A stretch of DNA of 64,000 nucleotides from Actinomycetota bacterium (GTDB lineage: Bacteria > Actinomycetota > Thermoleophilia > Solirubrobacterales > Solirubrobacteraceae), in assembly GCA_005883215.1 (NCBI GenBank), contig VAYS01000023.1, positions 1 through 64,000 of the forward strand. Direction: 5' to 3'. Made by a program: the position numbers and the translations under genes. Below the pieces are notes generated by a model that was given only the letters and a program-made list of their open reading frames with translations, was not told where the DNA came from and did not search any database. This document shows positions 1 through 64,000 of this stretch, in pieces; position 1 is the stretch's first letter; the number at the start of each line of letters is the position of its first letter.

Positions 1-1388
1 CGCCCGAGCGCCACGTCGGCGGTGATGTGGGAGTCGTCCGTGGTCGAGTAGGGGAGGTCGGAGGCGACCGTGCTCATCGGGTTGTTCGGGTCGGGTGACT
101 CGAACGTCGGCAGCTGGCTGGCGCTTCCCATGAGCACGACGTACGACGGCCGCACTAGGCAGAACGTGCTGGTCAGCTCGCCGCGGATGTAGCTCTGGAT
201 CTGGGAATTGGTCGTGCCGATCTGGCCCGGTGCACTGCCGGTCTGGACCACGCTGGTGCGGAAGCCGTCGGCCTGGCGTGCGCTGGCCAGCGTCTGGGCC
301 GCCGGCGCCAGCGCCGGGGGGGTGACGATCAGCAGGTCCTCGCCGCAGAGCAGGTACTTGCGCAGGTGGGTGAGATGGGAGGCGACCGCGGTGAAGTTGG
401 TGATCGAGTCCTTGTAGAGCTTTTGGGCGGGGAGGTTCCACGGGCTGAGCAGGCGATCGTCGGCGAAGAACCCGCGGTTGTCCCCGCCGAAGGTGACCGT
501 CACATCCATGCGGGTGAAGATGCGAAGCCGGCGCAGCCCGGGCTGGTACTGGGCGCCGGTGAGGTTGAGCTCTCCCAACCGCAGGTCGCGCATCGTGTGC
601 TGGGTCCCCATCTGGGCGGGAAGGCGAGGGAACGTCGTCCTCGACCGGTAGGCGGCGGGATCGAACCTGAACGGGCGATCGGCGAACTTCGGATTGAGCG
701 TGTCCACCGGCTGGGGCTGGAGCGGGGCGACGTCGACGGCGCCGAGGGTGTAGCTCGAGGTCGAGCCGATCCGCACGGATGCCGTGGCGCCCTGGGGGAT
801 CGCGAACAGCTCGTTCATGCCGGGCAGCTCGGGACCGCCCACGCCGCCCGGATCGCCGACGCCGTCCATCAGGACGCGGGCGAACGTCCTGCCCGCGCCC
901 GAGCGCCCCACGAACCTGGCGGCGGGGAAGCTCACCCGTAGCGTTAGGTGCCTCGCGTCGCTGGCCAGGATCCGGGCCTGCGGCCGAGCGCTGGGCGCGA
1001 CCGCGGCGCCGCCGCAACGGCGAGTCCTACCGGAGCTCAGCAGCGCCGCGGAGGCGGCGGCGGCATCCGACTGCAGCGTGGCGGCGCTGACGCCACGGAG
1101 CTTTGCGCGCTTGCGGACCTTGCCCAGGCTGCGCCGATACGCCGCGAGCCGCGACAGCGCCACGCACGGCCGGCGCTTGGAGAGCGTCCGCGCGCGCTTG
1201 GCCGAGCGCAGGAGAGCCCGCCGCAGCTTCTTGCCCGCGAGCCCGCGGGGCAGATGACCGGTGTCCCGGACCAGGGGGCCGAACGCGCCGGGCACCGACG
1301 GAGGCCGGCTCGCCGCACTGGCGGAGGCGACGGGCAGCGCCAAGACAAGGACGAGGGCGGCTACGAGCGCGATTGCCGCGCCGGTCAT
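1..1388 (-). CDS. Peptidase C25 (gingipain-type) secreted protein, 3' part outside window
   Basis: The reading frame stays open from the start at 1388 to the left edge, giving about 462 residues of a longer protein. The first ~25 residues are a signal peptide (MTGAAIALVAALVLVLALP, then an SASA cleavage region). An Arg/Lys-rich prodomain-like stretch follows. The last ~130 residues carry the gingipain pattern: EDLLIVTPP, RQADGFRTSVV, YIRGEL, YVVLMGSASQLP and SDLPYSTTDD then DVALG. The catalytic His and Cys of family C25 lie further on and are not visible, so activity cannot be judged. GGGGAG stands 7 nt before ATG 1388; an in-frame ATG at 1415 is possible. It lies 39 bp downstream of the TM protein gene and probably shares its transcript. 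An exported, cell-surface cysteine peptidase is the likely role. Confidence 0.75.
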   Translation of the reverse strand, partial: MTGAAIALVAALVLVLALPVASASAASRPPSVPGAFGPLVRDTGHLPRGLAGKKLRRALLRSAKRARTLSKRRPCVALSRLAAYRRSLGKVRKRAKLRGVSAATLQSDAAAASAALLSSGRTRRCGGAAVAPSARPQARILASDARHLTLRVSFPAARFVGRSGAGRTFARVLMDGVGDPGGVGGPELPGMNELFAIPQGATASVRIGSTSSYTLGAVDVAPLQPQPVDTLNPKFADRPFRFDPAAYRSRTTFPRLPAQMGTQHTMRDLRLGELNLTGAQYQPGLRRLRIFTRMDVTVTFGGDNRGFFADDRLLSPWNLPAQKLYKDSITNFTAVASHLTHLRKYLLCGEDLLIVTPPALAPAAQTLASARQADGFRTSVVQTGSAPGQIGTTNSQIQSYIRGELTSTFCLVRPSYVVLMGSASQLPTFESPDPNNPMSTVASDLPYSTTDDSHITADVALG

Positions 1389-1427
1389 ACGACCGCTCCC
1401 CGGAGGCGCCATCATGGCGCCCCGAGC

Positions 1428-2521
1428 CTACCCGGCGGTGCCCAGCGGCCGCAAGACCAGGTAGACGCTGGTGTCCGAGTTGGCCTGGGTGAGGCTGAAG
1501 TTGTAGGCCATCGGGCCGGTGATCCTGGCCACCAACGGTGCGTCGGGGGAGCGCGCGACCGCGTCCACCGACGGCGTGTGCGGACTCAGCGTGTCCGACA
1601 GCGGCCGGTCGATCACCGGCGCCAGGTCGCCGGAGCGGAAGAACAGCGCCTCGCTCGGGTCCTTGCCCGGAGCGGGCGGCATGAACACCACTACCTGCGA
1701 GAGACCGTCTATGTACCGGAAGCTGTACAGGGCCAGCTCGAGCGCCTCGCGCTGGAGCAGCAGGTGGCGGGCGGTGGAGGCCTTGCCCTGGTCAAGCGCG
1801 CACTTCGTACCCAGCCCGCACATCCGATAGAGCACGCCCTTGCCGCTAAACACCGACACGTTGCCCCCGTTGGCGGGATCGCTGCGCAGCGCCACCTGCA
1901 TCGGCAGGTTGGCCACCTCCAGCGGACCGCCGTTCACCAATACCAGCTCATCGCCATTCGGCAGCCGGTACTCGGGGCCCACGTGGTCGGCGATCTCCTG
2001 GGCCGCCTTGGACCCCGAGGTGCTCGGGTGCCACGCCGACCACTGTGACTCCTCCTGGCGGCCCGAGCCCCCTGCCACCACAGCGGCCGCCGCGGCGATC
2101 GCCGCGACTCCGAGCGCGATCAGCATCCCGAGTAGGAATTGAAACCGCGGCGCGTGCGGGGTCTCGACCGCGCCCCCGGCGGCCAGTTTGCCACCCGGCG
2201 GCACGCGCGCGGGCAGGCGCTCGCCGGCGCCCTCGACCACGTCGGCGTCGATGATCTCCCCAGCGGGGGTCGGGCCGGCCGCGCCAGCGTGATCTACGGT
2301 GCCCCGCCGCGCGGGGAGCAGCGAGCCCGGGTCGACCTTTGGCTGGGTGCCGGCAGGGTCGGGCGGACGCGAACGGGGATCCGGTCGCACCGGCATCGCC
2401 TTGGCGTCGGCCCGGCCGTTGTCCTTGCCGGCGGCCGTTTCCTCGGCGGCGCCCGGTTCGGTCTCGCTCACGCCGTTCTCGACACCCTCCCCGGTCAGCC
2501 GCCCGCGGTCCTCGGATTCGC

Positions 2522-2525
<4 letters not shown>
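1428..2525 (-). CDS. Single-pass membrane protein of unknown function, coupled to FtsH-like protease
   Basis: 365 aa. The GTG start at 2525 overlaps the stop of the FtsH-like gene in a GTGA arrangement, so translation is probably coupled; I chose it over much longer upstream extensions that only shadow the protease gene. Residues 1-127 are hydrophilic, acidic and Pro-rich. Residues ~129-152 form one hydrophobic helix (LLGMLIALGVAAIAAAAAVV). The remaining ~210 residues look like a folded extracytoplasmic domain. I do not recognise the family. Its position between an AAA protease and a secreted C25 peptidase suggests a membrane partner in envelope proteolysis, but that is inference. Confidence 0.75.
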
Positions 2526-4954
<2,429 letters not shown>

Positions 4955-5015
4955 CGTGTGCAGGGTACTCGCCCGCGGCCCTCGATTCGGCAGCCTTTGG
5001 CGCCGGCGGGAGGGC

Positions 5016-5080
5016 TAGCGCCCTGCGCGGTCCTGTCGGTTAGCGCCGCGCGGCGGCCCAGTGGCTAGCGCCGCGCGGCG
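5016..5080. repeat. Three 25-bp-phased imperfect repeats upstream of the FtsH-like gene
   Basis: TAGCGCC begins at 5016, 5041 and 5066, exactly 25 bp apart. Each is followed by a GC-rich block (CTGCGCGG in the first, GCGCGGCGG in the other two). The second and third copies contain the palindrome GCCGCGCGGC. The array lies between the small acidic protein gene and the FtsH-like start, so it could be a regulatory array or a transcript-end structure. The periodicity is seen; the role is inference. Confidence 0.5.
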
Positions 5081-5086
5081 GGTGCT

Positions 5087-5512
5087 CTAGGCCCCCTCCT
5101 GCTGTGCGGAGCGCTCCTCTTCTTGCTGGGAGTCGCCCTCCTCCTCGGGCTGCTCGTTGCCGCGCTCTTTCGCCTGGGCGCGCGCGGCGCGGTTGGCGGG
5201 TAGGTCGCTGGCGCCGGGGTCGGTCGGTCCGCCGGGGATCGGCTCGCCCTTGTACTTCTCCGGGTCGTCGACCTTCTCGCCCCGAACGATCACGCTGCCG
5301 TCGGGCTGATGGTGTACGTCGGAGGGTCCGAGCTTGCCCGTGATGTCGTCGCCGTAGGGCTCGTTGCTCTGGTCCTCGCCACCGCCGTACGTGAAGTACT
5401 TCGCCTTTCCGCCCGGCCACTCGCGCGGATCGGAGGGAACCTCGTCGGCTTGCTCGAGGGCTTCCATCTCCTCGCGGCCCTCTTGATTTTCTCGCTGCTG
5501 GGACGACTCCAT
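5087..5512 (-). CDS. Small hydrophilic Glu/Gln-rich protein, unknown function
   Basis: 141 aa. ATG 5512 is preceded by AGGAGG with 8 nt spacing, one of the best ribosome binding sites in the window, which fixes the start and argues for strong expression. The protein has no membrane segment. It starts with a charged stretch rich in Glu and Gln, has a central region with REWPGGKAKYFTYGGGED and DPEKYKGEPIPGGP, and ends with a Glu/Gln-rich tail. No family is recognised. Composition and strong RBS resemble small soluble stress-type proteins, but nothing proves it. Confidence 0.75.
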   Translation of the reverse strand: MESSQQRENQEGREEMEALEQADEVPSDPREWPGGKAKYFTYGGGEDQSNEPYGDDITGKLGPSDVHHQPDGSVIVRGEKVDDPEKYKGEPIPGGPTDPGASDLPANRAARAQAKERGNEQPEEEGDSQQEEERSAQQEGA

Positions 5513-5688
5513 ATCGTTCGCCTCCTGGTATCGGGACTGCGCGCGCCATAAAGGCCCGTAGGAGTGGCATACCCGCCGCCCAACCAGGCGAACCGCGCTC
5601 GGGAAGACGGGCCGCGAGGTCCGCTCCCACGAAGCCCCGAGAGGTCCGCTCCCCGACGCCGAGAGCGGCTTGCGCCGTCGCCGTGTCC

Positions 5689-5810
5689 GGTTCCCGACCC
5701 TGACGGCCCCCGCAGAGGGGCTTTTCGCTTGCCGCGAGCTCGATACGGGAACCCTGTCAACAGAGAAAAAGATGAAACCTTGCTGTCCACCCGGGGAAGG
5801 GTGCAACAGC
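5689..5810 (+). other. Candidate structured RNA element
   Basis: GGTTCCCG (5689-5696) is perfectly complementary to CGGGAACC (5746-5753). The enclosed segment holds GCCCC/GGGGC (5706-5710 with 5717-5721, followed by TTTT) and a GCTT...GAGC hairpin, giving a three-way-junction layout. A further two-part hairpin follows (GCTGT 5782-5786 with ACAGC 5806-5810; CACCC 5788-5792 with GGGTG 5799-5803). It matches no riboswitch or ncRNA consensus that I know. It could be a regulatory leader, an sRNA or chance pairing in GC-rich DNA. Confidence 0.25.
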
Positions 5811-6063
5811 CCGCACGGCGACGAGCCTTGCTCGCTTGAACGGCTGCGCCGATCAAGGGATCCCGAGGCCCGTCGCGCTCTCGGTCTGTGGGAGCGCTAT
5901 CTGGTCGTACGCAGCCGCTCCTCATATCGCCGCCTCGGCGGCCCGGCGTCAAGTCGGCGCCGGGGCCGGCGGGCCGCGCGGCGCGCCTACACCCGCGTGC
6001 GCGATCGCGCCCTGGGCCCGTGGACGCCCTGGAAGACGGTGGGGTAGCTACCGGGCCCGGTCG

Positions 6064-6170
6064 CGGATCTGCACGGTAGATCCGAGGCCCGCCCGCGAAG
6101 TGCCGAGGCGAGGAGGCGGATCCCCAGAACTGGGGATCGTGCGAGCACGCCCAACATCCGATGATCATCG
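6064..6170. promoter_or_regulatory. Cluster of three perfect inverted repeats upstream of the response regulator
   Basis: CGGATCT/AGATCCG (6064-6084, 7-nt loop), GATCCCCA/TGGGGATC (6119-6138, 4-nt loop) and the 12-bp palindrome CGATGATCATCG (6159-6170) lie within 107 bp, just before the single-domain response regulator. None has a T-run. Operators are the simplest reading; the regulator is unknown. Confidence 0.35.
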
Positions 6171-6273
6171 TGTAGTGCCCCTCACCAGGCGATCGATCGA
6201 GCAGGGCTCCGATCACGCAGCGCGTGTACGTCTGCCCGCCCGCTCGCGCGAGGAGCGCGCCGCGTCGGGCACC

Positions 6274-6642
6274 GTGCGCGTCTTCCTGTGCGACGACGTG
6301 CCCGAGTTTCGCTCCCTGATGCGGTTTGCCCTCGAGGAGGACGAGTCCATCGAAGTCGTCGGCGAGGCGGGCAACGGGGCGGCGGGGGTCGAGGGCGTCC
6401 GCGCCACCCGGCCGGACGTGGTTCTGCTCGACCTGTCGATGCCCTTGTGTGACGGGCTGGAGGCGATCCCGCAGATCAGGCGCGCGGCCCCCGACTGCGC
6501 GATCGTCGTGCTCTCCGGGCTGCGTGCCGAACCGATCGCTCCCACCGTGCTCGCGCAGGGAGCGCACGCCTACATCGGCAAGGGCGAGTCCTTCGCCGGC
6601 ATTCGTCGCGTGGTCCGCCAGAGCGCCACCTCCGCGCCCTAG
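6274..6642 (+). CDS. Single-domain (CheY-like) response regulator
   Basis: 122 aa from GTG 6274, which places the receiver fold right at the N-terminus; GTG 6175 is an in-frame alternative adding 33 residues, and neither has a clear RBS. The receiver shows the acidic pair D7-D8, the phosphoacceptor D53 in VVLLDLSMP, S81 in VVLSG and K103 in YIGKGE. There is no output domain, so it acts through a protein partner. No kinase is adjacent; the nearest two-component pair is at 59-61 kb. Confidence 0.8.
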   Translation: MRVFLCDDVPEFRSLMRFALEEDESIEVVGEAGNGAAGVEGVRATRPDVVLLDLSMPLCDGLEAIPQIRRAAPDCAIVVLSGLRAEPIAPTVLAQGAHAYIGKGESFAGIRRVVRQSATSAP

Positions 6643-6698
6643 CGCGATCGCCGAGCGAGCCGTCGCGCGCGGCCCACGCGCCCGCGTACCTTAGGGTC

Positions 6699-8351
6699 GT
6701 GAACGAGACCCCCGCGGCCACCGCGCGCCGTCCGCGCAGCGCTTCGCGCCCCGCGCCGGCCGACCCGACCGCGCCGGCCGACGCCACCGCACCGGCCGAC
6801 GCCACCGCGCCGGCGGGGGTGCCCGGCGCCCGCCGCGCCTTGCTCGCGGTGCTCGCCCTGACCGCTCTGGCGGGCGCCCTGCGCTTTGCCACGCTCGACC
6901 AGCAGAGCCTGTGGGAGGACGAGACCGTCACCTCCTGGCTGCTCAAGGGCGGTCTGGGCCACGTCCTGCACCAGCTCCCCCATACCGAATCCAGCCCGCC
7001 CCTGTTCTACGTGCTCGAGTCGGGCGTTCGCGCGCTGTTCGGGCGCTCGGAGCTCGCCCTGCGCGCGCTCTCTGCGCTGGCGGGAACGGCGACCGTCCCG
7101 CTGGTCTTCGCCTTCGCGCGGCGTGTGGTCGGCGCGCGGGCGGGGCTGGTGGCTGCCGCGCTGGTCGCCGTCAGCCCCGACCTGGTGTGGTACTCACAGG
7201 AGGCGCGGGCCTACGCGCTCATGGTCGCCCTGGTGGCCGGCGCGCTGTACTGCCTGGCGCTGGCCACCGACGTCGGGGAGCCCAAGCGCCGGCGGGGATG
7301 GGCGCTGGTGGGCTGGGGAGCGTGCGCGGCGCTGGCGCTGGCCACGCACTACTTCGCCCTCTTCGTCGTGGCCCCCCAGGCGCTGTGGCTGATCGCGCGC
7401 GCCGGAGCTAGCCGGCGGGTGCTCGGCGCCTGCGCGCTTCCGGCCGCCGCCGGGGGCGCGCTGCTGCCGCTGGCGATCACCCAGCACGCCGGCGGTGGCG
7501 CGGCCTACCTGGCCGACATCCCGCTCGGCGAGCGCCTGGGCCAGCTGCCGACCGAGTGGGCGGCGGGACCCCCGGCGCCCGTCTCCTACGGCCTCGCCTA
7601 CGGGCTGGTCGGGGCCGGCGTGCTGGCCGCCCTGGTGCTGCTGGTCACGCGGGCGAGCGCGCGCGAGCGTCGCCTGGCAGCGGGGATGGCCGCGCTCGTG
7701 GTCGCCGGACTGGTGGGGCCGCTGGTGGCCGAGGCCTTCGGACTGCGCATCCTCGACGAGCGAAACGCGATGGCGCTACTGCTCGCCGTCATCCTGGCGC
7801 TCGCCTGCGGCCTGGGGGCGCGCCGCGCGCCGCGCCTGGGCACCCTGGCCGCGGCGCTGCTGTGCGTCGGGCTGGTCGCCGTGGACGCCTGGCGGTGGTT
7901 CGACCCCGACGTCCAGCGCGAGAACTGGCGCGACGCCGCGCGGGCCCTGGGGCCCGCGTCGCGGCCGCGCGCCCTGGTGATCGCTCCCGTGACCGACAAC
8001 CCGGCCCCGGTCCCGCACATAGTCGCCCTCACCGGCGACTACCTCCCCGACGTGCAGGTCATGCACTCGCCGGAGGTGGCGGTGGCCGAGGTCGACGTGC
8101 TCGATATCCGCGGTGTGCCCTACTTCGACGACGTCAGCGCCGTCGCCTCACCGGTCTCGCCGGGCCTCGGCTTCGAGCTCGCGGGGCGCGTGGACGGCGC
8201 TGGCTTTCGCCTGTTTCGCTTCCGGCGCCCCACGCCCGCCCTGGTCACCCCGGGGATGCTGCGCCGCGCGCCGCTGCTGCCCCGGTCCCCCGACGTGATG
8301 GTCGGGGTCCAGGCGCCGTCGGCCAACTTGCCGGCGGCCAGCCGGCATTAA
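6699..8351 (+). CDS. GT-C family membrane glycosyltransferase
   Basis: 550 aa, GTG start. After a low-complexity N-terminus with an Ala-Asp-Ala-Thr/Pro repeat (~residues 19-40), a multi-span membrane protein begins at ~46. The loop motif LWEDE (71-75) and the later VWYSQEARAY segment are typical of polyprenyl-phosphate-sugar-dependent GT-C enzymes (ArnT/PMT-like), whose acidic pair in the first outer loop is catalytic. The substrate is unknown. The protein at 13768-15381 is a clear paralogue. The stop (8349-8351) overlaps the stop of the convergent DUF72 gene in TTAA. Confidence 0.85.
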   Translation: MNETPAATARRPRSASRPAPADPTAPADATAPADATAPAGVPGARRALLAVLALTALAGALRFATLDQQSLWEDETVTSWLLKGGLGHVLHQLPHTESSPPLFYVLESGVRALFGRSELALRALSALAGTATVPLVFAFARRVVGARAGLVAAALVAVSPDLVWYSQEARAYALMVALVAGALYCLALATDVGEPKRRRGWALVGWGACAALALATHYFALFVVAPQALWLIARAGASRRVLGACALPAAAGGALLPLAITQHAGGGAAYLADIPLGERLGQLPTEWAAGPPAPVSYGLAYGLVGAGVLAALVLLVTRASARERRLAAGMAALVVAGLVGPLVAEAFGLRILDERNAMALLLAVILALACGLGARRAPRLGTLAAALLCVGLVAVDAWRWFDPDVQRENWRDAARALGPASRPRALVIAPVTDNPAPVPHIVALTGDYLPDVQVMHSPEVAVAEVDVLDIRGVPYFDDVSAVASPVSPGLGFELAGRVDGAGFRLFRFRRPTPALVTPGMLRRAPLLPRSPDVMVGVQAPSANLPAASRH

Positions 8352-9088
8352 TCCTCCAGCCGTTCCAGCTCGCGCCGCAGCACCAGGGCGTTGCGGGGCG
8401 CGAAGGTCTCCCAGTCGTTGTTGAAGTAGGCCAGGACCTCGACCCGCGCGCGCCAGCGGTGAATGCGCTCGGCCCAGTCGCGCAGCTCGGCGGCCGAGTA
8501 GTTGCCTCGCCGCCCGCGTCGCCCCTGGTGAAAGCGGACAAGCGTCCAGTCCGTGGTCAGCTCGTGGCTTTGAAACGGCCGCTCGGGCGCGTCGCCGATG
8601 ACCAGGGCCGCGCCGTGCTGGCGCAGGATCTCGTAGACCTCGTCGGCGAACCAGCTGGCATGACGGAACTCCACGCAGTGCCGGCCGGACGGAAGGCCGG
8701 CCAGGGCCGAGGCCAGCCGCTCGTCGTCGCGGTGAAAGTTCTCGGGCAGCTGCCAGAGGACGGGACCCAGCTTGGAGCTCTTCACCAGGGGCCGGACGGC
8801 GTCGTAGAAGCGCCCGACCCCCGCGCCCAGCTCGGTCAGGCGCTTGTAGTGCGTCAGGTAGCGGCTGGCCTTCAGCGTGAACAGGAAGCGCTCGGGCGTC
8901 TGCTCCACCCACCGGGCCACCGCCTGGGGCGACGCCAGCCGATAGAAGGTCGAGTTGACCTCGACGGTGTCAAACCGGGTGGCGTAGTGCGCGAGCCAGC
9001 GGGCCGTGCCCAGCCCCGGCGGGTAGAACGTCCCCCGCCAGGATTGGTAGTTCCATCCCGAGCATCCCACGCGCACCGATCGGACCAT
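8348..9088 (-). CDS. DUF72 (YecE-like) family protein
   Basis: 246 aa from ATG 9088; an in-frame start at 9121 would add 11 residues. The sequence opens RSVRVGCSGWNYQSWRG and continues with FDTVEVNSTFYRL and FLFTLKASRYLTH, the DUF72 signature of a TIM-barrel-like fold. The later HCVEFRH and VRFHQGRRG segments fit the same family. Its biochemical role is not established; a nuclease-like or repair-associated function has been suggested for relatives. It is convergent with the GT-C gene. Confidence 0.88.
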   Translation of the reverse strand: MVRSVRVGCSGWNYQSWRGTFYPPGLGTARWLAHYATRFDTVEVNSTFYRLASPQAVARWVEQTPERFLFTLKASRYLTHYKRLTELGAGVGRFYDAVRPLVKSSKLGPVLWQLPENFHRDDERLASALAGLPSGRHCVEFRHASWFADEVYEILRQHGAALVIGDAPERPFQSHELTTDWTLVRFHQGRRGRRGNYSAAELRDWAERIHRWRARVEVLAYFNNDWETFAPRNALVLRRELERLED

Positions 9089-9132
9089 GCCCAGCCTGCT
9101 CGGTCGCGCGCCGCCGCGCAACGCTCCGTGTT

Positions 9133-9414
9133 CTAGCGGCTTCCCTGCTCGCGCGGGGCCGTCGGCTCGTCGGCGGCCTGCCCGCGCTCGGGGGAGGAGG
9201 GCTCCTCCTTCCTCGACGGCTCGGGGGAGACCGCGCCGGGGATCGAGGGATCAGCCTGCTTGGCTTCCCAGTCGCGGCGCGCGGCATCGATCTCGTGCCC
9301 CAGGCGCTCGGTGTGGCGCTCGAGCTGGTCCACGTCGGCCTCCCCGCGATCGGCGACCTCCCTTGCCTTCGCGTCGGCGCGGGCAGCCGCCGAATCCTGC
9401 TTGTCCTCGGTCAT
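9133..9414 (-). CDS. Small hydrophilic coiled-coil-like protein, unknown function
   Basis: 93 aa. AGGAGG stands 7 nt before ATG 9414, a strong RBS that fixes the start. It is highly charged with no hydrophobic segment. Residues ~10-55 (ADAKAREVADRGEADVDQLE onward) have the heptad-like spacing of an amphipathic helix, followed by a Pro/Glu/Ser-rich tail. No family is recognised. It resembles the 141-aa protein at 5087-5512 in composition and RBS quality. Confidence 0.7.
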   Translation of the reverse strand: MTEDKQDSAAARADAKAREVADRGEADVDQLERHTERLGHEIDAARRDWEAKQADPSIPGAVSPEPSRKEEPSSPERGQAADEPTAPREQGSR

Positions 9415-9496
9415 CTGCTCACCTCCTGGGCGGGCACGGATGGTGCTACCCGCTGGGCGCCCGCCCGACTCGCGGCGCCGGCGACTCCCGCCCGAT

Positions 9497-10255
9497 TCAG
9501 GACCACTGAGTCTGCGGCCGAGCGAGGAGCTCGCCGTCGACCTCCAGGTCCACCCGCTCGTTAAAGAAGCAGAGCAGGCCCTTGACCTGGGGCAGGCCCG
9601 GCTCGGGGTCGGGGTAGCTCCAGACCACGTCGGGCGTCACCCCGGCGGGGGTGCGCACCGACCAGTAGCTGGCGATCCCCTTGTACGGACACGCGGTACG
9701 AAGCTGGCTGGACTCGAGCAGATCGGTGCGCACGTCGTCGGGGGGCAGGTAGTAGCGCGCGGGCAGGCCGGTCTCGAACAGCAGCCGGGGACGCCGGCTG
9801 TCGGCCACCAGCGTGCCGTCGAGCGACACCCGCACGTGGCGAGAGCTGGTGCGCACGTCCACCCGGTGGTAGGGGTCGCGCACGTGGGCGAACAGCCGCT
9901 CTTCCTCCTCCCACCACTCGTCGGCGGCGTCCCAGCGCAGGGCCAGGTACTCGGAGAGGTCGGGGTCGGCGTAGCTCCACGCCGCACCCTCGCCGGCCTG
10001 GCCGGCGTGGCGCAGGTCCCACACCCGCTCGCGCACGCCGTCGGTGGCCGGGCGCCCCTCGGCCTCGAGCAGCGAGCGATCGACGTCCACGGCGGGGAAG
10101 CAGTAGTGGGGGATGGCCTGGCCCGGCTCCCACACCACCAGGGGCCGCCGCGTGTCGGCCAGGAGGCGCCCGCCCACGCGCACCCGCACCCACCGCTCGC
10201 TGTGGGCGAAGCGCAGCTCGTCCGGGATCCCGCCGTCCAGCCGTTGGGCCACCAC
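9497..10255 (-). CDS. DUF427 protein with two tandem domains
   Basis: 252 aa. I chose GTG 10255, preceded by GGGAG at 7 nt, because longer starts would run through the divergent epimerase gene. Two DUF427-type units are visible: residues ~16-100 (SERWVRVRVGGRLLADTRRP, PHYCFPAVDV, WSYADPD) and ~115-250 (SRHVRVSLDGTLVADSRRP, RYYLPPDDV, CPYKGIASYWSV, WSYPDPEPG, GLLCFFNERVDLEVDG). The DUF427 fold is a small beta-tent of unknown biochemistry. It starts 68 bp from the divergent 10324 gene. Confidence 0.88.
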   Translation of the reverse strand: MVAQRLDGGIPDELRFAHSERWVRVRVGGRLLADTRRPLVVWEPGQAIPHYCFPAVDVDRSLLEAEGRPATDGVRERVWDLRHAGQAGEGAAWSYADPDLSEYLALRWDAADEWWEEEERLFAHVRDPYHRVDVRTSSRHVRVSLDGTLVADSRRPRLLFETGLPARYYLPPDDVRTDLLESSQLRTACPYKGIASYWSVRTPAGVTPDVVWSYPDPEPGLPQVKGLLCFFNERVDLEVDGELLARPQTQWS

Positions 10256-10323
10256 CCGGATTCTCCCGCAGCAAGCCTTGCGGCGGGTGCGTCGCGGACC
10301 CGCGGCTGCCAACCTTTGCCTCC

Positions 10324-11748
10324 ATGAGCGCACCCAGAGGCCTTCGTCTACCGGCCGCGCTGGCTTGCGCGACGTTCGCGCTCGCAGCCGCGGGCGTCGC
10401 CGCGGCGTCGGCGCAGGGAACCGGGGGGACGGGCGGCTCGTCCAGTCCGCCACCCGGCACCGGCGGGTCGAGCACCGGCCCCGCCCCGGCGCCCCCTCCG
10501 CCCCCGCCGCCGCTGAGGCCCAGCGCGGATCCGCTGCTCGGGGCGGTCGATCGGGCCCAGATCACCGGGGTGCTCGACGCCACCCGCGCCGCCAGCTACC
10601 GCTCGATCTACCACTCGGCGCTGTCCACCGCGGCGCGGGTCAGGGGCAGCCGGCGCACCGAGATGACCGCGGTGATCCGGATCACGCGCTCGATCGCCAT
10701 CCGTGGCCTGCTCACCCCCTCGCGCCTGGCCCTGATCTATCTCACCCTGCAGCGCAACGCGCAGTGGTGGTCGCGCCGGGGGTCACCGGCGCCGGGCGAC
10801 GACTCCACCATCGTCGCGCGCGGGTCGGCGCTGACCGGCGGGGGCACCGACGTGCCGACGGCGATCGCGGCGGGCGAGCCCGACACGGCCGGGCGCCACT
10901 GCCGGGCCCTGGGCGCGCGCATCTCCCGCGTCGTGTTTACGGGCAGCGGGGTCGTCTTCGAGTACTACCCGGGCATGGGCCTGCAGCTCCAGGTCAACGG
11001 CACCTTCGGCGCCGCCGACGCGCTGGCGCACCAGGGGACCCCCAGCTCGCTCGAGCGCGCGCGTCGCCTGCTCGACGAGATGCTCCCGTTGATCTCGAGC
11101 CGCGACGGCCTGGCCACGTGGGAGTACGCGTTCCCGTTCGAGGCGGGCAAGCCGCCGTGGACGAGCGCGCTCTCCCAGGGCACCGCGATCGAGGCCTACA
11201 CGACGGTGGCGGCCAAGCTGCACCGCCCCGACTACCTGGCGGTGGCCCGGCAGCTGGCGGGCATCCTGGGACGCCGCGCCCCGGGCGGGGTGGAGCTGGG
11301 GCTGGGCCGCGACGGCGACTGGTTCCTGCTCTACAGCTTCGCCCGCGACGAGGTCGTGCTCAACGCGCACCTGGACGCGATGGTGGGGCTCACCGATCTG
11401 GCCTCGGCCACCCACGATCCGAAGGTGGCGGCGCTGGCGGCGAAGGGGATGCGCGCCACCCGCCGGCGCATCCACCTGTTCGACACCGGCAGCTGGTCGC
11501 GCTACCAGCTCGGTGGGCCGCCCGCCGACCTCAACTACCACGTGCTCAACCGCGACCTGGCCGGTGCACTGTGCCAGCGAACCCGCGACAACGTGGTGTG
11601 CGGGGCCTGGCGTCGGTTCACGCGCGAGCTCGACGCTCGGTGCCCGCGCACCGGCTCGTCGGGGTCCACGGCGCGGTCGGGCGCCGGCGCCCGCGCTCGG
11701 CGCCCGCGGCGGTTGCCCGCTCCCGGGCGGGCGGCTCGGGCGGCGTAA
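10324..11748 (+). CDS. Secreted D-glucuronyl C5-epimerase-like protein
   Basis: 474 aa. An N-terminal signal peptide (RLPAALACATFALAAAGVAA) is followed by a Gly/Ser/Pro linker to ~65 with a run of prolines. The C-terminal half fits the heparosan C5-epimerase C-terminal domain: AFPFEAGKPPWTSALSQG, YLAVARQL, DGDWFLLYSFARDEVVLNAH, HLFDTGSWSRYQLGGPPADL and NYHVLNRDLAGAL. Family members invert C5 of hexuronic acid residues in a polysaccharide after polymerisation. The tail is Arg-rich and disordered. It sits upstream of mannosyltransferase-type genes, so the substrate may be a secreted or cell-wall glycan. The fold call is good; the substrate is unknown. Confidence 0.75.
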   Translation: MSAPRGLRLPAALACATFALAAAGVAAASAQGTGGTGGSSSPPPGTGGSSTGPAPAPPPPPPPLRPSADPLLGAVDRAQITGVLDATRAASYRSIYHSALSTAARVRGSRRTEMTAVIRITRSIAIRGLLTPSRLALIYLTLQRNAQWWSRRGSPAPGDDSTIVARGSALTGGGTDVPTAIAAGEPDTAGRHCRALGARISRVVFTGSGVVFEYYPGMGLQLQVNGTFGAADALAHQGTPSSLERARRLLDEMLPLISSRDGLATWEYAFPFEAGKPPWTSALSQGTAIEAYTTVAAKLHRPDYLAVARQLAGILGRRAPGGVELGLGRDGDWFLLYSFARDEVVLNAHLDAMVGLTDLASATHDPKVAALAAKGMRATRRRIHLFDTGSWSRYQLGGPPADLNYHVLNRDLAGALCQRTRDNVVCGAWRRFTRELDARCPRTGSSGSTARSGAGARARRPRRLPAPGRAARAA

Positions 11749-11846
11749 CCGACCTCCGGCGGCCGGGTATCATGGGCGCCTCGACGGAGAAGGCATGGCC
11801 TCGCGGGCGCACCAGGGGCGACGGGGAACCGCGAGCACCGTGTTTC

Positions 11847-11867
11847 GCCCACCCGCACCGGGTGGGC
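11847..11867. terminator. Strong hairpin after the epimerase-like gene
   Basis: GCCCACCC (11847-11854) pairs perfectly with GGGTGGGC (11860-11867). No T-tract follows. A transcription end for the epimerase gene or a leader structure for the mannosyltransferase gene are both possible. Confidence 0.35.
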
Positions 11868-11912
11868 CCCGCCATTCCGGCGTAGACAGGGCAGATCGGA
11901 CTCACCGGCTGC

Positions 11913-13289
11913 ATGACCCACACCGACGCGCATGCGATGAGCGCCTCCACCGTCGGCTCTGATCCGGTCGGCGCCGGGGCCCCGGTCTACGCGCCCACGG
12001 CGGCCACCGGCCGCGAGCGCCGGCGCGGTCTGAGCGACCCGGCGGCGCGTCGCGTGACCCTGGGTCTGCTCGTGCTGATGGTGATCGGTACGGCGCTGAT
12101 CGTCGTCGACGGCGCCTCGGGCAAGTCGGCGTTGATCCCGCCCTCGCCCCACATCGCCAACTACCTGCGGGATATCGGCGCCAAGCTCGACTACCACACC
12201 TTCCTGATCGACATGCTGGTGCTGATCGGCTGCTACGCGGGGGTGGTGCTGCTGGCCCGCCGGGTTCCGATCCGCTGGACGCTCGGCGCCGTCGTCGTGC
12301 TTCACCTCGTCGTCCTGGCCGGACCGGTGCTCCTCTCGCAGGACATCTTCAGCTACGTCGCCTACGGGCGCATGGGGACGCTGCACGGCCTCAACCCCTA
12401 CGTGCACGGGCCCGCGGCGGCCATCCACGATCCCATCTACCGCTTCATCGGCCACCCGTGGAAGCACGTCCCCACCGCCTATGGCCCGGTGTTCACGCTG
12501 GCCAGCTATCCGATCGCCCTGCTCGGCCTGACCGGCGCGCTGTGGGGCATGAAGGTGCTGGCCGTCGCCGCCAGTCTGGGAACCGTGTGGATGGTGTGGC
12601 GCTGCGCCGAGCTGCTGGGCCGCGACCCCCGCGTGCCGTCGCTCCTGTTCGGGCTGAACCCGCTGGTGGTGATCTACGACGTCGGGGGGGCCCACAACGA
12701 CCTGATCATGGGCTTCTTGATGATGGTCGGGATCTGGCTGGCGCTGCGCGAGCACGACTTCCGAGGCTCGGCGACGATCGTGCTCGGCGCGGCGGTGAAG
12801 GCCACCTCGGTCGCGGTGCTCCCGTTCATGGCGCTGGGCCGACGCCGGGTGAGCGTGGTCACCGGCACCGTCGCGGGGATCGCCGCGATCGCCCTGATCG
12901 CCTTCGTGGGCTTTGGCGCCCACGCGCTGGACTTCATCTCGGTGCTGCGCCGCCAGCAGTCCTTCGTCTCCACCGACAGCTTCCCCAACGAGGTCGCCCA
13001 CCTGTTCGGGCTGCCGGGGGTGTTTCCGTTTGACCGCGCGCTGTTGCGGGGCGCGCTGGGGCTGGTGGTGGTCTACCTGCTGGTGCGGGTGTGGCGTGGC
13101 TATGACTGGCTGTCGGCGTCGACGGTGACGATGCTGGCGATCGCCGTGACCACCACCTGGCTGCTGGCCTGGTACACGGTCTGGGCCCTTCCCCTCGCCG
13201 TGCTCTCGCGCGACCGTCGCGTCCTGTGGGCCACCCTCGGCGTCCAGGGTCTGTTCTTCGCCCACCAGCTCGCCCCGTTGTTCACGTGA
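11913..13289 (+). CDS. MptA/MptB-like polyprenol-phosphomannose alpha-mannosyltransferase
   Basis: 458 aa with about a dozen membrane helices from residue ~48. The first large loop has DIFSYVAYGRMGTLHGLNPY, followed by TAYGPVFTLASYPIALLG and then GLNPLVVIYDVGGAHNDLIM, the layout of actinobacterial GT-C alpha-1,6-mannosyltransferases that build lipomannan-type glycans from polyprenyl-phosphate mannose. Start at 11913, or 11937 (MSAST). Its stop overlaps the next start (GTGA), so it heads a three-gene translationally coupled set with the small membrane protein and GT-C gene. Linkage and acceptor are not determinable. Confidence 0.8.
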   Translation: MTHTDAHAMSASTVGSDPVGAGAPVYAPTAATGRERRRGLSDPAARRVTLGLLVLMVIGTALIVVDGASGKSALIPPSPHIANYLRDIGAKLDYHTFLIDMLVLIGCYAGVVLLARRVPIRWTLGAVVVLHLVVLAGPVLLSQDIFSYVAYGRMGTLHGLNPYVHGPAAAIHDPIYRFIGHPWKHVPTAYGPVFTLASYPIALLGLTGALWGMKVLAVAASLGTVWMVWRCAELLGRDPRVPSLLFGLNPLVVIYDVGGAHNDLIMGFLMMVGIWLALREHDFRGSATIVLGAAVKATSVAVLPFMALGRRRVSVVTGTVAGIAAIALIAFVGFGAHALDFISVLRRQQSFVSTDSFPNEVAHLFGLPGVFPFDRALLRGALGLVVVYLLVRVWRGYDWLSASTVTMLAIAVTTTWLLAWYTVWALPLAVLSRDRRVLWATLGVQGLFFAHQLAPLFT

Positions 13290-13771
13290 ACTCGACCGCC
13301 GCTCCCCCGGCCTCTGTCCCCGCCCCCGCCGAGCCCGGGCCCGGCGGCCTGCGCCGCTTCTGGCGTCCGGGCCGCCGCCTCCACGCGGTCGAAGGGATCG
13401 TCCTGATCGTGGTGGGGCTGCTGCTGGGCGCCGCGGTGATCCGCGACGTCGCGCGCCACGTCGGAATCGAGAAGCGCGCGATCGTCGACCGTCACACGTT
13501 CCGCGCCTACGTGCATCGGCCCAAGCTCAAGAAGATCGCCATCGCTCCGCCCAAGCGGGGCACCGTCGACAAGGTCTGCGGCCAGTCGGCCTCGGGCGCC
13601 CACCAGCGGCTGTGCCTGTTCATGGGAGGTCCCGCGCACGTCCGCCTGCGCCAGGTGCGGGGCGGCTACTACCTGCCGCTGCTCAAGCCCGACCGCTATC
13701 GCTTCCGCTGGGGCTGCTTCGGCAGTGCGCTGGCACACCACCTGTGCGGCGCCCCCGCCGGGCGGCCGTGA
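13286..13771 (+). CDS. Small single-pass membrane protein, unknown
   Basis: 161 aa. GTG 13286 overlaps the TGA of the mannosyltransferase gene, and its own stop overlaps the next GTG. A Pro/Ala-rich N-terminus leads into one membrane helix at ~residues 37-55 (GIVLIVVGLLLGAAVI). A basic extracytoplasmic domain of ~100 residues follows, containing four Cys. No family is recognised. The tight coupling between two GT-C enzymes suggests an accessory role in the same glycan pathway. Confidence 0.7.
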   Translation: MNSTAAPPASVPAPAEPGPGGLRRFWRPGRRLHAVEGIVLIVVGLLLGAAVIRDVARHVGIEKRAIVDRHTFRAYVHRPKLKKIAIAPPKRGTVDKVCGQSASGAHQRLCLFMGGPAHVRLRQVRGGYYLPLLKPDRYRFRWGCFGSALAHHLCGAPAGRP

Positions 13772-15381
13772 GGATCCGCGGGCCCGCCGCCCTCGGCTGG
13801 GCCGCCGCCTCGACCGCGGCCGCGCCCCCCACCTCCGAGTCCCCGCCCGAGGCGGCGGGCGTCCAGCGCGTGTGGAGCTCGACCGGGCTGGTGCTCGGCG
13901 CCCTGCTGGTCGCCGCCGCGGCCCTGCGCTTCTCGACCCTGGGCCTGCAGAGCCTGTGGTACGACGAGGCGTTCACCCCCGTGCACGTGCTCCACGGCGG
14001 GCTGGGAGCGACGTTACGGGCGGTGAGCCACACCGAGAACACGCCCCCCCTGTACTACATCCTCCTGTGGGGGATCACCAAGGCGTTCGGGACCGGAGCG
14101 GTGGCGTTGCGCTTCGTCTCGGCCCTGGTGGGGACGGCCACGGTGGCGGTCGCGTGGGCGGTCGGCCGTGAGCTCGGCACGCGCCGCACCGCGATCGTGT
14201 TCGCCGCGCTGGCGTGCTTTAACCCCCTGTTCGTCTGGTACTCCCAGGAGGCCCGCGCCTACGAGCTGGTGCTCGCGTTCGCCGCGCTGGCGTTCCTGTT
14301 CTTTCTACGGGCTCGGCGACGCCCGGCGCCGGCATCGCTCGCCGCCTGGGCCGTCGCCTCCGCGCTCGCCCTGCTGACCCACTACTTCGCGATCTTCCTG
14401 ATCGTCCCCCAGGCCCTGCTGCTGCTTCGGCCCCCCGACCGGCGGCTGGCCCGCACCCTGGCCGTCGCCTCGGTGGCCGTGGTCACCGGTGCGCTGATCC
14501 CGCTGGTGGTCGCCCAGTCGGGTCACGGGACGCAGTGGATCGGGCACTGGGCGTTCTCCAGCCGACTGATCGCCATCCCCCAGTACTGGGTCCTCGGCGC
14601 GTCCGGTAACACGTTGGGCAAGGGCCTGCTCCTGCTGGCCCTGCTGCCGTTCGCCGCCGCGCTGGCGCTGGTCGGGCGACTGGAGCCGCGCGAGCGAGAC
14701 GCGGCGTTCCTGTCCGCCGGGCTCGGGGTCGTGGCCATCGCCGCCCCGCTGGTCCTGGCGGTGGTGGGCCTGGACTACCTGGCTCCCCGCAACCTGATCG
14801 CCGCCTTCTTTCCCCTCACCGCGGCCTTCGCCGTGGCGCTGGCCGCCCGCCGCGCGGGTGGCCTGGGCGCGGCGCTGGCCCTCATCATCTGCGCCGCCGG
14901 CCTGGCGGCGGTGGTGGCGGTCGACCTCCGGCCCCGGCTCCAGCGCGGGGACTGGCGCGGCGTGGCCCGCGCCCTGAACGGCTCGCCCGCCCAGCGGGCG
15001 GTGGTGACGGTCGGGCTGGGCACCGCTCCGCTTCAATACTACGTCCGCGACCTGCACAAGCTGCCCCCCGGCGACGCCGCCGCCGTCCAAGAGGTTGACC
15101 TGGTCGGCTACCGCCCGATCGTGCACCGAGCGCTGCGCCCCGCCGCCCCCGGGCTGATCCCGCTCGGGCGCCGCGACGTGCACGGCCTGCTCGTGTACCG
15201 CTACCGGGCCGGGGGCCCCGTCCTGCTCTCCGAGGAGCAGCTGCTGGGCCTCCGGCTCGACCGCGTGCACAGCGAGGTGCTCGTCTCCCCCCAGGCGACG
15301 GCGGTCGGGTCGGGAGCCCCCGTGGGGGCGCCCGGCCGCCCCGCGCACCGCGGCGCGCGCGCCACGCGCCGGACGGGCTAG
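13768..15381 (+). CDS. GT-C family membrane glycosyltransferase (paralogue of 6699-8351)
   Basis: 537 aa from GTG 13768, coupled to the preceding stop. Membrane spans begin at ~40. LQSLWYDEAFT (60-70), VSHTENTPPLYYILL and VWYSQEARAYELV match the paralogue at 6699-8351 almost word for word, giving the GT-C acidic loop motif D66-E67. It probably transfers a sugar from a polyprenyl phosphate on the outer face of the membrane; donor and acceptor are unknown. The C-terminal ~120 residues are a soluble extracytoplasmic region with a disordered Arg-rich end. Confidence 0.85.
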   Translation: MRIRGPAALGWAAASTAAAPPTSESPPEAAGVQRVWSSTGLVLGALLVAAAALRFSTLGLQSLWYDEAFTPVHVLHGGLGATLRAVSHTENTPPLYYILLWGITKAFGTGAVALRFVSALVGTATVAVAWAVGRELGTRRTAIVFAALACFNPLFVWYSQEARAYELVLAFAALAFLFFLRARRRPAPASLAAWAVASALALLTHYFAIFLIVPQALLLLRPPDRRLARTLAVASVAVVTGALIPLVVAQSGHGTQWIGHWAFSSRLIAIPQYWVLGASGNTLGKGLLLLALLPFAAALALVGRLEPRERDAAFLSAGLGVVAIAAPLVLAVVGLDYLAPRNLIAAFFPLTAAFAVALAARRAGGLGAALALIICAAGLAAVVAVDLRPRLQRGDWRGVARALNGSPAQRAVVTVGLGTAPLQYYVRDLHKLPPGDAAAVQEVDLVGYRPIVHRALRPAAPGLIPLGRRDVHGLLVYRYRAGGPVLLSEEQLLGLRLDRVHSEVLVSPQATAVGSGAPVGAPGRPAHRGARATRRTG

Positions 15382-15454
15382 CGGCGGCGGCCCCCGCGCG
15401 GGCCCGGGCGCGCGCTCGGACCTTGGCCCGGTCGCCGCGCCCCGACCCTGGCGT

Positions 15455-15474
15455 GCCGGCGCCGACGCGCCGGC
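15455..15474. terminator. Perfect hairpin between GT-C and secreted protein genes
   Basis: GCCGGCGC (15455-15462) and GCGCCGGC (15467-15474) form an 8-bp stem with a CGAC loop, followed by GCCTTG. It lies 24 bp before the next start codon. It may end the upstream operon; without a T-run this is uncertain. Confidence 0.35.
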
Positions 15475-15497
15475 GCCTTGTCACAATCTGGGTGACC

Positions 15498-17213
15498 ATG
15501 GGCGCAGGTGCGGGCTGGGACCGAGTCGCACGGCCGCTGGCGATCGCGGCGGCCGCCGCCGGCGCGATCCTGGGCGCGGCGGGCGCGGAAGCGGCCCGCG
15601 CCGACACGCCCAGCGGGGTGGACATCACCTGCGAGCTGGGGCTGTCCAAGTTTGACCCCGACACGGTCAACGTCGCGTTCCCCGACGACTCGGCCGAATA
15701 CTTCTCCGGCGCCTACCAGGCGGCCCCCGGCACACGCATCCGCATCGACGGCCAGTACCCCCACGTGCGCTACACCTCCTACAACGTCTACGACGTGCTC
15801 CAGCGCCCGCTCGACGCCCTGGCCGACATCGAGCTCGCACCCGACCCCGGCTCGCTGAACCCCTTCGCGATCGGCGCCGACCGCACGAGCCCCAACCGCC
15901 ACTACACGGCCTACATCAACTTCGGCCCGATCCCCAGCCAGCGCGCCGCCAACACGCTCTACACCGGCACGGGTCAGAACGGGCTGCCCAACTATGCCGG
16001 CACCTTCATCTACCGCATCTACATCCCGGACAAGGGACGCGACCAGTTCGGCGATGTCGGCGCTCCCACCCTGACCCTCCAGGCCGCCGACGGGGGCCCC
16101 GCCCCGCCCTCGGCGTGCGCCAACTTCGGGCGTCCCGGGATCACCGGCGTAAACCAGGGCGTGGCGAGCCTCAACGGCTTCGGCTCGCAAGGCCAGACGG
16201 TGTTCGATCGCAACCCCCCGGTGTGGCGCAAGTTCACCAACCTGTTCCAGGCGGTGGCCGACAGCCTCACCGACTCCAACATCACCGACCCGCTCTTTGA
16301 GCTCCAGCGCCAGCTCGACCTGGCTGACCGCGGCGGCAGCGGCGGCTTTCTGTCCAATATTCACAACGCCTACCTGTCGGCGAACCTGAGCAAGGCCTAC
16401 GGCGACGTCGTGGTCACACGCTTCCGGGCACCCACCTTCCCCAACACCCGGCCCGGCACCTCGCCCATGCCCGGCGGGCAGCTGCGCTACTGGTCGCTGT
16501 GCGAGAACGATCCGGCAACCCAGCGCTTCATCCAGTGCACCAACGACGACCGCGCGGTGCTGGGAGACAACCGCCTCGCCACCTACGTGGTCTCCACGCC
16601 GGGCAATCGCCCGGCCAACGCCACCGCCGCCTGCGCGATCAACTGGCTGCCGTTCGGGCCCAACGGCCGGGGCGTGCTGATCTACCGGCACATGCTGCCC
16701 GACCCCGGCTTCGCCCAGTCGATCCAGCGCGCCAAGTTCGGGCAGGAGGGCGCGACGATGGGCGACTACTTTCCGGTCTCCCGCTACGTGAGCACGGCGG
16801 CCGACTTCGAGCGGCTGGGATGCTCGCCGCCGGGCGGCGGGGGAGTGGTCCTGCCCTCGCCGGGCCGCCGCGGCGGCGGCCGGGGCCAACCTGGCTCCCG
16901 GGCGGCGCGCCGGACGGCGTGCGTGAGCCGCCGCCGCTTTCGGATCCGTCTGCCGCGTGGCGCCCGGGTCCTGAGCGCCACCGTGCACGGGCGCCACCTC
17001 AGGCTCCGGCGCGTCCGGGGCCGCCCGCGCGGAACCGTCGACCTGCGCGGCCTGCCGCACGGGCGCTTCACGCTGCGCCTCGTCGTACGGCTGGGCACGG
17101 GACGGCGAGTGGTGCTGAGGCGGACCTACCACACCTGCGTGCCGCGCCGGCCCTCCAAGCGCCCCCGCTCGGGCGCCAAGCCGCCCCGGCGGCGGCCCGG
17201 ACGCCGGCGCTGA
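15498..17213 (+). CDS. Large secreted protein with Arg-rich Cys-bracketed C-terminal domain
   Basis: 571 aa. The signal peptide (RPLAIAAAAAGAILGAAGAEA) ends near residue 34. The ~430-residue body has YPHVRYTSYNVYDV, DIELAPDPGSLNPF, GTFIYRIYIPDKG and QLRYWSLCEN, which together recall the beta-rich architecture of DUF1254/DUF1214-type secreted proteins, but I cannot assign a family. A short beta domain runs from Cys475 to Cys547 (RRRFRIRLPRG, TVHGRHLRLRR, GTVDLRGLPHGRFTLRLVV, YHTC). I have seen such domains at the ends of many Solirubrobacterales secreted proteins. The last 20 residues are almost all Arg, Pro and Lys. Cell-wall association through the basic tail is plausible. Confidence 0.75.
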   Translation: MGAGAGWDRVARPLAIAAAAAGAILGAAGAEAARADTPSGVDITCELGLSKFDPDTVNVAFPDDSAEYFSGAYQAAPGTRIRIDGQYPHVRYTSYNVYDVLQRPLDALADIELAPDPGSLNPFAIGADRTSPNRHYTAYINFGPIPSQRAANTLYTGTGQNGLPNYAGTFIYRIYIPDKGRDQFGDVGAPTLTLQAADGGPAPPSACANFGRPGITGVNQGVASLNGFGSQGQTVFDRNPPVWRKFTNLFQAVADSLTDSNITDPLFELQRQLDLADRGGSGGFLSNIHNAYLSANLSKAYGDVVVTRFRAPTFPNTRPGTSPMPGGQLRYWSLCENDPATQRFIQCTNDDRAVLGDNRLATYVVSTPGNRPANATAACAINWLPFGPNGRGVLIYRHMLPDPGFAQSIQRAKFGQEGATMGDYFPVSRYVSTAADFERLGCSPPGGGGVVLPSPGRRGGGRGQPGSRAARRTACVSRRRFRIRLPRGARVLSATVHGRHLRLRRVRGRPRGTVDLRGLPHGRFTLRLVVRLGTGRRVVLRRTYHTCVPRRPSKRPRSGAKPPRRRPGRRR

Positions 17214-17244
17214 GACGTCGCCCGGTGCCCGGCGCCCCAGTCGC

Positions 17245-18330
17245 CTAGCCGGGAGCGGGCAGGAAGCGGGGGTCGTCCTGGTGGTCGCGAAAGAAGCGCA
17301 CGATCGCCGGGGCGTAGTCGACGAACCGGGGGCAGCGCAGGCCATGGCGGGCGAGCAGATCGTCGGCCCCCCGGGTGTCGAAGCGAACCGGATGGTTGAG
17401 ATAGCGCACCGACTCGCGCGGCGTGCCGGCGAACATCCGCCGCACGAAGGCCAGTCGCAGGGTGGTCTCCAGCAGCGACGCCGGCATGCGGCCCCACGGC
17501 TCGCGCCCGGCGTACTCGCGGCTGAGCGTGGCGGCCAGCTCGCGCGCCGACAACGGATCGGGGTCCACCAGGTGAAGCGTCTTGCCCGTGGCCCGCTCGT
17601 CGCCGGCGGCCGCCACCATCGTCTGCACCACGAAATCGACCGGGACCACGTTGAACGGGGCCTGGGCGCGACCGAAGTTCGGGATCGCCCGGCCGTAGCG
17701 GTCGAGCACGGCGATGGTGCGCAGCAGGTAGTAGGGCCCGTCGAACTTCTGCGTCTCGCCGGTGCGCGAGTCGCCGACTACGATCGCCGGACGCATGATC
17801 ACCGACGGCACCCGGTCCATCGCCGCCCGCACCCACACCTCGGCCTGGAACTTCGTGGACTCGTAGTTGTTCTTGAACGCCTGGCCCAGCGCCAGCTCGT
17901 GCTCGTAGACCACGCCTCGGCGCAGCCCGGCCACGTAGGCGGTGCTGACGTAGTTGAGCCGCTCCAGCCGCTCGGCCGACGCGCAGAAGTCGAGCACGTT
18001 TCCGGTGCCGTCGACGTTGACCCGCTGGGCCACCTCCAGCGGCACGGCGAGGTCGTAGATCGCCGCCAGGTGAAAGACCACGCTCGCCTCGGCCCGCAGG
18101 CGCTCGTAGGCGTCGTCATCGAGGCCCAGCCGGCGGTCGGTGATGTCTGCGCCGAGGACCTCCACCCGCTCGCCGGCCCCGAGCTCGGCCACGGCCTGAT
18201 CCGCGGCGGCCTGCATACGGGGCTCGACGAGGGCGACGACCCGGCGCTGGGGATCCTCGAGCAGGCGGGCGACCAGGCGCCGGCCGATGAAGCCGGGGAA
18301 GCCGGTGAGCACGCTCAGCCCGTCGGGCAC
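17245..18330 (-). CDS. NAD(P)-dependent extended SDR / thioester-reductase-like protein
   Basis: 361 aa. The N-terminus has a Rossmann start, SVLTGFPGFIGRRLVARLL (TGxxGxxG type). It is followed by VVFHLAAIYDLAVP, NVDGTGNVLDFC, LNYVSTAYVAG and the catalytic-type YESTK. HLVDPDPLSARELAATL and a C-terminal substrate region complete an extended SDR of the fatty-acyl/carboxylic-acid reductase-like group. The substrate is unknown. Its start lies 23 bp from the divergent MerR regulator, which makes it the likely target of that regulator. Confidence 0.8.
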   Translation of the reverse strand: MPDGLSVLTGFPGFIGRRLVARLLEDPQRRVVALVEPRMQAAADQAVAELGAGERVEVLGADITDRRLGLDDDAYERLRAEASVVFHLAAIYDLAVPLEVAQRVNVDGTGNVLDFCASAERLERLNYVSTAYVAGLRRGVVYEHELALGQAFKNNYESTKFQAEVWVRAAMDRVPSVIMRPAIVVGDSRTGETQKFDGPYYLLRTIAVLDRYGRAIPNFGRAQAPFNVVPVDFVVQTMVAAAGDERATGKTLHLVDPDPLSARELAATLSREYAGREPWGRMPASLLETTLRLAFVRRMFAGTPRESVRYLNHPVRFDTRGADDLLARHGLRCPRFVDYAPAIVRFFRDHQDDPRFLPAPG

Positions 18331-18353
18331 GGGCGCAAGACTAGGGTGTCTGT

Positions 18354-19202
18354 ATGGCGCGGGACGAGGGCATGACCATCGACCAGCTGGCCCACAGCGT
18401 GGGCATGACGGTGCGCAACGTGCGCGCCCACCAGGCGCGGGGCCTGCTCGCCCCGCCCACCATCCGGGGGCGCACCGGCTACTACGGCCCCGAGCACGTC
18501 GCCCGCCTGGAGCTGATCAAGGACCTCCAGAGCGAGGGCTTCAACCTGGAGTCGATCCGGCGCATTGTCGATCGCACCCCGGCCGGCTCGACCGCGGAGG
18601 TGCTCGACTTCACCCGGGCGCTGACCGCTCCGTTCACCGACGAGCAGCCCCAGGTGGTCAGCCTCGATGAGCTGCGCGAGCGCTGGGGCGAGCAGTTGAC
18701 GCCCGAGCTGGCACGGCGCATTCTCGAGCTGGGCTTCGTGCGGTCGCTCGGCGACGAGCGCTTCGAGGTGCTCAGCCCGCGCCTGGAGCGCGGCGCCGAG
18801 GAGCTGGTCAAGCTCGGGCTGCCTCTGGAGGCGGCGGTCGAGGTCACCGGCCGGGTGGGGCGCCACGTCGAGGCGGTTGCCCGCGTGTACGTAAACCTGT
18901 TCCTGGAGTACGTGTGGCGGCCGTTCGAACGCGCGGGCGAGCCCGAGGAGGAGTGGCCCCGTGTGCGAGAGACGCTGGACCGCCTGCGCCCGCTCGCCGC
19001 CGAGGCGGTCCTGGCCATCTTTGGCCTGACCATGACCCGCGAGGTGGAGCAGGCGCTGGAACGCGAGCTCGCGCAGCTCGGTCGTCCCGAGCGCCCCCAG
19101 CGCGCCACTGCCCGGCGGGCCGGCGCCGGCCGCCCGGGGTCGGGACGGCCGCGCCCCGGACGCCCGCGTCGGCGCCCCTCCCGGCGGCGCAGCTCTCGCT
19201 AG
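18354..19202 (+). CDS. MerR-family transcriptional regulator
   Basis: 282 aa. The N-terminal winged-helix is typical: MTIDQLAHSVGMTVRNVRAH, then QARGLLAPP and YYGPEHVARLELIKDLQSEG. The central ~160 residues are helical with no metal-binding Cys pattern, so a small-molecule effector is more likely than a metal. The C-terminus is Arg/Pro-rich. The 23-bp space to the divergent SDR gene means both promoters overlap, consistent with autoregulation plus control of the SDR gene. Confidence 0.88.
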   Translation: MARDEGMTIDQLAHSVGMTVRNVRAHQARGLLAPPTIRGRTGYYGPEHVARLELIKDLQSEGFNLESIRRIVDRTPAGSTAEVLDFTRALTAPFTDEQPQVVSLDELRERWGEQLTPELARRILELGFVRSLGDERFEVLSPRLERGAEELVKLGLPLEAAVEVTGRVGRHVEAVARVYVNLFLEYVWRPFERAGEPEEEWPRVRETLDRLRPLAAEAVLAIFGLTMTREVEQALERELAQLGRPERPQRATARRAGAGRPGSGRPRPGRPRRRPSRRRSSR

Positions 19203-19219
19203 GGCGGGTTTTCTCGAGA

Positions 19220-19234
19220 GGGGCCTCCGGCCCC
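19220..19234. terminator. Bidirectional hairpin between convergent genes
   Basis: GGGGCC, a TCC loop, then GGCCCC forms a perfect 6-bp GC stem between the MerR stop (19202) and the convergent hydrolase stop (19286). Convergent placement supports a terminator role although the T-run is on the wrong side. Confidence 0.45.
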
Positions 19235-19285
19235 CAGGCCCCGAGCCGGCGCCCAGCTGCCGGCCGGGCCGGTCGCCGTCTGCGC

Positions 19286-20098
19286 TCAGGCGCGATCGGC
19301 GAGGAACGCGGCCACCCGCGCGGCCGCCGCGTCGGCGCGCTCGTCGTAGATGAAGTGACCGCCGCCCTCGATCACCGCCAGCTCGGCGCCGGGGATCTCG
19401 CCCGCCAGCCGCTGGGCGCCGGCCAGCGGGGCGAAGTCGTCGCTCTCGCCCCACACCACCAGGGTCGGCACCTCCAGTTCGGCCAGGCGGCCCTGGTAGG
19501 GCTCGAGCTTGGCGAAGTCGCCCGACCGGTAGAGCTCGAGCACGCTGGCCTGGCGCTCGCCGTCGGCCAGGCACTTGTAGTACTCATCGCGCGCCGCCTC
19601 ATCCATGCCCGGGCTGGTTTGGCGCATGACCTCGGCAAAGCCCTCGCCGGTCAGGCTCTGCAGCAGCTGCTCGCCCTGGCCCTCGGTGCGCAATCCGCGG
19701 GCCAGGCCGTGCCACTTGCCGTCGGCAAAGAACCCGCTGCTCGAGATCACCAGGGCGCTCACTGCCCCGGGGTGATCGCAGGCCCACCGCAGCCCGATCA
19801 GGCCGCCCCAGTCGTGGACGACGAGCGCGGCGCGCTCGACGTCCGCCTCCTGGCGAAACTCCTCCAGGGCCTCGATATGGCTCTCCCACGTGCCCGGCCG
19901 CCGGGGTGGCGAGTCGCCGAAGCCGGCGAGGTCGGGCGCCACTGCCCGAAACCCCGCGCGGGCCAACGCCTCCAGCGCCGGGCGCCACATGTACGAGGAC
20001 GAGGGAAAGCCGTGCACGAGCAGGGCCTCACCGCGCGCCGCTTTCGCGGGCAGCGCCTCCCGGTAAGCGAGACCGGCGAGGGTGGGTAGAGCGGACAC
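19286..20098 (-). CDS. Alpha/beta hydrolase, haloalkane dehalogenase/epoxide hydrolase-like
   Basis: 270 aa. Conserved landmarks are LLVHGFPSSSYMW (oxyanion HGFP), PDLAGFGDS, the nucleophile elbow VVHDWGGLIG with Asp rather than Ser, TLVVWGESDDF, and the catalytic His in EGGGHFIYDE. An Asp nucleophile in HDWGG points to a haloalkane dehalogenase or epoxide hydrolase type of reaction rather than an esterase. The substrate is unknown. It stands alone between convergent and divergent neighbours. Confidence 0.85.
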   Translation of the reverse strand: MSALPTLAGLAYREALPAKAARGEALLVHGFPSSSYMWRPALEALARAGFRAVAPDLAGFGDSPPRRPGTWESHIEALEEFRQEADVERAALVVHDWGGLIGLRWACDHPGAVSALVISSSGFFADGKWHGLARGLRTEGQGEQLLQSLTGEGFAEVMRQTSPGMDEAARDEYYKCLADGERQASVLELYRSGDFAKLEPYQGRLAELEVPTLVVWGESDDFAPLAGAQRLAGEIPGAELAVIEGGGHFIYDERADAAAARVAAFLADRA

Positions 20099-20185
20099 CG
20101 CCCGGACGCTACCCGTTCCCCGCCTGGGGCAGTGCGGGCGGGCCCACCACCCACAGCGAGCGCGGGACGCCGCTCACGCAGGGAC

Positions 20186-20425
20186 TCAGACGCGCTGGAT
20201 CGTGCTGGGCGCCGTGCCCCGCGACCGGTGTGAGCGATGCGAGTGACGGCTCGCCGACACCGCCGCGGGGCGCCCGGGGTGGGCGCTGGGGGCGGCGGAG
20301 GAGCCGGTCACGCCGGCCAGCGCAGCGGCCGGCCAGCACGTGGCGACGACGAGCGCCGCCACGCCCGAGGCGCGTGCCACCGAGCCGATAGGCCGGGGGA
20401 CAGAGGGCTCACGAGCAACGTTCAT
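20186..20425 (-). CDS. Possible small secreted peptide, unknown
   Basis: 79 aa. A basic N-terminus is followed by a hydrophobic segment (VAALVVATCWPAAALAG) like a signal peptide, then a Ser/His/Pro-rich tail. No RBS is evident and no family is recognised. It fills an otherwise gene-free stretch of ~490 bases (20099-20593), where nothing else is visible. It may be spurious. Confidence 0.3.
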   Translation of the reverse strand: MNVAREPSVPRPIGSVARASGVAALVVATCWPAAALAGVTGSSAAPSAHPGRPAAVSASRHSHRSHRSRGTAPSTIQRV

Positions 20426-20593
20426 GCCACCAGCATCGGCGGCCCAGCGTTAGCCCGTGTTGGGTTGGCGTGAGCCCTCGGGTAGCTCCGATGAGGTCTA
20501 GCGGCGCTGCTGGCGGCGCTGGCCCCCAGGGGCGAGGCGCGATAGGGCGCTCGTTGGCCGGGTAATCGACGGGTGAGCGACAGAGGAGGAACC

Positions 20594-20938
20594 ATGCCCC
20601 CTCGCGGAGTCAAGAAGGGCACCAAGCGTGCCCGCCAGTACGAGCACATCAAGCAGTCGCAGAGGGAACGCGGCACCTCTACCGGCCGCGCGGAAGAGAT
20701 CGCCGCCCGCACGGTCAACAAGGAGCGTGCCCGTTCCGGGAGCGCCCGCACGAGGTCGCGCACCTCGGTACGCGACATCTCCTCCGGTCGGCGCGGGGGT
20801 CTGCGTTCGGGCACCCGCAGCCCGCGCGGGCGCACCCGCGAACAGCTCTACAACGAGGCGCGCAAGCTCGGCGTATCGGGCCGCTCGCACATGAACAAGC
20901 GCCAGCTGCAGCGCGCGGTCGACGCCAAGAAGCGCTAG
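20594..20938 (+). CDS. Basic DNA-binding-like protein with SAP/Rho-N-like C-terminus
   Basis: 114 aa. GAGGAGGAACC directly precedes ATG 20594, a strong RBS that decides the start. The protein is very basic. The first ~80 residues are Arg/Lys/Ser-rich (PPRGVKKGTKRARQYEHIKQ, TVNKERARSG). The last ~35 (REQLYNEARKLGVSGRSHMN, KRQLQRAVDAKK) form a helix-extended-loop-helix of the SAP/Rho-N type, which binds nucleic acid. Similar short actinobacterial proteins are sometimes labelled plasmid stabilisation proteins; a chromatin or RNA-binding role is equally possible. Confidence 0.75.
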   Translation: MPPRGVKKGTKRARQYEHIKQSQRERGTSTGRAEEIAARTVNKERARSGSARTRSRTSVRDISSGRRGGLRSGTRSPRGRTREQLYNEARKLGVSGRSHMNKRQLQRAVDAKKR

Positions 20939-20942
20939 CCGC

Positions 20943-22040
20943 TCACCGAACGTCGCACAGCCGAGGGTTGGGGCGGTAGCCCCGCCCCACCTTCGCGCAC
21001 GGCCGGTCGTCGACCATCACCACGTCGGCGGTGAAGTCGTTGGAGCCTCGGAGCAGCGAGGACCCCACGCCGTAGGCGTCCACGGCCGCGCCGACCGCTT
21101 CGAAGGCGGCGATGCGCTCGGCGTCGAAGCCTCCCGAGGCGACGATTCGCACGTGGTGATGTCCGGCGCCGTCGAGCGCCTCGCGGACCTGCGCCACGAG
21201 CTCCGGGTTTACCCCGCGCGGGTCAAACTCCCCCATCGCCTCCCACAGCCCGCGGTCGACGAGCGCGCGCGAGGTGTCCAAGCGCACGCCCCACAGCCCG
21301 TCGCCCAGGGCATCGGCGACCTCGACCGAGGTGCGCACCGAGTCGTTTTCCCAATCGACGAGCACGACCACGTTGACCCGGCCGGCGAAGCGGCGCGCAA
21401 ACGCCCTGGCCGCGGCGACGGTATCTCCGTCGTAGGCGGCGATCAGCGAGTGGGGGACGGTCCCTACCCCGCGTCCGCCCCACCAGGACGCCTGGGCGTC
21501 GGTCGAGACTCCCACCGCTCCCGCCACGTGGGCGGCCCACCCGTCCCCCGTCTGCATGCGCCAGTGATCGTGGCGGGCGGGGAAGAACACGATCGGCTTG
21601 CCGTGGGCGGCCGCGGTCACCGCCGAGACGTTGCGCATGACGAGACTACGCCGGGCCATGACGCCGAGGTACACCGTCTCCAGCACCGCGAACAGCGAGT
21701 AGTCGCCCTCGATCGTCATCACCGTCTCATACGGCGCGACCTCGTCGCCCTCGTGCAGCGCGGCGACCCGGAGGCGGGAAAAGCCCTCCTCCCACTCGCC
21801 GCCGACCTCGCGCCCGGCGCAGAGCTTGAGCACCGCCACCGCCTCGTCGACTCCCCCGAGCACCGACTGCTCGCGCTGGAAGACCTGCATGAGCACGTGC
21901 GGGTGGCGATGCTCGGCCTCCAATAGCTCGCGCGCGTAGTTGAAGTAGACGTCCGAGTAGTAGCCCGCCCGGATGCGCTCGACCGCGAGGTCGAAGATCT
22001 CGGGCTCGAGCCGGGTGCGCTCTGGCGAGGCCTGGGCCAT
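20943..22040 (-). CDS. Nicotinate phosphoribosyltransferase-like enzyme
   Basis: 365 aa from ATG 22040; longer upstream frames are arbitrary. FDLAVERIRAGYYSDVYFNY, the phosphate-site region VSTDAQASWWGGRGVGTVPH, VVVLVDWEND, VRLDTSR and ASGGFDAERIAAFE fit the type II phosphoribosyltransferase (nicotinate/quinolinate) fold. The expected reaction is nicotinate plus PRPP to nicotinate mononucleotide in NAD salvage, in the cytosol. Nicotinate is preferred over quinolinate from overall length and the GYYSD opening, but substrate assignment by eye is not firm. Confidence 0.8.
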   Translation of the reverse strand: MAQASPERTRLEPEIFDLAVERIRAGYYSDVYFNYARELLEAEHRHPHVLMQVFQREQSVLGGVDEAVAVLKLCAGREVGGEWEEGFSRLRVAALHEGDEVAPYETVMTIEGDYSLFAVLETVYLGVMARRSLVMRNVSAVTAAAHGKPIVFFPARHDHWRMQTGDGWAAHVAGAVGVSTDAQASWWGGRGVGTVPHSLIAAYDGDTVAAARAFARRFAGRVNVVVLVDWENDSVRTSVEVADALGDGLWGVRLDTSRALVDRGLWEAMGEFDPRGVNPELVAQVREALDGAGHHHVRIVASGGFDAERIAAFEAVGAAVDAYGVGSSLLRGSNDFTADVVMVDDRPCAKVGRGYRPNPRLCDVR

Positions 22041-22123
22041 GGTGGGGCTATTGTCGCCACTAGCTCCCGCCGCCGGCTCCCCGGTCCCGACGAGTGCCGC
22101 CAGGTCTGAGGACCGATCGAGGA

Positions 22124-23512
22124 CTAGCGCCGCGCTACCAGAGCGGCGGCCTCGGCGCCCATACCCGCGGCCAGGCGCTCGACGTCGTCGACCAGGGTGG
22201 GATCCGCGCACAGACCGAACGTGAGGCGGTCGGCCAGCGACACCACCGAGACCCGCAGCGCGTGGCGCTCGCGGATCTCGGCGAGCGAGTGCAGCGCGCG
22301 CACGGGCGACCCCAGGACGCGCACCGGGTTTCGCGGTCCGGGCACGTTGGAGACGTTGAGGGCAAAGGAACGGGGGTGCGACAGAGCGTGCTCGGCGAAC
22401 CGCCGCAGCCGCGGGGAGGCCCGTCCCAGCTCGCGCATGAGCGCGTCCAGGCGCTGGGCGTCGTGTCCCTGCTTGCGCACGCGGGTGGCGCGATGGATGC
22501 TGGCCAGGCGCTCGAGCGGGTCGCCGGACTCCAGCGGTAGGTCCAGACAGAAGAACGAGTCGCGGTTGCCCGGCTCGCTCGCCTCGGCGTTCTCGTGCGC
22601 GCCGCTCGCCGGACCGTGCAGGCTGACGGGGACCTTTACCCGCACCGCGCCGAGGTGCCCGTGGCGGTCCTCCAGCCACCGGCGCAAGCCCCCCGCCACC
22701 ACGGTCAGCACGGCGTCATTGACCGTGGCGCCGTCGGCCGCGGCTGCCGCGCGGTGCAGGCCGGCGAGCTCGACGTCGGCAAACGCCACCGAGCGGCGCG
22801 CGCTGATGTGGCCGTCAAACGGCGAGCGCCGCCAAGCTTGGGGCGCCTCGCGGGCCATCGCCGCCAGGCCGGCGCCCAGGCGCCCGGCGTCGTTTCGGCT
22901 CGCCCTGCGCTCGGCTCGTGGCCGACGGGCGCCCGCCTTTGCGGCGGGGGCGGCCGGGGGCTGCTCCTCCCACAGCACCGCGCGCGCCAGCCGCATGGCC
23001 GTCGCGCCGTCGGCCAGCGCGTGATGGATGCGCCAGATGATTGCGCCGGTGCCGTTTGCCAGCTCGGGTAGCACGTCCATGCGCCACAGGGGGCGCGAGC
23101 GGTCGAGCCGCTGCTCGAATAGGCCAGCCACCGTCGTCCGCAGCCCTGCCTCGTCGAGGGCGGGACCTGCGTCCTGGGCCACGACGTGAGCCTCGAGGTC
23201 GAGATCGGGATCCTCGACCCAGCACGGCGTGCCGTCTACCTCCTCCAGGCGGACGCCCAGCTCGGGCGCCTCGGCCAGGTGGGCGCCCACCTGCTCTCGC
23301 AGCCGGACCGGGTCCATCGGATCCTCGACCACGACGACCTTGCAGGTGTGCCCGGCGACCGTCGCGTTCTCCAGGGCGAGGATGCTGAGATCCTCGGCGG
23401 ACAGCGCCCGCGCGTCGCGCCCGCGCGGCGCCTCATCGCTCGGCTGGGACGGGACGCCCGAGGACACGGGCCGCACGCTAGGCGGCGGGGACGCCGCCCG
23501 CAATCCCGACAT
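22124..23512 (-). CDS. WS/DGAT wax ester synthase / diacylglycerol acyltransferase family
   Basis: 462 aa. The opening LSAEDLSILALENATVAGH corresponds to the family N-terminus. The acyltransferase motif IHHALADGATAMRL (HHxxxDG) is intact. The C-terminal block FALNVSNVPGPRNPVRVLGS is the family's second signature. Such enzymes make triacylglycerol or wax esters from acyl-CoA at the membrane. The first ~40 residues are low-complexity and the true start may lie later. It is 16 bp downstream of the ABC permease stop on the same strand. Confidence 0.88.
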   Translation of the reverse strand: MSGLRAASPPPSVRPVSSGVPSQPSDEAPRGRDARALSAEDLSILALENATVAGHTCKVVVVEDPMDPVRLREQVGAHLAEAPELGVRLEEVDGTPCWVEDPDLDLEAHVVAQDAGPALDEAGLRTTVAGLFEQRLDRSRPLWRMDVLPELANGTGAIIWRIHHALADGATAMRLARAVLWEEQPPAAPAAKAGARRPRAERRASRNDAGRLGAGLAAMAREAPQAWRRSPFDGHISARRSVAFADVELAGLHRAAAAADGATVNDAVLTVVAGGLRRWLEDRHGHLGAVRVKVPVSLHGPASGAHENAEASEPGNRDSFFCLDLPLESGDPLERLASIHRATRVRKQGHDAQRLDALMRELGRASPRLRRFAEHALSHPRSFALNVSNVPGPRNPVRVLGSPVRALHSLAEIRERHALRVSVVSLADRLTFGLCADPTLVDDVERLAAGMGAEAAALVARR

Positions 23513-23528
23513 CCGTCCAGGTGCCCCG

Positions 23529-24629
23529 CTAGCTGCGCGCCAGCGCCTTGACCGGTCGCATGCGCGTCACCCGCCACGCCGGGTACAGGCCCCCGAGCAC
23601 GCCGATGGCGATGCCGACCAGCAGGCCGCGACCGAGGCCCCATGCGGTGACCGATGCGCTCACATAGCTCGAGATGCCGAGTAGGTGCACGAGCGCGCCG
23701 CTGCCCACCACGCCGAGCAGCAGTCCCGTCCCCGCGCCCAGGAGGCTGACCGCCACGCCTTCGCCCAGGATCAGCGCGGCGACGCGCGACGGGCTCCAGC
23801 CCACCGTGCTCAGCAGGCCGAGCTCTCCCTGGCGCTCGATCACCGCCATCGCCATCGTGTTCATGACGCTGAACCCCCCGATCAGCAGGGCGACGACGGC
23901 GATCGCCAACACGGCCTTGGAGATCAGGGTGGCGTTGGCGCCGGCCCGCGCCGCCTCCTCGGGGTCGCTTATCACCTGCGTGCCCGGAAACGCGCGCTGG
24001 ATGGCGCGCGCGGTTGGCCCCGGGCGGGCCCTGGGGGCGAGCTGCACGGCGATCGCCGTCTCCTCGCCCGCGCGCCCCACCAACCCCTGGGCTTGGTTGA
24101 GGGCCATCACCGCGCCCGAGTCCTCGAAGTAGATCCCCGAGTGGTAGATCCCGGCGATGCGCAGCCCGCGACCCTCGATCGTCAGCCGGGCCCCGGGGCG
24201 CAGGTGACGCGTCTGGGCGAGCCGGTCGCCGACCAGGACGGCGGCTCCCTGGGCGCGAGAGCCCTGGACCATCACCAGACGCTGGGTGAAGAACCCGGTC
24301 GGGTCGGCGCCGAAGGCCACCGCGCCGGGGTCCCCCTTGATCGCGTCGACCACGAGCAGCAGCGGCGTCGCGCGGGCGACGTCGCGGCGAGCGGCCAGGC
24401 GACCGACGAGCGAGGCGGGCAGCACCGAGGCGGTGGGATCCGAGACGTTGCTCTGGAAGACGCCCAGATCCGAGCCCCCGAGGTGGACCAGGCCCGCGGC
24501 GCTTTCCTTGAGGCCCTGGGTGAGGGCCAGCAGCCCCACGATCATCGCCACGCCGATGCCCACCCCGAGCGCGGTGAGCGCGGCCCGACCCCACCTGCGG
24601 GCCAGGTTGGCGGCGATCAGCCCGAGCAC
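23529..24629 (-). CDS. ABC transporter permease, FtsX/MacB/LolC-like
   Basis: 366 aa. A membrane helix at ~17-35 (TALGVGIGVAMIVGLLALTQ) is followed by a ~200-residue extracytoplasmic domain. Three C-terminal helices follow, with the FtsX-family region TALGxx/STVGWSPSRVAALILGEG and a final GLYPAWRVTRMRPVKAL. It pairs with the ATPase 34 bp upstream. MacB/LolC-type systems move lipids, lipoproteins or peptides, or act as mechanotransducers; in a Gram-positive-type cell the cargo is unknown. Confidence 0.88.
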   Translation of the reverse strand: MLGLIAANLARRWGRAALTALGVGIGVAMIVGLLALTQGLKESAAGLVHLGGSDLGVFQSNVSDPTASVLPASLVGRLAARRDVARATPLLLVVDAIKGDPGAVAFGADPTGFFTQRLVMVQGSRAQGAAVLVGDRLAQTRHLRPGARLTIEGRGLRIAGIYHSGIYFEDSGAVMALNQAQGLVGRAGEETAIAVQLAPRARPGPTARAIQRAFPGTQVISDPEEAARAGANATLISKAVLAIAVVALLIGGFSVMNTMAMAVIERQGELGLLSTVGWSPSRVAALILGEGVAVSLLGAGTGLLLGVVGSGALVHLLGISSYVSASVTAWGLGRGLLVGIAIGVLGGLYPAWRVTRMRPVKALARS

Positions 24630-24663
24630 CGCGGCGTCTCCGGGCGAAAATCCGGCGCCGGGG

Positions 24664-25356
24664 TCATGTCACTCCCGCCGTCACCGCGCCCGATTCCAGG
24701 CGACCGTCGGTCATGGTCAGCGTGCGGTCGGCGCGGCTTCCCACCGTCGGGTCATAGCTCACCAGCAGCATCGTCATGCGCCGGCGCCGGCGCACCTCCA
24801 GCAGCAGGTCGAGCACGCGCTTCGAGGTGACCGAGTCCAGTGCGCCGGTGGGCTCGTCGGCCAGCAGCAGGCGCGGGTCGTTGGCCAGGGCGCGGGCGAC
24901 CGCGACGCGCTGGCGCTCGCCCCCCGACAGCTCAGATGGGACGTGGTGGGCCCGATCGGCCAGCCCGACCTCGTCGAGCAGCTGGGCCGCGCGCCGGCGC
25001 CGTTCGGTCCGCCGCGCGCCGGCCCCGACGAGCGGTACCTCGACGTTCGCTTGCGCGGTGAGGGTGGGGAGGAGCAGGTGCTGCTGAAAGACGAACCCCA
25101 CCAGGCCGCGGCGCATGCGCGCGTCGCGCCTGCGCTCCCAGGTGGCGTCGCCGTCGAGTAGCACCCGGCCGGTCTCCGGCCGGTCCAATCCGCCGATGAC
25201 GTTCAGCAGCGTGCTCTTGCCCGAGCCCGAGTGTCCGGTGATGGCCACCACCTCTCCGGCAGCGACGCACAGGCTTACGTCGTCGAGCGCTGTGATCGGG
25301 CCGAAGCGCTTGCCTACGTGCGCCAGGGCGACCTCGGCGCCGATCTCATCGCTCAC
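24664..25356 (-). CDS. ABC transporter ATPase, LolD/MacB-like, with Tyr in place of the H-loop His
   Basis: 230 aa. Walker A GHSGSGKST (41-49), Q-loop FVFQQHLLLP, signature LSGGERQR (143-150) and Walker B LLLADEPTGALD (163-174) are all intact. The switch position normally reading VTHD reads VSYDP, with Tyr201 from a TAT codon. GTG 25356 overlaps the TGA of the secreted protein gene, so secreted protein, ATPase and permease form one unit. The His normally helps position the gamma-phosphate; its loss could impair turnover or be compensated. Confidence 0.9.
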   Translation of the reverse strand: MSDEIGAEVALAHVGKRFGPITALDDVSLCVAAGEVVAITGHSGSGKSTLLNVIGGLDRPETGRVLLDGDATWERRRDARMRRGLVGFVFQQHLLLPTLTAQANVEVPLVGAGARRTERRRRAAQLLDEVGLADRAHHVPSELSGGERQRVAVARALANDPRLLLADEPTGALDSVTSKRVLDLLLEVRRRRRMTMLLVSYDPTVGSRADRTLTMTDGRLESGAVTAGVT

Positions 25357-25745
25357 CTGATGACCTGGACGGCGTAGTCGAGGTAGACCGTCGCCCCGTG
25401 GGACCCCTGCACCACGGCGCGCAGGGTGAGCGCGTATCCCACCGATTGAACGGGCCAGTAGAAGGTGTCCTTGAAGTGTCCGCGGAAGCGGTAGTGCGAT
25501 CGGTGTGCCACCACCTTGCCGCCGTAGAGGAACTCATAGCCCACCGAGGCGCGGGCCGGTCGCCCGTTGCGGGTGGCGGTGAAGGTCACGATCCATTTGC
25601 GGCCCGCTCGCGGATGGTGGGTGCCTGCGTGCATGGACGCCCGGAAGGCGCCCGAGGAGCCGCTCACGGTGCCGGCTTGGGCGGGAGCCGCGAGGCCGAG
25701 CACGGCGCCCACCAGCAGGGTGGCGGTGGGGGAAGCTCTCCTCAC
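25353..25745 (-). CDS. Small secreted protein coupled to an ABC transporter
   Basis: 130 aa from GTG 25745, preceded by AAGGG at about 8 nt; ATG 25787 would add 14 basic residues without an RBS. The signal peptide RRASPTATLLVGAVLGLAAPAQA is clear. The mature ~105 residues look like an all-beta, Ig-like domain (KWIVTFTATRNGRPARASVG, YEFLYGGKVVAHRSHYRFRG, TLRAVVQGSHGATVYLDYAV). No Cys is visible in the mature part. Overlap with the ATPase start suggests a substrate or partner of the exporter. Confidence 0.7.
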   Translation of the reverse strand: MRRASPTATLLVGAVLGLAAPAQAGTVSGSSGAFRASMHAGTHHPRAGRKWIVTFTATRNGRPARASVGYEFLYGGKVVAHRSHYRFRGHFKDTFYWPVQSVGYALTLRAVVQGSHGATVYLDYAVQVIR

Positions 25746-25940
25746 GCAAGCACCCTTCGCTCGTCTCGCACGATCCACCAACCCCATTTCGCGGTCTGCG
25801 CAGGCAAAAGGTATCCCACGCCTGAGCGCTTGAACACAACCGCGGACACAGGGGCTCGGTGAGGTCAGGGGATGGGCGCACCTCCGGGTAACCGCTCGCT
25901 CACACGGGCGCCTGCGAGCTGATGTAGGCTCGTCGCCACC

Positions 25941-26717
25941 GTGGCAGAACGCACGAAATACGCACCGGGCACCTTTTCCTGGGCCGATCTGGCCACCACC
26001 GATCTGGAGGCGGCCAAGCGCTTCTACGGCGGCCTGTTCGGATGGCAGGCCGAGGACATGCCCGTCCCCGGCGGCGCCTACTACTCGATGCAGCGAGTGG
26101 ACGGCAAGGATGTGGCCGCCATCGCTCCCCAACCCCCCGCCCAGCGCGACGCCGGCGTCCCGCCGACGTGGCAGTCCTACATCACCGTGGAGAGCGCCGA
26201 CGCGGCCGCCCAGCGTGCCGGCGAGCTCGGGGGGACGGTGCACGCGGAGCCCTTTGACGTGATGGAAGCTGGGCGCATGGCGGTCATCCAGGACCCCCAG
26301 GGCGCGTTCTTCATGGTGTGGCAAGCCAACAACCACATCGGCGCTTCGCTGGTCAACGCCCCCGGCGCGCTGTGCTGGAACGAGCTGGCGTCGCCGGACC
26401 TCGATGCCGCCCCCGACTTCTACGGAAAGCTCTTCGGTTGGAGCACCGAGCCGTTCGAGGGCGGTCCGATGCGCTACCTGACGATCAAGAACGGGGACGC
26501 GACCAACGGCGGCATGCGCGAAAAGCAACCGCAGGAGCCGCCGTATTGGCTCGTCTACTTCGCCGTCGAGGACGTCGAGGCGAGCATGGCCAGGGCCAGC
26601 GAGCTCGGGGGCAACACGATCGCCGGGCCGTTTGAGATGGCGATGGGCAAGATCGGCGTCGTCCAGGACCCGCAGGGGGCGGTCTTCGCCCTCTACACCG
26701 GACGGCTCGAGCCCTAG
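25941..26717 (+). CDS. VOC-family protein, two tandem glyoxalase-like domains
   Basis: 258 aa, GTG start. Two homologous halves are visible: residues ~8-125 (GTFSWADLATTDLEAAKRFY, GGLFGW, QDPQGAFFMVW) and ~135-255 (GALCWNELASPDLDAAPDFY, GKLFGW, QDPQGAVFALY). This is the CFP-30-like branch of the vicinal oxygen chelate superfamily common in actinobacteria. These are metal-dependent or binding-only folds of diverse function; the substrate is unknown. It is transcribed alone, divergent from the secreted protein/ABC operon. Confidence 0.9.
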   Translation: MAERTKYAPGTFSWADLATTDLEAAKRFYGGLFGWQAEDMPVPGGAYYSMQRVDGKDVAAIAPQPPAQRDAGVPPTWQSYITVESADAAAQRAGELGGTVHAEPFDVMEAGRMAVIQDPQGAFFMVWQANNHIGASLVNAPGALCWNELASPDLDAAPDFYGKLFGWSTEPFEGGPMRYLTIKNGDATNGGMREKQPQEPPYWLVYFAVEDVEASMARASELGGNTIAGPFEMAMGKIGVVQDPQGAVFALYTGRLEP

Positions 26718-26760
26718 CCCTAGCCACCCAGCAGGGCCCGCGGCTAGCCTCGGGGGCGGG

Positions 26761-27462
26761 ATGAGAGCCCGACCGCGGAGCCGGCTGGTGGCGCTGTGCG
26801 CTGGCGGTGCGCTGGCGGTGGCCGTGGGTGCCCTCGGCCCGCCCGGGGCATGGGCGGCCCACCGGCACTGCCGGGTTCCGCGGGGATCGCGAGCCTGGGC
26901 GCAGAGCGCCAAGGCGATCGTCTATGCCGATGGGCCGTTTGCCAATCCCGACACCCACAACACCCGCGTGGTCGCCTGCTGGCGCCCCAGCGGGCGACGT
27001 ACACCGGTCGGCTACGACTACCGCTTCGACGAGGACGACCCCACCAGCAGATTCGCCATCGTGCGTCTCGCCGGACGGTGGCTGGCGGTCGACCGAGTGC
27101 GCGTCAACCTGTTCGCCGCCACCGGGAGCTCACCGATTCCGCAGATCGCGGTGCTCGATCTGCGCCGGGGCAAGACCCGGTACTGCGTGGCGCCCCCCGT
27201 GGGCGATTTCCTGAGCGCGCTCGCCGTCGACCCGGACGGCAGCGCCGCGTGGATATCGAATAGCGGCGCGGCGGGTGCGGCGCCGCCCGCCGCCGTCCAG
27301 GCCTATGACCGCGATGGCCTGCGCACGCTGTACTGGGGGCTCCGGGGCCGGCTCTCGACGCTGTCGCTAGCGGCGCGGCGGGCCAGCTGGCGCGACGGCC
27401 AGACCCCGGGATCGGCGAGCGTGCTCGGCCCGCCCCGCCCGGGGTCCTGCCCCTCGCCGTAG
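26761..27462 (+). CDS. Secreted protein of unknown function
   Basis: 233 aa, ATG 26761. The signal peptide LVALCAGGALAVAVGALGPPGAWA ends near residue 33. The mature part contains repeated short beta-like segments (YDYRFDEDD, RFAIVRLAGRWLAVDRVRVN, IAVLDLRRGKTRYCV, FLSALAVDPDGSAAWISN) suggestive of a WD/beta-propeller-like or similar beta fold. There are four Cys in the mature region. No family is recognised. Confidence 0.75.
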   Translation: MRARPRSRLVALCAGGALAVAVGALGPPGAWAAHRHCRVPRGSRAWAQSAKAIVYADGPFANPDTHNTRVVACWRPSGRRTPVGYDYRFDEDDPTSRFAIVRLAGRWLAVDRVRVNLFAATGSSPIPQIAVLDLRRGKTRYCVAPPVGDFLSALAVDPDGSAAWISNSGAAGAAPPAAVQAYDRDGLRTLYWGLRGRLSTLSLAARRASWRDGQTPGSASVLGPPRPGSCPSP

Positions 27463-27508
27463 GGTCGGGGAGCTAAGGTTTCCGCGCGGCTCGGACGCCG
27501 CCCGCGCC

Positions 27509-28594
27509 TTGTTCCATCGCCGTTCCCATCCCGTTCGCAGCGTCGAGATCCGGACGCTGCTCGACACGTTCTTCGTCGCTTCGGTGACGATGATCCTGGT
27601 CATCCGCCTGCAGCTGTGGGCCACGCACTATCCGAAGCTCGGTGGCGGCAAGCTGCACATCGCCCATCTGTTGTGGGGCGGCCTGGCGATGATGGCCGTG
27701 ATCGTCGTCTTGCTCGCCTACCTCGGTCGCGCGCGGCGGCACGTGGGCGCGTTCGTGGGGGGCATCGGCTTCGGATTCTTCATCGACGAGATCGGCAAGT
27801 TCGTCACCGCCGACAACGACTACTTCTTCAAGCCGGCGGCGGCGATGATCTACATCGTCTTCGTTCTCCTGTTCCTGGCCATCCGGTCGATCGGATGGCA
27901 CCGGGCGTGGTCGCCCGAGGAGTGCTTGATGAACGCGATGGAGCTGCTGGCCGAGGGCGCCCGACACGATCTCCACGAGCACGACCGGCTGATCATCCGC
28001 AAGCTGCTCGAACGGGCCGACCCCTCCGAGCCACTGGTGCAGCCGCTCAGGGCGCTCCTCGATGAGATCGAGTGCGCCCCGCAGCGACCGCCGAGCCGGT
28101 GGCGCCGGCGGGTGCATCGAGCCCGGGAGCTCTACCTCCGCCTGATTCAACGGCCGTGGTTTCCCACCGCCTTGATCGCCGTGTTCGTGGCCTCTGCGCT
28201 CGTGACCGTCGGACAGGTCGCGCTCGACGCCCGCGACATCCTCAACGGCGACCAGCCGCTGCGGGCCATCACCATCGCCGGGCTGGTCTCGTCGCTCGTG
28301 GCCAGCGCCCTGGTCGCCGTCGGAGTGTTCAAGCTGCGCGAGTCGCGCCTGGCCGCCTATCGGTACTTCGACCACGCGCTGCTGGTCGAGGTGTTCTTCA
28401 CCCAGGTCTTCGCCTTCCTGGAGAGCCAGTTCGGGGCGGTGTTCACCCTCCTGGCCAACCTCGCCCTGCTCGTCACCCTGCGCATGATGATCCGGGCCGA
28501 GTGCCACCTGCAGCTCGCCGGCACCGATGACCCGCTCACCGAGCTCGGACCAAGACCGGTGACCGAAGCGCCGGTCGAGGCGACCGCGCACTGA
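27509..28594 (+). CDS. Polytopic membrane protein, unknown function
   Basis: 361 aa from a TTG codon; no RBS, so the start is uncertain. Four hydrophobic segments lie in the first ~135 residues, then a ~100-residue cytoplasmic-looking helical region (SPEECLMNAMELLAEGARHD, LHEHDRLIIRKLLERADPSE), then about four more segments. GFGFFIDEIGKFVT lies in the second or third helix pair and may matter functionally. The architecture is a membrane protein with a large central soluble domain. I do not recognise the family. Confidence 0.7.
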   Translation: MFHRRSHPVRSVEIRTLLDTFFVASVTMILVIRLQLWATHYPKLGGGKLHIAHLLWGGLAMMAVIVVLLAYLGRARRHVGAFVGGIGFGFFIDEIGKFVTADNDYFFKPAAAMIYIVFVLLFLAIRSIGWHRAWSPEECLMNAMELLAEGARHDLHEHDRLIIRKLLERADPSEPLVQPLRALLDEIECAPQRPPSRWRRRVHRARELYLRLIQRPWFPTALIAVFVASALVTVGQVALDARDILNGDQPLRAITIAGLVSSLVASALVAVGVFKLRESRLAAYRYFDHALLVEVFFTQVFAFLESQFGAVFTLLANLALLVTLRMMIRAECHLQLAGTDDPLTELGPRPVTEAPVEATAH

Positions 28595-28660
28595 CCAGCG
28601 GCCCGGGACAGGCCTTGCGCGCTGCTCCTCCCACCGAGCTAGTAACGCGCGCGGCAGCGG

Positions 28661-29743
28661 CTATCCGGGCCGCTCGCCGAGGGTGACGGTCAGGTTGTGG
28701 CGGACGCCGTGGCGCAGGACGGTGACGGTGACCCGTGAGCCCGGGCGCCTGGCGCTAATCATGGTTACCAGCCCCGGCTGGGAGACGACCGGCTTGCCGT
28801 CTATGGCGAGGACCAGGTCGCCGGGGCGGATGCCGGCGTTGGCCGCCGGCTGACCGGGGATCGGCTCGCCGGCCAGGACGCCGCCGGAGGCGTCGGTGCC
28901 GCCCAGCCCGATGTATCCCTGCCGCCCCTCCGGCTTGAACGCCAGCCGCAGCGGGGCGAAGAGCCGGGCCTCGCCGCGGGCGATCTCGTTGTGGTCAAAC
29001 GCGACGTAGGGGCGCTCACTTGGCCGCCCTCCCAACAGGCGCCCGACAGGGCTGCTCGGTGCCGTCAGCACCCCCGAGTCCTTGCAGTCGCCGCAACCGC
29101 GATCGGTGGCCCGGTAGAAGCGGATCTCCAGCTGCGAGGTGCCATCGCGACCGTCGTGCCAGTAGGAGTTGTCGTGGTCGTGGGGAGCCTCGTTGCCTGC
29201 GCCGTGAACGCGCAGCTCATAGGCGCCCGAGGGCCACGGCACGGCCACGCTTGCCACGCGGGCGCGCGAGAACTGAATGCCCGGCACCCAATCGGCGGGG
29301 AGCCCCACGCCGAGCAGCGCCGTGACCAGCGCGCGATCGTCGCTGTGCGCGAGCAGCAGATAATGATCGAACGTCGCCGGCGCGGAGGGCATCTCGGGCT
29401 TCACCGGAGATCTGATCTGAGCGCCGACCAGGCTCAGGATCCCGCGCTGGGGCGGTTGCGCGCCGACCCGTATCGAGCCGCAGGCGATTACCCAGAAGGC
29501 AAGCGTGCCCTTGCCCTGCCCGGCATAGACCCCGAGCTGGTAGCGCGCCGGCACGAGCCCCAAAAGCCGCGCCCGAGGCGTGGCGAAGACCTCGACGGTC
29601 ATGTAGCAGCCGGTCAGCTGCACCGCCGCCTGAGGACCAACCGCACCGGGTCCAGCAGTGTCCGGTCGAGCGCGACCGCCGCATCCGGCGGCGATCGCAA
29701 CCGCCAGCGCCACGCAGACCGGCCCGAGCGAGATCCCCCTCAC
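28661..29743 (-). CDS. Secreted lipoprotein with C-terminal PDZ domain
   Basis: 360 aa, GTG start. The signal sequence ends in a lipobox (AVAIAAGC), predicting lipidation at Cys21. The middle ~230 residues are of unknown type, with WHDGRDGTSQLEIRFY and a GCGDC motif. The last ~90 residues form a PDZ domain: GYIGLGG, AANAGIRPGDLVLAIDGKPV and VTVTVLRHG. There is no protease domain, so it may act as a peptide- or protein-binding adaptor on the outer membrane face. Confidence 0.8.
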   Translation of the reverse strand: MRGISLGPVCVALAVAIAAGCGGRARPDTAGPGAVGPQAAVQLTGCYMTVEVFATPRARLLGLVPARYQLGVYAGQGKGTLAFWVIACGSIRVGAQPPQRGILSLVGAQIRSPVKPEMPSAPATFDHYLLLAHSDDRALVTALLGVGLPADWVPGIQFSRARVASVAVPWPSGAYELRVHGAGNEAPHDHDNSYWHDGRDGTSQLEIRFYRATDRGCGDCKDSGVLTAPSSPVGRLLGGRPSERPYVAFDHNEIARGEARLFAPLRLAFKPEGRQGYIGLGGTDASGGVLAGEPIPGQPAANAGIRPGDLVLAIDGKPVVSQPGLVTMISARRPGSRVTVTVLRHGVRHNLTVTLGERPG

Positions 29744-29934
29744 GTCCCAACGAGGCTAGTGGGCAAAGCCAGTTCATGCTGGCGTCTCCAGTGCCCGAAG
29801 ACGGAACCCGGAGACCGAAGGAGCGTTGCTCGCAGCAGTCGCGGGTGTAAGAGCGGCGGAGCCTATGGCGAGGCTTTGAAAGCGTCCTGAGGCTTGCGGA
29901 GTCCGCGGGGCAGCCCGCTCTCACCCCTACGCGA

Positions 29935-30672
29935 TCAGTCCGGGTACTCGTCCTTGCGCCAGGCGCGGGGCTCCTCGGACCCAGCCCTCGGGGTTCGCTT
30001 GAGCAGGAACGAGTGGTACGGCGCGACGAACGGATCGGGCGCCATCACCGTATAGGTGTGGTACACGCTTCCGTTCTCGCGCGCGAAGGCGATGAAGCTC
30101 GGACCCTCGCGCAGACCATCCTCCAGCTTGGCTCCGACCTGCCGCCCCCACTCCTCGAGCCACTCGGGAGGGCTGTCGATCATCGCCTTGACCTCGGGGA
30201 TCTCCCGCGCCTGCTCCGGCGTCAGGGCGAGCCCGAAGTCGAACGGAAACTCCGTCTCATACGTCGAGACGTAGGGAAACTGCCAACCCATCCGTTCCTT
30301 GTACGCGATCAGTCGATCGATCGGCGCGCGCGAGAAGCAGATCAGCGTCACGTCGCGATGGCTCAGATGCACGCGGGTGGCGTCGAGCTCATCCCCCAGG
30401 TTCGAGCACCCGGGGCAGGCGCCGAGCTCGTAGTCGGGCCCGAACATGATGTTGTAGGCGAGCAGCTGCGAGCGCCCGTCGAACAGCTCGGCGAGTGTCT
30501 TCTTCCCGTCCTCGGCGTCGAACTGGTACTCCTTCTCCACCGGCACCCAGGGAAGCTGGCGACGCTGCTCGGTCACCTCCTGGCCCAGCTTGGCGTGCTC
30601 GGCCTCGAGCTTCGCAAGCTCATCGCGAGCCGCCTGCCACTCCTCGCGGGTTCCAATCTTGTAGTCGAGCAT
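29935..30672 (-). CDS. DUF899 thioredoxin-like family protein
   Basis: 245 aa. AAAGGAGGTAACG directly before ATG 30672 is a near-perfect RBS and decides the start over the upstream ATG at 30720. The family pattern is clear: a coiled N-terminus (EEWQAARDELAKLEAEHAKL), RRQLPWVPVEKEYQFDAEDG, YNIMFGPDYELGACPGCSNL (a CPGC pair like a thioredoxin active site), LICFSRAPIDRLIAYKERMG and VYHTYTVMAPDP. Family members are predicted redox proteins; the partner is unknown. Confidence 0.92.
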   Translation of the reverse strand: MLDYKIGTREEWQAARDELAKLEAEHAKLGQEVTEQRRQLPWVPVEKEYQFDAEDGKKTLAELFDGRSQLLAYNIMFGPDYELGACPGCSNLGDELDATRVHLSHRDVTLICFSRAPIDRLIAYKERMGWQFPYVSTYETEFPFDFGLALTPEQAREIPEVKAMIDSPPEWLEEWGRQVGAKLEDGLREGPSFIAFARENGSVYHTYTVMAPDPFVAPYHSFLLKRTPRAGSEEPRAWRKDEYPD

Positions 30673-31018
30673 CGTTACCTCCTTTGGCGTTCGTCGGTCG
30701 GCGTGGACGGCAGTCGTCAAATCGGCGGCCGCCTTCGACGCCGTACGTTATGACCGGCGCGCCACGCCGAACTCATCGCGGCGCCACGCGCAGGCGCTGG
30801 TCCCGCTTTGCTCCGGCCGCGGTATCCACCTGCCTCCAAGCGAGTGCTCAGAAGGCGCGGAAAGGGAGCCTCGGGCTGCCCACGCCAACCGCTGAGCCGC
30901 TTCCGCTCCGAAACCAAAAGCGGCACACACCGCCGGCCCGGACCGTGCGCATTGCATCGGTGGGATTGGAGTACGGACTGCCTTCCTTCCGGTTTGGCGG
31001 AGGGCAGCAGTGGCTCGG
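30673..31018. other. Gene-free region next to tRNA-Met
   Basis: About 345 bases with no supportable gene on either strand. Composition looks less GC-skewed by codon position than in neighbouring genes. Together with the adjoining toxin remnant it may be debris of an element once inserted at the tRNA 3' end; no integrase or att repeat is visible. Confidence 0.45.
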
Positions 31019-31117
31019 TTAGCGCCGACGGTAGATGTCGCGCCGGTGGCGAATGGCGCTCACGCGGACGATGGGCTTCGTGCCATCCAGTTCGTAGAAG
31101 CCACCTGCGCTCTCCAG
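31019..31117 (-). pseudogene. RelE/ParE-like toxin C-terminal remnant
   Basis: A 32-codon frame ending at TAA (31019-31021) reads LESAGGFYELDGTKPIVRVS then AIRHRRDIYRRR. The ending IVRV-AIRHRRD-YRR matches the C-terminal strand and helix of RelE/ParE-family mRNA interferase or gyrase toxins. No start codon or N-terminal two-thirds exists: upstream of the fragment the strand runs straight into the tRNA-Met 3' end at 31118. No antitoxin gene is adjacent. I interpret it as a truncated remnant. Confidence 0.55.
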
Positions 31118-31191
31118 TGCCGGAGGAGGGACTCGAACCCCCGACACGCGGATTATGATTCCGCTGCTCTAACCGACTGAGCTACTCCGGC
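31118..31191 (-). tRNA. tRNA-Met (CAT anticodon)
   Basis: A 74-nt cloverleaf: 7-bp acceptor GCCGGAG/CTCCGGC with discriminator A, D-arm GCTC/GAGC, anticodon stem GCGGA/TCCGC with loop ATCATAA (anticodon CAT), and T-arm loop TTCGAGT. CCA is not encoded. The AATCATAATCC anticodon region fits elongator tRNA-Met better than initiator or a lysidine-modified tRNA-Ile, though CAT alone does not exclude the latter. Confidence 0.93.
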
Positions 31192-31248
31192 CGGGCGCCG
31201 AGCATAGCGAGCCGTCGGGCGGGGTCACCGGGCCGCCAGCGGGCCCGC

Positions 31249-31579
31249 TCAGGGCTTGGGACAGGGCGGGGCGTTCTTGTGGATGGCCCGCCCCGAGGGG
31301 TCGACCAGCAGCCAGGTCCCGCCGAACTCGGTGGCGTTCTTCGCGGGTGAACAGGTAGAGGGTTCGCCGCCGGGCGTCGACCAGGATCTGCCCGAACGGC
31401 GCCGTGCGCCGGACCGCGATCTCGAGCCCGGCCCCCGCCCCGGCCGAAGGCGAGACCGGCTGCCCGTGCGCCGTCCCGCCGGTGGAGGCGGTCGGGGACT
31501 TCGAGGCGCTCCCACAGCCCGCCGCCGTCGCCCCGACCAGGGCGACGGCCAGCCAAGCTCTCACTTCCGGGCGCCTCAC
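31249..31579 (-). pseudogene. Collapsed COG4315-like secreted lipoprotein
   Basis: From GTG 31579 (overlapping the SGNH hydrolase stop) a lipoprotein signal reads WLAVALVGATAAGC. A repeat unit APFGQILVDARRRTLYLF follows, typical of the Yx(F/W/Y)xxD lipoproteins. The expected middle (the Cys-containing SCTGxCAxxWPP region and second repeat) is missing. The family's usual ending then appears in another frame, as NATEFGGTWLLVDPSGRAIH, stopping at 31249. The simplest reading is an internal deletion plus frameshift. In the original frame translation runs on into the tRNA region. Confidence 0.6.
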
Positions 31580-32472
31580 ACCAGCGGCTTGAACGTGCGG
31601 GCGATCACCGCATAGCCGTCGCGGTTGGCGTGGATGTTGGGGCCCACCGGCGCCGGCACGCACATCCAGGTCAGGGTGCAGATGCGCTCGACGTCGCGGG
31701 GCACCGACTGGCCCTTGTAGCTCACCATCGTCTGGTCGGCGCTCTGGAAGGCGCCGAACACGTCGGCGATGGCGTTGGCGCCGCTGTGCAGCGACGCGTC
31801 CCTGATCGTGCCGTTGACCTGGCCGGCCAGGGCCAGGGAGGCGGTGGCGATCGGCCGGGTGGAGGGGTCCAGGTAGTCGGCCAGGAAGGGGTCATAGAGG
31901 TTCATGGCCACGATCCGCACCTTCTTGCCCGCCGCCCGGCGCAGGCGCTTGATGATCTTCGGCGTGTCGGCCTTGATCCCGGCGACGCCCTTGTTGATGC
32001 AGGCCAGGTCCACGCTTCCGGCCTTGGCGCAGGTGTCGACGTTGTTGGCGCCGATGTCGATGGTCACAAAGGCGATGTGGCCCCGGTGCTCGCGCAGGAA
32101 GTGCTCGGCCGCGGACAGCTGGCTTCCCTTGCGCTTTGAGCTGTAGCGGATGCGAAAGTCCTTTCCGTACTGGCACTTGCCGCCGACCATCATGGTGTCG
32201 GTCCGCTCGCCGCCGCAGCCCAGCTTGATCAGCTTGAGCTTGTTGCGCTTGGTGCGCTTGAGCTTGGCCAGCTGATCGGCGTAGCCCTGTCCCGTCTCCA
32301 CGCTCGCCCCGGAGGAGTTCGGCTGCACCCCGACCGACAGCGAGTCGCCCAGCGATACGTAGTAGCTGGGCCCGCCCTTCTTCTTGGCGCCTGGCTTGGC
32401 GGCGGAGACGGCGGGCATCGCCAGCGCGGCGATGGCGGCGAGGGCGAGGGCGAGGGCGGGACGACTACGCAT
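31576..32472 (-). CDS. Secreted SGNH/GDSL-family hydrolase
   Basis: 298 aa. AGGAGGTCTG precedes ATG 32472, which sets the start. The signal peptide ALALALAAIAALAMPAVSAA is followed by the block I motif YYVSLGDSLSVG (catalytic Ser), the Gly block KLGCGGERTD and block III DIGANNVD (Asn). Block V reads GPNIHANRDGYAVIA, keeping the His and HxN but without an obvious Asp three residues before His. It is probably a lipase, esterase or glycan deacetylase-type enzyme outside the cell. It is followed by the broken lipoprotein gene. Confidence 0.88.
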   Translation of the reverse strand: MRSRPALALALAAIAALAMPAVSAAKPGAKKKGGPSYYVSLGDSLSVGVQPNSSGASVETGQGYADQLAKLKRTKRNKLKLIKLGCGGERTDTMMVGGKCQYGKDFRIRYSSKRKGSQLSAAEHFLREHRGHIAFVTIDIGANNVDTCAKAGSVDLACINKGVAGIKADTPKIIKRLRRAAGKKVRIVAMNLYDPFLADYLDPSTRPIATASLALAGQVNGTIRDASLHSGANAIADVFGAFQSADQTMVSYKGQSVPRDVERICTLTWMCVPAPVGPNIHANRDGYAVIARTFKPLV

Positions 32473-32617
32473 CAGACCTCCTGGCGGTGGCTCGGGCCCC
32501 CGCCCGAGAAAGAGTCTATTTGGGGGTGGTGTCGCCGCGCCGTGAGACGGGCGACGGTGGACGGGGCTCCGGCGCAGGCGAACGCGGGGGCGTCCTTCGA
32601 TCTGCTCTGATCCCTGC

Positions 32618-33505
32618 ATCCTGCTGGCGGTACCCAACATCTCCGAGGGTCGTAACACCGAGACGATCGAGACGGTGCGCAGCGCGTTTTCGGCGGCGGG
32701 CGCGCGCGTGCTCGACGTGCACGCCGATCCCGACCACGATCGGGCGGTGTTCTCGCTCGCCGGCCGCGAGGGAAGGCTGGCGGCGGTGCTGCTGGCCGGC
32801 GCCCGGGCGGCGCTCGAGCGCATCGACCTCGGCGCCGCCGAGCATGACCCCGACCGACCCCGGGTGCACCCCCACGTGGGGGCCGTCGACGTGGTCCCGG
32901 TCGTCTACCTCGACGACGGGGCCCGCGGCGCCGCCTGCGCCGAGGCCCTGGTCGCCGGCGACCTGATCGGGGCCGAGCTGGAGGTCCCGGTCTTCCTCTA
33001 CGGCGCGCTCGCCGGCGGGCGACCGCGGGCCGAGCTTCGCGGCGAGGGGCGCCGGGGGCTGGGGGCGCGCCTGGCCGCAGGGGAGGCCACGCCCGATTTC
33101 GGCCCGGCGCGGCTTCACCCGAGCGCCGGCGCGACCCTGGTCGGCGCCCGCCCGCCGCTGGTGGCCTTCAACCTGGAGCTGGCGCCCCCGGCCACGCTTC
33201 ACACCGCGCGCGCGATCGCCGCCCGGGTGCGCGAGTCGGGTGCCGAGGGCCTCCCCGGCCTGCGGGCGCTGGGCGTCGAGCTGGCCAGCCGCGCCGGCGC
33301 CGCCCAGCTGACCATGAACGTCGAGGATCCGGCGCGGCTGACGCTGGCCGAGGTCGTCTCCGCGGTGCGCCGCCACGCCGAGGTGACGGTCGCCGAGCTG
33401 GTCGGCCTGGTCCCGGCGGTCGCGCTGGAGGGCTTCCCCAAAGACGTCCCCTGGCGCGGAGGGGACCCCTCCCGGCAGGTGCTGGAGAACGCTTTAGGCT
33501 TGTGA
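32618..33505 (+). CDS. Glutamate formiminotransferase, start codon abnormal
   Basis: About 295 aa. Conserved family segments are LLAVPNISEGRNTETIE, VLDVHADPDHDRAVFSLAG, RVHPHVGAVDVVPVVYL, VFLYG, TPDFGPARLHPSAGATLVGA, LVAFNLEL and QLTMNVEDP. These span both formiminotransferase subdomains, which transfer a formimino group from formiminoglutamate to tetrahydrofolate in histidine degradation. Homology reaches ILLAVPN at 32618, but no ATG, GTG or TTG stands there: the codon aligned with Met is ATC. The first standard start, GTG 32675, would delete the conserved PNISEGR. The end overlaps the next gene (GTGA). Confidence 0.82.
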   Translation: MLLAVPNISEGRNTETIETVRSAFSAAGARVLDVHADPDHDRAVFSLAGREGRLAAVLLAGARAALERIDLGAAEHDPDRPRVHPHVGAVDVVPVVYLDDGARGAACAEALVAGDLIGAELEVPVFLYGALAGGRPRAELRGEGRRGLGARLAAGEATPDFGPARLHPSAGATLVGARPPLVAFNLELAPPATLHTARAIAARVRESGAEGLPGLRALGVELASRAGAAQLTMNVEDPARLTLAEVVSAVRRHAEVTVAELVGLVPAVALEGFPKDVPWRGGDPSRQVLENALGL

Positions 33506-33867
33506 ACGCCATGGCCCAAACCAAGCGCCGGCGTCGGAGCAAGCACCGCGGCAACGCCGTCGGCGTGGTCGAGGCGCGGGGGCGCACCGGACGCAAGCCG
33601 ACGTCGTCGGAGAAGAAGGCCAGCGGGCCCTCGGCCAGAGCCTCCCGCCCGAACCGCCTCGATCAGCTCCCCACCTGGAAGTCGGCCACGCAGCGCGCAC
33701 TGATCGCGGCGGCGATCATGTTCGGCGTCGGCATCGCCATCCTTCGCTTCAAGCCCGCGCAGGCGATCGTGCTGTTGCCGATCGTGGTGCTGATCTACAT
33801 CCCCATGGGCTATTACACCGACCTCTTTCTCTACCGCCGCCGCCAGCGGCGAAAGATGGCGCGATGA
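33502..33867 (+). CDS. Small basic two-helix membrane protein
   Basis: 121 aa from GTG 33502, coupled by GTGA overlap; ATG 33511 is also possible. The first ~65 residues are very basic (TKRRRRSKHRGN), followed by two membrane helices at ~70-84 and 86-104 and an Arg/Lys-rich cytoplasmic tail. The stop overlaps the next gene's ATG. No family is recognised. It is flanked by the formiminotransferase and MBL genes in a tightly coupled run. Confidence 0.75.
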   Translation: MNAMAQTKRRRRSKHRGNAVGVVEARGRTGRKPTSSEKKASGPSARASRPNRLDQLPTWKSATQRALIAAAIMFGVGIAILRFKPAQAIVLLPIVVLIYIPMGYYTDLFLYRRRQRRKMAR

Positions 33868-34541
33868 CCGAGGAGACGACAAAGGGCCAGGGGCCGATCG
33901 AGGTCCGCATGTTCACGGTGGGCATGGTCCAGGAGAACTGCTACCTGGTCCGCCGCCAGGACGCCACCGCGGCGATCGTCATCGATCCCGGCGACGAGCC
34001 GGCCAAGCTCCTGGGCGCGATCGACACGTTGGGGCTCGAGATCGCGGCGATCCTGATCACCCACACCCATTTCGATCACATCGGCGCGGTGACGCCGCTG
34101 GCCCGGGCGACGGGCGCCGAGGTCTGGTGTCCCGAGCTCGAGCTGCCGGTGCTCGCCGACATCATGAGCTACGTGCCCTGGCCGGGCTTCGGGCCGTTTG
34201 AGAGCTATCAGGCCGACCACTCGGTGTCCGGAGGCGAGGCACTCGAGCTGGCGGGCTTTGACATCGACGTGCTGTTCACCCCGGGCCACAGCCCGGGGCA
34301 CGTGAGCTACTCGATCGCCTCCGAGCAGGCGCTGTTCTCCGGCGATGTGCTCTTCCAGGGCTCGGTCGGACGCACCGACCTGCCCGGGGGGGACGGACCC
34401 AAGCTGCTGGAGTCCATCGGCCGCCTGGTCCGGGACCTGCCCGGAGAGACGACCGTCTATCCCGGACATATGGGCATCACCACGCTCGCCGCCGAGCGGG
34501 CCACCAACCCCTTCCTCACCGAGCTAGCGGCCGATCGGTGA
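33864..34541 (+). CDS. Metallo-beta-lactamase-fold hydrolase, glyoxalase II-like
   Basis: 225 aa. The ATG overlaps the previous stop. The metal motif THTHFDHIG (HxHxDH) is intact, followed by TPGHSPGHVSYS, LFSGDVLFQGSVGRTDLPGG and YPGHMGITT. This is the short hydroxyacylglutathione-hydrolase-like branch with two metal sites. Actinobacteria lack glutathione, so the thioester substrate is likely a different thiol conjugate or is unknown. Its stop overlaps the hisS start. Confidence 0.9.
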   Translation: MTEETTKGQGPIEVRMFTVGMVQENCYLVRRQDATAAIVIDPGDEPAKLLGAIDTLGLEIAAILITHTHFDHIGAVTPLARATGAEVWCPELELPVLADIMSYVPWPGFGPFESYQADHSVSGGEALELAGFDIDVLFTPGHSPGHVSYSIASEQALFSGDVLFQGSVGRTDLPGGDGPKLLESIGRLVRDLPGETTVYPGHMGITTLAAERATNPFLTELAADR

Positions 34542-35791
34542 GCGAGCGGCTGCAGGCGCCGCGCGGCACCTTCGACGTGCTGCCCGACCAGGCGGCGGCG
34601 CGCGATGCCGTGGCCCACCAGGCCCAGGAGCTGCTCGAGGCCGCCGGCTACCGTCGCATCGAGACGCCCGCTTTCGAGCCCACCGAGCTGTTCGCGCGGG
34701 GGGTGGGGGAGGCCACCGACATCGTCTCCAAGGAGATGTACTCGTTCGACGATGGCGGCGGACGCTCGCTCACGCTGCGTCCCGAAGGCACCGCGCCCGT
34801 ATGCCGCGCCTATGCCCAACACGGGATGCACAAGGAGCCCCAGCCGGTGAAGCTGTGGTACTGGTCGCCGTTCTTTCGCCGCGAGCGCGCGCAGGCCGGG
34901 CGTTACCGCCAGTTCTGGCAGGTCGGCGCCGAAGCGCTGGGCTCCGAGGACCCCGCCTCCGACGCCGAGCTGATCGTGCTCCTGCACACGCTGCTCGAGC
35001 AGATCGGCGCGCGCGAGCTGCGCCTGCGCCTCTCGAGCCTGGGCAGCCCGACCACCCGCGCCGAGTACCGGGGCGAGCTGCAGGCTCATCTGCGCGCCCA
35101 CGCCGACCGCCTGGCACAGGACGTGCGCGAGCGCATCGAGGTCAACCCCCTGCGCGCGTTCGACTCCGACCACCCGGGCACGCGCGAGGTGATGGCCGAC
35201 GCCCCCCGCCTGGTGGACCGCTTGGGCGACCAGGACGCCGAGCACTTCGCCCAGGTGCGCCGGCTGCTCGACGTCGCCGGCGTCGCCTACGAGGTCGACG
35301 GCACCCTGGTGCGCGGCCTGGACTACTACACGCGCACCGTGTTCGAGTTCACCAGCGACGCGCTCGGGGCCCAGAGCGGCGTGGGCGGAGGGGGTCGCTA
35401 CGACGGCCTCGTCGAGGCCCTGGGCGGGCCGGCCACGCCCGGGGTGGGGTTCGCGGCCGGCGTGGAGCGCATGCTGCTCGCCGCCTCCGAGCAGCCCGCC
35501 GCCGCGGCGCCGATCGAGCTGTTCGTGGCCCTGGACGAGGGGGCCGTGCGCGAGCGGGCGTTCGAAGTCCTGCTCGAGGCCCGCCGGGCCGGCCTGCGGG
35601 CCGAGATGGAGCTGGCGGGACGCTCGCTCAAGGGCCAGCTCAAGCAGGCCGACCGTCTGGGCGCCCGCCTGGTGGCGATCCTCGGCGCCGATGGGGCCCA
35701 GCTGCGCGACATGGCCAGCTCCGAGCAGGAGCCGGTGGAGGCCAGGACGCTGGCGGCCGCCGCCCTGCGACGACTGCGCGAGGGCGCCTAG
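34538..35791 (+). CDS. hisS: Histidyl-tRNA synthetase
   Basis: 417 aa, GTG 34538 coupled to the MBL gene. It opens with the family sequence LQAPRGTFDVLPDQAA. It carries motif 1 around ETPAFEPTELF, motif 2 YWSPFFRRERAQAGRYRQFWQ, the His-binding LVRGLDYYTRTVFEF, and motif 3 with GGGGRYDGLVEALGG. The C-terminal anticodon-binding domain starts at ~320. Length is normal. It charges tRNA-His in the cytosol. aspS follows 47 bp later. Confidence 0.95.
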   Translation: MSERLQAPRGTFDVLPDQAAARDAVAHQAQELLEAAGYRRIETPAFEPTELFARGVGEATDIVSKEMYSFDDGGGRSLTLRPEGTAPVCRAYAQHGMHKEPQPVKLWYWSPFFRRERAQAGRYRQFWQVGAEALGSEDPASDAELIVLLHTLLEQIGARELRLRLSSLGSPTTRAEYRGELQAHLRAHADRLAQDVRERIEVNPLRAFDSDHPGTREVMADAPRLVDRLGDQDAEHFAQVRRLLDVAGVAYEVDGTLVRGLDYYTRTVFEFTSDALGAQSGVGGGGRYDGLVEALGGPATPGVGFAAGVERMLLAASEQPAAAAPIELFVALDEGAVRERAFEVLLEARRAGLRAEMELAGRSLKGQLKQADRLGARLVAILGADGAQLRDMASSEQEPVEARTLAAAALRRLREGA

Positions 35792-35838
35792 CGCCCAACG
35801 AGCGCGATGCGCGTCCGAGCACGAATGGCCCCGCGAGC

Positions 35839-37641
35839 ATGAAGCCCCCGCGCGCAAACGGCTACCGCGACGCCTGGTGCGGCGGGTTTAGCGCCGGCGA
35901 CACCGATGCCCCCGCCCGCGTGGCGGGCTGGGTGCACCGGCGCCGCGACCACGGCGGCGTCGTGTTCATCGACCTGCGCGACCGCTCGGGGCTGCTCCAG
36001 CTCGTCTTTCACCCCGACCGGGCCCCCGAGGCCCACCAGCTGGCCCACCGCTTGCGCCCCGAGGACGTGCTCAGCGCGGCGGGCACGATCGTGCGCCGCG
36101 ACCCCGAGAACGTCAACCCCCAGCTGCCCACCGGCGAGGTCGAGCTCGCGGTCTCGGACGTGGAGATCCTCTCCGACGCCGATACGCCCCCGTTTCCCAT
36201 CGACGAGGAGGTCGCCGTCGACGAGGTCCTGCGCCTGCGCCACCGCGCCCTGGACCTGCGCCGCGAGGGAATGGCCGAGATGCTGGCCCTGCGCCACCGA
36301 GTGATCGCCGCCATGCGCGCCTACCTCGACGAGCGCGACTTCCTCGAGGTCGAGACGCCGATTCTCACCCGCTCGACCCCCGAGGGAGCGCGCGACTTCC
36401 TCGTGCCCGCGCGCATCTCTCCGGGCACCTTCTTCGCCCTGCCCCAGTCGCCCCAGCTGTTCAAGCAGCTGCTGATGATCGCGGGGGCCGAGCGCTACTA
36501 CCAGATTGCGCGCTGCTTTCGCGACGAGGACTCGCGCGCCGACCGCCAGCCCGAGTTCACCCAGCTCGACATCGAGATGTCGTTCGTCGAGGAGGACGAC
36601 GTGATCGAGCTCATCGAGGGGCTGATGCACCGCGTGCTGAGCGTCGGTGGGCTAGGGCTTCCCGCGCCCCCCTGGCCGCGGCTGCCCCACGCCGAGGCGA
36701 TGGAGCGCTACGGCTCAGACCGCCCCGACCTGCGCTTCGGCATGGAGATCCACGACGTATCCGAGCTCGTGCAAGGGAGCGACTTCAAGGTCTTCGAGAA
36801 CGTGCTCGGGTCCGGCGCCGGGGTGGTGCGCGCGCTGAACGCCGGCCCGCAGGGGGCGGCGATGTCGCGTCACGAGCTCGATGAGCTCAACGAGTTCGTC
36901 CAGGCCTACGGGGCTAGGGCCACCGCGCCCATGCCGGTCACCGAAGAGGGCTGGGGCTCGAACCTGGCCAAGTTCTTCTCGCCCGAGCAGGTCGCCGCCG
37001 TCAATCAGCGGCTCGGGGCCTCGCCCGGGGACCTGCTGCTGTTCGTCGCCGACCGCGCCTCGGTGGCCGCCGCGGCGCTGGGGGCGCTGCGGCTCGAGCT
37101 CGGCCACCGCTTCGGGCTGGTGCCCGCGGGTCGCCATCAGGTCAGCTGGGTGGTCGACTTCCCCATGTTCGAGTACGACGAGGCCGAGGGCCGGTGGGAT
37201 CCCCTGCACCACCCGTTCACCCAGCCCACCGGCGACCTCGCCGATCCCGGCGCCTTGCGCGCCCGCGCGTATGACCTGACGATCGACGGCTGGGAGATGG
37301 GCGGGGGCTCGATCCGTATCCACTCGCCCGAGGTCCAGCGCGAGGTGTTCAGGGCGATCGGGATCTCCGACCAGGAGGCCCAGGAGCGCTTCGGCTTCCT
37401 GCTCGACGCGCTCCGCTACGGCGCCCCGCCCCACGGCGGGATCGCCTTCGGCATCGACCGCATCGTCGCGCTGCTGGGCGGACGGGAGTCGATCCGCGAC
37501 GCGATCGCCTTCCCCAAGACGGCCAGCGGGCTTGACCCGCTCACCGGCGCCCCGGCGGCGGTTGACGAGCGCCAGCTCAGGGAGCTGGGGGTGCGCCTCG
37601 CCGGCGGGGCCCCGCGGACCGGCGACGCGGGCACACGCTAG
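35839..37641 (+). CDS. aspS: Aspartyl-tRNA synthetase
   Basis: 600 aa from ATG 35839. The N-terminal OB-fold (VAGWVHRRRDHGGVVFIDLR) binds the anticodon. The class II core has FLEVETPILTRSTPEGARDF, ALPQSPQLFKQLLMIAG, YYQIARCFRDEDSRADRQPE and motif 3 GIAFGIDRIVALLGG. The bacterial GAD insertion lies at about 280-420. Whether it is discriminating or also charges tRNA-Asn cannot be told here. Confidence 0.96.
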   Translation: MKPPRANGYRDAWCGGFSAGDTDAPARVAGWVHRRRDHGGVVFIDLRDRSGLLQLVFHPDRAPEAHQLAHRLRPEDVLSAAGTIVRRDPENVNPQLPTGEVELAVSDVEILSDADTPPFPIDEEVAVDEVLRLRHRALDLRREGMAEMLALRHRVIAAMRAYLDERDFLEVETPILTRSTPEGARDFLVPARISPGTFFALPQSPQLFKQLLMIAGAERYYQIARCFRDEDSRADRQPEFTQLDIEMSFVEEDDVIELIEGLMHRVLSVGGLGLPAPPWPRLPHAEAMERYGSDRPDLRFGMEIHDVSELVQGSDFKVFENVLGSGAGVVRALNAGPQGAAMSRHELDELNEFVQAYGARATAPMPVTEEGWGSNLAKFFSPEQVAAVNQRLGASPGDLLLFVADRASVAAAALGALRLELGHRFGLVPAGRHQVSWVVDFPMFEYDEAEGRWDPLHHPFTQPTGDLADPGALRARAYDLTIDGWEMGGGSIRIHSPEVQREVFRAIGISDQEAQERFGFLLDALRYGAPPHGGIAFGIDRIVALLGGRESIRDAIAFPKTASGLDPLTGAPAAVDERQLRELGVRLAGGAPRTGDAGTR

Positions 37642-37674
37642 CGCGAGGTCGGCGGCCTGCCACCATGGTGGGCG

Positions 37675-39123
37675 ATGAGCACTTTCGCCGAGCACCTCGA
37701 CCACCCGCTGGCCCGCGGGCACACCCCGGCCGACGCCTTCACCGGCGCCGCCGGCGGAGCCGCCTGCGGCGACCTCATTCGCCTATCCCTGGCCACCGAC
37801 GGCCGGCGGATCACCGACGCCGGCTTTGACGCCTCGGGCTGCGCTGCGGCGCTGGCCGCGGCCAGCGCGACGGTGGAGCTCGCGATCGGCCGCGGGCTGC
37901 TCGAGGCGGCCCGGCTCGGCGCGCAGGACGTCTCCGAGGCCCTCGACGGCCTGTCGCCGGCCAAGCGCCACGCCGCCGAGCTGGCCGCCGACGCCCTGCA
38001 CCGAGCCCTGGGCGCCGCGGTGCGCGAGCGCGGCGCGCTGGTCCCCCGGCCCGACCGCCTGCTGGTGGCGATGAGCGGCGGCGTGGACAGCGCCGTAGCG
38101 GCCTTGCTCTGCGCGCGCGCAGGCCAGACGGTGGGCGTCACCCTCGAGCTGTGGTCTGACCCCGAAAACGACGGCGAGCTCTCCTGCTGCTCGCCCCAGG
38201 CAGTGCGCGCGGCGCGGGCGCTGGCGCACGGAATGGGGCTCGCCCACCTGTCCATAGATCTGCGGGCCGAGTTTCGCGCCGGCGTCGTCGAGCCCTGGCT
38301 GGCCGAGCACGCCGCCGGCCTGACCCCCAACCCGTGCGTGCGCTGCAACGGAGGAGTGCGGCTGGAGGCGATGGTGGCGCTGGCCGACCGCGTCGGCGCC
38401 GCCGCGCTGGCCACCGGTCACTACGCGCGCGTGAAGCGCGGCCCCCACGGCCCGCTGTTGCGCCGTGCCGCCGACCCGGCCAAGGACCAGAGCTACATGC
38501 TCGCCGCGCTGGCGCCGGCCACGCTCGAGCGGCTGCGCTTTCCCCTCGGCGAGCGGTCCAAGCCCGAGGTACGCGCGCTCGCCGCCGACGCCGCTCTGCC
38601 GGTGGCGGACAAGCCCGACTCCCAGGACCTGTGCTTCCTGGCCGGCACCGGCCGGTCGGCGTTCCTGGCCCGCCACGGCCGCCTCGGCGAGCGCCCGGGA
38701 GCGATCGTCGACCGCCGCGGCCGGACCCTTGGGCGCCACCGCGGCGCCCACGGCTTCACGGTCGGCCAGCGCCGGGGCCTGCGCGTCGGCGGGGCCGGCG
38801 AGGCGCTCTACGTCCTGGCCACCGACGCCGACGCCAACACGGTGACCGTCGGCACCCGCGAGCAGCTGCGCACGAGCACGGTGTCGGCGCGCGACGTGAC
38901 GCTTTACCGCCCTGGTGCGGTGATCGACGGCGTCAAGCTCCGCTACCGCTCGGCCGCCCTGGCCTGCGAGCCCCTGTCCGGCCTGCCGTCCGGGACCCAC
39001 GAGCGCGTGGAGCTCTATCTGCGCGAGCCGATCCACGGCGCGGCCCCGGGCCAGCTCGCCTGCCTGCTCGCGGGCGACGTGGTCGTCGGACACGGCACGA
39101 TCGATCGTTCCGTCGCGACGTAG
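37675..39123 (+). CDS. mnmA: NifU/IscU-like domain fused to tRNA 2-thiouridylase MnmA
   Basis: 482 aa against ~360-370 for MnmA alone. Residues 1-~120 are a NifU/SufU-like Fe-S scaffold domain: C31 in GAACGD with D33, and C56 in DASGCAA. The third scaffold Cys, expected near KRHAAELAADAL (~100), is replaced by Ala. Residues ~125-482 are MnmA: PP-loop SGGVDS (134-139), NPCVRCN (C221, C224) and KPDSQDLCF (C320, the partner catalytic Cys), then the C-terminal beta domain. MnmA makes 2-thiouridine at position 34 of Lys, Glu and Gln tRNAs. The fusion suggests that sulfur or an Fe-S cluster is delivered in cis. Confidence 0.92.
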   Translation: MSTFAEHLDHPLARGHTPADAFTGAAGGAACGDLIRLSLATDGRRITDAGFDASGCAAALAAASATVELAIGRGLLEAARLGAQDVSEALDGLSPAKRHAAELAADALHRALGAAVRERGALVPRPDRLLVAMSGGVDSAVAALLCARAGQTVGVTLELWSDPENDGELSCCSPQAVRAARALAHGMGLAHLSIDLRAEFRAGVVEPWLAEHAAGLTPNPCVRCNGGVRLEAMVALADRVGAAALATGHYARVKRGPHGPLLRRAADPAKDQSYMLAALAPATLERLRFPLGERSKPEVRALAADAALPVADKPDSQDLCFLAGTGRSAFLARHGRLGERPGAIVDRRGRTLGRHRGAHGFTVGQRRGLRVGGAGEALYVLATDADANTVTVGTREQLRTSTVSARDVTLYRPGAVIDGVKLRYRSAALACEPLSGLPSGTHERVELYLREPIHGAAPGQLACLLAGDVVVGHGTIDRSVAT

Positions 39124-39245
39124 CGCCTCACACTCCCCCGGTGCGAAGGTCGACCGGGCGAACACGATCGAGCGCTGACCCTCGACGTCGGCTAGGGCCC
39201 GAGCAGCATCACCTCTACCCGCGCGTGCGTGGTCGCGGCGCGTGC

Positions 39246-39563
39246 TCACCCGTCCTCCAGGCGTCGCTTCACTGAGTCCACCTTGTCGGCCAGCGTCTGG
39301 TCGGGGCGGTCGCGGCGCTCGTCGAGCTTGAGCACCGTGTACACGCGCGGTACCCCCAGCTCGAACGGGACGGCGTGCAGCTCGCCGACGATCGCCAGCA
39401 CGTCGGCGGTCGCCCCCTCCAGCGACGTGCCCATCGCGTGCATCTGGTAGCGCACCCGGTCCTGGGCGGCCAGGCGGCGCTGGATCTCGGCGATGTAGGC
39501 GCTCGCGCTCGGATCGGGGCGCCCAAGGGCTATGACGGTCAGGTCGGCCGTGGCCACGCCCAT
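39246..39563 (-). CDS. MTH1187-family thiamine-binding-like protein
   Basis: 105 aa. ADLTVIALGRPDPSASAYIA, YQMHAMGTSLEGATADVLAI and VYTVLKLDERRDRPDQTLADK match the MTH1187/YkoF-like ferredoxin fold that binds thiamine or related ligands. ATG 39563 lies only 13 bp from the divergent alaS start, so the two promoters must overlap heavily. Confidence 0.88.
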   Translation of the reverse strand: MGVATADLTVIALGRPDPSASAYIAEIQRRLAAQDRVRYQMHAMGTSLEGATADVLAIVGELHAVPFELGVPRVYTVLKLDERRDRPDQTLADKVDSVKRRLEDG

Positions 39564-39576
39564 AAACTCAATCGCA

Positions 39577-42237
39577 ATGGAGTCCTTGACGTCCGATCAG
39601 GTCCGCGAGCGCTTTCTCTCCTTCTTCGAGGAGCGCGATCACCGCCGCCTGCCCTCGGCGTCGCTGGTGCCGGCCGCGTTCGACCCGTCGGTCCTGCTCA
39701 CCACCGCCGGCATGCACCCGCTCAAGCCCTACTTCCTCGGCCAGGAGGACCCTCCGCACCCGCGGCTGACCAGCTGCCAGCGCTGTTTTCGCACGCCCGA
39801 CATCGACGAGGTGGGCACCACCGCCCGGCACCTGACGTTCTTCGAGATGCTGGGCAACTTCTCGATCGGGGACTACTTCAAGCAGCGGGCGGTGGAGTTG
39901 GCGTGGGAGCTCTCGGTCCAGGGCTTCGGCCTGCCGACCGAGCGCATCTGGATCACCGTGTTCGAAGGCGACTCCGAGCTCGACCTCGGGCCCGACGAGG
40001 AAGCGATCGAGGCCTGGCTGTCGGTCGGGGTCCCGCGCGAGCGGATCGTCCCATGTCCCCGCTCGGAGAACTTCTGGCAGGCGGGGACCACCGGCCCCTG
40101 CGGCCCGTGCTCGGAGCTGTACCTGGACCGCGGGGTGCAGTTCGGCTCAGACGATGACCTGCCGGGCGGCGACAACGACCGCTTCCTGGAGTACTGGAAC
40201 CTGGTCTTCATGCAGTTCGACCAGGACCCGCCCAATCGGCTGGAGCCGCTGCCCGCCCGCAACATCGACACCGGGCTGGGGCTAAACCGCCTGGCGGCGA
40301 TCCTCCAGGACAAGCCGTCGGTGTTCGAGACCGACCAGTTCTGGCCGCTGATCGAGTTGGGGCAGGAGCTGTCGGGGCGCCGCTACCACGAGGATGCGGC
40401 GGTCACGCGCGCGCTGCGGATCCTGGCCGACCACTCGCGCGGCATGACCTTCCTGGTGGCCGACGGCGTCGTGCCCTCCAACGAGGACCGCGGTTACGTG
40501 CTGCGCCGGGTGATGCGCCGCGCGATCCAGCAGGGCCGCACGCTGGGCATGGCTCCGGGCTTCCTCGTCCGCTACGCCCGGCGCGTCGAGGAGCTGATGG
40601 GCGGCGCCTACCCCGAGCTCTCCGAGCAGCGCGAGGCGGTCCACAAGTGGCTGGCCTCCGAGGAGGAGAACTTTGGGCGCACGCTCGAGCAGGGCACGCG
40701 CCTGCTCCAGGACGTGATTGAGCGCGCGCGCGCCCAGGACCGCGAGGGCATCCCCGCCGAGGACGCCTTCGTCCTGCACGACACCTACGGCTTTCCCATC
40801 GATTTGACCAGAGAGCTGGCGGCCGAGCAGGGCCTCGGCGTCGACGAGGACGGCTTTGAGGAATTGATGGAGCAGCAGCGCGCCCGCGCCCGCGCGGGCG
40901 CCGCGGTCGGGGGCCCAGCCGATGGCGCCGGGGCCCGCGAGCGCGCGCGGGAGTTCGCCGGCGCGGCGGGCTTTGCCACCGAGTTCACCGGCTATGAGAC
41001 CGCGGAGCAGGAGACCACCGTGGGCGCGGTCACGCGCGCCAACGGGCACCTGCTGGTCAAGCTCGCCCAATCCCCCTTCTACGCCCAGGGAGGAGGCCAG
41101 GTCTCCGACTCCGGCGTGATCGAATGCGAGCACGGCGACTGCCGCGCCCGGGTGGCCGACGTTTTTCGCCTGGGCGACGACCAGGCGGTCGAGGTGGTGG
41201 TCGAGCAGGGCGAGCTCGAGCCGGGGGAGCGCGTGCGCGCGCGCGTGGACCGCACGGCCCGCCACGCCACCGAGGCCAACCACACCGCCACCCATCTGCT
41301 GCACGCCGCGCTGCGCCGGCGCCTCGGGTCTCACGTGCGCCAGGCCGGCTCCTATGTGGGACCGGACAAGCTGCGCTTCGACTTCTCCCACTCCTCGGCG
41401 CTCAGCGCCGAGGAGCTCTCGGACGTGGTCGAGCAGGTCAACGCCTGGATCCTGGAGAACCACCCCGTGCGCCCGCTGATCACCACCCTGGAGGAGGCCA
41501 AGCGCCTGGGGGCGATGGCCCTGTTCGGCGAGAAGTACGGCGACATCGTGCGCATGGTCGAGGTCGGCGGCGATGGCGGGCTCTCGCGCGAGCTGTGCGG
41601 GGGCACCCACGTGCGCTCCACCGCCGAGATCGGCCTGTTCCGCGTGCTCTCAGAGACCTCCAGCGCGGCCAACGTGCGCCGCATCGAGGCGGTCACCGGC
41701 CCCGACGCCATGGCGCTCGTGCGCCACCACGACGAGCTCCTCGAACAGGTCGCATCCCGTCTGCGCACCCGGCCCGAGGGCGTGCTCGCGGCGCTCGCGG
41801 CGCGCGAGGAGAGGCTCGAGGAGCTCGAGCGGCAGGTGCGCGAGGGCGGACCCGAGCCCAAGGGCCCCGACGTGGACGCGCTCGCCCGGCGCGCCGAGGA
41901 GGTGGGCGGCGCCACCGTGCTGACCGCGGCGGTCGAGGCGCCCGACGCCCGCGCGTTGCTCGAGCTGGCCGACCGGCTCAAGGGCCGCCTCGGCGACGCG
42001 GCGATCGTGCTCGGCTGTGCGGTGGATGGCCGTGTGCACCTGGTGGCCAGCGTCTCGCCGGTGCTCGTGCAGGGCGGCGTCAGGGCCGGCGAGGTGGTCA
42101 GGGTCGCCGCCCAGGTAGTCGGCGGGGGCGGCGGCGGTCGCGACACCATGGCCCAGGCCGGCGGCCGCGATCCCGACAAGCTCCCCGACGCGCTGGCCGC
42201 GGCTCGCACGGCGATCGAAGCCGCGCTGTCCGGCTAG
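39577..42237 (+). CDS. alaS: Alanyl-tRNA synthetase
   Basis: 886 aa from ATG 39577 (an upstream frame start at 39532 lies inside the divergent gene). The catalytic core begins SDQVRERFLSFFEERDHRRL and has LLTTAGMHPLKPYFLG and FFEMLGNFSIGDYFK. The editing domain has the zinc motif HTATHLL and the distal CGGTH. The C-terminal DHHA1-like part includes GGGGGGRDTMAQAGG. There is no RBS before the ATG, so a leaderless message is possible. It begins the alaS-ruvX-mltG-aroE-pil run. Confidence 0.97.
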   Translation: MESLTSDQVRERFLSFFEERDHRRLPSASLVPAAFDPSVLLTTAGMHPLKPYFLGQEDPPHPRLTSCQRCFRTPDIDEVGTTARHLTFFEMLGNFSIGDYFKQRAVELAWELSVQGFGLPTERIWITVFEGDSELDLGPDEEAIEAWLSVGVPRERIVPCPRSENFWQAGTTGPCGPCSELYLDRGVQFGSDDDLPGGDNDRFLEYWNLVFMQFDQDPPNRLEPLPARNIDTGLGLNRLAAILQDKPSVFETDQFWPLIELGQELSGRRYHEDAAVTRALRILADHSRGMTFLVADGVVPSNEDRGYVLRRVMRRAIQQGRTLGMAPGFLVRYARRVEELMGGAYPELSEQREAVHKWLASEEENFGRTLEQGTRLLQDVIERARAQDREGIPAEDAFVLHDTYGFPIDLTRELAAEQGLGVDEDGFEELMEQQRARARAGAAVGGPADGAGARERAREFAGAAGFATEFTGYETAEQETTVGAVTRANGHLLVKLAQSPFYAQGGGQVSDSGVIECEHGDCRARVADVFRLGDDQAVEVVVEQGELEPGERVRARVDRTARHATEANHTATHLLHAALRRRLGSHVRQAGSYVGPDKLRFDFSHSSALSAEELSDVVEQVNAWILENHPVRPLITTLEEAKRLGAMALFGEKYGDIVRMVEVGGDGGLSRELCGGTHVRSTAEIGLFRVLSETSSAANVRRIEAVTGPDAMALVRHHDELLEQVASRLRTRPEGVLAALAAREERLEELERQVREGGPEPKGPDVDALARRAEEVGGATVLTAAVEAPDARALLELADRLKGRLGDAAIVLGCAVDGRVHLVASVSPVLVQGGVRAGEVVRVAAQVVGGGGGGRDTMAQAGGRDPDKLPDALAAARTAIEAALSG

Positions 42238-42241
42238 CCCG

Positions 42242-42688
42242 GTGGCTTCGGACGAGCGCTCAGCAGACGGCGACGGCGGGCCGGGCCGTGTGCTCGCGCT
42301 CGACTTCGGCAGCGCGCGCTGCGGCTGTGCGGTGAGCGATCCGGGTGGGACGCTCGCCACCCCGATCGACCTGGTGCCCCGGCCGGGGACCCGGCGCGGT
42401 CTTAGCGCGTTGGCGGACCTGGTCGCGCGCTGGGAGGTGGGCCGGGTGGTGGTGGGCCTGCCGCGGTCGCTTTCGGGCGAGGACTCCGAGCAGACCCGCG
42501 AAGCGCGCGACTTTGCCCACCGCCTGGCCGAGCGTCTCGGGCCGCGAGTGCCGATCGAGCTCTACGACGAGCGCTTCACCACGCGCCTGGCCGGCCGCGA
42601 CCCCGATCCGCGCGCGGCGGAGGATTCGCGCGCGGCCGCCCACCTGCTCCAGGATTGGCTGACCGCGCGCGACCGGCGGGACAGCTAG
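42242..42688 (+). CDS. ruvX: RuvX/YqgF putative Holliday junction resolvase
   Basis: 148 aa, GTG start 4 bp after alaS. VLALDFGSARCGCAVSDPGG (first RNase H-fold Asp), VVVGLPRSLSGEDSEQTREA, IELYDERFTT (Glu) and a terminal AAHLLQDWL make the family certain. It has the RNase H fold and is implicated in pre-16S rRNA 5' processing as well as resolvase activity. Linkage to alaS and mltG is widely conserved in bacteria. Confidence 0.93.
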   Translation: MASDERSADGDGGPGRVLALDFGSARCGCAVSDPGGTLATPIDLVPRPGTRRGLSALADLVARWEVGRVVVGLPRSLSGEDSEQTREARDFAHRLAERLGPRVPIELYDERFTTRLAGRDPDPRAAEDSRAAAHLLQDWLTARDRRDS

Positions 42689-42704
42689 TCTGGGCCGCCG
42701 CAGC

Positions 42705-44324
42705 ATGCCGCTGTTCCGCCGCTCACAACCGCCCCCCGAGCGCAGGCCCGAGGAGCGGGAGCGCGAGCGCGCCAAACGCGCCGGACGTCGCGCCACCGCC
42801 TACCAGCGGCTGCGCGCGGCGACCCAGCGCGTGCGCCCCGATCCACAGGGCGCGCCCGCCCCGCCCCCGGCGCCCGTCGACCCTCCCTACGACACGGGCG
42901 CCGCTCCGGGCGCCTCGCCGCGCGTGCGGGTCATCCGCCGCCAGCCCGTTCACCAGCGCGCGGCGCCGCCGTCGGCCTCCGATGGCCAGGAGGGCGATCC
43001 CCGTCCCGCGCCGCCCGGGGTCGACGGACCTCCGGCGGACGAGCCCGCCGCGTTCTCCGATCCCGTCGCAGGCGCCGATGACCCGGTGGAGCGCTACGAC
43101 GCCCCGCCCGCACCGCCCGCCGGCCCGGCGGGTCGCGCCCCCCTGCGCCCCGGCGAGGCCGGCGGCCGGGGGGAGTCACTTCCCCCCGCCCCGGGGCTGC
43201 GGTCACCGGCGCGCGCTCGGCGCTTTGGCCGATCCGGGGGAGGCGGAGCCGGAGCCGGCGGTCGCCCGGGCAGACCCGCCGGCGGACGCGCCCGGCGCCG
43301 GCTGCTCGCCGTCAGCCCGCTGCTGCTCGCCTTGGCGGCGATCTGGTTTGCCTGGTCGGTGTTTGAGCCGCTCAAGGGCCACGGACACGGGCGCGTGGAC
43401 GTGACGATCCCCGCCCGCTCCAGCGTCAGCGCGGTGGGGCGGATCCTCGAGCGCCAGCACGTCGTCTCCTCGGGGTTCTTCTTCTCCGTGCGGGCGTTCG
43501 TGTCGGGCCGGCGCGGCGACATCCGCCCCGGGCACTTCGTGCTCGCCCGCGACATGAGCTATGGCGCCGCGCTCAAGATTCTCACCGCCAAGCCGGTGCC
43601 GGTGCGCGCGGTGAGCGTGGTCGTCCCCGAGGGCGACTCACGCCGCGAGATCGCCCAGCTGGCTCACCGGGATGGCCTGAGCGGCGACTACCTGAGGGCG
43701 ACGGTGCGCTCCCCGACGCTGGACCCCCGGCACTACGGCGCTCGCCATTCGCGCAACCTCGAAGGCTTCCTGTTCCCCGCCACCTACGAGCTGCCGGTGG
43801 GCACCTCGGTCTCCCAGCTGGTGGCCGACCAGCTCCAGTCCTTCACCCGCCGCTTTAAGGGTGTGGATCTGTCCTACGCCCGGCGCAAGCACCTGAGCGC
43901 CTACGACGTGCTGACCATCGCCTCGATGGTCGAGCGCGAGGCGGGGGTGGCCCGCGATCGGCCGCTGGTGGCGGCGGTCATCTACAACCGGCTCAAGAAC
44001 CGCATGCCGCTGGGGATCGACGCCACCATTCGCTATGTCGATGAGAACTGGACCCGACCCCTGAGCTCGCGCGAGCTGCGCTCCCGCTCGCGCTATAACA
44101 CCCGGCTTCACCGCGGGCTGCCGCCCACCCCGATCGGCAACCCGGGGCTAGCCTCGATCCAAGCGGCGTCGCACCCCGCGCGCGTGCCCTACCTGTACTT
44201 CGTGGTAAAACCCGGCGGGCGCGGCGAGCACCTGTTCTCAAAGACCTACGCGGAGTTCAAGCGCGACGCCTCCCGTTACCGGGGCGCGCGGACCCGCAAC
44301 GGCGGGCACTCGCCGACGCGCTAG
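42705..44324 (+). CDS. mltG: MltG/YceG endolytic murein transglycosylase
   Basis: 539 aa. The first ~200 residues are cytoplasmic, charged and Pro-rich. One membrane helix lies at ~204-222 (AVSPLLLALAAIWFAWSVF). The LysM-like subdomain (VDVTIPARSSVSAVGRILE) and catalytic domain follow, with NLEGFLFPATYEL, LTIASMVEREAGVARDRPLV (catalytic Glu), AAVIYNRLKNRMPLGIDATI and a YNTRLHRGLPPTPIGNPG block. It cuts nascent glycan strands at the outer membrane face. The long N-terminal tail may dock divisome or regulatory partners. Confidence 0.94.
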   Translation: MPLFRRSQPPPERRPEERERERAKRAGRRATAYQRLRAATQRVRPDPQGAPAPPPAPVDPPYDTGAAPGASPRVRVIRRQPVHQRAAPPSASDGQEGDPRPAPPGVDGPPADEPAAFSDPVAGADDPVERYDAPPAPPAGPAGRAPLRPGEAGGRGESLPPAPGLRSPARARRFGRSGGGGAGAGGRPGRPAGGRARRRLLAVSPLLLALAAIWFAWSVFEPLKGHGHGRVDVTIPARSSVSAVGRILERQHVVSSGFFFSVRAFVSGRRGDIRPGHFVLARDMSYGAALKILTAKPVPVRAVSVVVPEGDSRREIAQLAHRDGLSGDYLRATVRSPTLDPRHYGARHSRNLEGFLFPATYELPVGTSVSQLVADQLQSFTRRFKGVDLSYARRKHLSAYDVLTIASMVEREAGVARDRPLVAAVIYNRLKNRMPLGIDATIRYVDENWTRPLSSRELRSRSRYNTRLHRGLPPTPIGNPGLASIQAASHPARVPYLYFVVKPGGRGEHLFSKTYAEFKRDASRYRGARTRNGGHSPTR

Positions 44325-44328
44325 CGGC

Positions 44329-45120
44329 GTGGCCCGCCTCGGCGTCCTGGGCTGGCCGGTGGCTCACAGCCGCTCGCCGCAGATGCAGGCCGCCGCGCTG
44401 GCCGCCATCGGGCTCGGCGACTGGCGCTATCAGCCACTGCCCGTGCCCCCCGAGCTGTTCGAGGAGACCGTGTGTGCGCTCGGGCCAGCCGGGCTGCTGG
44501 GTGCCAACGTCACCGTCCCCCACAAGCGGGCGGCGCTGGCGGTCGCCACCGAGGCCACCGCCAGGGCGCGGGCGATCGGCGCCGCCAACACCCTGACCTT
44601 CGGCCCGGACGGGGCGATCGAGGCCGAGAACACCGACGCGCCCGGGCTGATCGCCTCGCTGCCGCGGTCCCCCGCGGGCGCCAACGCGCTGGTGCTGGGC
44701 GCGGGCGGCAGCGCCCGGGCGGCGGTGTGGGCCCTGCTCGACGCCGGCGCCGGGCAGGTCTCGGTGTGGAACCGGACCCCAGCCCGCGCCCAGGCGCTGG
44801 CGCAAGAGCTCGGCGCCCGCGCGGTGGCCCGGGCGGCGCCGGCCGACCTGCTGGTCAACTGCACCTCGGTCGGTCGTGGAGATCCGGCCGAGACGTTCAA
44901 GGCGCTGCCGCTGGCTGCCGATTCGCTCGATGAATACCAGTGCGTGGTCGACTTGGTCTACCGCGACGGCGAGACCGCCCTGCTGGCGGAGGCCCGCCTG
45001 CGAGGCGCGCAGGTGGTCGACGGCATCGAGATCCTCGTGCGGCAAGGAGCGCTCAGCCTGGAGCGGTGGACCGGCCGGCCGGCCCCCCTGGACGTGATGC
45101 GCGCCGCGGCGCGCGGATGA
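44329..45120 (+). CDS. aroE: Shikimate dehydrogenase
   Basis: 263 aa, GTG start 4 bp after mltG. Substrate motifs: LGWPVAHSRSPQMQ, ANVTVPHK with catalytic Lys, and ENTDAPG with Asp. The NADP Rossmann motif is LGAGGSARAAVWALLDAG with WNRTPARAQ. It reduces 3-dehydroshikimate in aromatic amino acid synthesis. The pil genes begin 64 bp later. Confidence 0.93.
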   Translation: MARLGVLGWPVAHSRSPQMQAAALAAIGLGDWRYQPLPVPPELFEETVCALGPAGLLGANVTVPHKRAALAVATEATARARAIGAANTLTFGPDGAIEAENTDAPGLIASLPRSPAGANALVLGAGGSARAAVWALLDAGAGQVSVWNRTPARAQALAQELGARAVARAAPADLLVNCTSVGRGDPAETFKALPLAADSLDEYQCVVDLVYRDGETALLAEARLRGAQVVDGIEILVRQGALSLERWTGRPAPLDVMRAAARG

Positions 45121-45184
45121 GGCGGGCCCTCGGCGCCCGTCACCGAGCACCCGCGACCCCCCTCACCCAGCCCTCCACCCGGCC

Positions 45185-46984
45185 ATGAGCGACGACCAGA
45201 CACCGCGCCTGCGCGCGATCCCCGGAGGGCCGGAGGGCGAGTCCGAGGGCGCCCTGGCCCGCCACCCGGCCGAGGACTGGGACGGGATCACGGCGCCGTC
45301 GCAGCGCAGCCCCAGCTCTCGTTTTCTCACCGATGTGATCGTCGACCTGGGGCTGGTCGCGCGCGAGCGCGTCGACGAAGCGGTCAAGGTGGCCCGCAAC
45401 TCGGGCTCCACCCCCGAGCAGGTCCTGCTCGCCTCCGGCGAGCTGAGCCCGGAGGGCCACGCGCGGGCACTGGCCGAGCGCTACGGCCTGGACTATCTCG
45501 ACCTGACCGTCTTTGAGGTCGACATGGCGGCCGCCAACCTGGTCTCCGCGGCGGTGGCCGGGCGCTACGTCGCGGTCCCCGTCTCGCTCATCGACAACAG
45601 CACGCTACTGGTGGCGATGGCCGACCCGGCCAACGTGCTGGCCGTCGACGACATGGCGATCATGACCGGGCTGGAGGTGCGCACCGCGGTCGCCTCCACC
45701 GAGGACATCGCCGCGGTCCTCAACCGGCTGGCCCACCTGGGGGACGTGGTCGCCGACGAAGAAGAGGCCGAGGAGGAGGCGCCCGAGGTCGTCGACCTGC
45801 GCGACTCGCCCGACGACGCGCCGATCATCAAGCTGGTCAACCAGCTCATCGCGCGGGCGGTGGAAGAGGGCGCCTCTGACCTTCACCTGGCGCCCGACGG
45901 GCGCGAGCTGCGCGTGCGCATGCGGGTGGACGGCGTGCTGCACGACGCCAGCACGATTCCTCGCCGGATGGTCTCCGGCGTCATCTCGCGCGTCAAGATC
46001 ATGTCCGAGCTCAACATCGCCGAGCGGCGAGTGCCCCAGGACGGGCGCGCGGGCATGCTCGTCGACGGCCACCGCGTCGACCTGCGCGTGGTCACCCTGC
46101 CCAGCGTTCACGGGGAGTCGGTGGTCCTGCGCATCCTCGACAAGGACTCGGTGGTCATGGACCTCGACAAGCTGGGGATGGCCGATCACGAGCACTCGCA
46201 CTTCCAGCGGGCGTTCGAGAAGTCGCACGGGGCGATCCTGGCCACCGGCCCCACCGGCTCGGGTAAGTCGACCACCCTGTACGCGGCCCTGGGCGTGCTC
46301 AACACCCCGGACAAGAACATCATCACGATCGAGGACCCCGTCGAGTACGAGCTCGAGGGGATCACCCAGGTGCCGATCAACCCCAAGGCGGGGCTGACCT
46401 TCGCCAACGGCCTGCGCTCGATGATGCGCGCCGACCCCGACATCATCATGGTCGGGGAGATCCGCGACCGGGAGACCGCCCAGATCGCGGTGGAGGCGGC
46501 GCTCACCGGGCACCTCGTCCTGTCCACCATGCACACCAACGACGCGCCCACGGCGGTGACCCGGCTGATCGAGATGGGGATCGAGCCGTTCCTGGTCGCC
46601 TCGGCCATCGACTGCGTGGTCGCCCAGCGGCTGGCGCGGACGCTGTGCGGTCACTGCAAGCAGCGCACGATCATCCCGGCGGGCGCCCTGCGCGCCAACG
46701 GCTTTCCCGCCACCCTGGACCTCGAGGCCTACGAGCCGGTGGGCTGTCGGCGCTGCTCGGGCTCGGGCTACCGGGGCCGCGTCGGGCTCTACGAGGTTAT
46801 GGAGATCTCGCCCGAGATCCGCGACCTGGCGCTCGAGCGTCGCTCGGCCGACGAGATCGCCCAGGTCGCCGTGCGCCAGGGCATGCGGCGCATGGCCGAG
46901 GACGGCCTGGACAAGGTCAAGCAGGGCCGCACCTCGATCTCCGAGATCGCCCGGGTGACCGGGGGCAGCAGCGTCGAGGAGTAG
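45185..46984 (+). CDS. pilB: Type IV pilus extension ATPase PilB (GspE family)
   Basis: 599 aa. The N-terminal MshEN-like domain (~residues 35-170) is followed by the N2 region (IKLVNQLIARAVEEGASDLH). The core has Walker A ATGPTGSGKSTTLY, Asp box IEDPVEYELEGITQ, Walker B DPDIIMVGEIRDRETA and the His box LVLSTMHTNDAPT. A four-Cys zinc site (CGHCKQ and CRRCSGSG) is present. All motor motifs are intact, in contrast to the damaged pilT and pilC that follow. Confidence 0.95.
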   Translation: MSDDQTPRLRAIPGGPEGESEGALARHPAEDWDGITAPSQRSPSSRFLTDVIVDLGLVARERVDEAVKVARNSGSTPEQVLLASGELSPEGHARALAERYGLDYLDLTVFEVDMAAANLVSAAVAGRYVAVPVSLIDNSTLLVAMADPANVLAVDDMAIMTGLEVRTAVASTEDIAAVLNRLAHLGDVVADEEEAEEEAPEVVDLRDSPDDAPIIKLVNQLIARAVEEGASDLHLAPDGRELRVRMRVDGVLHDASTIPRRMVSGVISRVKIMSELNIAERRVPQDGRAGMLVDGHRVDLRVVTLPSVHGESVVLRILDKDSVVMDLDKLGMADHEHSHFQRAFEKSHGAILATGPTGSGKSTTLYAALGVLNTPDKNIITIEDPVEYELEGITQVPINPKAGLTFANGLRSMMRADPDIIMVGEIRDRETAQIAVEAALTGHLVLSTMHTNDAPTAVTRLIEMGIEPFLVASAIDCVVAQRLARTLCGHCKQRTIIPAGALRANGFPATLDLEAYEPVGCRRCSGSGYRGRVGLYEVMEISPEIRDLALERRSADEIAQVAVRQGMRRMAEDGLDKVKQGRTSISEIARVTGGSSVEE

Positions 46985-47049
46985 GACGCTCGTCCAGGGG
47001 CCGGGGCCAGGGTGCAGCTCTGGCCGGCGCCTGCCGATGCGTCGCTGCG

Positions 47050-47952
47050 ATGAGGTTTGACTTCGCCGATCTGCTGATCGAGGTCATCGGCCGGCGGGCC
47101 TCCGACCTGCACGTCACGGCGGGGGCTCCCCCGATGGTGCGCGTGCGCGGCCGCCTGGCCCCGCTCGAGGAGTTCCCCGAGCTCACCCCCGCCGAGACGC
47201 GGGAGATCGTCTATTCGATCCTCACCAACGACCAGCGCCAGCGCTTGGAGACCGACTGGCAGCTCGACTTCGCCTACCAGATCCCCAACCGCGCTCGCTT
47301 CCGGGTCAACGCCTACTTCCAGCGCTCGGCGCTGGGGGCGGCGTTTCGCCTCATCCCGGAGGAGATCGTGGGCATCGACTCCCTGGGGCTGCCGGCCACG
47401 GCGCACGAATTCACGCGCAAGCCGCGCGGGCTGGTGCTGGTCACCGGCCCTACCGGGTCGGGCAAGAGCACCTCGCTCGCGGCCATGATCGACGAGATCA
47501 ACCAGGCCCGCGAGGAGCCCGCGCTGACCGCCGCCGAGACCGGGCACCTGGTATTCGCCACCCTGCACACCCAGGACGCGCCGCAGACCATCGACCGCGT
47601 GATCGACGTGTTCCCCGCCCACCAGCAGGGACAGGTGCGCGTGCAGCTGTCGGTCGCCCTGCAGGGCGTGATGACCCAGCAGTTGGTGCCCACCGCCGAC
47701 GGTGCCGGACGCGCGGTGGCGTGCGAGATCCTGGTGCCCACCCCAGCGGTGCGCAACCTGATTCGCGAGGGCAAGACCTTCCAGATCCCCTCGGCCATGC
47801 AGACCGGCATGGGCGTCGGGATGCAGACGATGGACGCGGCGCTGGCCACGCTGGTGCGCGAGGGCAAGATCAGCCAGCAGCTGGCCGAGGCCCGCTCCTC
47901 CACTCCCGACGAGCTGCGGCGCCTGCTCGGCGCCCCGCCACTGGCCGCTTGA
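47050..47952 (+). CDS. pilT: PilT retraction ATPase with internal deletion
   Basis: 300 aa against ~345-360 normally. The PilT N-terminus is present (DLLIEVIGRRASDLHVTAGA), as is Walker A (GPTGSGKSTS, 133-142). After DEINQAREEP (~157) the sequence jumps to ALTAAETGHLVFATLHTQDA. The ~60 residues normally between, holding TIEDPIE (Asp box), the Arg finger segment and Walker B (EDPDVILVGEMRD), are absent. The frame is kept. As read, the protein cannot hydrolyse ATP normally. The 3' end from 47544 lies in an exact tandem duplication. Decay or misassembly are the options. Confidence 0.85.
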   Translation: MRFDFADLLIEVIGRRASDLHVTAGAPPMVRVRGRLAPLEEFPELTPAETREIVYSILTNDQRQRLETDWQLDFAYQIPNRARFRVNAYFQRSALGAAFRLIPEEIVGIDSLGLPATAHEFTRKPRGLVLVTGPTGSGKSTSLAAMIDEINQAREEPALTAAETGHLVFATLHTQDAPQTIDRVIDVFPAHQQGQVRVQLSVALQGVMTQQLVPTADGAGRAVACEILVPTPAVRNLIREGKTFQIPSAMQTGMGVGMQTMDAALATLVREGKISQQLAEARSSTPDELRRLLGAPPLAA

Positions 47953-47985
47953 GGGCCCCCTCCAGGCGATGAGCACGTACGTCTT
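47544..47985 (+). repeat. 442-bp exact tandem duplication, copy 1
   Basis: The segment from GCACCTGGTATTC inside pilT to the first 17 bases of a pilC-like start (ATGAGCACGTACGTCTT) recurs directly at 47986-48427. I found no mismatch over its length. The bases just outside differ (G at 47543 against T at 47985; G at 47986 against C at 48428), which bounds the unit at 442 bp. Confidence 0.9.
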
Positions 47986-48394
47986 GCACCTGGTATTCGC
48001 CACCCTGCACACCCAGGACGCGCCGCAGACCATCGACCGCGTGATCGACGTGTTCCCCGCCCACCAGCAGGGACAGGTGCGCGTGCAGCTGTCGGTCGCC
48101 CTGCAGGGCGTGATGACCCAGCAGTTGGTGCCCACCGCCGACGGTGCCGGACGCGCGGTGGCGTGCGAGATCCTGGTGCCCACCCCAGCGGTGCGCAACC
48201 TGATTCGCGAGGGCAAGACCTTCCAGATCCCCTCGGCCATGCAGACCGGCATGGGCGTCGGGATGCAGACGATGGACGCGGCGCTGGCCACGCTGGTGCG
48301 CGAGGGCAAGATCAGCCAGCAGCTGGCCGAGGCCCGCTCCTCCACTCCCGACGAGCTGCGGCGCCTGCTCGGCGCCCCGCCACTGGCCGCTTGA
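47969..48394 (+). pseudogene. Chimeric ORF: pilC start fused to pilT C-terminal fragment
   Basis: 141 codons. It begins MSTYVL, using the duplicated pilC start, then continues in frame as PilT from HLVFATLHTQDAPQ to RRLLGAPPLAA. It has no Walker A and cannot be a motor. It exists only because of the 442-bp tandem duplication and is best treated as a by-product. Confidence 0.8.
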
Positions 48395-48427
48395 GGGCCC
48401 CCTCCAGGCGATGAGCACGTACGTCTT
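47986..48427 (+). repeat. 442-bp exact tandem duplication, copy 2
   Basis: Identical to 47544-47985. It carries the pilT C-terminal coding part, its stop, the short spacer and the beginning of the real pilC gene. The lack of any divergence means the event is recent or artefactual. Confidence 0.9.
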
Positions 48428-49442
48428 CAAGGCGATCGATCTGGCCGGCGCCAGGGCCGGCGGCGAGGTCGAGGCCGAGTCCAAGCAGTCGGTGGCCGAC
48501 CAGCTCAAGGCCCGTGGGCTGATCGTGCTCGACATCGCCGACAAGCACTCCTCGCGGGAGATCAACCTCGACATCCTGCAGCGGATCAAGGCCCACGACG
48601 TGGCGGTCATGACCCGCCAGCTGGCGACGATGGTCGGTTCGGGCATGACCATCCTGCGCGCGCTGTACGTGCTCGAGGAGCAGACCAAGAACAAGCTGCT
48701 GATCAAGACGCTGGTCGGGGCGCGTAAGGACGTGGAGGCGGGCCTGCCCCTGTCCGATGCGTTGGAGCGCCACCCCAAGGTGTTCGGCCCGCTGTATGTG
48801 GCCATGGTCCGCGCCGGCGAGACGGGCGGCATGCTGCACCTGCCGGCGATCACCCAGGTCACCGTTGGGATGTCCAAGGCGGTCACCAGCTACTGGTACC
48901 TGCTGATCCTGGGGGTGGTGGGCGCAGTGTGGTCGTTCCTGCGCTGGAAGCGCTCCGAGCACGGACGGGCCGCGTGGGACGCCTTCAAGCTGCGCATCCC
49001 GTTCAAGATCGGCGACATTTGCCAGAAGGTGGCCCTGGCGCGCTGGTCGCGCACGCTGTCGGCGCTCGTCGGGGCCGGCGTGCCGCTGCTTCAGTCGCTC
49101 GACATCACCGGCAAGACAGCCGGCAACATGGTTATCGAGCGGGCGATGGGCGGCGTGATCGACTCGGTCAAGCAGGGCGGGACGATCTCCGATCCCCTCA
49201 AGGAGAGCGCGGCGTTCCCGTCGATGGTCGCCCACATGGTCGGCGTGGGGGAGGAGACCGGCTCCCTGGACACCATGCTCTCCAAGATCGCCGACTTCTA
49301 CGAGGACGAGGTGGCCGCCGCGGTCAAGGCACTGACCTCGATCCTCGAGCCGGTGATGATCGTGGTCGTCGGCGGCATGGTCGGGTTCATCGTGATCTCG
49401 ATGTACATGCCCCTGTTCAAGGTCTACGACTCGATCAAGTAG
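48411..49442 (+). CDS. pilC: PilC inner-membrane platform protein with internal deletion
   Basis: 343 aa against ~400 normally. The N-terminus (MSTYVFKAIDLAGARAGGEV), the first T2SSF domain (MTRQLATMVGSGMTILRALY, YVAMVRAGETGGML) and the second (LARWSRTLSALVGAGVPLLQ, GVGEETGSLDTMLSKIADFY) are clear. At residue ~142 GGML joins directly to HLPAITQVTV. About 60 residues are missing in frame, including the end of the first domain and its membrane helix, whose flanking text normally reads GGKLPAITQ. Downstream pilus genes (pilM, N, O, prepilins) are not present. Confidence 0.88.
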   Translation: MSTYVFKAIDLAGARAGGEVEAESKQSVADQLKARGLIVLDIADKHSSREINLDILQRIKAHDVAVMTRQLATMVGSGMTILRALYVLEEQTKNKLLIKTLVGARKDVEAGLPLSDALERHPKVFGPLYVAMVRAGETGGMLHLPAITQVTVGMSKAVTSYWYLLILGVVGAVWSFLRWKRSEHGRAAWDAFKLRIPFKIGDICQKVALARWSRTLSALVGAGVPLLQSLDITGKTAGNMVIERAMGGVIDSVKQGGTISDPLKESAAFPSMVAHMVGVGEETGSLDTMLSKIADFYEDEVAAAVKALTSILEPVMIVVVGGMVGFIVISMYMPLFKVYDSIK

Positions 49443-49451
49443 TGGGGGACT

Positions 49452-49522
49452 TGATCTGTCCACGTTGATCTTGCTATTTCCACGCGATATTGCACAAAGG
49501 CGCCCCGGCGGTAGCGGGACGC
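49452..49522. repeat. Direct repeat flanking lipoprotein gene, copy 1
   Basis: It shares with copy 2 the start TGATCTGTCCA, the core ACGCGATATTGC, a CAAA(A)GCG block and the end CGGGACGC, in the same order and orientation with small gaps. It begins 10 bases after pilC and ends 11 bases beyond the stop of the minus-strand lipoprotein gene. Confidence 0.55.
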
Positions 49523-49532
49523 TACTAACTAC

Positions 49533-49979
49533 TTAGCCCTTTGCGCAGTCCTTGAGTCCGAGCGCGGTGGCCTTGGCATTGTCTTGTCTGACTTGGGTCG
49601 ACAGCTGCTCGGCAAACGGAGCCGCCCGTCTGGCGTCCCCCGACCTTTGTGCGGAGCTGGCCCCTTCGAGCAGTGTTACCTCGTGATCGGCGCCGGCCAG
49701 GTAATCCTGGTAGGCGGTGCGCTTGTCGGTTGGCGGTGCGACTGACCTCAGCCTGGCGATGAATGCCCGCGCGAGCGGCAGCACCCGATCTGCGTACGCC
49801 GGGATCGCAGAGAGGGTTGTCGGCTTCCGGATCGCTTTGGTCCTGGCCTGGTACGTGTTGCAGGCTGCGTTGGCTTTGGAGGCAAAGTCGCTTGCACCGC
49901 AGCCAGCTGCGCCGATCGCCCCCGACAAACCGACAATCAAGGCGAGCCGGGCGTGGAACGCGCCCCAGGTGCACGACAT
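49533..49979 (-). CDS. Small secreted lipoprotein, unknown function
   Basis: 148 aa. AAGGAGAT stands 6 nt before ATG 49979 and fixes the start within a much longer open frame. The signal sequence (RLALIVGLSGAIGAAGC) has a lipobox, predicting lipidation near Cys27. The mature part is a helical ~115-residue domain (KANAACNTYQARTKAIRKP, AYADRVLPLARAFIARLRSV, AYQDYLAGADHEVTLLEGA) with two further Cys. Codon use looks less GC-extreme than in the pil genes. Direct repeats lie on both sides, hinting that it was inserted. Confidence 0.75.
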   Translation of the reverse strand: MSCTWGAFHARLALIVGLSGAIGAAGCGASDFASKANAACNTYQARTKAIRKPTTLSAIPAYADRVLPLARAFIARLRSVAPPTDKRTAYQDYLAGADHEVTLLEGASSAQRSGDARRAAPFAEQLSTQVRQDNAKATALGLKDCAKG

Positions 49980-50004
49980 GGCGATCTCCTTCCCGTTGCG
50001 TGGC

Positions 50005-50069
50005 TGATCTGTCCAATCTCGCATTTCGACGCGATATTGCCCAAAAGCGTCTGGGCCAGTACGGGACGC
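50005..50069. repeat. Direct repeat flanking lipoprotein gene, copy 2
   Basis: Partner of 49452-49522. It lies 25 bases upstream of the lipoprotein start, where the promoter should be. Shared words are TGATCTGTCCA, ATTTC-ACGCGATATTGC, CAAA(A)GCG and CGGGACGC. Confidence 0.55.
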
Positions 50070-50470
50070 GATCCAGCGCATCGCTCCCGCCATCGGATAC
50101 GGGAGCGATCGTGCGGCGACCGGGGGATGCCTGCTCGTGTCCGCCACAAGGGGGCACCGCTGATAGCCCCGGTTCTGGCGATTTGCGAGACCAGCTGAGC
50201 AGGTGCCGCTCTGCCCTGCGCTTGGCGCCACGACGCGCGTGTCGGCGCTTCCGCTCGCGCCGCGAGCGGCCTGAGCGGTCTGCGGGATCGGACGCTCCCT
50301 CCTCGTCCATCGCAGCAGCAAAGCCCTGGGCAAAGGAAACGCGCTCCATCAGGCGATAGCGGAGGCGGCCGCGTTGCGAGAGCCGACGCCGCTTGACATG
50401 GGGACCGCAGCGCTGGATCGCCGCCGCTCGTGGGGCGATGAGTTGCGTGGGGTGCGATGGTCCTAGGGAC
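50070..50470. other. Intergenic region without a supportable gene
   Basis: About 400 bases between the repeat and the next plus-strand gene. GGGAGCGATCGT-type and CCGCTCGCGCCGCGAGCGG inverted sequences are present. A minus-strand open frame (starting near 50350 with MERVSFAQGFAAAMDEEGA, then Arg-rich) runs through the region and on into the lipoprotein gene in another frame. It has no RBS or family and I do not call it. Confidence 0.4.
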
Positions 50471-50902
50471 ATGGCCGAGCGAGATCCCGTGCTTGCGCCC
50501 TTGGACGCGTTGATCGGCACCTGGGCCACCGAGGCGACCCATCCGCTGGTCGAGGAGGTCGTGGCGGGCAGCGTCACGTTCGAGTGGTTGGAGGGCGGCC
50601 GTTTCGTCATTCAGCGCTCCCGCAACGAGCACGAGTTGTTCCCCGACGCGATCTCTGTCATCGGCGCTGCCGAGGCCGGCGACGGGCTGGTCATGGAGTA
50701 CTTTGACTCGCGCGGCGTGCGCCGGACGTACGGCGTCTCGCTCGACGACGGCGTGCTGCGCATGTGGCGCGACCACGCGGGGTTTGACCAGCGCTTCTCG
50801 GCCACGCTCGGGCCTGACGCCTTCGAGGGCCGATGGCAGCTCGCGCGAACGCCGGGCGACTGGCAGGACGACCTGAAGGTGACCTACCGGCGCCGCGACT
50901 AG
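50471..50902 (+). CDS. Lipocalin-like / DUF1579-like small protein
   Basis: 143 aa from ATG 50471. LAPLDALIGTWATEATHPL, VTFEWLEGGRFVIQRS, VMEYFDSRGVRRTYGVSLDD and MWRDHAGFDQRFSATL give the repeated beta-strand pattern of calycin-type proteins that open with a GTW motif. Ligand and role are unknown. It stands alone between the repeat region and the protease gene. Confidence 0.7.
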   Translation: MAERDPVLAPLDALIGTWATEATHPLVEEVVAGSVTFEWLEGGRFVIQRSRNEHELFPDAISVIGAAEAGDGLVMEYFDSRGVRRTYGVSLDDGVLRMWRDHAGFDQRFSATLGPDAFEGRWQLARTPGDWQDDLKVTYRRRD

Positions 50903-51103
50903 GTCTTGGCAGCTCGTCGAGTCGCCGAGCTCAAGCGCGCTGCCTTCGTGGCGGTGTGACCTTGGGCTCGCGGTGTCTCGGTCTCACCGAGCGCGGTTCG
51001 TCGCCTGGTAGCGGCGCAAGAACGCGGTGTCGACGCGTCCGCGGCCGCTGCTCCGGTTAGCGTCGGGCGGTGCAGGAACCCCACAGATCGGGTGTTCGCA
51101 GGC

Positions 51104-51913
51104 CTAAGGTCGCTGGGCAGCCGCGATCGTCTGCTCCAGCCAGCTCCGGATCCCCGACAGCCGAGAGTAGAAGCCGGGCATGCCGTGCCGGCTGGGACAG
51201 TGGGCGCTTCCCCAGCTGATGACCCCGGCCAGCTCTAATCGACCGCGCGCTCGCACGAACGCCGGCCCCCCGCTGTCGCCGTCACACGCGTCTCGCGGAA
51301 GGTCCGAGGCGCACATGTCCCACGACGTGCGATAGACGTCGTCGTAGCGCCGGCAGTAGCCGTCGCGGCGCACGCGCAACGTGGTCTGCAGCAGGCGGTC
51401 GCTGAGCTGGCGGCTGCCGGCCGTCAGTCCCCACCCGGCAATGGTCAGCCTGGTGCCCGCGCGAAGGCGACTGAGGTCCAGCCGGACCGCGGGTTCGGGA
51501 AGGGCCCGGGCCAGGGTCAGCACGGCCACGTCGCCGTGGTCGATATTCGCCACCCACCCGGGGTAGGCCCGGCTGCGGGCGACCGGCACCCGCTGTTGAC
51601 CGGATCGCGAAAGCCACACCGTGCCCGCGACCACGTCGAATGCATCGGCTGACTGGTTGGCCACGCAATGGGCGGCGGTGACCACGACCGTAGGCGCGAC
51701 GACGGTGGCGCCGCACTGCAGCCCTTGCCCGGGGGCCCGGCCGTGCGCCACCAGTGCGACGACGAAGGGCATCGCGCCGGCCGGGGTGCCATGGGCGATC
51801 GCGCCGGTGGCGCGCGGAGGGTGGACCGGGCGTCCGGTCGCGCTCCCGACGGCGGTGGGCATCGCCGCCACGGCCAGCACCGGCCCGATCGCCGAGGCCG
51901 CCCGCGCCTTCAT
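51104..51913 (-). CDS. Secreted trypsin-like serine protease (S1)
   Basis: 269 aa from ATG 51913; GTG 51949 is an alternative. The signal peptide (AIGPVLAVAAMPTAVGSA) is followed by a mature chain with the catalytic triad: His in VVTAAHCV, Asp in DHGDVAVLTL and Ser in DACDGDSGGP. The Asp six residues before the Ser predicts cleavage after Arg/Lys. Conserved Cys pairs (CGAT/AHC, MCAS/DAC) are in place. It is divergent from the arsR operon. Confidence 0.9.
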   Translation of the reverse strand: MKARAASAIGPVLAVAAMPTAVGSATGRPVHPPRATGAIAHGTPAGAMPFVVALVAHGRAPGQGLQCGATVVAPTVVVTAAHCVANQSADAFDVVAGTVWLSRSGQQRVPVARSRAYPGWVANIDHGDVAVLTLARALPEPAVRLDLSRLRAGTRLTIAGWGLTAGSRQLSDRLLQTTLRVRRDGYCRRYDDVYRTSWDMCASDLPRDACDGDSGGPAFVRARGRLELAGVISWGSAHCPSRHGMPGFYSRLSGIRSWLEQTIAAAQRP

Positions 51914-51991
51914 CCGCCGCTGCTTCGTCGGTAGGGCGAGGCGTGACACCGAGATGAGCGTACGCCAGGCGGATAATGGGGCTGCCTACGT

Positions 51992-52011
51992 ATAACCAAA
52001 CGGTTGGCTAT
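51992..52011. promoter_or_regulatory. Palindromic operator in the arsR promoter
   Basis: ATAACCAA (51992-51999) and TTGGCTAT (52004-52011) form an 8-bp dyad with one mismatch around ACGG. It overlaps the -10-like TATGCT (52009-52014), which sits 6 nt before GTG 52021. Binding of the ArsR product here would block its own promoter. Confidence 0.6.
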
Positions 52012-52014
52012 GCT
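52009..52014 (+). promoter_or_regulatory. -10 element of a leaderless arsR promoter
   Basis: TATGCT, then TTCCCC, then GTG 52021. The usual 6-7 nt spacing places the transcription start on the first base of the start codon, so the mRNA would be leaderless, which is common in actinobacteria and explains the missing RBS. Confidence 0.5.
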
Positions 52015-52020
52015 TTCCCC

Positions 52021-52374
52021 GTGACCGTCCCGGTGATCGCCCCCCGTGCCCGCCATCCCGGCGGTCGCGGGCGGCCGCGGGTCGAACCCGACCTCGACCC
52101 GCCCGCGGCGGCGGAGCTGGCGGCGGTGGCCAAGGCGCTCGGAGACCCGACGCGCCTGCGGATCGTGGACGCGGTGCGCAAGGCCGCGCCCGATGCCTTG
52201 TGCCAGTGCGAGCTCCTGCCCCTGTTCGAGATGTCCCAGCCCGCGCTCGCCAAGCACCTGAGGACGCTCGTCGACGCCGGGATCCTGGCTACCGAGCGGC
52301 GCGGGTTGTGGGCGTACTACTTTCTCGCCGAGGAGCACAGCGTGGAAAGGTTGCGGGCGTGGCTGGCGAGCTGA
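52021..52374 (+). CDS. arsR: ArsR/SmtB-family metalloregulator
   Basis: 117 aa, GTG 52021. The winged helix is clear: LAAVAKALGDPTRLRIVDAV, then DALCQCELLPLFEMSQPALA, KHLRTLVDAGILATERRG and LWAYYFL. The CxC pair in ALCQCEL occupies the alpha-3 metal site used by arsenite-sensing ArsR (ELCVCDL in classical members). It probably represses the operon including the R2-like gene and arsC, through the dyad at 51992-52011, until arsenite or antimonite binds. Confidence 0.9.
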   Translation: MTVPVIAPRARHPGGRGRPRVEPDLDPPAAAELAAVAKALGDPTRLRIVDAVRKAAPDALCQCELLPLFEMSQPALAKHLRTLVDAGILATERRGLWAYYFLAEEHSVERLRAWLAS

Positions 52375-52393
52375 CCCCGATCGGCGAATCGAC

Positions 52394-53226
52394 TTGAGCG
52401 CCGCCGACCTCCAGCTCAAGGGGCCCCAGGCGCTGTATGAGGACTGGGAGCGCGGCCAGTGGTCGCCCTTTGGGATCGATCTCGGACCAGACAGAGCCGA
52501 CTGGGACGGGCTGAGCGAGGAGGAGCGCTCGCTCATCCTGTTCGCCCTGTCGTCGCTGATGGTCGCCGAGGAGCGCATCACGACCCAGTTCACGGGCCTG
52601 GTCATGGCCTACGACTCAGAGGAGGAGGCGACCTTTCTGGCCACCCAGCAGGTCGACGAGGCGCGCCACATGCAGCACTACGCGCGGGTCCAGAACGAGG
52701 TCATCGCCGATCCGGGCGCGATCGTCGCCCACGTGGCGCGCTCGCGGGCGCAGCTCTCGGACGCGTTTAACGTCATCTTCGACGACAAGCTCGTAGCGGC
52801 GCACCTCGCCCTGGTGGCCGAGCCGCGCAACCGCAGCGCAAAGGTCGGCTTCGTCACCATCTACCACGTGGTGATCGAGGGCACGCTCGGCCTGACCTCG
52901 TTTCACTTCATCACCCGCCTTCTCAACCAACGCCATCTGCTGCCGGGCTTCGTCGAGGGCTACACCAAGATCCACCACGACGAGCAGCGGCACATCGCCT
53001 ACGGAACTTGGTTCTGCGCGAGGCGGTCCGCGCCGAACCGGGGCTGGCGGACGACGTGCGTCGCGCTCTGCGCGAGCTGCTTCCCGTCGTCGCGCAGGCG
53101 CTCGACCCGCCGGGAACGGCGGACCCGTCGGTACTCGGGGCGAGCCCCGAGGAGATCCGTGAGTTTGCCCTCGACGGGCTCTCTCGCCGCCTGAACGTGA
53201 TCGGCGTGCCCCTGGCCACGCTCTGA
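52394..53226 (+). pseudogene. R2-like diiron protein (RNR beta/R2lox type) with one frameshift
   Basis: Starting at TTG 52394, residues 1-207 read as a ferritin-like R2 fold. Diiron ligands are E59 or E60 (MVAEER), E89 and H92 (DEARHMQH), E162 (VVIEG) and E197 and H200 (DEQRHIAYG). Tyr157 stands five residues before E162, as in R2-like ligand-binding oxidases. At ~53010 (TGGTTCTGCGCGAGG) the frame breaks. Inserting one base restores LREAVRAEPGLADDVRRALR and the rest to TGA 53224-53226, giving 277 aa. It lies 19 bp after arsR and overlaps arsC by 1 nt. It is either a recent mutation or a sequencing error. Confidence 0.8.
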
Positions 53227-53651
53227 TGGCCAACGTCCTGTTCGTATGCCTTCACAACGCCGGGCGCTCGCAGATGAGCCAGGCGCTGTTTCAGCGCGCC
53301 GCCGACGGACGCCACCGCGCCCAGTCGGCGGGAACGACCCCGGCCCACGCCGTACACCCCGAGGTCGTGGAGGTGATGCGCGAGGTGGCGCTTGACCTTT
53401 CTGACCGACGGCCCCGCAAGCTGACCGCCGAGCTCGCCGCCGGGGCCGACGTCATGGTCACCATGGGCTGCGGCGACGAGTGCCCATACTTCCCGGGCAA
53501 GCGCTACATCGACTGGGACCTCCCCGATCCGCGGGGTGGGCCGCTCGACGATGTCCGCGAGCTGCGCGATGAGATCGAGGCGCGGGTGACGGCGCTAGTC
53601 GACGAGCTCGACCGCCAGCAGGCCGCGGTGCGCGGTCACCCGTCGATATGA
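53226..53651 (+). CDS. arsC: Arsenate reductase, low-molecular-weight phosphatase type
   Basis: 141 aa; the ATG overlaps the previous stop (TGATG). The P-loop VCLHNAGRSQMSQA has C8 and R14, and the redox Cys region is TMGCGDECP (C82, C86). DWDLPDP supplies the general-acid Asp. This is the thioredoxin- or mycothiol-linked ArsC family that reduces arsenate to arsenite. No arsenite efflux gene (arsB/acr3) is nearby, so export must be encoded elsewhere. Confidence 0.88.
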   Translation: MANVLFVCLHNAGRSQMSQALFQRAADGRHRAQSAGTTPAHAVHPEVVEVMREVALDLSDRRPRKLTAELAAGADVMVTMGCGDECPYFPGKRYIDWDLPDPRGGPLDDVRELRDEIEARVTALVDELDRQQAAVRGHPSI

Positions 53652-53696
53652 CCGCCTAGGACTCAAGGCCGCCAGGCCGGCGCCGAAACCACTCCC

Positions 53697-54323
53697 GTGG
53701 ACGCCCGACCCGTCGCGGTTCCCGCTTCGCTAACGGAGGTCCCGCCGGCCGGCGCCGAGGTTGCCGGCGCTCGGTCGCGTGCAGCGCTGGCTCGCCTGGC
53801 CGCCGCCGCGGTCGGCGAGCGGCGGTCCGGATGGCCGGCGCATTGGGAGCTCGCGGTCTTCCTCTGGCCGCTGGGCGTCGGACTGATGGGAGCTCCGGTG
53901 GGGGGGCTGGCCGCGCTGGCCAGCGGCACTGCCTCGGCCCCGGCGCTTACCGCCCTGGGCGGTCTGGCGGTCGCGCTGGTCGCGCTCGCCGCCGAGGTCG
54001 AGCGCCGCCTGGCCGCCGGCGATCCCGGCGAGCGCAGCTCGCCCTGGATGTGGTTCGGGGTGACCGCCCTGCAGTCCAGCGTCTCCAGCGTGTTTGGCAT
54101 CGCCGCCGGCTGGACGGCGATCTCGTCGCCCGTGCTGGCGGTCGGCGCCGGCCTCGTGGCGGCGAGCACGGGTCTGGTCTTCGCGCTGGCGCACGCCGGG
54201 TGTCGCCGCGTCTATCTCGTCGCCCTGGTCGGCGCCAACGTGGTCGCCGTCGTCCACGGGACGGTCCTGGTGCTGCTGGCGTTGGCGCGGTGGGCCCCAG
54301 CGGTCCTGCGCGTCTTCTCCTGA
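53697..54323 (+). CDS. Polytopic membrane protein, unknown
   Basis: 208 aa, GTG start. After ~48 soluble residues there are about five hydrophobic segments (FLWPLGVGLMGAPVGGLAAL, LTALGGLAVALVALAAEV, FGVTALQSSVSSVFGIAAGW, LAVGAGLVAASTGLVFALAH, LVALVGANVVAVVHGTVLVL). No signature residues are recognised. It lies 45 bp after arsC on the same strand; whether it belongs to that operon is open. Confidence 0.65.
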   Translation: MDARPVAVPASLTEVPPAGAEVAGARSRAALARLAAAAVGERRSGWPAHWELAVFLWPLGVGLMGAPVGGLAALASGTASAPALTALGGLAVALVALAAEVERRLAAGDPGERSSPWMWFGVTALQSSVSSVFGIAAGWTAISSPVLAVGAGLVAASTGLVFALAHAGCRRVYLVALVGANVVAVVHGTVLVLLALARWAPAVLRVFS

Positions 54324-54363
54324 GCGTCGGCCCGGGCCGCAGTGGCGCGTAGGGTTGATCTCC

Positions 54364-55176
54364 GTGCCCACTGCCTCGGGACCTACGCCGAGCGCCTGGC
54401 CGCAGGGGCGCGCGCCGCGCGCGGTGCTGCTCGATCTCGATGGCGTCCTCTACGTAGAGGAGAAGGCGGTACCGGGCGCCCGCGAGGCGGTGGGGCGCCT
54501 GCGCGAGCGCGGGCTGGGCCTGAGATTCGTCACCAACACCACGGCTCATGCCCGCGCCGCCACGCTCGAGAAGCTCGAGCGCCTGGGCTTTGCCGTCGAG
54601 GAACCCGAGCTGGTCACGCCCGCTGCCCTGGCCCTGCGCCGCTGCCGCGAGCGCGGACACGTGCGGGTGTCCCTGCTCATGGGCGAGGAGGTCAAGGCCG
54701 ACTTCCCCGGGCTGCGCTCCGACGACGAGAACCCCAGCGCGGTGATCGTGGGAGACCTGGGCGACCGCTTTGACTATGCGGTGCTCAATCGCGCGTTCCG
54801 GCACGTACTCGCGGGCGCCGAGCTGATCGCCCTGCAGAAGAACCGCTACTGGCGCCGCTCGGATGGGCTGTCCCTCGACGTCGGTCCGTTCGTAGCCGCG
54901 CTGGAATACGCCACGGGCCACGACGCCTACGTGGTGGGAAAGCCCGCGCCCGAGTTTTTCGCCCAGATTCTCGAGGACCTCGGCGTCACCGCATCCGAGG
55001 CGTTGATGGTGGGAGACGACATCGAGTCAGACATCGGCGGAGCTTTGCGCTCCGGGCTCGCTGCCGTGCTCGTACGCACCGGCAAGTACCGGGCCGAGGC
55101 GGTCAGCGCGTCGGGCATAGAACCGACGGCGACGGTCGACTCCGTTGCCGACCTGCCCGCCCTGGTCGGGGTCTGA
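54364..55176 (+). CDS. HAD-superfamily IIA phosphatase (NagD-like)
   Basis: 270 aa from GTG 54364; longer frames overlap the preceding gene. HAD motif I AVLLDLDGVLYVEEK (two Asp), motif II LRFVTNTTAHARA, the Lys motif VVGKPAPEFFAQI and motif IV LMVGDDIESDIGGA are complete. The C2-type cap lies between motifs II and III. Substrates of this group include small sugar- or nucleotide-phosphates. A short hairpin (GACCGG/CCGGTC, 55175-55190) overlaps the stop. Confidence 0.88.
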   Translation: MPTASGPTPSAWPQGRAPRAVLLDLDGVLYVEEKAVPGAREAVGRLRERGLGLRFVTNTTAHARAATLEKLERLGFAVEEPELVTPAALALRRCRERGHVRVSLLMGEEVKADFPGLRSDDENPSAVIVGDLGDRFDYAVLNRAFRHVLAGAELIALQKNRYWRRSDGLSLDVGPFVAALEYATGHDAYVVGKPAPEFFAQILEDLGVTASEALMVGDDIESDIGGALRSGLAAVLVRTGKYRAEAVSASGIEPTATVDSVADLPALVGV

Positions 55177-55194
55177 CCGGTAACCCGGTCGGCG

Positions 55195-56304
55195 ATGGCT
55201 TCCGGGGGTCGTAAAGTCAAAGCGATGCCCGAGGGAAAGGTCGGCGCCGAGCAGACGGGGGCACGTTGGCTTGGCGCACGCGAATACCCGCGCGATCCGG
55301 CGGCCACGGCCGGGGCCGCCGCGGCCCACTCGCGCTCGCTGCGCAACGGCTTGATCGCGCTGGCGCTGGTCACCGGCGCGGTCATCGCGCTCGTAATGGC
55401 CGTGCCCAAGGTCGATCAGGTCGGCCGGCGGCTGAGCGAGGGGAGCGCTCCCTGGCTCGCGCTGGCCGGGTTATGCGAGCTGGGGTCGTGCCTGGGCTAC
55501 GTGATCGTCTTTCAGCTCGTCTTCTATCGGGGGCCGTCGCGCATGGTCACCCGCCTGGCCTGGTCGGAGCTCGCCGCCAACTCGATCGTCCCCGCCGGCG
55601 GCCTGGGTGGCCTGGGCCTGGGGGCCTGGGTCTTGAGCACCCGAGGTGTGCCCCCGGGGCGCATCGCCGAGCGTTCGGCGGTGATGTTCATCCTTACCTC
55701 GGTCCCGAGCTTTGCCGCAGTGATCGTTGTTGGCGCCCTGCTGACCACCGGCGCGGTACCGGGCCGGGGGGACTTCGTCCGCTCCGCGCTGCCGGCATCA
55801 CTGGCGCTGGCGGTGGTGGTCGCGGTAGCCGCCTTGCCGCGCGTCATCGGACGGCTGGACGCCCGGCTCGGACACCGGCGACGGGTGCGGGCGGGCCTGG
55901 GGGTGCTCGCCGACGCCACCCGGGCGGCGACATTTGAGCTGCGCCGGGGCGACTGGCGGCTGCTCGGCGCGGTCGCCTACATGGCGCTTGACCTCGCCAC
56001 GTTGTGGGCCTGCTTTCACGCGGTCGGTGGCGCGCCGCCCTTGGCCGGCCTGATGATGGCCTACCTGCTGGGCCAGCTGGGCGGGCTGATCCCCTTGCCG
56101 GCGGGTGCGGGAGCGGTCGACGGGGGGCTGCTCGGCGCCCTCGTCGCCTATGGGGCCCACGTCGCGCCCGCTGCCGCGGCCGTCCTCGCCTATCGGGTGC
56201 TCTCGCTATGGCTGCCGGCCCTCCTGGGCACCGGCGCGTTCTTGGCCTTGCGTCGACATCTCAACGATCCTCTTGACCTCAAGCCCCCGCGGAGGGAGCG
56301 GTGA
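55195..56304 (+). CDS. YbhN/UPF0104 (lysylphosphatidylglycerol synthase TM-like) membrane protein
   Basis: 369 aa from ATG 55195, or 359 from ATG 55225. About eight membrane helices follow a ~45-residue soluble start. ELAANSIVPAGGLGGLGLGA and MMAYLLGQLGGLIPLPAGAGAVDGGLLGAL are the two paired re-entrant-like motifs of the UPF0104/AglD family. Relatives have been proposed to move or regulate lipid-linked intermediates. It could serve the glycosyltransferases elsewhere in the window, but no direct link is seen. Confidence 0.8.
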   Translation: MASGGRKVKAMPEGKVGAEQTGARWLGAREYPRDPAATAGAAAAHSRSLRNGLIALALVTGAVIALVMAVPKVDQVGRRLSEGSAPWLALAGLCELGSCLGYVIVFQLVFYRGPSRMVTRLAWSELAANSIVPAGGLGGLGLGAWVLSTRGVPPGRIAERSAVMFILTSVPSFAAVIVVGALLTTGAVPGRGDFVRSALPASLALAVVVAVAALPRVIGRLDARLGHRRRVRAGLGVLADATRAATFELRRGDWRLLGAVAYMALDLATLWACFHAVGGAPPLAGLMMAYLLGQLGGLIPLPAGAGAVDGGLLGALVAYGAHVAPAAAAVLAYRVLSLWLPALLGTGAFLALRRHLNDPLDLKPPRRER

Positions 56305-56346
56305 GCCATCGCGCCGCCTGCGTCTGCTCTGGCGCCGACGTGGGCG

Positions 56347-58062
56347 TCAGCGCACGTGCACCGCGACCAGTCGGCTTATGACTGGGTGACCGTCGGGCCG
56401 GCGCCAGGACAGCCGCAGGTATCCGCCGGCCCGGAGCGGCACCCCGACGTCGAGATAGCCGCTGGCGGTGGTGGTGAAGGACGCCAGGGTGGAGAACCGG
56501 GCTCCACCCCCCGCCGGGCGCAGCTGCACGGCCACCGTTTGCCGCAGACCGCCGGCGGCTCGCGCCAGCCCCCAGACCCGCAGGGCGCCGCCGCGGCGCA
56601 CCGAGGTACGGGGCAGGTAGAGCGGGAGCCGGTAGGCGACAAGCGCGGGCTTGGGTCGGCCGCCGAGGAACTGCAGGCCGGTCTGGAAGGTGGCGTCCGA
56701 GCCCCGCGCCGGATTGCGCCCCGGGCGCGCGGCGTCGTCCTGGAGGAGAAACTGCGTCAACGACCGCACCCAGGGATTGGAATAGGCGAGGAACTCGCCC
56801 TCGTCGAGGTAGGCCGCCTGCTGGGAGAGGCCGACCCCCCGGGGGTTCGGCGGACGGCTCTGAAAGCCGAACTCGGTCAGGTACAGCGGCATGCCGCCCC
56901 GTCCACGCCCGTAGGCCTGGGTGGCGCGCGCCAGCGCGACGCTCAGCCGTGGCAGGCTGACGATCGTCACGTAGTCGCGGTCGGGCGAGGGACGGTCGGG
57001 CGAGCGGTAGAGCTGGTAGGGGTGATGGGCATACCCCGAGGCGTTGAACAGCGCCGGATGGGCATCGGGAAAGGCAGCGCGCGCGCTCGCCGTGGTCGGG
57101 CAGCGTCGCGCCCGGGCCGACTGGCCGGTCAGGGGTCGGTAGCGATCGTCCAGGCAGTACAGCCGGCGCAGGAACACGAGGAACCTGATGGCCCGCGTGG
57201 GACCCTTCTTGTGCACACCCTCGGGCGCGGTATCGCCAAAGGCAATCGTGTCGGCGCCGTGTCCGGTGGCCTGCAGCGCCGACCACGCAGCGTCGAGCAG
57301 GCCGCGGTACAGCGCGGGCGCCGTCTCGACCCAGCCGTGGCGGCTGGGGCTCCACTGCGGGTCAAGCCAACCCGGCTGGTTGGGCTCGTTCCACACGGTC
57401 CAGAAGTCCACCTTGGGGATGACCGACGCGGGTGGTGCGGTCGGCGTTGGGCCCGTGGGGGTCGGGGATGGACCGGGGGAGGGGCCGGGGCTCGGACATC
57501 CGATCCCGAAGAGACCGCAGTCGCGGGGGCTGGTGCGGGCCAAAGCGCTGCCGGCGGCCGGATAGGACCCGGTGTAGCGCGCGGCCACGGCGTGGACGAA
57601 GAGGCGGAACTCGTGCGCCGAGGGCGTGTAGACGTTGGCGATGTCCTTGCGTCGCGGCGAGCCCGTCGCCCACAGGGGCGCCGGACCGGTGATGTCGAAG
57701 TTGACCGTCATGCCTCGAAGGTGGGCGGCAGCGACCAGCAGGTCGTAGCGATCCCACGTCCCCGGCGGGTAGGCGGCGGGGTCGCTGGCGTCAAAGGCCG
57801 GCCGGCGCTTGGAGAGCGGTTGCGGCGCTACCCCGCGCCAAAACACCGAGACACGGATCTGCTGTACCCCGAGCCCCCGCAGGGTGTCCAGCGTGCGGGC
57901 CATCTTCTCGGGGCCGCTGTAGATGAGCAGCTGATCGTCCTGCAGGGCCGAGGTCTGCGCCGAGGAGGCGTGCGCGGGCCCGGCGCAGAGCAGCGTTGCC
58001 CCCAGGGCGATCAGCGCGCCGGCGGCCGGCATGAGCCGTCGAGGTGCAAGCGGTCGCGGCAT
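56347..58062 (-). CDS. Secreted clan-A glycoside hydrolase
   Basis: 571 aa. The signal peptide (AAGALIALGATLLCAGPAHA) ends near 32. A TIM-barrel catalytic domain carries VWNEPNQPGWL (acid/base Glu) and MPLYLTEFGFQS (nucleophile Glu), as in GH5/GH39-like clan-A enzymes. A Pro/Ser/Thr linker (PGPSPGPSPTPTGPTPTAPP) sits inside the barrel region before the acid/base motif, which is odd for a linker. The last ~90 residues form a beta-sandwich domain. The substrate is unknown. Confidence 0.78.
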   Translation of the reverse strand: MPRPLAPRRLMPAAGALIALGATLLCAGPAHASSAQTSALQDDQLLIYSGPEKMARTLDTLRGLGVQQIRVSVFWRGVAPQPLSKRRPAFDASDPAAYPPGTWDRYDLLVAAAHLRGMTVNFDITGPAPLWATGSPRRKDIANVYTPSAHEFRLFVHAVAARYTGSYPAAGSALARTSPRDCGLFGIGCPSPGPSPGPSPTPTGPTPTAPPASVIPKVDFWTVWNEPNQPGWLDPQWSPSRHGWVETAPALYRGLLDAAWSALQATGHGADTIAFGDTAPEGVHKKGPTRAIRFLVFLRRLYCLDDRYRPLTGQSARARRCPTTASARAAFPDAHPALFNASGYAHHPYQLYRSPDRPSPDRDYVTIVSLPRLSVALARATQAYGRGRGGMPLYLTEFGFQSRPPNPRGVGLSQQAAYLDEGEFLAYSNPWVRSLTQFLLQDDAARPGRNPARGSDATFQTGLQFLGGRPKPALVAYRLPLYLPRTSVRRGGALRVWGLARAAGGLRQTVAVQLRPAGGGARFSTLASFTTTASGYLDVGVPLRAGGYLRLSWRRPDGHPVISRLVAVHVR

Positions 58063-58074
58063 CGGGCCGGAAAG

Positions 58075-59283
58075 CTAGCCGGTGATGTTCAGGCGGCGCT
58101 CCGCACCCACCGACAGCGTGCGCCGACCTTGCAGCAGCTCGACGAGCTCGGCGCCCGCCAGCTCGCGGCGCCAGCCCTGCAGCAGGCGGGCGCCGTCGGG
58201 TGATTGCCCGTCGCGCACCGCGGCGACCACCCGTTGCAGCTCGCTTCGGGTGGCGAGTAGCTCGTAGGCCAGTTGCTCCTCCAGCGCTCGGGCCCGGACC
58301 AGCGCCTCGGCCAGGGCAATCAGGGGCCCGTCCTCGTCGGCGACCGGGAGGCGGCGCTGGGGCTGGGCGGGGATCGGGGGGCGTTCCCGGCCGCGCCTGA
58401 CCGCCGCTAGCAGCGCGCGCCCACGCCGATGCAGGGTGGCCGCGCCCACGCCGCGGATCTGCTCCAGGCGCTCGATGGAGTCCGGGCGCCGGCGCGCGGT
58501 CTCCACCAGGGCGCTGTCGTTGAGCACCGAGCCGACCGGGCGATCTTCTTGCCGGGCGGTCTCCTCGCGCCAGTGGACCAGTTCGAAGGCGATCGCCCGG
58601 ATGGCCGGGTCCATACCCGCGATGCGCGGGAGACGCTCGAAGATCGCCTGAGGATCTCGTTCATCGCTGGCCTCCTCGAGCGCCCGACATTCCTCCAGAG
58701 CCCACTGGAGCCGGCCCCGGCCCTCCAGGCGCTGCCGCAGCTCGGCGGCGACGTCGAGCAGGTGAAGCACGTCGGCACGCGCGTATTGGATCTGCTCGGA
58801 GGTGAGCGGCCGCTTGTCCCATCGGGTGTAGCTCGCGCTCTTGCGCAGGCGTTGCCCGAGAACCTCGCCCAGCAACCAGTCGTATCCGGCCTGGGCGCGC
58901 AAGCCGGCAAACGCGGCCGCCACCTGGGTGTCGAAGATGCGGCAGATCTGAGCGTCCCACCGTCCGCGCAGCAGCGCCACGTCCTGGCGCCCGGCGTGAA
59001 AGACCACCTCCACGTTGGGGTCGGCCAGCACCCCGCGCAACGGCGCCACGTCGATGGTTTCGTCGAGGGCATCTATCACCGCCACCCGGGATCCGTTGCC
59101 ATCCGGGACGGCGATTTGCACCAGGCACAGCAGCGTGCGGTAGCGCCCTTCACCGACGAACTCGGTGTCCACGGCCATGCTCCCGTGCTCGCTCGCCGCG
59201 TGGGCGAGCTCGGCGAGCTCGGCGCCGGCGGCCAGCCCGTGCGGGGCCGCGCTCGGACCACGCGAAGCCGAGCGGCGGCTCAC
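58075..59283 (-). CDS. rnd: Ribonuclease D
   Basis: 402 aa; GTG 59283 overlaps the histidine kinase stop (GTGA). DEDDy exonuclease motifs: MAVDTEFVGE (Asp, Glu), VVFHAGRQDVALL (Asp) and IQYARADVLHLL (Tyr, Asp). HRDC-type domains follow, about residues 205-290 and 320-402, the first carrying LERLEQIRGVG-like text. It trims RNA 3' ends. Coupling to a two-component system is unusual but may only reflect shared transcription. Confidence 0.93.
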   Translation of the reverse strand: MSRRSASRGPSAAPHGLAAGAELAELAHAASEHGSMAVDTEFVGEGRYRTLLCLVQIAVPDGNGSRVAVIDALDETIDVAPLRGVLADPNVEVVFHAGRQDVALLRGRWDAQICRIFDTQVAAAFAGLRAQAGYDWLLGEVLGQRLRKSASYTRWDKRPLTSEQIQYARADVLHLLDVAAELRQRLEGRGRLQWALEECRALEEASDERDPQAIFERLPRIAGMDPAIRAIAFELVHWREETARQEDRPVGSVLNDSALVETARRRPDSIERLEQIRGVGAATLHRRGRALLAAVRRGRERPPIPAQPQRRLPVADEDGPLIALAEALVRARALEEQLAYELLATRSELQRVVAAVRDGQSPDGARLLQGWRRELAGAELVELLQGRRTLSVGAERRLNITG

Positions 59284-60695
59284 GGCGTTGCGATCGGCGA
59301 GGTGATCTCGTCGGCAGCGAGGTGGAGCACGAAGCGGGCGCCCGGGCCGGAGGGGGCCAGCTCGAGCGAGCCCCCCATCCGCGTCGCCAGCTCGCGGCCG
59401 ATGGCCAGCCCCAAGCCGAAGCCCTGGCCGATGGCCGTCTCGCCGCGCTGGAAGCGCTCGAAGATCAACTCGCGCTCGCGCTCGGGTACGCCGGGACCGC
59501 GATCGGAGACCGCCACCGTCGCGCGCCCGTCTTCGCCGGCGCCGACCTCGATCGTCACCCGTTCGCCCGCGGGCGACGCGCGCAAGGCGTTGTCGAGCAG
59601 GATGCGCACGATGCGCGCGATGCTCCCGGGGTCACCGGTGGCCCACACCGGCTCCGGGGGGGCGTCGAACTGCACCGGCCGGTCCTCGCGGACCGAGCGG
59701 TGATCGAACTCGGCGACTACCGCGCGCCCCAATTCGGCCAGCTCGACCGGCTCGCTGCGCAGTTCGATGGCCGCGTCGAGGCGGCTGAGGTCGAGCAGGT
59801 CGGCGGCCAGGTGGCCGAGGCGCAACGACTGCTCCTGGGCCTGTACCACGCGCTTGCGGGCGTCGTCGATGTCTACCGGTTGGCTGGAGATGTCGTCGCG
59901 CAGCAGTTCGAGCATCCCGTCCAGCGACGCCAGCGGGGTGCGCAGCTCGTGGGAGGCGGTCGCCACGAACGATCGCCGCGAGGCCTCCTCGCGTCGAAGC
60001 CGCGACTGCATGGCGGCGAAGGTGCGGGCCAGGGCCCCTACCTCGTCGCGGGAATGGTCGACCGGCGCGGGCGCCTCCAGACCGAGCTCCTCCATCTGCT
60101 GGGCGCTATCGCGCAGCTTGCGCACCCGGCGCACCAGTCCCGAGGACAGCCCGACGCCGAGCAGCAGGGCGGTGGCCAGGCCCACGCCCGCCGCGACCAG
60201 GAAGGCGTCGCGCACCACGCGGTTGGCGGAGGCGACCTCGTTTAGGCGCTTGCGCAACACCAGCGCGTAGCGGTGGCCGGCGATGCGCACGGTCGTGGCC
60301 ACGCGCAGCCGTCCGAAGCGGTAATCGTGGACGGTGTGCCCCGAGGCCAGGGCCAGGCGCGCGTCGTCGAAGGGGTCGATGACCTCGGGGTCGGTGTCGG
60401 TGACCCGGTTGCCCGCGCCGTCGACGACCGCCACGCGCGCTCCGGTGCGGCGGGCGAGGGCCCGGGCGATGACACCGACCGCGCCAGGGTCGATGCGCCG
60501 CTTGGGCGTTACCGCGTCATCGAAGGCGGGGATCGCGCCCAGCACGGCCGTGATCACGTTGGAGCTGGCGTCGTGTCGCAGGCGCGTCTCCAGCGGGCCG
60601 AGCAGGGCCAGCGCCGCGACTCCCAACGTGACCGCGCCGGTGAGCACCATCGCGAGCAGGACCCGCGGGCGCAAGCCAACGCCCAGCCGCGCCAC
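59280..60695 (-). CDS. Sensor histidine kinase
   Basis: 471 aa. TM1 (~12-32), an extracytoplasmic sensor domain (~33-155), TM2 (~163-187), HAMP (~188-240), the HisKA H-box VATASHELRTPLASL with His249, and an HATPase with N-box ILLDNALRASP, DRGPGVPERE and GFGLGLAIG. It should phosphorylate the OmpR-type regulator directly upstream. The signal is unknown. Confidence 0.93.
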   Translation of the reverse strand: MARLGVGLRPRVLLAMVLTGAVTLGVAALALLGPLETRLRHDASSNVITAVLGAIPAFDDAVTPKRRIDPGAVGVIARALARRTGARVAVVDGAGNRVTDTDPEVIDPFDDARLALASGHTVHDYRFGRLRVATTVRIAGHRYALVLRKRLNEVASANRVVRDAFLVAAGVGLATALLLGVGLSSGLVRRVRKLRDSAQQMEELGLEAPAPVDHSRDEVGALARTFAAMQSRLRREEASRRSFVATASHELRTPLASLDGMLELLRDDISSQPVDIDDARKRVVQAQEQSLRLGHLAADLLDLSRLDAAIELRSEPVELAELGRAVVAEFDHRSVREDRPVQFDAPPEPVWATGDPGSIARIVRILLDNALRASPAGERVTIEVGAGEDGRATVAVSDRGPGVPERERELIFERFQRGETAIGQGFGLGLAIGRELATRMGGSLELAPSGPGARFVLHLAADEITSPIATP

Positions 60696-60696
60696 C

Positions 60697-61401
<705 letters not shown>

Positions 61402-61411
61402 CGTCCCCAAG

Positions 61412-63385
61412 CTACCGCGTACGCAGCCTCCACAGCAGCGATGAGCGCCGCAGGCCTACCTTGCGGGTGATGTTCGTGCCATGGGCGAGGATCCAACGGC
61501 CGGGCGAGGAGCATTGGGCGGCGGTGGTGGGATTGCCCGGGTGGCAGCGCCCGTTGAGCAGAGCGAAGCGCACCTGCCCCTGGGCTACCAGCTGGGCCAG
61601 GCGTTGGCCCGAGACCAGGGTGCGACCGTCATAGGTGGTGAGCACGAGCACCGGCTGGTGGTCGCGCACGATCAGCGCGCCCGCCTGGGTGGCCGAGGAG
61701 ACCGCGACCTCATAACGGGCGCCGCGGCGATGGGCTTGCAGATAGGCGCTCATCTTCGCCACCTCATCCGTCGGCATGGCCCCCACCCGGCCGGCGTCGG
61801 TCTCGTGGTGGGCGACCAGGGCGAGCGTCGCCGCCACCGGGAGGGCGAGGATGGCCACACAGGCGAGGGCCGCCCCGGCCAGCGCCCGCCCGCGTCGGGG
61901 GGCGACCGCGGCGGCCCAGACGGCGCCCAGGCCGGCGAGCGCGGTCACCCACACCAGCGGGACGGGTCCCCCCTTCAGGTACCAGGCATACCCGGCCAAG
62001 CCGATGGCGGTGCCCGCCAGCAGCCGGTGGCGCGCGGCGCCTCCGCGCACCGCCCAGATCACCCCGACCCCGAGAGCGATCACCACCGCCGGGGTGTAGG
62101 CCTCGACGTAGCGCGGGTGCAGCCGGGCCATGGTGGTGAACAGGAGCGTCCCGTAGATCAGCCACAGGCCGATCCCCACCGCGGCGGCCCGCTGCAGGCG
62201 CTGGTTGCCCGCCAGGGCGCCCACCTGGCCCCCGCGCTCGGCGGCTACCGCCGGCGGGGCGCGTCGCCACCCGCCTGCCGCCTTTACGAGCGCGGGCAGG
62301 CCGAGCAGGAGCGCCGCCAGCAACACGAAGCCGAAGCGCCTTCCCGACAGTGGGCCGGCGCGGTCGAGCAGGCGCGTCGGCGACGGGCGAGCGATGGGCG
62401 CATGGTCAAGCGCCTGCTCGGTTCCGGATCGAAGGCGCCGACCCGTGGAGGAGAGCGGGGTCTTAGCGGGCGCGTTGGGCTCGGCGGCGTTGTCGGTGCG
62501 GGCGGGCTTGGCGATCCGGTCATAGCCGTTGAACACGAAGGCCGCGTTCCACGCGCTGCCGTTGGTCGAGCCGATGGCAAAGGGGCGCTCGTGGGCGGCA
62601 AACAGGAGGGTGGCGGTCAGCCACGACAGCGACACGGCGATCATCACGCCCACACCGGCCGCGACATGAGCGAGCCGGCGGGGCAGGGGGTGGGGGAGAC
62701 CATGCAGCGCGATCACCCCCAGCGCGGGGAGCGGGATCAGCGCCTCCAGCAGCTTGATATTGAACGCCAGCCCGAGCGCGGCGGCCGCGGCGTAAAGCCA
62801 ACGCACGCGGCCGGTGCGACACGCCGCCAGCACCCCGGCGAGCGCCAACACGACCAGGGTCATCATCACGGCGTCCATGGTGTCGCTGCGCGCGGTGAGC
62901 ACCGACACGGGCAGGACGGCGAGCGCCAGCGCCGCGATCAGCGCGGGCCCGGCGCCGAACACCCGGCGCGCGGCGACGAACACCAGAGGTACGGCGGCCG
63001 CTCCCGCGAGGGCCTGGGGAAGCTTGAGCGCCGTCGAGCCGAAACCGAAGACGCCGGTGGAAATCACCTGCAGCCATAGGTCCAGCGGCGGCTTGTCGAT
63101 CGAGACGCTGCCGGCGGGCTCGAAGGCGCCGAAGAAGAAGTTGTGCCAGGACAGTCCCATGCTGCGCACCGCGGCGTCATAGAACGGGTCGTTGGGGACC
63201 TGACCGAGCGCGACCAGGCGCAGCACGGCGGCGAGCGCGGCGACGCCCACCAGGGCCAGCAGCAGCGCCCGGCGATCGCGTTGGACGGGCGCGATCTCGT
63301 GGTCGCGACGGCCGGGCTGTGCGGGTAGGCGATGAGCGGCGCGCGCCGGTGCTTCGGCGCGCGCGGGTGCCCCGACCACGGACAT
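61412..63385 (-). CDS. GT39/PMT-like membrane glycosyltransferase
   Basis: 657 aa with a dozen or so membrane helices. FYDAAVRSMGLSWHNFFFGA, FEPAGSVSIDKPPLDLWLQV and a D-KPPL loop are typical of the actinobacterial YkcB/ArnT-like GT-C group. ATG 63385 overlaps the stop of the GT2 gene (TGATG). A GT2/GT39 pair fits a two-step system: the GT2 charges polyprenyl phosphate with a sugar inside, and the GT39 transfers it to an acceptor outside. The acceptor is unknown. Confidence 0.87.
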   Translation of the reverse strand: MSVVGAPARAEAPARAAHRLPAQPGRRDHEIAPVQRDRRALLLALVGVAALAAVLRLVALGQVPNDPFYDAAVRSMGLSWHNFFFGAFEPAGSVSIDKPPLDLWLQVISTGVFGFGSTALKLPQALAGAAAVPLVFVAARRVFGAGPALIAALALAVLPVSVLTARSDTMDAVMMTLVVLALAGVLAACRTGRVRWLYAAAAALGLAFNIKLLEALIPLPALGVIALHGLPHPLPRRLAHVAAGVGVMIAVSLSWLTATLLFAAHERPFAIGSTNGSAWNAAFVFNGYDRIAKPARTDNAAEPNAPAKTPLSSTGRRLRSGTEQALDHAPIARPSPTRLLDRAGPLSGRRFGFVLLAALLLGLPALVKAAGGWRRAPPAVAAERGGQVGALAGNQRLQRAAAVGIGLWLIYGTLLFTTMARLHPRYVEAYTPAVVIALGVGVIWAVRGGAARHRLLAGTAIGLAGYAWYLKGGPVPLVWVTALAGLGAVWAAAVAPRRGRALAGAALACVAILALPVAATLALVAHHETDAGRVGAMPTDEVAKMSAYLQAHRRGARYEVAVSSATQAGALIVRDHQPVLVLTTYDGRTLVSGQRLAQLVAQGQVRFALLNGRCHPGNPTTAAQCSSPGRWILAHGTNITRKVGLRRSSLLWRLRTR

Positions 63386-64000
63386 CAGGCGGTCCCGGGC
63401 AGCCTGGGCCGCGTGTCGCGCAGAGCCGTCAGCTCACGTAGCGCCCGGACCAGCGCCGAGAGGCGGCGGGGGCGCCCGCCCGCCCGTCGCGCGCGCTGGA
63501 GCACGTCGACCTCGGTCACCCGCGCACCGCCCCGCAGGGCGCTCGCCAGCAGCTCGGCCCCGATGGCCGGACCATCGCAGGTGAGCTCGCGCGGATCGAC
63601 CACGTCGCGGCGCAGCAGCTTTAGCGAGCACTCCGGGTCACGAACGGGCAGGGCGAGCAGTCGTCGGGCGAGGCGGTTCCAGATCGCTCGCTGCGCCCGG
63701 CGCGGCCAGGTTGCCTGGATGTGCACGCGCCGACCGACCACGACGTCGGCCGCGCCGCATACCTCCACCAAGGCTTCGAGGCGGCGCAGGTCGAACTGGC
63801 GGTCGCCGTCGGTGATCAGCACCCACGGCAGGCGGGCGGCGATCAGCCCGGTGCGGACCGCCGCGCCGTAGCCTCGATTGGCGGGATGCCTCACCACGCG
63901 CACGCCGGGGACGGCGGCGGCGATCACCGCAGTTGCGTCTCGGCTGCCGTCATCGACCACGATGATCTCGAATCGCCGCGCCACCCGTCGGGCGGCGGCA
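63385..64000 (-). CDS. GT2-family glycosyltransferase, 5' part outside window
   Basis: The frame is open to the right edge; about 205 C-terminal residues are visible. FEIIVVDDGSRDATAVIA, HPANRGYGAAVRTGL, WVLITDGDRQFDLRRLEAL (the DxD-like metal site) and VVVGRRV match polyprenyl-phosphate sugar synthases of the DPM1/GtrB type. An internal GTG at 63984 is not the true start, because the family N-terminus should precede it. Confidence 0.85.
   Translation of the reverse strand, partial: AAARRVARRFEIIVVDDGSRDATAVIAAAVPGVRVVRHPANRGYGAAVRTGLIAARLPWVLITDGDRQFDLRRLEALVEVCGAADVVVGRRVHIQATWPRRAQRAIWNRLARRLLALPVRDPECSLKLLRRDVVDPRELTCDGPAIGAELLASALRGGARVTEVDVLQRARRAGGRPRRLSALVRALRELTALRDTRPRLPGTA

What the first reader, a model, noticed from the sequence alone, without database searches (positions are those of the whole stretch)
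37675..39123. Fe-S scaffold-like domain fused to the tRNA thiolase MnmA
A NifU/SufU-type domain precedes a complete MnmA. Two of three scaffold Cys remain (C31, C56) and the third is replaced by Ala, so it may bind a cluster only together with MnmA Cys residues. MnmA itself has C221, C224 and C320, a three-Cys set compatible with a [4Fe-4S] cluster. This bears on the debated question whether MnmA uses an Fe-S cluster, and suggests delivery in cis without a separate Tus-type relay.
Basis: partly seen in the sequence, partly recalled or inferred. Interest (0 to 1): 0.62.

Follow-up and report, generated by a model that had tools for sequence, protein, structure and literature searches.

The report
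tRNA thiolase fused to altered IscU domain
In many actinobacteria the enzyme that puts sulfur on tRNA carries a built-in copy of an iron-sulfur scaffold protein whose assembly site has been altered (here it keeps the metal-binding residues but lost the one that receives sulfur), so it looks repurposed and is not a simple cluster-delivery arm.

Summary
The fusion is real: one ORF (37675-39123, 482 aa) holds an IscU/NifU domain (1-120) and a complete C-type MnmA. It is the only MnmA in a Solirubrobacterales genome. It is not a start error: 108 relatives are fused, against 25 free NifU genes beside mnmA, mostly in nifS-nifU-mnmA operons, in Clostridia, Dehalococcoidia and other actinobacteria. 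One Rubrobacter-type family has both forms.

All 25 free NifU copies keep C-D-C-H-C. None of 93 scorable fused copies does. In the window's group (65 proteins) the only invariant residues are C31, G32, D33, C56 and H99. These include the metal tetrad of mammalian ISCU, whereas ISCU's persulfide-receptor Cys is Ala or Gly. Other fused clades lose the His, keep only C31, or keep a Cys-less remnant, yet remain under purifying selection. MnmA's five Cys are intact in 109/109 fused proteins whatever the N domain holds.

Best reading: a repurposed IscU fold, probably a mononuclear Zn (or Fe) module, helping MnmA take sulfur from a cysteine desulfurase (here SufS; no IscS or TusA found). The sulfur role is inferred. 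Cys-Cys distances could not be measured.

The parts
37675..39123 (+). Fused gene: IscU/NifU-like domain + C-type MnmA (482 aa plus stop)
   Evidence: only MnmA in the genome
37675..38034 (+). N-terminal IscU/NifU-fold domain (residues 1-120)
   Evidence: Pfam NifU_N 6-113; IscU fold, 4eb5_C Z 21.5
37765..37773 (+). C31-G32-D33: first metal-ligand motif (CGD), equivalent to ISCU C35/D37
   Evidence: invariant in 65 of 65 members of the window's group
37840..37842 (+). C56: second metal-ligand Cys, equivalent to ISCU C61
   Evidence: invariant in 65 of 65
37969..37974 (+). H99-A100: His ligand kept (ISCU H103), persulfide-receptor Cys (ISCU C104) replaced by Ala
   Evidence: role of ISCU residues from PMC6687725
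38032..38046 (+). Short linker (residues 120-124) between the last IscU helix and MnmA strand 1
   Evidence: model secondary structure H95-119, E125-132; conserved spacing within families
38047..39120 (+). MnmA catalytic, central and C-terminal domains (residues 125-482)
   Evidence: 2hma Z 40.3, 2det Z 40.0
38074..38091 (+). PP-loop SGGVDS (residues 134-139), ATP/adenylation site
   Evidence: sequence; invariant in alignment A2
38185..38190 (+). C171-C172, the CC pair of C-type MnmA
   Evidence: C-type definition in PMC11784392
38335..38346 (+). CxxC motif (C221, C224) of C-type MnmA
   Evidence: present in 109/109 fused proteins
38632..38634 (+). C320, third active-site Cys (equivalent to E. 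coli Cys199)
   Evidence: present in 109/109 fused proteins

Best explanation
The protein is a C-type MnmA whose N-terminus is a repurposed IscU/NifU domain, most likely derived from the free nifU of a nifS-nifU-mnmA operon. Shown: the fusion, its wide occurrence, the predicted fold, and exact retention of the ISCU metal tetrad (C31, D33, C56, H99) with loss of the persulfide-receptor Cys (A100). Inferred: the domain binds one metal ion, most likely Zn (possibly Fe), and does not build a [2Fe-2S] cluster. Inferred: it helps MnmA obtain sulfur from a cysteine desulfurase, here SufS. It would do so by docking MnmA to the desulfurase, with C31 as the exchangeable ligand that may briefly carry the persulfide, as the first Cys of SufU does (own knowledge). 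Sulfur then goes to the MnmA cysteine site (C221/C224/C320), and MnmA adenylates and thiolates U34 of tRNA Lys/Glu/Gln as in other MnmA enzymes.
For: Invariance: among 65 proteins of the window's group (59 fused, 6 split) only C31, G32, D33, C56 and H99 are invariant, at 41% mean identity (chance that all four ligands are among them about 4e-7, ignoring relatedness). In mammalian ISCU, C35, D37, C61 and H103 but not C104 bind Zn or Fe, and C104 receives the persulfide (PMC6687725). Operon origin: free NifU with C-D-C-H-C lies beside mnmA, mostly directly downstream of nifS, in Clostridia and other actinobacteria. One Rubrobacter-type family has both split and fused forms behind nifS. Retargeting: PRNVG, LPPxK and C100-S101, invariant in free NifU, are relaxed in the fused set. 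In family f8 only C31 of the site survives (14/14). Selection: dN/dS of the N domain is mostly 0.09-0.35, near that of MnmA. Sulfur context: the genome has SufS-SufU but no IscS-type desulfurase and no TusA hit.
Against: No coordinates were available, so it is unknown whether C31 can reach the MnmA active site. The N domain joins the start of MnmA strand 1, and from general knowledge of HUP folds the active site lies at the other end of that strand. Motifs invariant in free NifU, including regions thought to face the desulfurase or chaperone, are relaxed, which weakens docking. A Cys-less remnant is kept in family f6, so sulfur carriage by C31 cannot be the function everywhere. IscU-type domains normally pair with IscS/NifS, not SufS. 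Metal identity is untested. The genome is about 93% complete, so the missing IscS and TusA could be gaps (though 22 of 23 genomes of the order lack a strong IscS-type hit).
Confidence: 0.42

Rival explanations
1. Cis cluster delivery: the N domain holds or assembles Fe or Fe-S and passes it to the MnmA [4Fe-4S] site, possibly sharing cysteines.
For: The ISCU tetrad can hold Fe(II) as well as Zn (PMC6687725). MnmA here is the C-type class, which carries [4Fe-4S] in Thermus (PMC8584467). Free IscU in the related operons has the full ligand set.
Against: None of 93 scorable fused domains keeps C-D-C-H-C. The persulfide receptor is lost in the window's group, so no cluster could be built in the known way. 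MnmA's Cys set is complete even where the N domain has one Cys or none. The LPPxK motif is relaxed.
Confidence: 0.15
2. Structural or tRNA/partner-binding module: a Zn-stabilised domain that improves folding, oligomerisation or tRNA binding, with no part in sulfur transfer.
For: The metal tetrad is kept without the sulfur receptor. The domain arrangement is predicted confidently (pTM 0.93) with a short linker of nearly fixed length within families. The Cys-less f6 remnant is still under purifying selection.
Against: Invariance falls on the ligand site. The free homologue sits with nifS in an operon. C31 alone of the site survives in f8. Some f7 genomes do without the domain.
Confidence: 0.32
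3. Vestigial remnant: a by-product of operon fusion that is decaying.
For: Ligand loss is graded across families: f8 one Cys, f6 a 75-aa remnant, some f7 with no domain.
Against: In the window's group the four ligands are fixed in 65 proteins, and dN/dS is low and close to that of MnmA, even for the remnant.
Confidence: 0.09
4. Artefact: misassembly, read-through or a wrong start joining two genes.
For: Some families do have separate, adjacent genes.
Against: There is a single open frame here and in 108 fused rows from many assemblies, including named MAGs and Rubrobacter.
Confidence: 0.02

Closest known systems
C-type MnmA (CC-CxxC-C), e.g. Thermus thermophilus MnmA
   Same: All three MnmA domains, PP-loop, CC pair, CxxC and third Cys
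   Different: Carries an extra 120-residue IscU-fold domain at the N-terminus
IscU / ISCU / NifU (N-terminal scaffold domain)
   Same: Fold (Z 18-21, rmsd about 2 A) and metal ligands C, D, C, H
   Different: Persulfide-receptor Cys replaced by Ala/Gly; PRNVG and LPPxK motifs relaxed; fused to MnmA
SufU (Zn-dependent sulfur transfer protein)
   Same: Four-ligand site around the CGD Cys; SufU works with SufS, the only clear desulfurase in this genome
   Different: SufU's fourth ligand is a Cys (own knowledge), here His; SufU profile score 39 bits against a cut-off of 92.5; structural match weaker than IscU (Z about 15)
nifS-nifU-mnmA operons of Clostridia and actinobacteria; yrvO-mnmA of Bacillus subtilis
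   Same: Same parts (desulfurase, IscU-type protein, MnmA) encoded side by side; YrvO feeds MnmA directly (PMC5372745)
   Different: There the NifU is a separate protein with the full C-D-C-H-C set, or absent

Membership tests
MnmA (tRNA 2-thiouridine(34) synthase) | Equivalog-level profile match over the full length | tested here: met
   PRK00143 322 bits, cut-off 284; TIGR00420 275 bits, cut-off 237
MnmA (tRNA 2-thiouridine(34) synthase) | PP-loop SGGVDS and active-site Cys pair | tested here: met
   SGGVDS at 134-139; C224 and C320
C-type MnmA | CC-CxxC-C motif | tested here: met
   C171 C172, C221 C224, C320; 109/109 fused relatives; definition in PMC11784392
C-type MnmA | Bound [4Fe-4S] cluster | not testable with these tools
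   Shown for the Thermus enzyme (PMC8584467), not for this one
IscU/NifU Fe-S scaffold | IscU fold | tested here: met
   4eb5_C Z 21.5, 3lvl_A Z 19.5; NifU_N 79.6 bits
IscU/NifU Fe-S scaffold | Three conserved Cys including the persulfide receptor of the HC motif | tested here: not met
   A100 in place of Cys; 0 of 93 scorable fused domains keep C-D-C-H-C
IscU/NifU Fe-S scaffold | LPPxK and PRNVG motifs | tested here: not met
   Invariant or nearly so in 25 free NifU, relaxed in the fused set
SufU | SufU profile and Cys-Asp-Cys-Cys zinc set | tested here: not met
   TIGR01994 39 bits, cut-off 92.5; last Cys is Ala100, His99 kept instead
SufU | Zn-dependent persulfide transfer from SufS | not testable with these tools
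   Needs biochemistry; a SufS-SufU operon is present elsewhere in the genome

The most novel reading that the evidence does not exclude
An IscU fold turned into a dedicated metal-gated sulfur module for tRNA thiolation. By keeping the metal tetrad and discarding the persulfide receptor (or, in other lineages, discarding the His and keeping the Cys), the domain can no longer build clusters. It instead channels desulfurase sulfur into MnmA, a route distinct from Tus relays and from direct YrvO-type transfer.
Probability: 0.33. Interest if true: 0.68.

Novelty: new variant of a known kind. Interest (0 to 1): 0.5.

Why it matters
How sulfur reaches C-type MnmA, the class shown to be cluster-dependent in Thermus, is poorly known. 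A natural fusion ties a desulfurase-partner fold to the thiolase. Its relatives form a series: free scaffold, fused with the metal site but no sulfur receptor, fused with one Cys, Cys-less remnant, no domain. The roles of metal, Cys and docking in sulfur delivery can therefore be separated with natural variants. It also warns that NifU_N annotation does not imply an Fe-S scaffold. No paper found in the held library describes the fusion, but that library lacks most subscription journals.

Tried and rejected
Start misannotation: rejected, because split relatives have their own stop codons and fused ones a continuous frame. Shared cluster across domains: rejected as stated, because MnmA Cys conservation does not depend on the N domain. 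Simple SufU membership: rejected on profile score and ligand set. Decay without function: disfavoured by invariance and dN/dS. Statistical proof that fusion and loss of the full ligand set go together: not reached. The MnmA tree gave only 3 independent pairs, 2 in the expected direction, and many of its deep branches are weakly supported. Structure of the f6 remnant: inconclusive, since residues 1-51 of the L105 model have pLDDT under 50; its homology to IscU rests on order of motifs, position and weak profile scores, most but not all above shuffles. The first locus search with the N-domain alignment failed for lack of conserved stretches. Distances between C31/C56 and C221/C224/C320 could not be measured because the model's coordinates are not exposed. 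The original paper on Thermus MnmA is not held, so it is cited through reviews.

Full report
What is there. Window 37675-39123(+) encodes one 482-residue protein. Residues 6-113 match NifU_N at 79.6 bits and 128-476 match the three MnmA domains. NCBIfam assigns MnmA at equivalog level. It is the only MnmA in the 3.29 Mb genome (a second, 26-bit partial PP-loop hit is elsewhere). It sits between aspS and a Thiamine_BP gene on the other strand, followed by alaS, yqgF/RuvX and YceG/MltG. The closest named relatives are Solirubrobacterales. An AlphaFold2 model built on 65 sequences has mean pLDDT 95.3 and pTM 0.93, with the last IscU helix (95-119) joined by about five residues to MnmA strand 1 (125-132). 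Residues 1-120 match IscU structures (A. fulgidus 4eb5_C Z 21.5, rmsd 2.0) better than SufU (Z about 15); residues 122-482 match MnmA (2hma Z 40.3; 2det Z 40.0).

Distribution. Searches of 119 genomes of the class and 396 of the phylum, plus a scan of named genomes, were analysed ORF by ORF. Family codes f1, f2 and so on are the search tool's anonymous family labels. Fused proteins occur in f1-f4 and f6-f9 of the class, in Rubrobacter-type f20 and in f13, f52 and f70: 108 fused rows, about 105 genomes. Free nifU next to mnmA, mostly directly behind a nifS-type gene, occurs in f5, f26, Lachnospiraceae and other Clostridia, Tissierellales and an Actinomycetota MAG. The Dehalococcoidia contig has nifU-mnmA but begins too close to show what lies upstream. 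Within f20 six genomes are split and 18 fused, behind nifS in all but two short contigs. Some f7 genomes have MnmA without the domain. The MnmA tree needs about 5-11 changes of state, so fusion and fission probably happened more than once, but deep branches are weak.

The ligand site. Mammalian ISCU binds Zn or Fe through C35, D37, C61 and H103. C104 is not a metal ligand but receives the persulfide (PMC6687725). All 25 free NifU copies outside f20 keep the full C-D-C-H-C set. None of the 93 fused domains in which the site can be read does. In the window's group (f1-f4, f20 and named relatives; 59 fused and 6 split) the set is C-D-C-H followed by Ala or Gly in all 65. C31, G32, D33, C56 and H99 are the only invariant columns of 130 at 41% mean identity. 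The probability that all four ligands fall among five invariant columns by chance is about 4e-7, a rough figure that ignores relatedness. Families f7 (part), f9, f52 and f70 take the opposite route: His lost, Cys kept. Part of f7 and f13 lose more. In f8 only C31 remains of the site (14/14). In f6 a 75-residue Cys-less remnant remains. Motifs invariant in free NifU (PRNVG, LPPxK, C100-S101) are relaxed in the fused set. MnmA keeps all five cysteines in 109/109 fused proteins irrespective of the N domain. Pairwise dN/dS of the N domain is mostly 0.09-0.35 (one divergent f8 pair 0.69), close to MnmA, and 0.15-0.23 for the f6 remnant.

Sulfur supply. The genome has one NifU_N besides this one, SufU, in a SufC-SufB/D-SufS-SufU operon. 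The only strong Aminotran_5 desulfurase is SufS. No TusA was found, while the control search rings in 11 of 14 known genomes. Across the order (f1-f3), 22 of 23 genomes lack a strong IscS/NifS-type hit; f5, f7 and f8 mostly have one. SufU-profile hits are present in all f1-f3 genomes. So SufS is the likely sulfur source here, an inference.

Mechanism. The domain cannot act as a known Fe-S scaffold in the window's group, because the persulfide receptor is gone. The retained tetrad predicts one metal ion. The operon origin with nifS and the persistence of C31 point to sulfur handling: docking to a desulfurase, with C31 as exchangeable ligand and possible transient carrier (compare SufU), and final transfer to the MnmA Cys site. 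Against this, motifs of the free NifU are relaxed and f6 has no Cys. A structural or binding role is therefore the main rival (0.32 against 0.42). Cis cluster or iron delivery is less likely (0.15).

Relation to what is known. MnmA enzymes are split into D-type and C-type (PMC11784392). The Thermus C-type enzyme has [4Fe-4S] (PMC8584467); the dispute concerns E. coli D-type MnmA. In Bacillus subtilis YrvO feeds MnmA directly without Tus (PMC5372745). Literature searches found no report of a NifU-MnmA fusion, with the limits of an open-access library. The protein is a member of MnmA by every feature tested. Its N domain belongs to the IscU family by fold and descent, but fails the residues that define a working scaffold.

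Limits. Family codes are anonymous, so taxonomy beyond named loci is approximate. The genome is 93% complete. No biochemical data on these fused proteins were found.

Noticed in passing
L219:2966-4978(-) (genome G012, family f8): A NifS-type desulfurase domain (Aminotran_5) fused behind a molybdopterin dinucleotide-binding domain in one long ORF; open frames of about 1150-1310 aa with NifS occur in several f8 genomes. It looks like a molybdoenzyme with its own sulfur source in cis.
   Followed up: partly
L078, L080, L083, L084 (family f7): In f7 genomes whose MnmA has no IscU domain, the CC pair (C171-C172) is altered in 4 of 7, while all fused proteins keep it. Small, related sample; may hint that the CC loop and the N domain act together.
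   Followed up: partly
L048-L056, L095-L097, L105 (family f6): A conserved, Cys-free stretch of about 75 residues precedes MnmA, probably an IscU remnant, still under purifying selection.
   Followed up: partly
window 39246-39563 (-): Small Thiamine_BP (PF01910) gene on the opposite strand, overlapping the start of alaS by about 30 bases.
   Followed up: no
L022 (G098), frame 1-2913: The fused gene lies in an open frame that runs about 500 codons upstream of the IscU domain; probably a GC-rich open frame, not checked.
   Followed up: no
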